Position numbers and translations under genes: made by a program. A DNA stretch of 38,301 nt from an uncultured Synergistales bacterium (lineage in GTDB: Bacteria > Synergistota > Synergistia > Synergistales > Aminobacteriaceae). Numbering within the stretch: position 1 is the stretch's first letter; the number at the start of each line of letters is the position of its first letter. The notes beneath the pieces are model-generated. The model did not search any database and was not told the DNA's origin. It saw nothing but the letters and a program-made list of their open reading frames with translations. The stretch is taken from contig CAJOCL010000015.1 of NCBI GenBank assembly GCA_905233565.1, positions 1 through 38,301 on the forward strand, written 5' to 3'. Positions 1 to 38,301 of this stretch are shown one piece after another.

Positions 1-58
1 ACAGAACGGTTTTTCGTCCGGCCAACTGCCAAACCTTAACTCGTTAAAGGATATATGT

Positions 59-88
59 ATTATAGCAAGAAAGGAAGTGTAAGCGCAA
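59..88 (-). promoter_or_regulatory. Candidate leftward sigma-70 promoter
   Basis: Read on the minus strand there is TTGCGC (88-83), an 18-nt spacer and TATAAT (64-59). Transcription would start near position 52 and run off the left edge, away from the surface-protein gene at 149. Soon after the start the RNA could form a small hairpin (CCTTTAAC / TTAAGG, about 50-34). The gene or RNA it serves is outside the window. The -35 hexamer coincides with the outer arm of the inverted repeat at 83-141. Confidence 0.4.
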
Positions 89-141
89 TTCCTCTCACGA
101 CTAAAGTTTCTGCCGCTCGCGTGTCGTGAGTATCTTTGCGC
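83..141 (+). other. Two-stem inverted repeat just before the start codon at 149
   Basis: GCGCAA (83-88) pairs with TTGCGC (136-141), and CTCACGAC (94-101) pairs with GTCGTGAG (123-130). Both stems are perfect and are separated by a 5 x 5 internal loop, with a 21-nt apical loop. The structure ends 7 nt before the ATG at 149, and no Shine-Dalgarno sequence is visible between them. In the mRNA it would sit where a ribosome must bind, so it may control translation or serve as a protein-binding palindrome. No known riboswitch consensus was recognised. Confidence 0.5.
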
Positions 142-148
142 AAACTAA

Positions 149-3100
149 ATGATTAAGAGATTTGCGTTTTCGTTAATGTTTGTAATGCTGATTTCGCCGT
201 TTTCATGGGCTGAATATAGCCCTTCATATTCAGGAAGCGGGGACGGTAAAAGCTCAGATTCTCCGCTCTGGATAGTTACGGCGGGGGATTTGCGTACTCT
301 CAGAGATTCAGTAAATAAAGGTTTAGAAACATCAGGGCGTTATTATATTCTTTCAAGGGACATCAACATAACTGAAAGCGAATGGGAAGCCATCGGGAAT
401 CAGTACACGAGTAACAATCAGTACACGAGCAAAGACGCTTTCACGGGACATTTTGACGGCAACAATAAAACTATACATGTTCAGATAAGACAGCTTACGG
501 AAATAGATAGAGGTGATTATCTTTATCAGGACAGGGCTTTATTCGGCTGTATAAGCACTGATGATGATTATGCCGTGAAAAATTTACATGTTGGGGGCTA
601 TGCTTACGGTTACAATGCTGCGGGGCTGGTTTCCTGTTTAATGTCAGGAACAATTGAATACTGTACTTCCTCAGTAGATATTCATGCTTTTGGTACTGTA
701 GACGATGAAGATGTGGTTGATCATTTTAATCTGGAAAAGTATCTATCCTCTAAGATAAACGCCGGAGGATTTGTGGCAATAATGAGGGGCGGAGCAATAA
801 TTAACTGTGATTTCAGCGGTAAAGTATATGCCAATACTGAAACTGAATTGTTCAAAGCACTTGCAGGCGGTATTGTAGGTTGTATGACAGGTAACAGTAA
901 AATTGTAAATTGCAACGTAAAGCATTATGCCTCAATAACATCAACAGGACTTGACACAATCGAGGAGAGTTCAGCCGAAGAGGAAGCACAGCACGATTCA
1001 GCAGGAGGAATAGCAGGTTATGTAAGCGTTGAAGACGTTTATTTTGACGATGACGACGACACAATAACGGGCTGTAATTTCGAGGGCGGAGAGATAACAA
1101 GCACATATTACGCAGGAGGGATTGCAGGTTACTCACGCGGAGGGCAGTACACATACAATTCAGTAGCCTATGACACGCGTATAACCGGGACAGTTACGGC
1201 AGGAGGAATAATCGGGAGTTTAGGCTCTGGCGGATATGTTTACAGCAATGACGTTGGGGACTGCATAGTGTCGGCAGCGTCAAGGGCAGCAGGAGGAATT
1301 GTCGGACTTCTTGAGTTAGGCTATGTTGACACGAACATTTCAACGGCTGCAATAAGGGGTGATGCACCGTATAAGGGCGGTGTTATCGGTGAAATTCATA
1401 ATCACTACGGGACATCAACGAACGTTACGAATAATGAATATAAGGGAGCTGATTACGGGATCGGCCGAGATGAACATGAATATTTGAATATGGATACGGG
1501 CTGTACGAAATTAGCGGATACGCTGTTATATTTCATAACGCCGTCAACACTTCCTGAGGCGAACGAGAATGAGTTATACACGGCAACAATAGAACTAAGC
1601 CAGTCAGCAATACTTGATTTAAGCCCCATACCTTCATGGATGAAGCCCGTGCAGGACGGTGAAATAATAAAAATAAACGGTGTTCCTACAACAACGGGTA
1701 CAACGTCATTCACTTTGAGCGTCAATTACGGTTACCAGACAATAAAGCGGACGTTCTATATCACGGTAAATTCACAGCTTGAAATCAGCAATGTATATGA
1801 TATGACTGTTTCAGTTGATGACTATATAGAAATTGAGCCTGTAATAAGTTCAAGGAATTTTGACATATCACACGCTTCTTTTAACTGGTCAATCGTCAGC
1901 GGTGAACTTCCGTATAATTTGTCAATTGAAGCAAATACGGGGAAAATTTCAGGTTATGTCCGTGAAGCAGGAACGTTTAACTTTTTTATAAAGGCTGAAC
2001 CTGAGAATGTCAGCTTAAATTCTGTGAGTGTATCAATTAACATTACGGTAGACCCCAAACTGACGATAACAACAGAAGAAATTCCATCATATGTAAAAAT
2101 TGGCTATGAATACTCATGTATTCTTGAAACGTCAGTATCTGAGACATCTGATGTATTTTGGTCATTGTTGTCTGGAAGTTTGCCGGACGGTCTGACGCTC
2201 GGGAGCTTTACAGGAGAGATTACTGGTATTCCGACGGCTGTCGGAACATATGAATTTGCGGTTAAGGCGGCTACAGATAATGCTTCAACGGAAAAGACGT
2301 TCACGGTGATAATAACTCCTGCAATAATGATAACGACAGATTCAGTTCTGCCTTGCGCATTTACCGGAGAATTTTATTCTCAGAATATATCTCACGATGT
2401 ACCGCCAGGCAATACTGTGAAATGGGAAATAATATACGACAGTGAATTTCCTGATGGTTTGTCATTTGATTCAGGAATGATAGCAGGAATTGTTGCAGAC
2501 AGGACGGATATTGCAGGAGATTATAATTTCACTGTGCAGATAAGCGCAGGAGTTTACACGGCAAGTAAGGACTTTACGCTGAGTGTAGTTACGTTCATAA
2601 TATCCAATGATGAGCTGGTTGACGGTGTTGTAGGCACAGAATATCATGATGTCCTCGAAGCTGTAACTATTCCTGAAGGTTCTGTTGTATGGTCGGCTGA
2701 CGCGTCATTGCTTCCTTTGGGATTAACGCTGAGCGAAGACGGTACTATTTCAGGAACTCCAACAACTGAGGGAACATATACTTTCACTGTTGAGGCAATA
2801 TCAGGCGATATATCCTGCGAACAGGACTTCACAATAACCATATACCCTGAAATATCTTTTACCAGTACGGATAAATTCCCTGAACGAATAACTGCTGTTA
2901 GGGAATTTTCGTATCAGTTTTCGACAGATGCTGAAGACCCTGAAAATATAACGTGGTCTTACACAGGAACACTTCCCGACGGACTCACGTTAGGAACTTT
3001 GACAGGCGAATTGACGGGAACTCCGACATCTTCAGGAACTTATACGTTCACGGTATATGCGACTAACGGAGCGGCTGTTGCATCGTACACGTTTACTCTG

Positions 3101-5095
3101 ATAGTTAATCCTGCACTGACAATAACAACTGCTTCTGTGCTGCCTTATGCCTTTACGGGTGAAGAGTATTCAGTTACGCTTGAACATGATGCGCCGTCTG
3201 GAAATACTGTAACGTGGCGGAAGATAAGCGGAGATTTACCGACAGGATTTACGCTAAACGAGAACGGAACAATAACGGGTACTAGCGACACAGCAAGTGT
3301 TTATGACTTCACGGTACAGGCAAGCGCAGGAGTTTACACGGCAAGTAAGGACTTTACGCTAAGCGTAGTACATTTCGTTATATCATCAGATACGATCCTT
3401 CCTGACGGCCTTACAGGCGAAGCATATTCTTATGATTTCAAGGTTAAAGGTGTCTCCGAAGACCTCATAACATGGTCAGCGGATAGCTCTGCTCTTCCTT
3501 CAGGATTAAACTTCAGTAGTTCGGGGCAGCTTTCAGGGATTCCGACATCATCAGGAGAATATACATTTACTGTTCTTGCAGAATCAGGCGATATTGTAAT
3601 ATCAAAAGATTTCACACTAACAGTATATTCGCCTATATCTGTAATAGAGCCAGAGGATTTCCCTTTACGCGTAAAAGTAGGCGAGAATTTTTCATATGTA
3701 TTCTCAACGGATGCCTCAAATCCGGAAACTGTAACTTGGTCAGTATCTTCTGGCACACTTCCTGACGGTCTGACACTTGGAAATTTGACAGGTGAGCTTA
3801 CAGGAACGCCGACATCATCAGGAACTTACACATTCACGATACAGGCCTCAAACGGTGTAGCGGTATCTTCATATACGTTCACTATGATAATTAATCCTGC
3901 TCTGTCTATAGTAACTGATTCAATTCTCCCCTACGCAATTACCGGCTCCGATTACTCAGTTACTCTTGAACACGATGCACCTTCAGGAAATACGGTAACA
4001 TGGAAAAAGATTAGCGGTGATCTTCCTTCAGGTTTTTCGTTGAGCGTAGAGGGTAATATTTCTGGAAGTTGTGAAAATGCTGGGACATATACATTCCGTG
4101 TTCAGGCAAGTGCAGGCGTTTATACTGACAGCAAGGACTTCACAATATCAGTCATAGATTTTGATTTTGCTATATCAGCTGATGAAACTCTCCCATATGC
4201 CGTAATAGGCAGGGATTATAATTACAAATTCATTGCTACAGGAATATCAGAAGATTTGATAACATGGTCAGCAGATGAGAATATCCCTTCAGGTTTGACG
4301 ATGTATTCAAGCGGACTGCTTACGGGAACGCCGACAGATTCAGGCCCTCACACATTCACGGTTTACGCTGAGGCAGGGGGTATTACGGTCTCAAAGAGAG
4401 TAACTCTGAACGTCCTATCTTCAATCACGATATTAACATCTTCACCCCTTCCCAATGCTTACATCGGGCGGAATTATCAGCTTTCGTTGTCTCATGATGT
4501 CCCTTCAGGCAGCTCAATGAGCTGGAAAATAATCAGCGGAGATCTTCCTTCAGGTTTCACGCTTAATTCTCAGACTGGGATTATTTCGGGAGTTACGAAT
4601 GTAGTAAAAGTTTATGATTTCACCGTTGAATTAACGGCAGGATTGACGACAAGCAAGGATTTCAGGCTGCCGGTTGTATATGCTGATTCCGGCACTGCTT
4701 CAGATGATGCAGGCTCAGTGTCAATATTAACGTCTTCCCTTCCGTCAGGAGTTTTGGGACAAGAATATTATGCTGTTCTTGAGTCTTTCCCGTCAGGTGC
4801 TTCATGGTCTCAGAACGGCGGAATAATACCGCCCGGCTTAACCCTCAGTTCTGACGGAACAATCTCGGGAATCCCTTCGGTTGCGGGGACATTCTCATTC
4901 TATGCTGCTGCATCGGCGACATCGTATAAATCCTCAAACAGGCAGTACAGCGTAACGATAGCGCAGTCATCAGGTGAAGACGGAGAAGGAGGAATTAAAA
5001 CAAAATCATCAGGAGGCGGAGGAGGCTGTGATTCAGTTTCGGGTGTTGTTCCGTTGATTTTGTCGTTTGTCTTTGTAGTCTGCAAAAAAAAGTGA
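149..5095 (+). CDS. Giant secreted GLUG/He_PIG-repeat surface protein with Synergist-CTERM anchor
   Basis: This is a 1648-residue exported protein, probably displayed on the cell surface as an adhesin or binding protein; the ligand is unknown. Residues 1-21 are a signal peptide (two basic residues, hydrophobic core, SWA cleavage site). Residues of about 25-455 form a beta-rich region with repeated GGI-A/V-G-type segments like the GLUG motif. From about 457 to 1607 there are 13 putative-Ig units of about 85-95 residues, each with a W-S-x-x-S-G-x-LP-x-GL core, then G-x-I/L-x-G-x-P and a closing F-T-V strand. Units 3-11 form three copies of an A-B-C triplet. The tail (about 1620-1648) has GGGGGCD, a hydrophobic stretch and KKK, matching the Synergist-CTERM sorting layout. 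No Shine-Dalgarno precedes the ATG. It is a paralogue of 35318-38131, which lacks this tail. The function is inferred from architecture only. Confidence 0.9.
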   Translation: MIKRFAFSLMFVMLISPFSWAEYSPSYSGSGDGKSSDSPLWIVTAGDLRTLRDSVNKGLETSGRYYILSRDINITESEWEAIGNQYTSNNQYTSKDAFTGHFDGNNKTIHVQIRQLTEIDRGDYLYQDRALFGCISTDDDYAVKNLHVGGYAYGYNAAGLVSCLMSGTIEYCTSSVDIHAFGTVDDEDVVDHFNLEKYLSSKINAGGFVAIMRGGAIINCDFSGKVYANTETELFKALAGGIVGCMTGNSKIVNCNVKHYASITSTGLDTIEESSAEEEAQHDSAGGIAGYVSVEDVYFDDDDDTITGCNFEGGEITSTYYAGGIAGYSRGGQYTYNSVAYDTRITGTVTAGGIIGSLGSGGYVYSNDVGDCIVSAASRAAGGIVGLLELGYVDTNISTAAIRGDAPYKGGVIGEIHNHYGTSTNVTNNEYKGADYGIGRDEHEYLNMDTGCTKLADTLLYFITPSTLPEANENELYTATIELSQSAILDLSPIPSWMKPVQDGEIIKINGVPTTTGTTSFTLSVNYGYQTIKRTFYITVNSQLEISNVYDMTVSVDDYIEIEPVISSRNFDISHASFNWSIVSGELPYNLSIEANTGKISGYVREAGTFNFFIKAEPENVSLNSVSVSINITVDPKLTITTEEIPSYVKIGYEYSCILETSVSETSDVFWSLLSGSLPDGLTLGSFTGEITGIPTAVGTYEFAVKAATDNASTEKTFTVIITPAIMITTDSVLPCAFTGEFYSQNISHDVPPGNTVKWEIIYDSEFPDGLSFDSGMIAGIVADRTDIAGDYNFTVQISAGVYTASKDFTLSVVTFIISNDELVDGVVGTEYHDVLEAVTIPEGSVVWSADASLLPLGLTLSEDGTISGTPTTEGTYTFTVEAISGDISCEQDFTITIYPEISFTSTDKFPERITAVREFSYQFSTDAEDPENITWSYTGTLPDGLTLGTLTGELTGTPTSSGTYTFTVYATNGAAVASYTFTLIVNPALTITTASVLPYAFTGEEYSVTLEHDAPSGNTVTWRKISGDLPTGFTLNENGTITGTSDTASVYDFTVQASAGVYTASKDFTLSVVHFVISSDTILPDGLTGEAYSYDFKVKGVSEDLITWSADSSALPSGLNFSSSGQLSGIPTSSGEYTFTVLAESGDIVISKDFTLTVYSPISVIEPEDFPLRVKVGENFSYVFSTDASNPETVTWSVSSGTLPDGLTLGNLTGELTGTPTSSGTYTFTIQASNGVAVSSYTFTMIINPALSIVTDSILPYAITGSDYSVTLEHDAPSGNTVTWKKISGDLPSGFSLSVEGNISGSCENAGTYTFRVQASAGVYTDSKDFTISVIDFDFAISADETLPYAVIGRDYNYKFIATGISEDLITWSADENIPSGLTMYSSGLLTGTPTDSGPHTFTVYAEAGGITVSKRVTLNVLSSITILTSSPLPNAYIGRNYQLSLSHDVPSGSSMSWKIISGDLPSGFTLNSQTGIISGVTNVVKVYDFTVELTAGLTTSKDFRLPVVYADSGTASDDAGSVSILTSSLPSGVLGQEYYAVLESFPSGASWSQNGGIIPPGLTLSSDGTISGIPSVAGTFSFYAAASATSYKSSNRQYSVTIAQSSGEDGEGGIKTKSSGGGGGCDSVSGVVPLILSFVFVVCKKK
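2057..4420 (+). repeat. Three tandem copies of a ~785-bp coding super-repeat
   Basis: Units 3-11 of the surface protein at 149-5095 form three consecutive triplets, at 2057-2848, 2849-3631 and 3632-4420 (792, 783 and 789 bp). In each, the first unit carries LPDGLTLG, the second xLPxAxTG...HD-PxGNTV and the third a W-SAD motif. At DNA level a 39-nt block is identical at 2542-2580 and 3322-3360, exactly 780 bp apart, and a diverged copy lies near 4106. A further B-type unit starts at 4421. This points to duplication of 3-unit blocks and makes the locus a likely site of length variation. Confidence 0.75.
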
Positions 5096-5103
5096 AAATA
5101 TAA

Positions 5104-5140
5104 TACTCTCTCTGAGCAATTTTCAGAGGGAGCATTTTTT
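5104..5140 (+). terminator. Rho-independent terminator after the giant surface protein
   Basis: CTCTCTGA pairs with TCAGAGGGAG (one bulged G) around a short AT-rich loop and is followed by CATTTTTT. It lies 9 nt after the TGA at 5093-5095 and just before the ribosome binding site of the small antitoxin-like gene at 5156. Confidence 0.7.
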
Positions 5141-5155
5141 ATCGGAGGTTTGAAT

Positions 5156-5320
5156 ATGCAAATATTGGACACGAAAAAAAGAATAAAAATATTTCGGGAG
5201 TTTCCGCTTCCTGTTGAAATATCTGCAAATACGTTAAGCATGATGGATAAATCCGTTGATAACTTAAAAGCCGGGATAGTTTCAGAGCCGGTTGATCTAT
5301 CAGATTTTTCAGGTGAATAA
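5156..5320 (+). CDS. Small antitoxin-like protein (54 aa)
   Basis: This short intact ORF begins at ATG 5156, 8 nt after a strong GGAGG at 5143-5147, and ends at TAA 5318-5320. It encodes 54 residues with a basic N-terminus (MQILDTKKRIKIF), a central LPVEIS and an acidic tail (EPVDLSDF). Size, charge layout and tight coupling to a following broken gene resemble antitoxins of type II toxin-antitoxin pairs. The next ATG follows the stop codon directly. The antitoxin assignment is by layout, not by a firmly recognised family. Because the partner gene is broken, this may be a surviving solo antitoxin. Confidence 0.5.
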   Translation: MQILDTKKRIKIFREFPLPVEISANTLSMMDKSVDNLKAGIVSEPVDLSDFSGE

Positions 5321-5469
5321 ATGTATAACATACAGCCGGGCGAATTTTCTGGGCTTACGGCTCTGAGCGCGGCGATATAACAATTCTGGCTATAGAGCCT
5401 CACCCTAATGACAAGTCAAATTCTTACGACAAAATAACTCTGTCATCAATGGGCGAAATCATTAGTTAG
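5321..5469 (+). pseudogene. Remnant of a RelE/ParE-like toxin gene
   Basis: ATG 5321 abuts the antitoxin-like stop codon and opens a frame of only 19 residues (to TAA 5378-5380). The +2-shifted frame over 5341-5469 reads RIFWAYGSERGDITILAIE, then PHPNDKSN and a short tail to TAG 5467-5469. The hydrophobic strand pattern with a terminal IEPHP segment looks like the last strands of a RelE/ParE-fold toxin. About 50-60 residues of a normal 90-110-residue toxin are missing and the frame is shifted, so the gene is probably inactive. The family is inferred from the strand pattern only. Confidence 0.45.
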
Positions 5470-5632
5470 CAGATTAATTTTTCAGCTTGTTAAACGCTGA
5501 TTAAAAATGTAGAATTTTACCATCTGCCCAAATAACGGGAAATTAAATTGAATTTAGGATTAATGTAAATCAAATAACAAGACCCTTCCTTATTTTGGGA
5601 TATAAATTCACAGAAAGGATAATTATTTTATT
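5470..5632. other. AT-rich intergenic region before rny
   Basis: About 160 bases without a gene. There is an imperfect inverted repeat near 5483-5512 (TTTTTCAGC / GCTGATTAAAAA) that could be a weak two-way terminator. A possible TATAAA (-10-like) lies at 5601-5606, without a convincing -35. GAAAGGA at 5614-5620 is the probable ribosome binding site for rny, 12 nt before its ATG. Confidence 0.35.
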
Positions 5633-7165
5633 ATGCAGTTAGTTGTGTTGGTTTTATCATCATTCGTTGCCGGCTCTGCTTTCGGTTATGCAGTTCTTAG
5701 GGCATTGGACAACTCCCGGTTAAACGGAACAAGGAAACAAATAAGCAGTATGCTTAAAGAAGCCGAAGACAATTCCGAACGCATTAAACAGGCAAAAATC
5801 ACGGAAACACGCGAGGAAGTCAACCGAATGCGTCAGGAAGCCCAGAAGGAAATCAAGGAACGGCGGAGCGAAATTCAGCGGACTGAGCGGAAACTTGAAC
5901 AGAAAGAAGACAATCTGGACAAGAAAATCGAACGGGTAACACACAAAGAAGACGAGCTTAAATCAAGACATGAGGAACTTGAAAAACGCCGCGCAGCCCT
6001 CGAAGACACTATCAGGCATCAGGAAGAAAAACTTCAGGAAATCGCCGCAATGACACGGGAAGAAGCTCAGGAAATTCTCATCAGCAGAACAGAAGCAGAC
6101 GCAAAGCACATAATCGGCCTTAAATTAAAAGAACTTGAGGAAAACGCCCAGCGTGAAGCCGACAGAAAAGCACGGGATATTATCATCGGCGCAATGCAGA
6201 GATGTGTTGTCGAAAGTGCAGGAGAATCAAGCATAAGCGTTGTACCTTTGCCCTCAGAAGAAATGAAGGGCAGAATTATAGGCCGTGAAGGGCGCAATAT
6301 CCGTACATTCGAGAGCCTTACGGGTGTTGATTTAATAATTGACGATACGCCCGAAGCCGTAACCCTTTCAAGTTTTGACCCGATACGCCGCGAAATTGCA
6401 AGGAGAGCTATGGAGCGTCTTGTTGTTGACGGCAGAATACACCCTGCAAGAATCGAGGAATTAATCGAAAAGGCCGCCCATGATATAGATGACGAGATGA
6501 TCAGCGAGGGCGAGAACGTAATACTTGAACTCGGTATAAAGAACATGAATAACGAACTTGTAAGGACTTTAGGACAGCTGAAATTCAGATACAGTTACGG
6601 TCAGAACGTTTTGTCGCACAGCATGGAAGTTGCCCAGATAGCAGGAATTATAGCGGCTGAATTGGGGCTTGATGAGGAAATTGCAAGGAGAGCAGGATTG
6701 CTTCACGACATCGGGAAGGCTATAGACCGTCAGACAGAAGGCCCCCATGCTGAAATCGGCGCGGATTTAGCCCGAAGATTGGGTGAACGTCCCGAGATTG
6801 TCAGCTGCATAGCAAGTCATCATGATAATCTTGAAGTCAGCTCAATTTATGAAGTCATAGTTTCAGTAGCTGACGCAATAAGCGCATCAAGACCCGGCGC
6901 AAGGCGTGAAAGTATAGACGCTTACATAAAGAGGCTTGACAAGCTCGAGGAAATTGCAAGCAGCTTTGACGGTGTAACTAAGGCTTACGCAATGCAGGCC
7001 GGGCGTGAGGTCCGTGTAGTTCTTGACGCAGGGAAGACGGATGACGGAACTGTTCATAAATTAGCTTTCGATATTGCGAGACGGGTTGAGTCAGAATTAA
7101 AATATCCCGGCCAGATACGTGTAAGCGTAACTAGAGAGACTAAGGCGGCCGAGTTTGCAAAATGA
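5633..7165 (+). CDS. rny: Ribonuclease Y
   Basis: This is a membrane-anchored endoribonuclease that starts mRNA decay, usually cutting 5'-monophosphorylated transcripts. The 510-residue length is typical. Residues 1-25 are a single membrane anchor. Residues of about 28-190 are a highly charged coiled coil. A KH RNA-binding domain follows (about 200-270) with its G-x-x-G loop as GREG at 217-220. The HD phosphohydrolase domain has its metal-binding pair at H358-D359 in LLHDIGKAID. The stop codon overlaps the ATG of the ymdB-like gene by 4 nt. That pairing is also found in Bacillus (rny/ymdA-ymdB), so the two are probably translationally coupled. Confidence 0.97.
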   Translation: MQLVVLVLSSFVAGSAFGYAVLRALDNSRLNGTRKQISSMLKEAEDNSERIKQAKITETREEVNRMRQEAQKEIKERRSEIQRTERKLEQKEDNLDKKIERVTHKEDELKSRHEELEKRRAALEDTIRHQEEKLQEIAAMTREEAQEILISRTEADAKHIIGLKLKELEENAQREADRKARDIIIGAMQRCVVESAGESSISVVPLPSEEMKGRIIGREGRNIRTFESLTGVDLIIDDTPEAVTLSSFDPIRREIARRAMERLVVDGRIHPARIEELIEKAAHDIDDEMISEGENVILELGIKNMNNELVRTLGQLKFRYSYGQNVLSHSMEVAQIAGIIAAELGLDEEIARRAGLLHDIGKAIDRQTEGPHAEIGADLARRLGERPEIVSCIASHHDNLEVSSIYEVIVSVADAISASRPGARRESIDAYIKRLDKLEEIASSFDGVTKAYAMQAGREVRVVLDAGKTDDGTVHKLAFDIARRVESELKYPGQIRVSVTRETKAAEFAK

Positions 7166-7959
7166 GAATATTATTTTCAGGCGATGTTGCGTGGAACACC
7201 GGAAGGAACGCCCTCGCCCTTTCACTTCCTGTTATAAAGCGCGAATACGGCAGTTTTGACTTTATCATCGTGAACTGTGAGAACGCCGCGCACGGCAAGG
7301 GAATGACCGACAAAATTTTCAATGAATTTCTTGAACTCGGTGTTGATGCCATGACTTCAGGGAATCACATTTGGGATAAGCCGTTATTTTTTTCGACACT
7401 TGATTCTGAAACTCGTGTGTTCAGGCCGGCTAACTATCCTGCTTCATGTCCGGGACAGGGACACGGGATAATCGAACGCAAGGGCAGGCGTTTGGGCATT
7501 CTGAATCTCGAAGGACAGGTTTTTATGCCTCCGATAGATTCGCCGTTTGCGTGTGCAGATGTTCTTGTTGACGAATTGAAATCGAGGGGCGGTGAAAATT
7601 TGCCGATCTTCGTTGATTTTCACGCTGAAGCAACGAGTGAAAAACAGGCCATGTCTTATTGGCTTGACGGAAGAGTTAGCGCGGTTGTCGGGACACATAC
7701 GCATGTTCAGACGGCGGATGAAAGAATTTTGCCTCATGGTACGGCTTATATTTCTGACGCGGGAATGACGGGAGGCCATGAGGGTATTTTAGGCGTTAAA
7801 TACGGCTCAGTTATGCCGAAATTCATTCAGGGGCTGCCCTGCAAGTTCGAGGCAAGTGTTGACGGTGCAGCCTTCAACGGGGTAATTATTGAAATTGATG
7901 ACTCTACGGGTCTTTCAACGGGTATAAAAAGAATACAGCTCCCTGTTGACATAAGTTAA
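7162..7959 (+). CDS. ymdB: YmdB-family metallophosphoesterase
   Basis: This 265-residue protein belongs to the TIGR00282 calcineurin-like phosphoesterase family. Bacillus YmdB hydrolyses 2',3'-cyclic nucleotides and affects development and biofilm genes. Residues at the expected di-metal ligand positions are visible: D8 (FSGDVAW), E40-N41, N68-H69 (SGNHIWDK), H154 (FHAEATSEK) and the H179-x-H181 pair (GTHTHVQTADER). It overlaps rny by 4 nt and is cytoplasmic (no signal peptide). Transcription probably ends at the shared terminator at 7964-8025. Confidence 0.93.
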   Translation: MRILFSGDVAWNTGRNALALSLPVIKREYGSFDFIIVNCENAAHGKGMTDKIFNEFLELGVDAMTSGNHIWDKPLFFSTLDSETRVFRPANYPASCPGQGHGIIERKGRRLGILNLEGQVFMPPIDSPFACADVLVDELKSRGGENLPIFVDFHAEATSEKQAMSYWLDGRVSAVVGTHTHVQTADERILPHGTAYISDAGMTGGHEGILGVKYGSVMPKFIQGLPCKFEASVDGAAFNGVIIEIDDSTGLSTGIKRIQLPVDIS

Positions 7960-7963
7960 TCGG

Positions 7964-8023
7964 CAAAAAAACCCCCGCTTCTGTCGCTTGCACACCGTAG
8001 GCATAAGACATAAGCGGGGTAGT

Positions 8024-8025
<2 letters not shown>
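7964..8025. terminator. Bidirectional terminator between convergent operons
   Basis: CCCCGCTT (7973-7980) and AAGCGGGG (8012-8019) form a perfect 8-bp stem with a 31-nt loop. An A7 run on the left gives a good T-tract for leftward transcripts, and TAGTTTATCTTTT on the right gives a weaker one for rightward transcripts. It lies between the rny-ymdB and ribA-ribH-serS-tagA units, which converge here, and touches the stop codon of the leftward gene. Confidence 0.75.
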
Positions 8026-11451
<3,426 letters not shown>

Positions 11452-11475
11452 TGTAATATTATCTCCTTAATTAAA

Positions 11476-12129
11476 TTAATTTGCGCTGAATATATGACCC
11501 ATGCGCCTTGCTTTTGTGCCTAAATATTTATCATTATACTCATTAGGTTTTATGACAATCGGGACGCGTTCGGTGATTTCGATTCCGTATTCCTCAAGCC
11601 CTGAGATTTTTCCCGGATTATTAGTCATCAGCCTTATACGTTTTAAGCCCAAGTCTTTTAGAATTTCGGCACCCGTCCCGTATTCTCTCATGTCGGGCGG
11701 AAATCCTAAAGCTACATTCGCGTCAACAGTATCAAGTCCCTCGTCCTGCAGCTTATAGGCTCTTAACTTGTTGAGCAGGCCGATTCCCCTTCCTTCCTGA
11801 CGCATATAGAGCAATGCCCCGCGCCCCTCGTCAGCAATCATTTTAAGTGCCGTATGAAGCTGAGGCCCGCAGTCACATCTTAACGAACCTAAAACATCGC
11901 CGGTGAAACACTCGCTGTGTACCCGGACTAATACAGGCTCAGGAGTATTTATATTTCCCATGACAAGTGCTAAATGTGTGTGTGAATCGTCATCCTGAGT
12001 TATGCTTCTGTACGCGCTGACGCTGAAAGTTCCCCATTCAGTAGGTATGGGGACAGTTAATTTTTTTTCGACACGTTTATATTCATTTTTTCTGATTATT
12101 ATTTCGTGTTCGTATTTATGACAGTCCAA
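11476..12129 (-). CDS. ribA: GTP cyclohydrolase II (monofunctional)
   Basis: This enzyme opens GTP to 2,5-diamino-6-ribosylamino-pyrimidinone phosphate, the first riboflavin step. The zinc site is clear in [15 protein letters not shown], with the 11- and 13-residue Cys spacing of E. coli Rib[20 protein letters not shown] and [15 protein letters not shown] are also typical. Unlike the common RibBA fusion there is no DHBP synthase domain. The frame is open back to GTG 12222 (248 aa), but that stretch is very AT-rich, has no ribosome binding site, contains a TATAAT on the same strand (12174-12169) and would leave 5 bp to the divergent gene. TTG 12129 behind GAGG gives 217 residues, close to the family length, so I prefer it. 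The ORF is certain; the start is not. Confidence 0.9.
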
Positions 12130-12194
12130 TAATTCCTCATCTCTCTTTGCAAGAGTTATATTAACATAATTATAGAAAAAGTATTTAATATTGC

Positions 12195-12203
12195 TGTTAT
12201 AAT
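12195..12203 (+). promoter_or_regulatory. Extended -10 element for the 12228-13634 unit
   Basis: TGTTATAAT is a perfect extended -10 motif (TG-n-TATAAT) and would start transcription near 12210, upstream of the GTG/TTG starts of the small secreted protein. No good -35 is visible, which an extended -10 can tolerate. It lies inside the longest possible reading frame of the divergent ribA gene, which argues that ribA starts further in. Confidence 0.4.
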
Positions 12204-12227
12204 TTTCACGAAGTATTTTCACGGGAA

Positions 12228-12590
12228 GTGCATAAAATTTTGAATAAGTTTTATAGATTTTCTGCCGTAATTATAATTATCGTTATGTTCTTTGGGATTT
12301 CTGAAGCTGTCGTCAGGGACGGAGCAATACGCGGCAAATACGGCCTTTCATTCGGAAGTATATCATACAGTTTCAGGAGCCTTGATGTAACTGTCAGGAA
12401 CAGGACAAAATATAACGTCAATTTCGGAGGAGCCATGTTATTCCTTGACAGAAATTATAGGATTATAGCACGTGCGGAATTGCTGAACGCTAAAATTAAG
12501 AGATACTCATCACGCAGATATAAGGCATTTTTCAGTTACGGAAGCGGTGAAGCTGCGAAAAGTGCAAGGTATTTAGAATGGGAATTTTAA
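12228..12590 (+). CDS. Small exported protein of unknown function (FxLYD-like beta domain)
   Basis: A 120-residue protein of unrecognised family. The N-terminus has basic residues followed by a hydrophobic stretch ([16 protein letters not shown]), so it is exported or membrane-tethered. The mature part alternates strands, with [30 protein letters not shown] and a late aromatic strand. This is the pattern of small FxLYD-type beta domains (a neutral 'v.N.t...v.....f.D..G.i' layout). Translation may start at GTG 12228 or, with better spacing from GGAAG, at TTG 12240. It is 4 nt upstream of the hicA-like gene and probably co-transcribed with it. Confidence 0.65.
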
Positions 12591-12594
12591 GATA

Positions 12595-12843
12595 ATGACT
12601 TCAGCCCCGAAGATAATGGCTGCTGTTATGGACAGCCGTAAGGATAATAATATTCCGTTTTCTGACCTGCAAAAACTTCTTGATACTCTGGGATTTTTAC
12701 ACAGAACAAAGGGCAGTCATTCAATTTACTGGCGGAAAGATATAGAAGAGATCATTAATATTCAGCCTGACGGTAACAAAGCAAAAGCGTATCAGGTCAA
12801 ACAGCTGCGTAATATTATTCTTAAATATGATCTGAAATTTTAA
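12595..12843 (+). CDS. hicA: HicA-family mRNA interferase toxin
   Basis: This 82-residue protein has the HicA double-stranded-RNA-binding-like fold pattern: DLQKLLDTLGFLHRTKGSHSIYW with the catalytic His in KGSH, then a C-terminal NKAKAYQVKQLRNII helix. HicA cleaves mRNA ribosome-independently when not bound by HicB. The N-terminus is about 12-20 residues longer than the shortest family members; internal ATGs at residues 8 and 12 are alternative starts. It is followed 27 nt later by the antitoxin gene. The order toxin then antitoxin is usual for hicAB. Confidence 0.88.
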   Translation: MTSAPKIMAAVMDSRKDNNIPFSDLQKLLDTLGFLHRTKGSHSIYWRKDIEEIINIQPDGNKAKAYQVKQLRNIILKYDLKF

Positions 12844-12870
12844 TTTTTAATTAGGGAGGCTGTTTCTTTA

Positions 12871-13092
12871 ATGCAAATCCATACGGACAGATACACTAAA
12901 ATAATATACTGGTCAGATGATGACGGCAGATTTATTGTTGAAGTCCCTGAACTTCCCGGCTGCATGTCTGACGGCCCAACACCGCAGGAGGCTTTAAGCA
13001 ATACTGAAGCCATAATATCTGAATGGATAGAGACCGCTGAAATTTTAGGCCGTGAAATTCCAGAACCTTCAGGAAGGAGATTATACGCATGA
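12871..13092 (+). CDS. hicB: HicB-family antitoxin
   Basis: This 73-residue protein shows the partially degraded RNase-H-like HicB core: YTKIIYWSDDDGRFIVEVPE, LPGCMSDGPTPQEAL and an N-x-E-A-I-I-S-x-W-I helix. It should bind and neutralise the HicA toxin encoded 27 nt upstream. It stops right after the core (PSGRRLYA) and has no C-terminal ribbon-helix-helix or HTH domain, so autoregulation by DNA binding would need another factor. AGGGAGG gives a strong ribosome binding site, which would favour antitoxin over toxin synthesis. The TGA overlaps the ATG of the next gene by 4 nt. Confidence 0.88.
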   Translation: MQIHTDRYTKIIYWSDDDGRFIVEVPELPGCMSDGPTPQEALSNTEAIISEWIETAEILGREIPEPSGRRLYA

Positions 13093-13634
13093 AAAAAATA
13101 ATATTAACGCTGATATTCTGTCTTTCAATTTCATCAATTTCAACTGAAGCATTTTCAGCTACGGCCTCAAACAGTTCAGAGGCTTTTATGTCCCTGCCGT
13201 TCGGACACACTTACGCGAGGACTAAAAAGCGAATGGAGAACAGCGGCTCAAGGGTCTTAACCCCAAGAAAAGATTCTCTCACTATGGAGGGAATGTTTGA
13301 AGGCTATCCGGCAACGTTTATATTTGGTTTTCACAAGGAAAAATTATTGAAATCTAAATCCGTTTACCTTCAGAGCATGGGAAATGCTGATTATGACAAG
13401 AGATTTTATGAGGCCATGCAAACAGCCCTTAACGCTGCTTACGGTTCAGGACACGAAACGCCGACTGCTAACACAAGGGCAGCCGGCAAAATAATGCTCA
13501 AAAACGTTTGGACACCCGACAGATATACAACTATAACACTGACATATAATTCTGAAATGTCGAAAAAACTGCCCGGAACTTCTTTAACAAGCAAATTTAT
13601 TCAGTTAATATACAAGTATGACAAATGGGACTAA
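13089..13634 (+). CDS. Exported protein of unknown function, coupled to hicB
   Basis: A 181-residue protein with a clear signal peptide (MKKIILTLIFCLSISSIS, cleavage near residue 24, AFSA). The mature part begins with SLPFGHTYARTKKRME, a layout reminiscent of small BamE/SmpA-like or 'FGxs.ee' periplasmic domains, but I cannot assign a family. Its ATG overlaps the hicB stop (ATGA), so it is probably translated with the antitoxin. An exported protein tied to a HicAB module is unusual. Confidence 0.75.
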   Translation: MKKIILTLIFCLSISSISTEAFSATASNSSEAFMSLPFGHTYARTKKRMENSGSRVLTPRKDSLTMEGMFEGYPATFIFGFHKEKLLKSKSVYLQSMGNADYDKRFYEAMQTALNAAYGSGHETPTANTRAAGKIMLKNVWTPDRYTTITLTYNSEMSKKLPGTSLTSKFIQLIYKYDKWD

Positions 13635-13682
13635 AATAATCTATTATTTATATTAAGTAATTATTCAGGAGGAAATTTTTTT

Positions 13683-14381
13683 ATGCTAGGTTTAGGTTAC
13701 GGTTTAGACCCGACTATGATTATTCTTGTCCCGGCAATTCTTCTCTCAATGTGGGCGCAGTCCCGCGTTCAGTCAACTTTCAATCAGTACAGCCGCATTC
13801 CCGCAAGAGGCGGAGTTACGGCCGACAGCGTTGCACGTATGCTCCTTACGCTCTATGGAATGTCAACAATGCCGATCAATCACGTTTCAGGCAATCTGAC
13901 GGATCATTACGACCCAAGAAATAAAACTCTCAATCTTTCTGACGGCGTTTACGGAAACAACAGCATAGCTTCAATCGGAGTTGCAGCCCACGAAGTCGGA
14001 CACGCAATTCAGCATAACGAAGAGTATTCACCGCTGATTTTCAGAAATTCCATTGTCCCGGTCGTCAATATCTGTTCAACCGCTTCAATGCCTCTCTTCT
14101 TTATCGGCCTGTTAATGGGCAATTTCATGCTCGTTAATATCGGCATAATGCTTTTTACGGGAGCTTTAGTTTTTCACCTTGTTACGCTTCCCGTTGAAAT
14201 CAACGCAAGTTCGAGAGCCTTAAAACTTCTTGAAGAGACACATACTTTATCGCCTGATGAACTTGCCGGCGCGAAGAAAGTTTTAACCGCTGCTGCCTGG
14301 ACTTATATAGCCTCTGCGTTAATGGCTCTGCTGCAGTTAGTAAGGCTTATAATGATCAGCCGTTCTTCAAGGAGAGATTAA
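13683..14381 (+). CDS. Membrane zinc metallopeptidase, YugP family
   Basis: This 232-residue protein belongs to the PF04298 neutral zinc metallopeptidase family. The zinc motif HEVGH is at H103-E104...H107 (VAAHEVGHAIQH). A first membrane span lies at the N-terminus and there are two or three more after the motif (about 120-160 and 205-225). The substrate is unknown; it probably acts at the membrane in quality control. A strong AGGAGG precedes the ATG. The next gene starts immediately after the stop codon. Confidence 0.9.
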   Translation: MLGLGYGLDPTMIILVPAILLSMWAQSRVQSTFNQYSRIPARGGVTADSVARMLLTLYGMSTMPINHVSGNLTDHYDPRNKTLNLSDGVYGNNSIASIGVAAHEVGHAIQHNEEYSPLIFRNSIVPVVNICSTASMPLFFIGLLMGNFMLVNIGIMLFTGALVFHLVTLPVEINASSRALKLLEETHTLSPDELAGAKKVLTAAAWTYIASALMALLQLVRLIMISRSSRRD

Positions 14382-15713
14382 TTGCGCGGTATAGAAGCAG
14401 CACTGAAAGTCTTAACGTCTGAAAGCAAAGGCCGATTCTCATCAGAAGCACTGAGAATCCTTGCTGACCGCGAAAAAATGAAAGCTCCCGATATAACTCT
14501 CGCGTCATCGCTGATTTATATAGTCATGAGACGCAAAGAATTATGGGAAAGAATCGCTGATGATTATATACGTTCAAAAGAGAATCTGCCTGCTCCCGTA
14601 TATATGGCCGTAATAATGGGAACAGGCGGACTCTTGGAACTGCGGAGATTTTCAGGCGGCGTACTCGTAAACGGCATAGCTGAGTATCTGAAGCATAACA
14701 AAAATTTTGCAAAATATACGGGCTTGGTTAATGCAGTACTTCACAAAGTCATTGAGAACGGCCCGGATATTCTTGAAAATTTCAGGCGTTCCCCGTCAGT
14801 TGAAGGCCGTGCAATGTGGGCAGGCGTTCCGGTCTGGTCATTGCCGGCATGGTCAAAGACGTGGCGGAGAAATGAGCTTTATGAAATATTTGAACTCTCT
14901 GAAATTCCTTCATATTCCTCCCTCAGGGTAACACCTGAAAAACTCGGCGAATTATCAAAAATGCTTGACGAAAAGAAAATACGTTATACACATTCAGATA
15001 TAATAAGCTCATCTTTAAGATTGAGTGAGAGCGTATTACCGTCAAATGTTCCGGGCTTCAACGAGGGATTATGCACAGTTCAAAATGAAAGCTCAATTTT
15101 AGCGGCCTCAATAATCAGCAGATTTTACACTGACGGATTAATACTCGATATGTGTTCGGGAAGAGGCGTAAAATCAGGGCAGATGTTACAGGAATGCCCT
15201 TCTTCACATGCTGAGTGCTGGGAAATTTCAGAAGGACGCTCAAACAGTGCATTACGGGAACTTCAGAGACTGGGCGTTATTGAACGGGCAGCGTTAAAGA
15301 CAGGCAATGCGCTTAATCTTGAACCTGATGAAACACCTTCATTTGTCGTTCTTGATGCTCCGTGTTCAGGCTCAGGAACATGGACGCGTAAGCCGGAATC
15401 AAAATGGCGCTTAGACTGGAAAAAATTCGATGCGCTTGTTGAAACACAGAAAAAACTGCTTGAACGTGCCGTCAATTTATGCAAGTCAGGCGGATATATA
15501 CTCTATATAACATGCAGTCTTCTCAAGCAGGAAAATGAGAATGTAACAGCAGAAATTTTATCGCGTCATTCAGACTGCACGGAAGTTTCAGGGCTTATTG
15601 ATTACGGGAAAAAGTGCGGGGCTTTCAGGGCCGGCAGACCTTACGGGTTTTACATATGGCCTTATAATTCATGGCTTGACGGGTTTTATTGCTCATTAAT
15701 ACTGAAAAAATAA
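14382..15713 (+). CDS. rsmB: RsmB-like 16S rRNA (cytosine-5) methyltransferase
   Basis: This 443-residue protein has an N-terminal NusB-like helical RNA-binding domain (about 1-140) and a C-terminal Rossmann methyltransferase of the Nol1/Nop2/Sun family. The two active-site cysteines are visible: C328 in DAPCSGSGTWTRKPE (motif IV) and C378 in YITCSLLKQENE (motif VI). The SAM-binding loop reads LDMCSGRGVKSGQ instead of the usual LDxCAAPGGKT. RsmB normally makes m5C967 in 16S rRNA; the divergent loop leaves some doubt about the exact target. It begins with TTG directly after the preceding stop codon, with AAGGAG 6-7 nt upstream. Confidence 0.85.
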   Translation: MRGIEAALKVLTSESKGRFSSEALRILADREKMKAPDITLASSLIYIVMRRKELWERIADDYIRSKENLPAPVYMAVIMGTGGLLELRRFSGGVLVNGIAEYLKHNKNFAKYTGLVNAVLHKVIENGPDILENFRRSPSVEGRAMWAGVPVWSLPAWSKTWRRNELYEIFELSEIPSYSSLRVTPEKLGELSKMLDEKKIRYTHSDIISSSLRLSESVLPSNVPGFNEGLCTVQNESSILAASIISRFYTDGLILDMCSGRGVKSGQMLQECPSSHAECWEISEGRSNSALRELQRLGVIERAALKTGNALNLEPDETPSFVVLDAPCSGSGTWTRKPESKWRLDWKKFDALVETQKKLLERAVNLCKSGGYILYITCSLLKQENENVTAEILSRHSDCTEVSGLIDYGKKCGAFRAGRPYGFYIWPYNSWLDGFYCSLILKK

Positions 15714-15736
15714 AAGAACAGGAGAATTTATAAACT

Positions 15737-16441
15737 TTGGCAACGTTTCAGAAAGTTAGAGAACAGAATTTTATTGAGTTATGCTGCGACGGCACTCTTC
15801 AGCAAATCAAAGACGCTTTAAGTTCAGGTGTTGACGTGAACGCTTTTATCAATGCTCATAATGATTTCGGCTCAACCCCTCTTTTCATGGCCGGACGCGA
15901 AAATACTCCCGATGTCGTAAAATTCCTAATTGATGAAGGGGCTGACGTAAATTTCACGGCTTATGACGGCAATACCGCCCTGATGTGGACAGCCTCAGAT
16001 AATACAGCCGAAGTAATCGACATTCTCGTTAAGGCCGGAGCAAATGTCAACGCTACAAGATATGACGGCCTCACGCCTCTTATGGGAGCAGCAAGGAAAA
16101 ATACACCCCAAGCAGTTAATATACTCTTAAAAGCCGGAGCTGACGTTCACTCCAGAGACAGTATAGGAATGACGGCACTTCTTCACGCTGCTATGAATAA
16201 TCCAAATCCTGAAGTGGTTAATCTTCTTATTGAGGCAGGCTCCGAAGACGTCAGCAACAACAACGGCAGGACTTCTTTAATACTTGCGGCCATGCTGAAT
16301 AATATTCAGGTTGTCGAAACCCTAATTAAAGCCGGAGCTGATATTAACGTCAGAGACAAGGAAGGCAAGACGGCTTATGACCACGCACTGGAAAATAACA
16401 AGCTCAAAGATACGTCAATAATAAACAGCCTGAAAGTATAA
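15737..16441 (+). CDS. Ankyrin-repeat protein
   Basis: A 234-residue protein made almost wholly of ankyrin repeats, about six of about 33 residues. Each has the T/S-P/A-L-M/L-x-A-A signature and then V-x-x-L-I/L-x-A-G-A-D-V/I (for example LIKAGADINVRDKEGKTAY). There is no signal peptide or other domain, so it is probably a cytoplasmic protein-binding scaffold with unknown partner. The start is TTG 15737 behind CAGGAG. It lies between the methyltransferase and PASTA genes in the same direction and is probably in the same transcript. Confidence 0.88.
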   Translation: MATFQKVREQNFIELCCDGTLQQIKDALSSGVDVNAFINAHNDFGSTPLFMAGRENTPDVVKFLIDEGADVNFTAYDGNTALMWTASDNTAEVIDILVKAGANVNATRYDGLTPLMGAARKNTPQAVNILLKAGADVHSRDSIGMTALLHAAMNNPNPEVVNLLIEAGSEDVSNNNGRTSLILAAMLNNIQVVETLIKAGADINVRDKEGKTAYDHALENNKLKDTSIINSLKV

Positions 16442-16469
16442 AAATATAAAGTGTAAGGAGGATTAAAAT

Positions 16470-17804
16470 TTGAGTTTCAAAAAATACAGTCATAGAGGCG
16501 GAATAGTTCTCATGACGCTCTTTGTAGTAGTAGGGATAATATTCGCGTCGGGAGCAATAGCAGTATATACGGTTTTCATGAAGCCTGAAAATCAGGTTAA
16601 AGTCCCTTCATTTGTCGGAATGTCAATCGTTGATGCAGTTGCGGAAGCTGAGAGAGCCGGCCTTGTTTTGCAGGTTGAACAGGTAGCCTCAACACTTCCT
16701 GAAGGCCGTGTTTTAGCCCAGTCCCCTGAAGCTGAGAACGAAAACGGGCGCGGAAGTGTCATCGTTGTTCAGGTCAGCAAGAGCGGAGAACTTCACGCAG
16801 TCCCTGACGTTAAGGGCAGGACGCTTTCTCAGGCTCAGTCCGAAATAAAATCTCAGGGTTTCAGTCTCGGCGATGTAATAAAAATACATGAACCGGGAAT
16901 ACAGGCAGGAATTGTTATAGCACAAAGTCCGTCATCACCTCAAAAAGTACCGTCAGGGCGGAAAATAGATCTTCTTGTTCAGGAAGGCCCGGCATCGGAC
17001 GGCGTTGTAACTGTTCCTGACGTGAACAGAATGACGGAACAGGAAGCAAGAAGCGTACTCAGTGCATCGGGCGTAAAAGTTCAGGGTGTCGACAGGGTAT
17101 ACAGTCCGTTATTGCCTGAAGGATTAGCGATTGAGACAAGACCACAGGCCGGAAGTACTATCAGGGCAGGGCAGGGCGTAATTCTTAAACTCGCAACTCA
17201 GAGACGGCCTGCAGGTTTCATGGGAAATGATTCGCGCACCGCCTCAAATCCCAACGGCACAGTAAGGCGCGTAACAAGTCAGAACTCATCATCTCAAACA
17301 CAGCAGCAATCTCAATCGCAATCACAATCTCAATCATCGTCAGCATCACCGAGAACGGCTTCAACTACAACTGTGAATACAACCCCGTCAAGAAATAATC
17401 AGGAAGAGGAATTTATCGGCGATGACTACACAATTTCAACACCTGCTGCAAATTCAAGAGCATCAAATACAAACACGGCTGCAAATACAGCCGCAAATGT
17501 TCCTTCACGTCCCGTACAGAATACACAAACTCAGGCTCAGAACAGGCAGGCATCATCACAGGCTGCACAGGATAATGCGCCGTCAGGCAGAAGTAAAACG
17601 GCAAAGATCCGCTACGTTGTTCCGCCGATCGCAAAGCCCATGAATCTAAGAATTGAAGTTACTGACCCTTCAGGGAAACGCGATGTAATGAACAGGCAGG
17701 TACGCAGCGGAGAGAGTATCAGCACTACGGCAAGTTACACACAGGAATGTGTCGTAACCATATATTTGGGCGGTGAATTTGTATGGCAGGAAAGGCAGAA
17801 GTGA
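16470..17804 (+). CDS. Membrane-anchored PASTA-domain protein without a kinase
   Basis: A 444-residue protein. Residues of about 13-35 form a signal anchor. Three PASTA domains follow (about 40-107, 108-175 and 177-245), each opening with V-P-x-V/F and ending in a strand after PxxG. PASTA domains bind peptidoglycan stem peptides or beta-lactam-like ligands. A long Ser/Gln/Asn/Thr-rich linker (about 255-385) precedes a short beta domain (RYVVPPIAKPMNLRIEV...). There is no Ser/Thr kinase or transpeptidase domain. The start is TTG 16470 behind AAGGAGG. It lies 7 nt upstream of rpe; in Firmicutes rpe also follows a PASTA gene (prkC-rsgA-rpe), so this may be the counterpart of that context. Confidence 0.88.
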   Translation: MSFKKYSHRGGIVLMTLFVVVGIIFASGAIAVYTVFMKPENQVKVPSFVGMSIVDAVAEAERAGLVLQVEQVASTLPEGRVLAQSPEAENENGRGSVIVVQVSKSGELHAVPDVKGRTLSQAQSEIKSQGFSLGDVIKIHEPGIQAGIVIAQSPSSPQKVPSGRKIDLLVQEGPASDGVVTVPDVNRMTEQEARSVLSASGVKVQGVDRVYSPLLPEGLAIETRPQAGSTIRAGQGVILKLATQRRPAGFMGNDSRTASNPNGTVRRVTSQNSSSQTQQQSQSQSQSQSSSASPRTASTTTVNTTPSRNNQEEEFIGDDYTISTPAANSRASNTNTAANTAANVPSRPVQNTQTQAQNRQASSQAAQDNAPSGRSKTAKIRYVVPPIAKPMNLRIEVTDPSGKRDVMNRQVRSGESISTTASYTQECVVTIYLGGEFVWQERQK

Positions 17805-17811
17805 TTCATAA

Positions 17812-18501
17812 ATGAAAAAACGCGAATTTCTTTTAGCACCTTCATTGCTCGGGGCTGATCCGTTAAATATAGCTCATGACATTGACAGAATGAATAATAA
17901 TTTTGACTGGCTTCACCTTGACATTATGGATGCTCATTTCGTCCGTAATTTATCTTTCGGCCCTGATTTTTCACGTTCAATCCGGAAGAGATACCCCGAT
18001 TCTTTCATTGACGTTCACTTGATGACAGATAATCTTGAAACCGTACTCCCGTTATTCATGAACGCCGGAGCATCTTCAATCACCGTACATGCAGAAACAG
18101 AGCCCCATTTATTGCATGCCGTTTTATCTTCAATAAGGAATGCGGGCATAAAAACCGGAATCGCTTTGTGTCCTCCGACAAATATATCAAGCGTTGAGGC
18201 AGTATTCGGACTTTGTGATTTAGTGCTTGTCATGTCCGTAACTCCAGGATTCGGCGGTCAGAAATTCATTGAAAATTCATTGGAAAAAGTCAGGGAATTA
18301 GCAGGCCTCAGAGAGGCGAAAAAATATAATTACATGATAGAGATTGACGGCGGAATAAATCAGGATAATATAACAAAAGTTGTCCTGGCCGGCTGTGATG
18401 TTATAGTAATGGGCAGCGCGGTATTCAGAAATGAAGATCCCGGCTCATGGCTTGAATCTATGCGCAGGAAAGTAAAGGAGGAACTCAGTAATCTTGACTG
18501 A
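17812..18501 (+). CDS. rpe: Ribulose-phosphate 3-epimerase
   Basis: This enzyme (229 residues) interconverts D-ribulose 5-phosphate and D-xylulose 5-phosphate in the pentose phosphate pathway. TIM-barrel landmarks are APSLLGAD, LHLDIMDAHFVRNLSFGPD (metal and substrate residues), DVHLMTDN, VTPGFGGQKF and IDGGINQDN with GSAVF at the phosphate site. The usual TVNPGFGGQ reads SVTPGFGGQ. The end overlaps the RodZ-like gene by 8 nt. Confidence 0.95.
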   Translation: MKKREFLLAPSLLGADPLNIAHDIDRMNNNFDWLHLDIMDAHFVRNLSFGPDFSRSIRKRYPDSFIDVHLMTDNLETVLPLFMNAGASSITVHAETEPHLLHAVLSSIRNAGIKTGIALCPPTNISSVEAVFGLCDLVLVMSVTPGFGGQKFIENSLEKVRELAGLREAKKYNYMIEIDGGINQDNITKVVLAGCDVIVMGSAVFRNEDPGSWLESMRRKVKEELSNLD

Positions 18502-19387
18502 ACGTGATGATGCACTCAAAGAACTTGGGCGCGAAATAACAGAGAGACGTGAAAATATAGGAATGACGCTTGAGGCGGTATTCGACCGTACTAAAATACG
18601 GCCTGAGTATCTCAGGGGAATTGAAGCGGGAGATTACAGGAATTTTCCGGAACTGGTATATATTAAAGGCTTTGTCCGTACGTACCTGAAGTTAATAAAC
18701 GCTGAAGATCTGCAGGACGAGTTTATGGCGCAGTTGGACAGAACGCAGGGAACGCATCAGAAGCGTTCCGAGCCTCGTCATCAAAATCAAAAAAAGAATG
18801 ATATTCGTGAAATTTTAGGCAACGGCTCATCAGTTCCGAAAGGTTTCAAACCCGTATCGCATTTTTGGCTTCTGTTCGTATTAATTGCTGCCCTTGCCGG
18901 AACAGGCACTTATGTCTGGTACGCTGTAAGTTACGGCGGTTTAGACTTGAAAAATCTGAAACTCTTCAATTTCTCAGGACAAAACAGCCTCAGCCCTTCC
19001 ATTGAGTTTTCTGAGCTGTCGTCTGATATAGTCTCAGTATCAATTGATGAAAGTTCAGCCGATTTAGTTTCTGCTGACATGGCCGTTTCAGAAGAGCCAA
19101 AACCGAAAGTAACGCCGTCTCTTGAAATTCACGCGGTTAATGATGTCTGGCTCAGTGTTTCATTTGGAAACGCACAGCCCGTATACAGACGTACGCTCAA
19201 GAGGGGCGATGTCATGCGCTGGGATCTGAACGAGCCTGCAAGAGTTGTCATAGGAAGGCCGACAGCAGCGCAGATAGTTCTTAACGGCAAGGACTTGGGA
19301 ATAGCTAACCCGACGGCCAGACGTTCCGAGACATATATATATAATCCTGACGGTACATACAGCATGGTACAGCGGCGTAGCAGATAA
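18494..19387 (+). CDS. RodZ-like helix-turn-helix membrane protein
   Basis: A 297-residue bitopic protein. Residues of about 8-70 are a RodZ-type HTH (LGREITERRENIGMTLEAV, KIRPEYLRGIEAGDYRNFPE, YIKGFVRTYLKL). A basic linker leads to one membrane span (about 122-144). The outer region ends in a DUF4115-like beta domain (about 205-290; LEIHAVNDVWLSVSFGNAQ, LKRGDVMRWDL, LNGKDLGIANP). RodZ links MreB to the elongation machinery and helps set cell shape. It starts at TTG 18494 inside the end of rpe and is followed 33 nt later by lepB. Confidence 0.86.
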   Translation: MTERDDALKELGREITERRENIGMTLEAVFDRTKIRPEYLRGIEAGDYRNFPELVYIKGFVRTYLKLINAEDLQDEFMAQLDRTQGTHQKRSEPRHQNQKKNDIREILGNGSSVPKGFKPVSHFWLLFVLIAALAGTGTYVWYAVSYGGLDLKNLKLFNFSGQNSLSPSIEFSELSSDIVSVSIDESSADLVSADMAVSEEPKPKVTPSLEIHAVNDVWLSVSFGNAQPVYRRTLKRGDVMRWDLNEPARVVIGRPTAAQIVLNGKDLGIANPTARRSETYIYNPDGTYSMVQRRSR

Positions 19388-19420
19388 TTTTATTTTTATT
19401 ATTTTTACAAAGGAGCTAAG

Positions 19421-19969
19421 ATGATGGCAGCAGAGGCAGTTAAGCCCTGGTGGCGTGAAACAATAGAGACAATAGCATGGGCGTTTGTTCTTGCGATGAT
19501 AATACGGGCGTTAATCGTTCAGGCATTCTGGATTCCGAGCGGATCAATGATACCGACGCTTGAAATTAACGACCGTGTATTAGTCGCCAAGTTCTGGAAC
19601 TGGTTTTTTGAACCTTCAAGGGGATCGCTTTACGTTTTCCGTTACCCTATGGATCATTCGCGTGATTTCGTGAAGCGCGTTATAGCAGTGCCGGGCGATA
19701 CGGTTGACATAAAAGCAGGAACGGTTTACATAAACGGGAAGCCGCTCGATGAGCCTTATGTAAAGAATCATGACCGTTACAACATGAGGCCTAGCAGCGT
19801 ATTCCCTGAAGTTCCGTTCACTGTTCCAGAGGGAAAATATTTCATGCTCGGCGACAACAGGGGAAATTCGCAGGACAGCAGATTTTGGGGATTTGCCTCG
19901 ATTGATGAGATGAGGGGTCCCGTATTTTTCCGTTACTGGCCGATAAGCCGGATAGGCATACCGCGCTGA
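19421..19969 (+). CDS. lepB: Signal peptidase I
   Basis: This membrane serine protease (182 residues) removes signal peptides from exported proteins. A single N-terminal span (about 17-36) is followed by the catalytic Ser42 in IPSGSMIPTL and the general-base Lys85 in DFVKRVIAVPGD, then the family box GDNRGNSQDSRFWG. The size fits the short Gram-positive-like class. AAGGAGC lies 8 nt before the ATG. It presumably serves the many signal-peptide-bearing proteins in this window. Confidence 0.96.
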   Translation: MMAAEAVKPWWRETIETIAWAFVLAMIIRALIVQAFWIPSGSMIPTLEINDRVLVAKFWNWFFEPSRGSLYVFRYPMDHSRDFVKRVIAVPGDTVDIKAGTVYINGKPLDEPYVKNHDRYNMRPSSVFPEVPFTVPEGKYFMLGDNRGNSQDSRFWGFASIDEMRGPVFFRYWPISRIGIPR

Positions 19970-19979
19970 GGGTTAAAAA

Positions 19980-20834
19980 ATGCCGAGAACTGTATGGTAT
20001 CCCGGCCATATGAACAAAGGAAGCCGGAAAATTTACGAACTTGCGGGGAAACTTGATGTTATTGTCGAGGTCAGGGATTCCCGCGCCCCTTCGTCAACAT
20101 CCTCGCCGCTGATAAAGGCACTCGCTAAAATTAAGCCCGTCATGCGCGTACTTTCACGCATGGATCTTGCCGATCCTGAAAAGCTGCGTATGTGGCTTGA
20201 CAGGCTGAAAAATACTTACTCCGCTGATTTGCGAAAACGTGAGGGGCTTTCAGTTATACGCCGTGAAATCCTGAAATATTCGCCCGGACACAGGGAAGTA
20301 AGGCTTGCGGTTGTCGGCATTCCCAACGTAGGAAAATCATTACTGCTTAATTTGCTTATAGGCAGGTCAGGCGCAAAAGTCGGGAATATTGCGGGCGTTA
20401 CAAAGTCCGTGAACTGGTACAGAAATTCAGGAATGTTAATCGTTGACAGTCCGGGAATACTTGATCCGCACGCTGAGGCGGGGGCGCATATGATATTGTC
20501 ATGGCTCGGCTGTGCTAGGGCTGAAGTTGTCGGGGGCTATGAAAACGCGGCATTAAAGCTCTTGAAATTCCTGAAATACAAAGACATGGCCGTATTAATT
20601 CCCGTTAATATTGAACCTGATGAAACGGAAGCAGTTACGCTTGAAAATATCGGGCGGAAATACGGCTGTTTAATTTCCGGCGGACGCGTAAATATGGAAC
20701 TTGCCGGGCAAAAATTCATTGAGGCTTTCAGTTCGGGAAGATTAGGGCGTTTCTGCCTTGAAGAACCTGACGGGGAAAGGGCAATAGATTTCAGGGATTA
20801 TGAGAGAGATACAGAGGCAGTTAACATTGTGTGA
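19980..20834 (+). CDS. rbgA: Ribosome biogenesis GTPase RbgA (YlqF)
   Basis: A circularly permuted GTPase (284 residues) needed for late assembly of the 50S subunit. The permuted order is visible: VRDSRAPSSTSSP, then G4 (residues 59-62), then G1 GIPNVGKS (113-120), the switch region GNIAGVTK, and G3 DSPG (156-159). The N-terminus WYPGHMNKG is diagnostic of YlqF. The G4 motif reads SRMD where N/TKxD is usual, so guanine recognition may be altered. It starts 10 nt after lepB and overlaps rnhB by 35 nt. Confidence 0.94.
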   Translation: MPRTVWYPGHMNKGSRKIYELAGKLDVIVEVRDSRAPSSTSSPLIKALAKIKPVMRVLSRMDLADPEKLRMWLDRLKNTYSADLRKREGLSVIRREILKYSPGHREVRLAVVGIPNVGKSLLLNLLIGRSGAKVGNIAGVTKSVNWYRNSGMLIVDSPGILDPHAEAGAHMILSWLGCARAEVVGGYENAALKLLKFLKYKDMAVLIPVNIEPDETEAVTLENIGRKYGCLISGGRVNMELAGQKFIEAFSSGRLGRFCLEEPDGERAIDFRDYERDTEAVNIV

Positions 20835-21513
20835 TGACTTGATACTGCCTTCAAGGGCTGAACGTGAAGAAGCTCTTTATTTTCTTGACGAACTGAGGGA
20901 GACAGGATTTTCACCCATAGGAACTGACGAGGCCGGGCGCGGAGCATTGGCAGGACCCGTCATAGCTGCAGCGGTGTATCTGACTGTTGAACAGGAGAAT
21001 AAACTGCTTTCAATGGGACTTAAAGACTCAAAGCGCGTAACATATCTCGGACGCGAAAAAATATTCAAGGCCATGAATGACATGGGAGTTTTATGGTGTG
21101 CTGATTCAGGCGGAATAGAAAGAATTGACCGCGACAATATACTGAACGCGTCATTATGGGCGATGGGGCAGTCCGTAACGCGGCTTGACGAAATAATGGA
21201 AGAAATGGAAATATCCCCGTCCTGCGTAATTGTTGACGGAATAGAACGCATACCCGATATAAATATTCCTCAATGGGTATTAGTCGGTGCAGATAATTTA
21301 ATCCCTTCAGTGTCAGCAGCTTCAATAATAGCAAAAGTAATAAGAGACAGGATAATGATAAATGCTGACGGCAAATATCCCGATTATAATTTTGAAAAGA
21401 ATAAAGGATACCCTACGGCGTATCACATAGATATATTAAAAAAACTGGGAATGACGGATATACACCGCCGTACATTCTGCCGAAAAATATTGCATGGAAA
21501 GGAGCAGGAATAA
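20800..21513 (+). CDS. rnhB: Ribonuclease HII
   Basis: This enzyme (237 residues) cleaves the RNA strand of RNA-DNA hybrids and starts removal of misincorporated ribonucleotides. The catalytic DE pair is at 43-44 (GTDEAGRGALAGP). Other landmarks are DSKRVT, the VDG box and SAASIIAKVIRDR with NKGYPTAYH. The longest start, ATG 20800, lies 35 nt inside rbgA; TTG 20827 is a shorter alternative that still lies before the domain. The rbgA-rnhB order is conserved in Bacillus. Confidence 0.95.
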   Translation: MREIQRQLTLCDDLILPSRAEREEALYFLDELRETGFSPIGTDEAGRGALAGPVIAAAVYLTVEQENKLLSMGLKDSKRVTYLGREKIFKAMNDMGVLWCADSGGIERIDRDNILNASLWAMGQSVTRLDEIMEEMEISPSCVIVDGIERIPDINIPQWVLVGADNLIPSVSAASIIAKVIRDRIMINADGKYPDYNFEKNKGYPTAYHIDILKKLGMTDIHRRTFCRKILHGKEQE

Positions 21514-21518
21514 AATAA

Positions 21519-22628
21519 ATGTCTCCGATAAACGTACAAGTAGACGCAGGATATAATCAGGCACAGCAGAACATAAGCACTAATGCCCGTCAGGGGCAGA
21601 TTTCAACACAGCCTCAGATACAGCAGCCCTCGCAGATAGCCGCAAGATTAGCCGGAGTACGTACCGGAATGGTCGTTGAAGGCAGCGTTTTATCACAGAA
21701 CAGTGACGGGACGTATCTTGTCCGTGTTGACGTGAACGGAATAACTCAGGAACTCAGGGCAAAAGCTACAGTATCGCTGATACCGGGCGAACACTTCAGG
21801 GCTGTTTGGGACGCTTCGGGACAGGACGGAGTGCCGGTTTTGAGGTTGTCGCAGGGTGAATTGTCGTTCCTTTCGCAGATACCTGCAAGGGACAGGGAAC
21901 TGGCTACGGCTCTTCTTGCACGCGGACTTCCCTTGAGCGATGAGGTTCTGGCGGCGATAAAAGATGCGTGGCGTAAAGCAGGGAGCGAGGACGGCAAATT
22001 ATCATCATTTATTGAGCTTTGGGCGCGTAATGTCCCGATGACGGCTGAAAATGCTTCTCTTCTTTCACAATATGCGGCCATGAACGGCGCAGAGGCTACG
22101 GAAATGTGGAACAAGATACGCAAAGAACTTCGGGAACGCACGAAATCAGGAAGTGATCCCGTTAAAGCATTGAAATCAATGAAAGAAGGAAGCGACGATA
22201 TAGCAAAGTTCCTTCAGGCACAGTCAATATTAATGAAATCGCCGCGAAATGAAGTAAACCCGGCACTTCTTGCGGCTCCGTTCTGGCCCCTAATGGACAA
22301 TTCACCGCAGAACATGACGGCAAAAATTTATGTCGGACGTTCAGCAGAAGATGAAGGGCAAAGATATTGGCAGGTAGGATTCGGAATAACCGGTTCAACG
22401 CTCGGCGAGGTCGGAGGATTAGTTGAAAGCGACGGGAAAAGCTGCAATCTTACTCTTAACGCCGAAAAGCAGGAAACATGCAGATTAATCGAGAGACGAA
22501 GAAGGGACTTGCGCAGGGAACTTCAGGGACTCGAAATACCCGTAACATTTATCGGGATAGCTATGAAAGCTCCGGAGGCTGAAAGAGATATGCTCTTGGC
22601 CGGACGCGGGCTTGATATAACGGTGTAG
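21519..22628 (+). CDS. FliK-like (YlqG-like) hook-length-control-domain protein
   Basis: A 369-residue protein with a Gln-rich N-terminus, a small beta domain (about 45-110; GMVVEGSVLSQNSDGTYLVRV), a helical middle and a C-terminal segment like the FliK Flg_hook domain (STLGEVGGLVESDGKSCNL, NAEKQETCRLIERRRRDLR). In flagellar systems FliK measures hook length and contacts FlhB. No other flagellar structural gene is in the window. Position and partner match Bacillus rbgA-rnhB-ylqG-ylqH, so it is probably the YlqG counterpart, whose role is unknown. Confidence 0.78.
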   Translation: MSPINVQVDAGYNQAQQNISTNARQGQISTQPQIQQPSQIAARLAGVRTGMVVEGSVLSQNSDGTYLVRVDVNGITQELRAKATVSLIPGEHFRAVWDASGQDGVPVLRLSQGELSFLSQIPARDRELATALLARGLPLSDEVLAAIKDAWRKAGSEDGKLSSFIELWARNVPMTAENASLLSQYAAMNGAEATEMWNKIRKELRERTKSGSDPVKALKSMKEGSDDIAKFLQAQSILMKSPRNEVNPALLAAPFWPLMDNSPQNMTAKIYVGRSAEDEGQRYWQVGFGITGSTLGEVGGLVESDGKSCNLTLNAEKQETCRLIERRRRDLRRELQGLEIPVTFIGIAMKAPEAERDMLLAGRGLDITV

Positions 22629-22632
22629 AATC

Positions 22633-22920
22633 ATGCCAGAAAATAACAAACCTGATAAGGCTGTAGCAGTAAAGTACGATAACAAGTCAATGAGCGCCCC
22701 TCAAGTTGTCGCTAAGGGCGAGGGATTTATAGCGCGCAAAATAGTTGAGAGGGCGATAGAAGCTGATGTCCCGATTGTTGAAGATGCCGCGCTCGTTTCA
22801 GCCTTAATATCCCTTGAACTCGGCGAGGAAATTCCTTCAGAACTTTATGAAGTTGTAGCCCGTGTTCTTGCGTGGGTCTATAAACTTGACAAAGAGTCAG
22901 CACCTCCGAAAATGAAATAA
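22633..22920 (+). CDS. FlhB C-terminal-domain-like protein (YlqH-like)
   Basis: This 95-residue protein corresponds to the cytoplasmic tail of FlhB/YscU export-switch proteins: AVAVKYDNKSMSAPQVVAKG, ARKIVERAIEADVPIVED, and ALVSALISLELGEEIPSELYEVVARVLAWVY. It lacks the N-terminal membrane part and the NPTH self-cleavage site, which in full FlhB lies just before this segment. It follows the FliK-like gene by 4 nt. The pair mirrors the FliK-FlhB interaction outside a flagellar operon. Confidence 0.88.
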   Translation: MPENNKPDKAVAVKYDNKSMSAPQVVAKGEGFIARKIVERAIEADVPIVEDAALVSALISLELGEEIPSELYEVVARVLAWVYKLDKESAPPKMK

Positions 22921-22939
22921 TAAATAATAATAAATAATA

Positions 22940-23329
22940 ATGAGGACGCAGGTAACCGGGAATTTCGGAGAGGACAGGGCAGCAGAATATCTTTTGTCAA
23001 TAGGCTGGAAAATTCTCGAACGCAACGCAAGGAATAAATACGGCGAACTTGATATTATCGCTTCTGATAAAAGCGAAAAGCCCGAAGAACTCGTTATCGT
23101 TGAAGTCAGATGCCGGACAATCGGGAAAATTCAGGGGGCTTTGGATTCAATAGGCCCGAGAAAAATGCGGACACTTATACGATCTTCAATGAAGTACATA
23201 GATGATTTAGGCTGGCCGGGATTTTGGAGGATTGACGTTATCGGAATAACGCTTAAAAATGCAGATGACTTTCAAGACTGGGAACTTGAACACATAAGGA
23301 ATATAACGGACGGCAGAATATTTTATTGA
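22940..23329 (+). CDS. YraN-family (UPF0102) putative endonuclease-fold protein
   Basis: A 129-residue protein with the restriction-endonuclease-like fold of the YraN family: GNFGEDRAAEYLLSIGW, then NKYGELDIIA (E36, D38) and VIVEVRCR (E55, R57), forming an E-D...E-x-K/R type site, then QGALDSIGPRKMRTL. The role is unknown, though the family often sits beside rnhB, as here. The ATG follows a TAATAA-type run (22918-22941) with no ribosome binding site, so translation may depend on coupling to the previous gene. Confidence 0.9.
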   Translation: MRTQVTGNFGEDRAAEYLLSIGWKILERNARNKYGELDIIASDKSEKPEELVIVEVRCRTIGKIQGALDSIGPRKMRTLIRSSMKYIDDLGWPGFWRIDVIGITLKNADDFQDWELEHIRNITDGRIFY

Positions 23330-23370
23330 TGATGTTAGATGTTATCTGAAAATTTAGGGGAAGTGTAAGA

Positions 23371-23769
23371 ATGCTTATAGTCATAATTCAATGTGAAGAT
23401 GTAGTTAAACGCTGCTCCGGCTTCCTGTGCATGAACGACTTTTACGGGCGCGCCGGAAAATTCGCCGGTTACCCGGAAGACACACGCTATATGTCAATGA
23501 CCTGCGGAGGATGCTGCGGAAATATCTCAGTCAAACTTGAAAATTTAGGAATGAGGCTGAAAAAGGCCGGAATAAGCAAAGATGATGTAACTTTTCACTT
23601 TGCTTCCTGTATATGTTCCGAAAATGCCCACAGGCTGCCCTGCCCGTTCATGAACAGAATGAAATCTTTGATACAGCATAAGGGTTTCAATAATATTATT
23701 CTAGGCACTCACATATCAAAAAAAGCTCAGGCTAAACGTGATGCAGGCATTTATAAAAAATGGGAATAA
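23371..23769 (+). CDS. CGGC-domain protein
   Basis: A 132-residue cytoplasmic protein of the CGGC family (PF08821), which is predicted to bind metal or act in redox chemistry; no reaction is established. The name-giving motif is at 45-48 (TCGGCCGN), with further cysteines at 8, 15, 20 and in the CICSENAHRLPC region, enough for a metal centre. A GGGAAG precedes the ATG. It is alone between yraN and the antiporter gene, with about 40 and 70 nt gaps. Confidence 0.85.
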   Translation: MLIVIIQCEDVVKRCSGFLCMNDFYGRAGKFAGYPEDTRYMSMTCGGCCGNISVKLENLGMRLKKAGISKDDVTFHFASCICSENAHRLPCPFMNRMKSLIQHKGFNNIILGTHISKKAQAKRDAGIYKKWE

Positions 23770-23842
23770 TTAATCTTGCAATTTAACTGAAATGCTGTAA
23801 ACTTTGCGCGATTTTGATTAATACATACTGGAGGAATGATAG

Positions 23843-25432
23843 TTGTATAAGCGTCCCGGCCTTTTGCTGTCGGTTTCCGTATTACTTGCAAGTGCGTTAA
23901 TAGTTACGTTCGGCGTTGTCGATGTCGAACTCGAATCAGGTTCCCATTTCGGATTAGGTCTTCCGGCCCAAGTACCCCTGCTATTCGCGGCAATATTCGC
24001 TGCTCTCGTAGGAGCGTTATATCTTAAACGTTCATGGCAGGAACTTGAAAAGGGCATGGCCGGAGCAATTCAGGTTTCAATTCAGGCAATAGTAATTTTA
24101 GTTCTTGTAGGCTGTCTTGTAGGCTCATGGATTCAGAGCGGAGTTGTAGCGACGATGATATATTACGGCCTCGAAGTGATGACACCGAGATATTTTTATC
24201 TCGCATCGCTGATAATAAGCGTTGTTGTCGCCATTGCTACGGGCTGCTGCTGGACTACAAGTTCAACCGTAGGCGTTGCGCTGATAGGCATAAGCGCAGG
24301 TCTTGGGCTTCCCCTGCCGATAACTGCGGGTTTTGTAATTTCAGGGGCATATTTCGGCGATAAGATTTCGCCTCTTTCTGACACGACGAACCTTGCGCCG
24401 GCCGTAGCAGGAAGTGAATTGTTTGAACATGTAAAAGCCATGATGTGGTCAACAATTCCTACGCTTTTAATAACGGCGGTAATAGCCTTCATGATGGGCG
24501 ATTCCGCTCAGGGCTCAGACGGAGGACGAATCGCGCTGATTCAAAGCATGATGCGCGCAGAGTTCAATATTTCGTTATGGGCGTTCATTCCGCCGATGAT
24601 AATAATACTAATGGCATTCCTGAAAATTCCTGCTATACCGGGCATAGTTTCAGGAATAGCGGCGAGCCTCGTACTGTCATTAATTCGCGGTTCAACGGCT
24701 CACGAAGCTATGGAAGTATTATTCTCCGGCTACGTTCCCCAACACTTGGGAGTTTTCGCTGAGGCTGCAACACCTGAAGCCGTTGTTAATGCTACAGCGT
24801 CATTCTCACAGATATTCACTGCAGGAAGCCCGGCTTTAAGCGTTGCACCGAACGTATTTTCAAGTGTCGGCGGACTTTTGACGCAGCTGTTCACACGCGG
24901 CGGCATGACTTCAATGCTTGAAACCATATGCCTTATCGTCGTTGCATTATCGCTCGGCGGAATCATGGAAGTCTGCGGATTTCTTGATGTCATTCTTGAT
25001 GCTTTGATGAGGCACGTTAAGAGCGTAACGGGTCTTATAGGCTCAGTTCTTGCGTCAGCGTTCATGGCAAATATATTTTTGTCTGAACAGTATCTCTCAA
25101 TCATAGTGCCGGGCAGAATGTTCAAGCGGGCATTTGACGAACGTACATGGCCGAACGGGAAGAAACTCGCGCCCGTAATGTTATCGCGTTCACTCGAAGA
25201 CTCAGGAACTATGACAAGCGTATTAGTCCCGTGGAACACATGCGGTGTTTACGTCAGCTCAGTTCTTGGAGTTGCAACACTCGATTACCTGCCTTACTGT
25301 TTCATGAACTGGCTTAACCCCATTGTCGCGCTTGGTATGACTGCTTTAGGTCTTGGAATAATCTGGAAAAACGAAGAGAACGAAAACTCAGAACAGGTAT
25401 TTATTTCCGAACCTGCTGCGGTTTTAGAATAA
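23843..25432 (+). CDS. nhaC: NhaC-family Na+/H+ antiporter
   Basis: A 529-residue polytopic membrane protein with about 11-12 spans. Family segments include CCWTTSSTVGVALIGI, GAYFGDKISPLSDTTNLAP and DSGTMTSVLVPWNTCGVY, which mark the NhaC family. It exchanges protons for sodium or for a dicarboxylate-type couple across the inner membrane; the exact ion pair cannot be read from sequence. The start is TTG 23843 behind GGAGG. It ends at a two-way terminator that it shares with the leftward PTS operon. Confidence 0.92.
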   Translation: MYKRPGLLLSVSVLLASALIVTFGVVDVELESGSHFGLGLPAQVPLLFAAIFAALVGALYLKRSWQELEKGMAGAIQVSIQAIVILVLVGCLVGSWIQSGVVATMIYYGLEVMTPRYFYLASLIISVVVAIATGCCWTTSSTVGVALIGISAGLGLPLPITAGFVISGAYFGDKISPLSDTTNLAPAVAGSELFEHVKAMMWSTIPTLLITAVIAFMMGDSAQGSDGGRIALIQSMMRAEFNISLWAFIPPMIIILMAFLKIPAIPGIVSGIAASLVLSLIRGSTAHEAMEVLFSGYVPQHLGVFAEAATPEAVVNATASFSQIFTAGSPALSVAPNVFSSVGGLLTQLFTRGGMTSMLETICLIVVALSLGGIMEVCGFLDVILDALMRHVKSVTGLIGSVLASAFMANIFLSEQYLSIIVPGRMFKRAFDERTWPNGKKLAPVMLSRSLEDSGTMTSVLVPWNTCGVYVSSVLGVATLDYLPYCFMNWLNPIVALGMTALGLGIIWKNEENENSEQVFISEPAAVLE

Positions 25433-25433
25433 G

Positions 25434-25480
25434 CAAAAAAAAATCCCCCTGCCTGAAAAGACAAGGGGATAATTTTTTTA
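25434..25480. terminator. Bidirectional terminator between nhaC and the PTS gene
   Basis: ATCCCC (25443-25448) pairs with GGGGAT (25465-25470). There is an A-tract on the left and AATTTTTTTATTA on the right, so it can end both the rightward antiporter transcript and the leftward PTS transcript. Confidence 0.8.
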
Positions 25481-27340
25481 TTACACGTTTTCGCCGAATT
25501 TTACATCTTCGTAATCATCACTGTTTGTTAGCAGGAGGACTACAGTATCGGGGTGATTAGCTGCCTTGATTTTTTCGCGGTCGAATTTCATTATCTTCTG
25601 GCCTTTTGTTACCTTGTCGCCTTCTTTGACGAAATCCTCGAAGCCGTCGCCCTTCATTTCAACGGTATCAACTCCGACGTGTATCAATACTTCCATGTCG
25701 TTTGCGCCCGTGATTCCTATTGCGTGCTTGCTCTCGGCAACTGAACTGATTTCGCCGTCTACAGGTGCATAGACAAACTCATCTTCAGGGATAATTCCTA
25801 CACCTTTTCCGAGTGTTCCTGCGGCAAATGTCGGATCAGGAATTTCAGTGTAAGGGATAATCTTTCCGGCCGTGCACTGTGCAATTTCTCCGCCTGATGA
25901 TGCTATTACAGTTCCGAACTCCATTACTTTTTCGGGAATTGCTTCGGGTGCGGGGGCTGCTTCAGCTTCCGGCGCTTCCTCGTGCCACATCATCCATGAA
26001 AGGACGAACGCAAGACCGCCTGAAATTGCAAGCAGTATTGTGTACTGTATCGGCTGACGGATCGTCAAATATCCCGGAATGCCCGTAACTCCGTATGATG
26101 CCGCGCCGATTCCTGAAAATGCGCCGTAGAATGCCCCGACAGTTCCGCCGATCATACCGGCAATAATCGGCTTGAAGAATCTCAGGTTAATACCGAAAAT
26201 TGCAGGCTCAGTTATGCCGAGTGCAGCGGAAAGTGATGAAGGTATTGCGACTACTTTTGTCCTGTTCTGACGTGCCTTGAGACCGACTGCGAGACATGCG
26301 CCGAACTGTGCGAAGTTTGCTGCTGACGCTATCGGCATCCACGTATTCAGGCCGCCTTCAACCGCCAGCATTCCGGCTTCTATGACGTTGTACATATGGT
26401 GAAGTCCCATGACGACCGTCCAAGGATAAATAGCCCCCATAACTGCCGAGCCTAACGGGTTTTTGACAAGTATCTGAGCTCCCGCAAGCACCCATGTTTC
26501 AAGCTGTGAGAATACCGGCCCTATAATCGTGAACGTCAGGAATGTTGTTAAAAGAACCGTCGTGAAAGGTACAACAAACAGGTCAATCATTTCAGGCGTA
26601 TGCTTATGAAGCCATTTTTCGATTGCACACATCAGCCAGACGGCAATAATGACGGGGATAACATGACCCTGATAACCGATTTTGTTTACGACTATGTTAA
26701 AGTTCAGGAACATGAAGTGCCACTGTCCCGGCGTTGCAGTGCCTACAGCCCAAGCGTTAAGCAGGTTGCTGTGAATCATGGCGAGGCCGATGACTGCTCC
26801 CAAGAATGTGTTACCGCCGAAAACTCTTGCTGCTGAAATTGCCACGATGACAGGCAGGTAAGCAAACGCTGTATTTGCTACCATGTCGAGGAAGTCATAC
26901 CATGAAGTTGACGCAAATTGAGGATAAACCTTGCCCATTGCCTCGACAAATCCCATCATGAGACCTGAAGCGACGATTGCCGGGAGAATAGGGACGAAAA
27001 CATCTCCGACAGCCTTTAACATTCTCTTCCAGATAGGCTGTCCTGCGGCTGCTGCTGCTTTGACATCATCTTTTGTTGCCTCAGTCATTCCCGTAACGCT
27101 GAGGAACTCGGCATAAACTTTGTTGACCGTGCCGGTGCCGATGATGAGCTGTAACTGGCCGTTGTTCTCGAACATGCCTTTAACGCCGTCAACATTTTCG
27201 AGAGCTTTCTTGTCGACTTTGCCGTTGTCTTTGATGACCAGACGCAGACGGGTTGCACAATGGGCGGCCTGGACGATATTTTCACGTCCGCCGATGTGTG
27301 AAACGATTTCTTCAGCACACTTTTTGTAATCAAGTGCCAT
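25481..27340 (-). CDS. PTS sugar transporter, fused EIIBCA (glucoside/sucrose/trehalose type)
   Basis: A 619-residue fused transporter that imports and phosphorylates a sugar. The EIIB domain carries the phospho-Cys C28 in AAHCATRLRLV. EIIC (about 100-460) has about ten spans, including HHMYNVIEAGM and SLSAALGITEPAIFG. EIIA (about 475-619) is crr-like with its two histidines 15 residues apart, H539 (SKHAIGI) and H554 (VLIHVGVDTVEMKGDGF). The domain order and EIIB sequence fit the beta-glucoside/sucrose/trehalose branch; the sugar cannot be fixed. The frame runs back to TTG 27358, but that codon overlaps the GGAGG, so ATG 27340 is the start. It is last in the leftward unit, after the HAD phosphatase. 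Confidence 0.93.
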   Translation of the reverse strand: MALDYKKCAEEIVSHIGGRENIVQAAHCATRLRLVIKDNGKVDKKALENVDGVKGMFENNGQLQLIIGTGTVNKVYAEFLSVTGMTEATKDDVKAAAAAGQPIWKRMLKAVGDVFVPILPAIVASGLMMGFVEAMGKVYPQFASTSWYDFLDMVANTAFAYLPVIVAISAARVFGGNTFLGAVIGLAMIHSNLLNAWAVGTATPGQWHFMFLNFNIVVNKIGYQGHVIPVIIAVWLMCAIEKWLHKHTPEMIDLFVVPFTTVLLTTFLTFTIIGPVFSQLETWVLAGAQILVKNPLGSAVMGAIYPWTVVMGLHHMYNVIEAGMLAVEGGLNTWMPIASAANFAQFGACLAVGLKARQNRTKVVAIPSSLSAALGITEPAIFGINLRFFKPIIAGMIGGTVGAFYGAFSGIGAASYGVTGIPGYLTIRQPIQYTILLAISGGLAFVLSWMMWHEEAPEAEAAPAPEAIPEKVMEFGTVIASSGGEIAQCTAGKIIPYTEIPDPTFAAGTLGKGVGIIPEDEFVYAPVDGEISSVAESKHAIGITGANDMEVLIHVGVDTVEMKGDGFEDFVKEGDKVTKGQKIMKFDREKIKAANHPDTVVLLLTNSDDYEDVKFGENV

Positions 27341-27386
27341 AATAAATATTACCTCCAAAAAATAAAATTAAAATTAAAACTGAAAT

Positions 27387-28226
27387 TTAGATGAGCTTTA
27401 ACTCAGCAAACGCTTTGGCTAAACCGTCCTCGCTGACAGACGGGCATACCATGTCAGAGAGGGATTTAAGTTTTTCCGAACCGTTTGCCATACAGACGCT
27501 TAAACCTACCGTCTGAATCATCTCCAAATCGTTCATGCTGTCCCCGAAGCCTATAGTGTCGCTTAAAGGGACGTTGAATTTTTTGCAGATTATCTCAACT
27601 CCGAGACCTTTGTTGAAATCTTTGTTGATTATTTCGCCGTTTATGCAGCTTGACGATGAGCCGCCGACTTTTACTTCCTGCATGACGAAGTTATATTTAT
27701 CGCCTAATGCTGCTTTTGCCTCGTCTAACTGTTTCATGTCCATGCACATAATGACGACTTTGTAAACAGGAGAGCCGTCATATTCGCTCATGGGTTTAAT
27801 GCCTAAATTTCCTGCCAGTGCTTTCCGCCAGCGTTCAATTTCGCTGTTTCCTTCGCCCTGAGAACTGAGAAAGTCTCCGAGATTTTCATCGCCCCAAGAG
27901 CCTTTTTCCGCCTCAATCGTGCAGAATACGCCCTGATTATGCAGGGTTTTCAAGGCAATGTCGCGCTCCTCGTTTGTCATCGGATGATCGTAGAGAATGT
28001 CGCCGTAATTTTCGCCGACAGCTACGTATCCGCCGGCACAGCCTATAAAGCCGTCAAACTGGTAACGCAGCAGGGGGCGCAGCATGTCAGGGTTGCGGCC
28101 TGTGCAAAGAAATACTTTGTGTCCGTTTGAACGTGCTTTTGAAATTGCATCGATTGCACTCTGAGGGGGAGTGTTTTCGCCGGGTTTTGTTAATGTTCCG
28201 TCAATGTCCAGAAATATTAACTTCAA
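27387..28226 (-). CDS. Cof-type HAD phosphatase
   Basis: A 279-residue HAD-superfamily hydrolase with a type IIB cap. The nucleophile motif is FLDIDGTLT (D7, D9), motif II is FLCTGRN, and the metal-binding motif GFGDSMNDLEMI lies near the end. Cof-type enzymes dephosphorylate sugar phosphates, PLP or FMN. Lying directly upstream of a PTS gene, it may act on the imported sugar phosphate. It starts at TTG 28226 behind AAGGAGG and lies 15 nt after the Rpn-type gene. Confidence 0.92.
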   Translation of the reverse strand: MKLIFLDIDGTLTKPGENTPPQSAIDAISKARSNGHKVFLCTGRNPDMLRPLLRYQFDGFIGCAGGYVAVGENYGDILYDHPMTNEERDIALKTLHNQGVFCTIEAEKGSWGDENLGDFLSSQGEGNSEIERWRKALAGNLGIKPMSEYDGSPVYKVVIMCMDMKQLDEAKAALGDKYNFVMQEVKVGGSSSSCINGEIINKDFNKGLGVEIICKKFNVPLSDTIGFGDSMNDLEMIQTVGLSVCMANGSEKLKSLSDMVCPSVSEDGLAKAFAELKLI

Positions 28227-28241
28227 TTTGTTGTATCCTCC

Positions 28242-29207
28242 TTATACTGTAATTTGACTGCGTAATTCTGCAATGTCTTCAAGTGTTTGTTCTGTGACAC
28301 TTGCTATCTGCTCATCTGTTAGAATGCCGAGATTTATGAGAGCAGTTGCAGTTTTTTTGTGTCCCTGGGCAACCCCTTTAGCAATCCCTGACTCGTAAAT
28401 TTCCTCAACGTATGTTTTTCTTCTCATCTTCTTTCCTCCCGTTAAATTATTTAATTCCTCCCTGAAACGTATACTGTAATCCTTTTTGAAACTCATTACG
28501 CTTTCTATATACATTATGAATCTTCTGCGGTCTTGAGGTTCCCAGCCCTTATCAATAAGTACCCTGAGAATTTTACGCATGTATTCAAATTTCTGCTTAT
28601 CTGACCTGCGGTATTTAGCGGCAATTTTCGCGGCATAAATGAATAACTTTACGGGGCTTTCACTGGCTAATAATTCCTCATCATCATACTCATATGCTTT
28701 CACAGTATGATAATTGTATTCTATCTTTGTGCCGAACATATCAGCACTATAAATTCCCGGCTCCCCTTCTTTTTTAGGACGCTTGGCCGTCAATATAGCG
28801 ATTGCAGCCGGGTGCCTCTTGTGGCGCATGAATATAAGGCAATGATACCTGAACATTCTCAGTGAAATCATCTCACCGCCCCTGCCCTGAATCTCAATGT
28901 GAAGCAACACCCATTCTTCGCTGCCGTCTTTCAGGTATATCTTGAGCAGATTATCTACATATCTTTTAGACCTTTTCGACTGTTTATTAACCTGATCTTC
29001 ATCTTTTACCATGTCATCAGCAAGAAGTTCATGAAGTTCTTTATCCAGCGACTCGGCTTCGCGTTCCAAATCAGCAGCCTTGTACAGATCAGGTATGAAA
29101 TCTTTTAATATTACGCGCCAGAAATCCCGCGTAAAATCCTTCCAGATAGCATCATAATCGTACTGGTCTTCTTGTTCCTGATTTATAGTGATAATCTCAT
29201 CACTCAT
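28242..29207 (-). CDS. Rpn-family nuclease / PD-(D/E)XK 'putative transposase'
   Basis: A 321-residue member of the Rpn (YhgA-like) family, predicted endonucleases that stimulate recombination rather than true transposases. The active-site pattern is visible: D85 in KRYVDNLLKIY, then E105-x-Q107 in WVLLHIEIQGRGG. A long charged helical region and a C-terminal segment with GIAKGVAQGHKK follow. No inverted repeats or target duplications flank it. It is first in the leftward unit with the HAD and PTS genes, behind a strong promoter, an odd position for this family. Confidence 0.85.
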   Translation of the reverse strand: MSDEIITINQEQEDQYDYDAIWKDFTRDFWRVILKDFIPDLYKAADLEREAESLDKELHELLADDMVKDEDQVNKQSKRSKRYVDNLLKIYLKDGSEEWVLLHIEIQGRGGEMISLRMFRYHCLIFMRHKRHPAAIAILTAKRPKKEGEPGIYSADMFGTKIEYNYHTVKAYEYDDEELLASESPVKLFIYAAKIAAKYRRSDKQKFEYMRKILRVLIDKGWEPQDRRRFIMYIESVMSFKKDYSIRFREELNNLTGGKKMRRKTYVEEIYESGIAKGVAQGHKKTATALINLGILTDEQIASVTEQTLEDIAELRSQITV

Positions 29208-29254
29208 ACGCTTACATAAAAACTCCTTCTTACAAATATATCGTGAATGAAAAA

Positions 29255-29283
29255 ATTATAATAGCAAACTTTCCTTGAGGCAA
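29255..29283 (-). promoter_or_regulatory. Sigma-70-like promoter for the Rpn-HAD-PTS unit
   Basis: On the minus strand TTGCCT (29283-29278), a 17-nt spacer and TATAAT (29260-29255) form a near-consensus promoter. Transcription would begin near 29248, upstream of AAGGAG (29228-29223) and the ATG at 29207. Confidence 0.75.
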
Positions 29284-29296
29284 TAATTAATAACGA

Positions 29297-29340
29297 TAAA
29301 AATAAAACCCCGCTCGTCTTAAAACAAACGGGGCTTTAAT
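29297..29340 (-). terminator. Terminator after the flavocytochrome-like gene
   Basis: On the minus strand GCCCCG/CGGGG arms (29334-29329 and 29312-29308) enclose a 16-nt loop and are followed by TTTTATTTTT. It lies between the end of the exported flavoprotein gene and the promoter of the Rpn gene, so the two are separate transcripts. Confidence 0.65.
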
Positions 29341-29346
29341 CATCCT

Positions 29347-31218
29347 CTAAAATTTAGCAGCTTCCTGACCTGCTATGCGTCCGAATATCACGAAATCAGC
29401 GACAGCGTTACCGCCAAGCCTGTTACCGCCGTGAATGCCTCCCGTAACCTCACCGGCTGCGTAAAGTCCCGGTATCGCCGTACCGTCAGCCTTCAAAACC
29501 CGTGTAGTCTCGTCAATCCTAAGTCCGCCCATTGTGTGGTGAACTCCTGCCGTTACTCTTATGGCGTAGAACGGTGCCTTATCGAGGGGCTGTGCAAAAC
29601 TCGTGCGTCCAAATTCAGGGTCTTTTCTGTCAGCAACATTCTTGTTCCACGTGTTCATTGTTGCCACAAAAACTTCGGGCGGCACCCCTATATTTCCCGC
29701 AAGTGCCTCGTATGTATCGCCCTGTTTCGTGTAGCCGCGTGAAATATAGCCCTTTATGACGTTCGAGGCATCAGCCATTTTCTGATCCACTATGAGCCAC
29801 GAGAATGAACCAGTCTGCGCAATCTCCGCAGCACTTACCGCGTCCCTCGTACCCGTCTCGTCAGTAAATCTTTTTCCCTCAACGTTCACAAGTATTGCAC
29901 CGTCACCGCGCAGCCCTTCCGTTATTAATGCTGATGTATCAGCCTGAACAGTCGGGTGAATCTGTATCTGTTTCATGTCAACAGTAGCCGCTCCGAGTTC
30001 CTGAGCCATTACGATTCCCTCGCCTGTTGCGCCGGGTGCGTTAGTCGTCATGAATCCTTCAAGTTCAGGCTTCATTATTGATACAAGTTTCAAATTTGCA
30101 CCGAAGCCGCCCGTTGCGAGAATAACGGCTCTTGCATTAACCGTTATCTTTCCGCCGTCTTTGCCTTCAGCAACAACGCCCGACACTCTGCCGTTGCTGT
30201 CAGTGAGAATTAATTTAGCCTTAGTTTCCGTTAATATCGTTATGTTCTTTCTTGACTTGCAGGCTGCTTCAAGTCTCGGAATCATGTACGCACCGACCGA
30301 AACAACTTTCTTCTCTTCGTTTAACGGCCTGTGAATGCGTTTTACTGACGCTCCTCCGAAAGCTCCGACTGATGAAAGGTCAATGCTTACGGTTTTAAGC
30401 CATTCAACCGCCCCCGCAGCGTTCATCGTGAAAGTTCTGACAAGTTCAGGGTTATTAATGCCGTGTCCGCCGATTAAAGTATCAAGCTGCATGAGTTCAA
30501 CCGAGTCAAAATATCCTTCAGGTTTTGCCTTGTAGGCTTCCCACTGTGCTTTGACCGTGTTTGCAAGTTCGGTGATTCTAGCGTTGTCCGAAAATCTTTC
30601 AGCTGCTTTCAGCGTCTTTTCGATTCCTGCTTCTTCAGTGAATTTGTTGCTGTCCTGTTCCGCAGTTTTCGTGGCGTTCATTCCGCCCGTTGCACGGACT
30701 GAATTGCCCCCGACAATGGGCTGTTTTTCAATGAGTACGACATCTTTGCCGGCATCAGCTGCCGTAATAGCTGCGACCATTCCTGCACCGCCCGCGCCGA
30801 CTATCACTATATCAGAATCAACCGTCCTATCCACTGCGACAACAGCGGCTGAAACTCCCATATAGTCAGCAGGATTCAACCCCGCAGCCCTGAGAGCGGC
30901 ATCAGCAGCCAGCAGTATACCCGTTGAACTCAATGTAGCCCCTGAAATTCCGTCAACTTTGATGCTGTTCTTGCTGACCATTTCAGCAGGCATTTTTTCA
31001 AGTGCTACCGAGCCTATACCTTCAGTTTCTTTGGGGCCTTCAGCTTTGACATCGGCTATTTTCCCGTCAACAAGTGAAATCGTTACGGTTATAGCATCCT
31101 TTCCTCCGTAACCGTCAGATTTGCCCGTTGCTATCACTGGGGTGCTTGCTTTGGGAGTGTTGATTATAATTAGTGCGATTGCTATTAATGCGACAACAAG
31201 AAATATTTTCTTCTTCAT
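29347..31218 (-). CDS. Exported FMN/FAD fumarate-reductase-like flavoprotein
   Basis: A 623-residue flavoprotein of the flavocytochrome c/fumarate reductase type. The N-terminus is a signal anchor (MKKKIFLVVALIAIALIII). An FMN-binding domain follows (about 30-110) with the covalent flavinylation motif DGISGATLSS, acceptor T95, modified by ApbE outside the membrane. The FAD domain begins with VGAGGAGMVAA (G141-G146) and carries GGNSVRATGGMNAT, and it ends in GGNRLGGNAVADFVIFGR. There is no heme domain. Such enzymes reduce fumarate, urocanate, acrylates or similar acceptors; the exact substrate is not readable. GGAGG precedes the ATG. It is divergent from the MscS gene. Confidence 0.92.
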   Translation of the reverse strand: MKKKIFLVVALIAIALIIINTPKASTPVIATGKSDGYGGKDAITVTISLVDGKIADVKAEGPKETEGIGSVALEKMPAEMVSKNSIKVDGISGATLSSTGILLAADAALRAAGLNPADYMGVSAAVVAVDRTVDSDIVIVGAGGAGMVAAITAADAGKDVVLIEKQPIVGGNSVRATGGMNATKTAEQDSNKFTEEAGIEKTLKAAERFSDNARITELANTVKAQWEAYKAKPEGYFDSVELMQLDTLIGGHGINNPELVRTFTMNAAGAVEWLKTVSIDLSSVGAFGGASVKRIHRPLNEEKKVVSVGAYMIPRLEAACKSRKNITILTETKAKLILTDSNGRVSGVVAEGKDGGKITVNARAVILATGGFGANLKLVSIMKPELEGFMTTNAPGATGEGIVMAQELGAATVDMKQIQIHPTVQADTSALITEGLRGDGAILVNVEGKRFTDETGTRDAVSAAEIAQTGSFSWLIVDQKMADASNVIKGYISRGYTKQGDTYEALAGNIGVPPEVFVATMNTWNKNVADRKDPEFGRTSFAQPLDKAPFYAIRVTAGVHHTMGGLRIDETTRVLKADGTAIPGLYAAGEVTGGIHGGNRLGGNAVADFVIFGRIAGQEAAKF

Positions 31219-31277
31219 AGCGTTATTTAATCCTCCATTCTTTTTTTACGTATTAAGCTATGGGAAAAATATTAATG

Positions 31278-31305
31278 TTAAGTATATAACATATTACGAT
31301 ATAAT
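31278..31305 (+). promoter_or_regulatory. Promoter for the MscS-type channel gene
   Basis: TATAAT at 31300-31305, with a weak -35 (TTAAGT, 31278-31283, 16-nt spacer), would start transcription near 31312. That lies at or after the first in-frame ATG (31311), which therefore cannot have a normal leader. The true start is more likely TTG 31356, behind AGGGAG at 31341-31346. Confidence 0.5.
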
Positions 31306-31355
31306 CACGTATGAAATTTATTTATAAATATAAAATAAAAAGGGAGATGTTATTC

Positions 31356-33680
31356 TTGGCAAGAAAATTATTATTTGCGTTATTCGTTGTCTTCCTTATA
31401 GCTGCATCGCCGTCAGAATTTTACGGTGCTGAGAATCAGGAAATGGCTTCTGATTACGTCTCAAAAATTCAAAATGAGATAAGCTCAGACATTGCAGATT
31501 TAAGAGCCTCTCTTGAAACTGAACTGGAAGGGATGAGCCTGGAGAGTGCCGATATTTCAAGACGCATTCAGGAACTTACGGCATTAACGGAATCCGCCTC
31601 CGATGACATGACCGCGTGGGGATATACTCCGGAACAGCGGGATCTTCGTACCCGTGTATTATCTGAATTAATTATTGCGTATTCAGCCTACAACGCACTG
31701 ATTCAGGGAACGGGCGTTCTGACATCGGCAGCCCAGCAGACAATATCAGATGACATATTATCATTAGGGAAGGTGGCATCGCCGGATATTAACACCAGTG
31801 ATTCATTGAGGCAGGAAATTTCAAAAGTATCACAGGGGCTTGATGTTCAGGTTTTCTATCTTCAGTCGAAAATAAGCAAACTGCGCCTGGATCTGAACGA
31901 AGCAAAATCACTTCGGACAAGGTTAGAAGAGGCTCAAAAAGGCGGTGAGGCTGTCGAACTTCCGAGAACTTATGTACTTGAGCTTGAGAACGCGAAAATC
32001 AACGCGGCACTTTCGCGGCTGCAGGTACGCGCACAGAAAACGGCTTTTGACAAGAACGTTGATGTCATTCGGAGACTCAGAAGGCGGCTTGCAGATATTC
32101 AGGAGAAATATTCATTTTCTAAGGAACTGCTTGATTCAAATATTAAAAAATTACAGTCAAAACTTTCGGAATTAATGTCAGAACTTGAGGCCGCAAGAAA
32201 ATCATTAGACACTGCAAATAAATCGCTTTCACGTGCGAGAACTTCTCTTGCAAAGGCCAGCTCTGAAAATTTCTCTAATGCGTCAATCACGTATAAATCC
32301 AGAAGCGCCCTTTCTGCTTACTGGGAATATACAGTGTCAATGATTGAGGATGAAATTTCGTTTAACCGCGAGGCTCAGGGAATATGGCGGAACAGGTACA
32401 AAATTTTTCATGAACAGTTATCCGGTGAGGAAATATGGAAACTGCGAGAACATTCGGCAGGAAGAATACAGGATCTGCAAAGGCAGCTTGACGGCGTAAG
32501 AAACCTTGAGGCTGAAGTAATAAGACAGATTGATGATAATCAGGTTCAATTAAGTGAGGCCAGAACTCCGGCGGCTCAGCAGGGCTTGCTTCAGACTATT
32601 GAAAACCAGCGCAAAACAATATCCGACATATTCAACCGGTATGAGGCATTAATACCGAACGCAATATTTTTGGAGCAGAGACTTAACAGTGAAGCCAGCG
32701 ACGGTATGAGCGCAATAAGACTGGCTGAAAAGGTAAGCTCATTCAGCTATGATACAGTAATGAATTTCCTGAATACTGAATTATGGAAGGGCGACGGCTA
32801 TTCAGTTACGGTAAGCAAGCTGACTATCGCAATACTCGTATTCTTGTCGAGTTTCTTTTTAAGCTCATGGGGGAGCAACTGGATCAAGCGCAGAATGCTC
32901 CGCCGTGCTAAAGCCAGCGTAACGGCTGCAAACGGTGTTCAGCGTATAGTATTCTATATCTTATGGATAGCGTTCGCGCTTACGGCTTTGAATATAGTCA
33001 AGATTCCTTTGACGGCCTTTGCGTTCATGGGCGGTGCTATCGCGCTTGGCATAGGTTTCGGAATGCAGAACATATTCAACAATTTAATCAGCGGTTTCAT
33101 TGTCATATTCAGCCGTCCTTTCAAAGTCAAAGACATTGTCGATGTTGCAGGAACACAGGGAACTGTTGAAGACATCGGCTCGCGTTCAACAACAATAAAA
33201 ACTTGGGACGGTTTAGATGTCATTCTGCCTAACAGGTATTTCCTTGAAAATTCCGTCATTAACTGGACAGGTTCAGATTTAAGAAAACGCGAGGTATTGG
33301 AGATCGGCGTATCTTATGACTCAGACACCAGACAAGTTGAAAAATTATTGCTTGATGTAGCAAAAGACCATTCAAGCATCCTTAAAAATCCTGCATCGTT
33401 CGTAATCTTCAGTGATTTTGGCGATAACGCCCTTATATTCCGGCTTTATTACTGGATCGATCTCAGTCAATCTTCAGGAATGAAAGTATCAAGCGACCTG
33501 AGACACCATATAGCTGCCGTATTCAGCCGCGAGGGGATTGATATTCCGTATCCTCAGAGAGTTATCCATTTTGCAAAAGATGCCGATGCTGAAGATATTA
33601 CAGAGGAAAAGCAAGAGGAAAAAGATAAGGAAAAGGACAAAGAAAAAGAGACTAAAGATGACGGAAAGTTGGAAAAATGA
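31356..33680 (+). CDS. Large MscS-type mechanosensitive channel
   Basis: A 774-residue membrane protein. A signal peptide (MARKLLFALFVVFLIAAS) leads into a long coiled-coil, MscK-like outer domain (about 25-455). Three spans follow near 487-506, 525-547 and 549-580. The pore helix and beta domain are clear: GGAIALGIGFGMQNIFNNLI, then VIFSRPFKVKDIV, VEDIGSRSTTIKTWDG and VILPNRYFLENSVINWT. It releases solutes on hypo-osmotic shock. The frame extends back to ATG 31311 (789 aa), but a -10 element and the ribosome binding site favour TTG 31356. The C-terminus is a Lys/Glu-rich tail that overlaps the next gene by 23 nt. Confidence 0.92.
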   Translation: MARKLLFALFVVFLIAASPSEFYGAENQEMASDYVSKIQNEISSDIADLRASLETELEGMSLESADISRRIQELTALTESASDDMTAWGYTPEQRDLRTRVLSELIIAYSAYNALIQGTGVLTSAAQQTISDDILSLGKVASPDINTSDSLRQEISKVSQGLDVQVFYLQSKISKLRLDLNEAKSLRTRLEEAQKGGEAVELPRTYVLELENAKINAALSRLQVRAQKTAFDKNVDVIRRLRRRLADIQEKYSFSKELLDSNIKKLQSKLSELMSELEAARKSLDTANKSLSRARTSLAKASSENFSNASITYKSRSALSAYWEYTVSMIEDEISFNREAQGIWRNRYKIFHEQLSGEEIWKLREHSAGRIQDLQRQLDGVRNLEAEVIRQIDDNQVQLSEARTPAAQQGLLQTIENQRKTISDIFNRYEALIPNAIFLEQRLNSEASDGMSAIRLAEKVSSFSYDTVMNFLNTELWKGDGYSVTVSKLTIAILVFLSSFFLSSWGSNWIKRRMLRRAKASVTAANGVQRIVFYILWIAFALTALNIVKIPLTAFAFMGGAIALGIGFGMQNIFNNLISGFIVIFSRPFKVKDIVDVAGTQGTVEDIGSRSTTIKTWDGLDVILPNRYFLENSVINWTGSDLRKREVLEIGVSYDSDTRQVEKLLLDVAKDHSSILKNPASFVIFSDFGDNALIFRLYYWIDLSQSSGMKVSSDLRHHIAAVFSREGIDIPYPQRVIHFAKDADAEDITEEKQEEKDKEKDKEKETKDDGKLEK

Positions 33681-33945
33681 GCTTACTGATAATTTGTGCC
33701 GCGCTTTCGTAAGCCTGAATGATATTGAAAGCGTATATGCCTTTCTTGAAGACGTTGCGTCAATTGCTGAAATAAAATCAATGTCGCAGCGTCTTGAAGT
33801 GGCTAGGCTGTTGAGCATGTCGAAAACTTATCCTGAAGTTTCAAGAGAGACGGGAGCAAGTACGGCAACGATAAGCAGGGTAAAAAAATGCCTTGATTAC
33901 GGCAGAGGCGGTTATCAGTCCGTTATAGTGCAGGCTGAAAAATAA
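33658..33945 (+). CDS. TrpR/YerC-YecD-family DNA-binding protein
   Basis: This 95-residue protein belongs to the YerC/YecD branch of TrpR-like repressors. It is helical, with LEDVASIAEIKSMSQRLEVARLL and a C-terminal helix-turn-helix (YPEVSRETGASTATISRVKKCL). No Trp-binding role is established for this branch. The longer open frame back to 33538 gives only a basic, out-of-frame reading of the MscS tail, so ATG 33658 is taken as start. It overlaps the MscS gene by 23 nt and is probably co-transcribed with it. Confidence 0.9.
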   Translation: MTESWKNELTDNLCRAFVSLNDIESVYAFLEDVASIAEIKSMSQRLEVARLLSMSKTYPEVSRETGASTATISRVKKCLDYGRGGYQSVIVQAEK

Positions 33946-34000
33946 ATTTTTAATGATAAAATATTTAACAAATCTAAAATTACAGGAGGTTAGAATTAGA

Positions 34001-34987
34001 ATGAGGAAGATATTTTCACTCGCTATAATTCTGGCATTTGTATTCTCAGCTTCAGCTTTTGCAGCTAACAGCGTTCCTTTAAGCGGTCCTTACAAGGACG
34101 GTTCAAGGCTCATCATGGCAACCGGCGGAGAAGGCGGAGAGTATTATTCTTTCGGCTCAATCCTTGCGGAGGCAGTGGGCAGGACTACAAGCACGAACGT
34201 TCGCGTTGCAACTTCAGGCGGTTCAATCGAAAACATCGAGGCACTTGAGAGCGGGAAAGTTCACCTTGCGTTTATTCAGTCGGATGCAGGCTTCTATGCT
34301 GCAAGGGGTATGAGGCTGTTCAACAAGAAATTTGTGAACTTCTCAACCGTTGCGGATTTGTATTTCGAACCTGTACAGATAATCACGCTTAACCCGTCAA
34401 TCGAAAGAATCGAGGACCTGAGGGGTAAGACGGTATCAGTCGGTGCTGAAGGTTCAGGGACGTATTTCAACGCCGTTGATGTTTTCAGTGCTTACGGAAT
34501 GGACATTAACACGGACATTAACCCGGTTTACGAGTCATTCACAAACAGCGTTGATGCTCTTAAAAGCGGGAAAATTGACGCTGCATTCATAGTAGCGGGA
34601 GTTCCGACAAAAGCAGTCAGCGATCTTGCAGGCTCAACGAAAATATTCATCGTCAGCCTTGATGACAAACACATAATGGATCTCATTGCAAAGTCGCCTT
34701 ATTATGCAAAAGTTGAAGTTCCGAAGAGTACATACACGACGGATGACAATGACGTAACAGTTGCGGTACGTTCGATAATTGTTGCGCGTGATGATGTCCC
34801 TGCAAATGACGTGTATAACTTCATGTACGGAGTATTTGAGAATTTGGACGCAATTTCACAGGTTTCCCCGATTGCAGGAAGTTTAAGCCTGAAGTTCGCG
34901 GCATCATATCCGGCGATTCCGTATCATCCCGGCTCAGTGAAATATCTCGGCGAAAAGGGAATATTAGTATCAGGTAAAGCAAAGTAA
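34001..34987 (+). CDS. TAXI-family TRAP solute-binding protein (orphan)
   Basis: A 328-residue exported binding protein. The signal peptide is MRKIFSLAIILAFVFSASAF and the mature part has the TAXI signature (MATGGEGGEYYSFGSILAEAV), then LAFIQSDAGFYAARG and GKTVSVGAEGSGT. TAXI proteins bind substrates such as glutamate, oxoglutarate or other dicarboxylates and hand them to a fused DctQM permease. No permease is in the window. The frame extends back to 33953, but AGGAGG at 33984-33989 and the signal peptide fix ATG 34001. A terminator follows at once. Confidence 0.93.
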   Translation: MRKIFSLAIILAFVFSASAFAANSVPLSGPYKDGSRLIMATGGEGGEYYSFGSILAEAVGRTTSTNVRVATSGGSIENIEALESGKVHLAFIQSDAGFYAARGMRLFNKKFVNFSTVADLYFEPVQIITLNPSIERIEDLRGKTVSVGAEGSGTYFNAVDVFSAYGMDINTDINPVYESFTNSVDALKSGKIDAAFIVAGVPTKAVSDLAGSTKIFIVSLDDKHIMDLIAKSPYYAKVEVPKSTYTTDDNDVTVAVRSIIVARDDVPANDVYNFMYGVFENLDAISQVSPIAGSLSLKFAASYPAIPYHPGSVKYLGEKGILVSGKAK

Positions 34988-35016
34988 ACAGGATTTAACG
35001 TTCAGAAAATGAAATT

Positions 35017-35045
35017 GCCGCCGCTCTTTGAAGTGGCGGTTTTTC
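35017..35045 (+). terminator. Rho-independent terminator after the TAXI gene
   Basis: CCGCC (35018-35022) pairs with GGCGG (35035-35039), with extra TC/GA pairing inside, and is followed by T5 and CATATTT. It ends the TAXI transcript and isolates the leader of the next surface-protein gene. Confidence 0.75.
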
Positions 35046-35120
35046 ATATTTAACTATAATCTGGCCTTAACGGAAAAGACAAAATCTTTCTGTATTTATT
35101 CCATAAAATTTACAAAAAAA

Positions 35121-35153
35121 TTGACACGAAAAAAAAGCAAGGTATGTTATAAT
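35121..35153 (+). promoter_or_regulatory. Rightward promoter of the second surface-protein gene
   Basis: A perfect extended -10 (TGTTATAAT, 35145-35153) would start transcription near 35160 and give a 5' UTR of about 158 nt. A consensus TTGACA lies at 35121-35126, but the spacer is 21 nt, so it is either unused or pairs with TATGTT (35143-35148, 16-nt spacer). Confidence 0.5.
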
Positions 35154-35216
35154 TATATCAATCGAAAAAGTTTTGACACATGACTGAGGTTATAATCCTC
35201 CAGTCTACCTTGCTAA
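35128..35216 (-). ncRNA. Candidate small RNA antisense to the 5' UTR of the 35318 gene
   Basis: On the minus strand a perfect extended -10 (TGATATAAT, 35231-35223) places the start near 35216. The RNA would open with AGCAAGGTA (35214-35206), then a hairpin GACTGGAGG / CCTCAGTC (loop ATTATAA), then a 37-nt AU-rich stretch, and close with TACCTTGCT (35144-35136) followed by T8. The closing stem is a perfect 9-bp match and ends in a terminator-like U-run. The predicted 5' end falls just before the stem. Length is about 88 nt. The first 55-57 nt are complementary to the start of the rightward UTR. No known RNA family was recognised. Confidence 0.4.
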
Positions 35217-35258
35217 TTACGTATTATATCATATTGCAAGTTTGGGCAGGTCATGTGT
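35136..35258 (+). other. Interleaved inverted repeats in the 5' leader of the second surface protein
   Basis: Two perfect 9-bp pairs are interleaved: AGCAAGGTA (35136-35144) with TACCTTGCT (35206-35214), and ACACATGAC (35176-35184) with GTCATGTGT (35250-35258). A third hairpin, GACTGAGG / CCTCCAGTC (35182-35205), shares GAC with the second pair, so those two folds compete. CTTGC (35209-35213) can also pair with GCAAG (35236-35240). The rest of 35046-35317 holds AT-rich spacer and AGGAGG (35303-35308), with no gene on the plus strand. Confidence 0.6.
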
Positions 35259-35317
35259 ACTTTCTACTATCTTCGTAACTGCTAAACATTAATTTAATAA
35301 TTAGGAGGTAATTGAAA

Positions 35318-38131
35318 ATGAGAAAAATATTATCAATTTTTCTCGCGGTTTGTCTGCTTACAGCCGGCTCTGCGGCTTGGGCAGATTATTGGAACGAGGG
35401 CAATAGCGGTACAACAGAGGACGATGCGTACTTAATTGACTCGATCGATGACTTGAAGGCACTGCGCGACAGGGTAAACGCAGGAATAGAACCCGACGAC
35501 AGGTATTACAGGCTCGAAACTGATATGAACTTAACAGAATTAACGGACTGGGAACCTATCGGCACAAGCGTAACGGAGTTTGATCCTGCCGGCACAAGCG
35601 ACCACCCTTTCAAGGGACACTTCAACGGTAATAATCACTTGCTCTATGTCAACATAACTCGGCAGGACGGCGAAGCAGAGGGCAGAGAAACAAGAAACGG
35701 TATTTTCTGGGCAGTAAATTCAACAGGAGTTGCAATAAAAAATCTCAAAGTTGACGGTTACATAACAGGCAATTATGTCGGAGGCATAGCGGTTGACTTG
35801 CTGGGAGGAACAATAGATAACTGCAAGTTCACGGGGACAATAGAAGGGTATTATCCCGATTGGTATTATGGTCACGCGGTATGCGTCGGAGGCGGAGGCG
35901 GTATCGTTTGTCATATTTCAGGAGGCTTAATCAAAAATTGTTCCGTAACTGCCACAGTAAAAGGACATAATCGTGATTATGATGCGAACGAGGATATAGC
36001 CTACGCGGGGGGTATAGCGGCCTACATGGACGGAGGCAGCATTCAGAACTGCGAAGTCCTGGCAGGTTCCAGCGTCTCCGCATATCTGTATTACAGCGGA
36101 GTAAACGATCTCACTTATGCAGGGGGCATTGTAGGATATGCGAATCTCGGGCTTGAACAGTCAATCAAAAACTGTACATTTGACGGTACTATTAACAGTA
36201 AAGGCAAGTTCGCAGGAGGAATTGTAGCCTATTTAAGCGGAGGCACCATATCCGGCAACAGCATATCGAAGAATACAACAGTTACCAGCCTTTACATTGT
36301 AGGAGGAATCGCGGGACGTATCGGCGCAGGTTCTGTAGTCAGCAGCAATTCAGTCGTAACAGGAGCAGGCGTAACGGCATTCGTTGAACCGGGAGAAGTA
36401 GCATACAGCATCGGCGGAATTATCGGCCTCATGAATGCAGGTACTGTCAAAGATAATACAGCATATGCCACGCTTTCGGGAACAGCCTCATACATCGGGG
36501 GCGTAATCGGCAAAGTTGAAAGTGAAAGAAGTGCAACCATAACAATTTCAGAGAATGAGTACAGCGGTGCGACATACGGAATCGGATTTGACGCTTCAGG
36601 TTTTCCAAGCAATGAAGGCTGTATAAATGCAAGCGAAAAAGTAGCGATAAAAACAACATCGCTAAAAGCAGGCATTATAAAAGCAGCTTATTCAGTTACG
36701 ATTGAGAGAACCGGAGGGGCTTCGCCCTACACGTGGGCAATAAGTTCAGGCAAACTTCCGGCCGGACTGACACTCAACAAGACTACGGGCAAGCTCTCAG
36801 GTAAACCGACAAAAGCAGGAACTTTCAATTTTACCGTTAAGGTTACTGACAAAAACAAAAAGACCGCAACAAAAGCATTCACGCTGAAAATAACACAGCC
36901 TTCAATCTCAGGCACCCTGAACAATGGCATAATGAAAGCGTCATATTCAGGAACTCTCAAGGCAACGGGCGGAACTTCTGCTTACACGTGGACAATAAGT
37001 TCAGGGAAACTTCCGACAGGTCTTGTTATCGGCAAAAGTAACGGCAAAATTACGGGAACGCCCACAGCAGCAGGAACTTTCAATTTCACGGTTAAAGTTA
37101 CTGACAAAAACGGCGCAACCGCGACTAAGTCATACAAAATCGAGATAACAAAGCCCGTAATTTCAGGAACGCTTAAAAACGGAATACAGAAAGCCGCATA
37201 TTCAGCCACACTAAAAGCAACGGGCGGAACAGCAGCTTATACTTGGTCAATAAGCAGCGGTGCACTTCCAAAGGGGATGACACTCAACAAGACTACGGGC
37301 AAAATCTCAGGAACTCCGACAGCAACAGGAACTTTCAAATTTACGGTTAAAGTTACGGACAAAAACAAAGTAACGGCTACAAAAGTTTACACGCTGAAAA
37401 TAACGAAGACAACAATCGGCGGAACTATCTGCACAGGTGTAATTGAAGGCTATAGCTATTCAAGTACACTGACGGTCAGCGGAGGAACGGCGGCTTACAA
37501 GTGGACGATCAGCAAAGGGAAACTCCCAACCGGCCTTAAACTCACTTATTCAGGGACAACCGCGACAATTTCAGGAACTCCGACAAAAGCCGGAACATTC
37601 TCATTCACGGTTAAAGTTACGGATAAAAACAGCGTTGCAGCAACTAAGGCATTCAGCGTCTATGTTGTCTCAAAATCTTTAATCCAAACGGCAACGAAGA
37701 ATGTTAAATCGGCTTCGGCAACAGTTAAGGCTGCTTCAAGCAATAAGAAGACTTCACAAAGCCTTACCGCTGCAGTTCCTAATATCATGACAAATAATCC
37801 TTCAGCTTTTCAGGGCAACGGAACTATTACACTTGCTACAACATTGAGTGTTGCAAGCGATGATGTTGTTGAAACTTATGAGGGCAAGGACAGCGATCTT
37901 GTGAAGGTTAAGGCAAATACTGAATTAACGTTCATAATCGGCGAATGGGGAGTTGATGTCTCAGAATTGACTGTTTATGTTGATGATAAACCTGTAGAGG
38001 GCTTAACGGTTGAAGAGGGCAAATTCACTCTTACGCCTGAAATGGTACACGATGATTTCAAAGTCAGCGTTAAGGCTCAAAGTGAGGGCGTTGAACTTGA
38101 ATCGGAGGAAGTCTACATAATTTCAGAGTAA
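35318..38131 (+). CDS. Secreted GLUG/He_PIG-repeat surface protein lacking the CTERM anchor
   Basis: A 937-residue exported protein, paralogous to the one at 149-5095. The signal peptide ends near AAWA. An N-terminal domain with DDLKALRDRVNAG and FKGHFNGNNH closely follows the first protein's GDLRTLRDSVNKG and FTGHFDGNNK. GLUG-like GGI-x-G segments run to about residue 430. Four putative-Ig units (about 445-785) follow, Lys-rich and with a GTPTxxGTFxFTVKVTDKN core. A separate acidic C-terminal domain (about 830-937) ends at IISE, with no Synergist-CTERM. The start is ATG 35318, 9 nt after AGGAGG; TTG 35312 is too close to it. It has its own long structured leader and a terminator. The ligand is unknown. 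Confidence 0.92.
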   Translation: MRKILSIFLAVCLLTAGSAAWADYWNEGNSGTTEDDAYLIDSIDDLKALRDRVNAGIEPDDRYYRLETDMNLTELTDWEPIGTSVTEFDPAGTSDHPFKGHFNGNNHLLYVNITRQDGEAEGRETRNGIFWAVNSTGVAIKNLKVDGYITGNYVGGIAVDLLGGTIDNCKFTGTIEGYYPDWYYGHAVCVGGGGGIVCHISGGLIKNCSVTATVKGHNRDYDANEDIAYAGGIAAYMDGGSIQNCEVLAGSSVSAYLYYSGVNDLTYAGGIVGYANLGLEQSIKNCTFDGTINSKGKFAGGIVAYLSGGTISGNSISKNTTVTSLYIVGGIAGRIGAGSVVSSNSVVTGAGVTAFVEPGEVAYSIGGIIGLMNAGTVKDNTAYATLSGTASYIGGVIGKVESERSATITISENEYSGATYGIGFDASGFPSNEGCINASEKVAIKTTSLKAGIIKAAYSVTIERTGGASPYTWAISSGKLPAGLTLNKTTGKLSGKPTKAGTFNFTVKVTDKNKKTATKAFTLKITQPSISGTLNNGIMKASYSGTLKATGGTSAYTWTISSGKLPTGLVIGKSNGKITGTPTAAGTFNFTVKVTDKNGATATKSYKIEITKPVISGTLKNGIQKAAYSATLKATGGTAAYTWSISSGALPKGMTLNKTTGKISGTPTATGTFKFTVKVTDKNKVTATKVYTLKITKTTIGGTICTGVIEGYSYSSTLTVSGGTAAYKWTISKGKLPTGLKLTYSGTTATISGTPTKAGTFSFTVKVTDKNSVAATKAFSVYVVSKSLIQTATKNVKSASATVKAASSNKKTSQSLTAAVPNIMTNNPSAFQGNGTITLATTLSVASDDVVETYEGKDSDLVKVKANTELTFIIGEWGVDVSELTVYVDDKPVEGLTVEEGKFTLTPEMVHDDFKVSVKAQSEGVELESEEVYIISE

Positions 38132-38141
38132 TTAATCGCAA

Positions 38142-38190
38142 CAAAAAATCCCCCTCTGCCAATTACGACAGGGGGGATTAATTTATTTTA
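38142..38190. terminator. Bidirectional terminator at the right end
   Basis: AATCCCCCTCTG (38147-38158) pairs with CAGGGGGGATT (38169-38179), with an A6 run to the left and AATTTATTTTA to the right. It can end the surface-protein transcript and a leftward transcript entering from the right edge. Confidence 0.8.
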
Positions 38191-38299
38191 GATATTCATT
38201 CGCCGCTACGATAAATATGTACAATCTTATACAAAGTTTATACAATTTATACTGTGGCATTCTTGCGATATGCCTTCCTGTTTCATCGAACCCGATTTT
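38183..38299 (-). CDS. C-terminal end of a leftward gene (partial)
   Basis: One minus-strand frame stays open from the window edge to TAA at 38185-38183. It gives 38 residues starting KIGFDETGRHIARMPQYKL and ending in a hydrophobic IFIVAANEYLK. The convergent two-way terminator supports a leftward gene ending here. The family was not recognised. The stretch 38218-38252 inside it has repeated TATACAA-type units spaced 9-11 bp, which encode a YKLYKL-like run, so the C-terminus may have been shaped by repeat slippage or may be non-coding. Confidence 0.4.
   Translation of the reverse strand, partial: KIGFDETGRHIARMPQYKLYKLCIRLYIFIVAANEYLK
38218..38252 (+). repeat. Phased TATACAA-type short repeats
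   Basis: TGTACAA (38218-38224), TTATACAA (38227-38234), TTATACAA (38238-38245) and TTATAC (38247-38252) recur every 9-11 bp, close to one helical turn. They could be a protein-binding array or a chance slippage repeat at the end of a leftward gene. Confidence 0.35.
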
Positions 38300-38301
38300 G
38301 C

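Follow-up and report, generated by a model that had tools for sequence, protein, structure and literature searches.

We identified a 145-base element 5′ of surface-protein and pilus genes in rumen bacteria of one genus, and demonstrate its anatomy, conservation, covariation, strand assignment, gene association and divergence between copies. Our preferred explanation, held with moderate confidence and in the absence of transcript data, is that the element works as a self-contained RNA control module, transcribed in both directions, within the leader of a gene for an exported protein, and most likely represses that gene in cis.

Two facing promoters and two stems in one leader

The window, by which we mean the whole 38,301-nt stretch analysed, corresponds to contig C15 in a metagenome-assembled genome of 2.0 Mb from a rumen member of the Synergistaceae. 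Here the element lies between a TAXI/NMT1-type binding-protein gene (33953-34987), whose intrinsic terminator (35017-35040, plus strand) separates it from the module, and the putative controlled gene (35318-38131, plus strand), which encodes a 937-aa secreted surface protein with a signal peptide and GLUG and He_PIG domains and is preceded by the Shine-Dalgarno sequence GGAGG (35304-35308, plus strand). Two extended -10 elements face each other, located exactly as originally claimed: rightward TGTTATAAT at 35145-35153 in the promoter TATGTTATAAT (TRTGnTATAAT; 35143-35153, plus strand), which would start the leader RNA at ~35160, and leftward TGATATAAT at 35231-35223 in the promoter TATGATATAAT (35223-35233, minus strand), which would start an antisense RNA at ~35216. 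A repeat finder likewise recovered both of the perfect 9-bp inverted pairs that had been described, 35136-35144 with 35206-35214 and 35176-35184 with 35250-35258.

The first pair, AGCAAGGTA and TACCTTGCT on the plus strand, supplies the 3′ arm (35136-35144) and 5′ arm (35206-35214) of stem P1 in the minus-strand RNA; the bases of this second arm also contribute to the 5′ arm of hairpin H2 in the leader. If it starts 7 nt past the leftward -10 element and ends in the T-run, the predicted antisense small RNA (sRNA) is ~88 nt long (35129-35216, minus strand), with P1 as closing stem, two inner hairpins and a 3′ U-run (35129-35135; an A-run on the plus strand). This geometry agrees with the proposed transcript from stem arm to stem arm plus T8, which shares its first base with the stem arm because the A-run occupies 35129-35136. 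The second pair, ACACATGAC at 35176-35184 and GTCATGTGT at 35250-35258, forms the 5′ and 3′ arms of stem P2 in the leader RNA (plus strand). An inner hairpin at 35181-35205 is common to the two strands (H1 in the leader, its mirror M1 in the antisense RNA), and leader hairpin H2 (CTTGC/GCAAG; 35209-35240, plus strand) holds the leftward -10 element in its loop. A U-rich tract, ACTTTCTACTATCTTCG (35259-35275, plus strand), follows P2 as a candidate attenuator tail that is weak here and stronger in pilin copies. The predicted overlap of the two RNAs is ~57 nt, close to the ~55 nt of complementarity first suggested, and contains one P2 arm, the inner hairpin in its mirror forms and the 5′ end of the antisense RNA.

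A multicopy family in one genus and a second of its family

Features of a single window prove little on their own: promoter-like sites in the window occur at chance level (10 found against 9.9 expected in shuffled sequence). The TTGACA at 35121-35126 lies 21 nt from the -10 element, too far for a standard promoter. The decisive evidence for the putative module is comparative conservation across nine elements. BLASTN with a 271-base query returned relatives in the same genus. Nine copies, drawn from the window and seven further genomes, were read out; in every one, both TGnTATAAT boxes, the A-run and the two stems (as ACACATG...CATGTGT and AGnAAGG...CTTnCT) are conserved.

We built covariance model R1 from these nine copies and a second model, R2, from 71 members. 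Such a search of relatives had been proposed at the outset, and it placed the element in 37 of 43 congeneric genomes and, elsewhere in the family, in 2 genomes from a second genus; the other 57 genera searched in the order had none. About 130 elements were read out in all. E-values of these short-calibrated models are rough, and the genomes are metagenome assemblies. A pattern scan of 85,000 species genomes matched rumen Synergistaceae and five stray sequences only. The motif also turned up in 14 viral contigs; we took these matches, and those in the 5 unrelated genomes, to be chance, as none fits the family model. One diverged, more G+C-rich (46%) copy, L163, belongs to another genus of the family (genome G097) and precedes a frame starting MRRGCLWFATSCLLYFFACVVLVTGSAEA with a signal peptide; the family therefore extends past the genus.

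Copies number 1 to 37 per genome, the largest sets being those of G028 (37), G033 (34), G010 (23) and G030 (22); the source genome has 5, three of them strong. Within one genome the overlap regions of different copies have a median similarity of about 0.6, and nearly identical pairs are rare (17 of 465 in G028). Because the overlap diverges in this way, most antisense RNAs should be locus-specific, and some cross-talk between predicted antisense RNAs should be expected at recently duplicated pilin loci.

Among 129 distinct elements, the rightward TG.TATAAT is present in 122 (119 of them with TR before the box) and the leftward ATTATAnCA in 128 (127 with the TR extension), so that 127 of 129 carry a full leftward TRTGnTATAAT promoter facing the sense gene. 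The TR of this extension was not demanded by the search pattern. Beyond the first nine copies the -10 frequencies are biased upward, since R1 and R2 favour conserved motifs, and comparison among family elements revealed no well-conserved conventional -35 box for either promoter.

Covariation assigns each stem to one strand

The minus-strand RNA of the window folds with a z score of -4.5, none of 200 shuffles being as good; the whole leader is less striking (z -1.4). Across the family both RNAs beat their shuffles, at a z of about -4 for the antisense RNA (mean -4.1) and -3.8 for the leader. In the antisense RNAs the P1 pair probability is 0.89 and the A-run averages 5.4 of 7 positions. Each RNA is predicted to fold as a three-way junction closed by its own stem, P1 in the antisense RNA and P2 in the leader, with P1 running into the U-run on the antisense strand.

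P2 has standard pairs in 97.3% of cells over 70 distinct sequences, above all 500 shuffles, and its copies exchange A-U, G-C and G-U pairs. The G-U cells would be mismatches in DNA or in RNA of the opposite strand, so the wobble pattern requires an RNA rather than a DNA palindrome. We counted wobbles with a strand-neutral scan of one member per 80% cluster (59 clusters), which removes shared ancestry from these counts only in part. Read as plus- versus minus-strand RNA, wobbles numbered 71 versus 6 in P2, 3 versus 15 in P1 and 48 versus 23 in H2; by element, the split was 43 to 2 for P2 (p 6e-11), 3 to 13 for P1 (p 0.02) and 25 to 11 for H2 (p 0.03). In P1 the two arms vary in step, which gives many types (AGCAAGG/CCTTGCT, AGACAAGG/CCTTGTCT, AGATAAGG/CCTTATCT, AAGATAGAGG/CCTCTATCTT and CAAAAGAAG/CTTCTTTTG), and stem arms are 98% paired with their own partners versus 66-70% when partners are swapped between copies. 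The counts for P1 used arms placed by the strand-neutral scan. A MAFFT alignment of 30 minus-strand RNAs was excluded from the counts, since variable hairpin lengths led it to place the 5′ stem arms wrongly.

Together, the covariation and the opposite-strand wobbles assign P1 to the leftward RNA, and P2 and H2 to the rightward one. This split matches what an antisense sRNA with a structured mRNA leader would predict. Compensatory changes in both stems, whose absence among relatives would have refuted the original prediction, are in fact abundant and strand-specific, and lend support to its cis-antisense or pairing-switch interpretation. One part of that interpretation needs revision: the second, interleaved 9-bp pair is present, but P1 and P2 are parts of separate RNAs, one from each strand, and are not competing folds of a single transcript.

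The same data bear on two readings that dispense with RNA pairing. A mobile or DNA-level element (an IS200/IS605 end, a REP or MITE sequence, or an invertible promoter with the P2 arms as inverted repeats) would fit the many copies and inverted repeats. It is barely credible, however, given stem arms that keep RNA wobbles at the cost of DNA symmetry, diverged copies, a single orientation with the leftward promoter pointing the same way in every parsed copy, a fixed place 17-234 nt before gene starts, and viral contigs that share the motif without matching the family model. Polymerase collision at the facing promoters could alternatively give switch-like expression by itself, with the sRNA as a by-product. 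The conserved spacing and orientation of the promoters are in keeping with this, and facing promoters can produce bistable switches, as modelled in PMC4519249. Yet interference alone has no need of covariation with strand-specific wobbles in P1, P2 and H2, and we regard it as improbable.

Elements precede genes for pilins and other exported proteins

A plausible same-strand start codon with a ribosome site lies 17-234 nt downstream of 119 of the 130 elements. The gene encodes an exported protein after 111 of these 119: 64 are pilin-like, their starts carrying the type IV pilin signature GFTLVEL, 17 lipoprotein-like and 30 other signal-peptide or membrane proteins. The remaining 8 are other genes, some of them visibly missed starts. 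Export was called by a crude hydropathy rule on the N-terminus; applied to the genes of the window for comparison, this rule called 14 of 32 exported and none pilin-like. The module first proposed for one surface protein is not confined to that gene: the family is genus-wide and lies at many pilin, lipoprotein and surface-protein genes.

This regulon-like set of exported proteins and pilins, behind a conserved leader structure, could also point to a ligand- or protein-sensing leader of the riboswitch or thermosensor type, in which the antisense promoter-like sequences are incidental. We judge this a shade less plausible than interference alone: the leader has no Rfam match, the most conserved parts are the promoter boxes rather than an aptamer core, and P1 pairs as a minus-strand RNA with a terminal U-run.

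Several observations concern individual downstream genes. G028, G033, G010 and G030 have an unusually large repertoire of pilin-like genes: in these genomes, dozens of genes that follow the element encode small proteins (140-250 aa) whose N-terminus is that of a type IV pilin (GFTLVELLIV). At pilin loci including L107, L109, L115, L148, L185 and L190, a second conserved structured stretch separates the element from the start codon, for example GTGCGGTGAGAGTCCGTGCAAGG...ATAGGCGGCGGATGA or TTTGCAGTAACCAGTCTGCAAG...TTCATCTGTAATAGGCGGCGGATGAA. It had no Rfam match in the one leader scanned, and could represent either a further regulatory RNA or a site of processing. At L030 (G028:C110), a 48-aa frame, MGKFSYEKPEAEVTFFGNEDVITASGN..., begins 37 nt past the element and resembles a peptide precursor, not an exported protein. 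At its other end, the window carries a second large surface-protein gene (149-5095; 1648 aa, signal peptide), with no recognisable element in the 148 upstream bases within the contig.

Proposed repression in cis and the antitermination alternative

In the mechanism that we propose, the rightward promoter would give an mRNA leader folded as a three-way junction, with P2 enclosing H1 and H2, and the leftward promoter inside the leader would give the ~88-nt antisense sRNA, a mirror three-way junction closed by P1 and ended by its own U-run. Over their first ~57 nt the leader and the sRNA would be perfectly complementary. Both have the inner hairpin there, one on each strand, so contact between these hairpins would initiate pairing and open P2. 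Down-regulation in cis would follow from cleavage of the duplex by RNase III, together with collision of the convergent RNA polymerases, and each surface gene would thereby have its own switch. RNase III is present in the genome; the NCBIfam model for Hfq found no match. That both RNAs are produced, that they pair and that pairing represses are inferences, with no transcript data for either RNA, and the direction of regulation does not follow from sequence alone.

Translational control is unsupported. We modelled occlusion or release of the Shine-Dalgarno sequence by antisense pairing in 98 classified leaders, comparing the free leader with the leader minus the overlap, and the predicted mean accessibility of the ribosome site was nearly unchanged. 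An upstream reading frame from the ATG in CACATG was also rejected, as this ATG is changed in many copies (CACACA, CACACG, CACATA) and has no ribosome site in the window.

The main rival to repression starts from the leader being T-rich after P2, such that P2 might be an attenuator and the antisense RNA would oppose termination, counter to repression. In full, the P2 junction and U-rich tract would form an intrinsic terminator, and the sRNA would block P2 and activate the gene. In both gene classes a T-rich stretch directly follows P2, reaching up to 78% T at positions 5-10 before dropping, and in pilin copies the tract is often A5T5; by geometry, the antisense overlap takes in the 5′ arm of P2 and leaves out its 3′ arm in every parsed copy. 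Against this, the enclosed loop is long (65-90 nt), though structured, the T-tract is weak in the window (ACTTTCTACT) and the described natural antisense attenuator, pT181, works in reverse (PMC4878617). Canonical short-loop terminators occur in only 17 of 104 leaders. We consider antitermination unlikely but not negligible, and give the same weight to its broadest form, in which cis-encoded antisense RNAs throughout the genus naturally activate surface and pilus genes by keeping a terminator in the leader from acting. Were it so, two mirror-image three-way junctions, one on each strand and each with its closing stem running into a U-tract, would make dozens of separately tuned or bistable switches for cell-surface variation in a single bacterium. 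Repression through pairing, decay and polymerase interference remains the reading that we rank most likely.

The architecture would be a general route to a private RNA switch for each surface gene, with relevance to host colonisation, phage receptors and population heterogeneity. RNA engineering could also draw on the family for many natural sense-antisense pairs that have diverged from one another, and the family makes clear predictions for existing rumen metatranscriptomes.

Comparison with known systems

The original prediction recognised no family for the element, and Rfam 15 bears this out: the window has no match at the gathering threshold, the best sub-threshold scores under relaxed thresholds are 14-16 bits against gathering thresholds of 44-77, and no element match was found over eight related loci. 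Nor did we find a described equivalent in Synergistetes in the literature. A type I toxin-antitoxin system was rejected, as the downstream genes mostly encode large exported proteins or pilins and the P2 ATG lacks conservation.

The prgQ/prgX switch of pCF10 shares with the present prediction a pair of convergent promoters whose antisense RNAs overlap, but it controls plasmid conjugation with a peptide-responsive repressor. In small transcription activating RNAs (STARs), which are synthetic, an RNA acting in trans on the 5′ arm of a leader terminator permits read-through. The geometry of the present element would allow such binding to a terminator arm and read-through, but STARs are engineered, whereas this antisense RNA is predicted to be a cis product of a leader-internal promoter, and activation by it is hypothetical. 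RNAIII of pIP501 is similar to the antisense attenuator of the pT181 type. In pT181 itself, the antisense RNA covers the anti-terminator and causes termination (PMC4878617). It resembles our prediction in being complementary to the 5′ part of a structured leader, with pairing thought to start hairpin to hairpin and to cause refolding (PMC4878617); in contrast, the target of the present antisense RNA would be the 5′ arm of P2, the sole terminator candidate, rather than an anti-terminator, and the elements are chromosomal, in many copies and without a rep gene.

The closest precedent in setting is DonS, a set of cis-antisense sRNAs of 78-128 nt at susC homologues in Bacteroides that are reported to repress (PMC7366714). 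Both families consist of short antisense RNAs that recur many times within a gut bacterium, with an outer-surface gene next to each, but DonS belongs to another phylum and is partnered with the susC genes of polysaccharide loci (PMC7366714). A comparison limited to Rfam gave no match that would relate the two in sequence. The partners here are pilins, lipoproteins and GLUG/He_PIG proteins rather than susC homologues, and the sense leader, too, has a conserved, covarying structure. Leader-internal antisense RNAs have so far been known singly or as the DonS set; the present family has one architecture with strong, strand-resolved covariation, which recurs as many as ~37 times per genome and is associated with the pilins and surface proteins of rumen bacteria.
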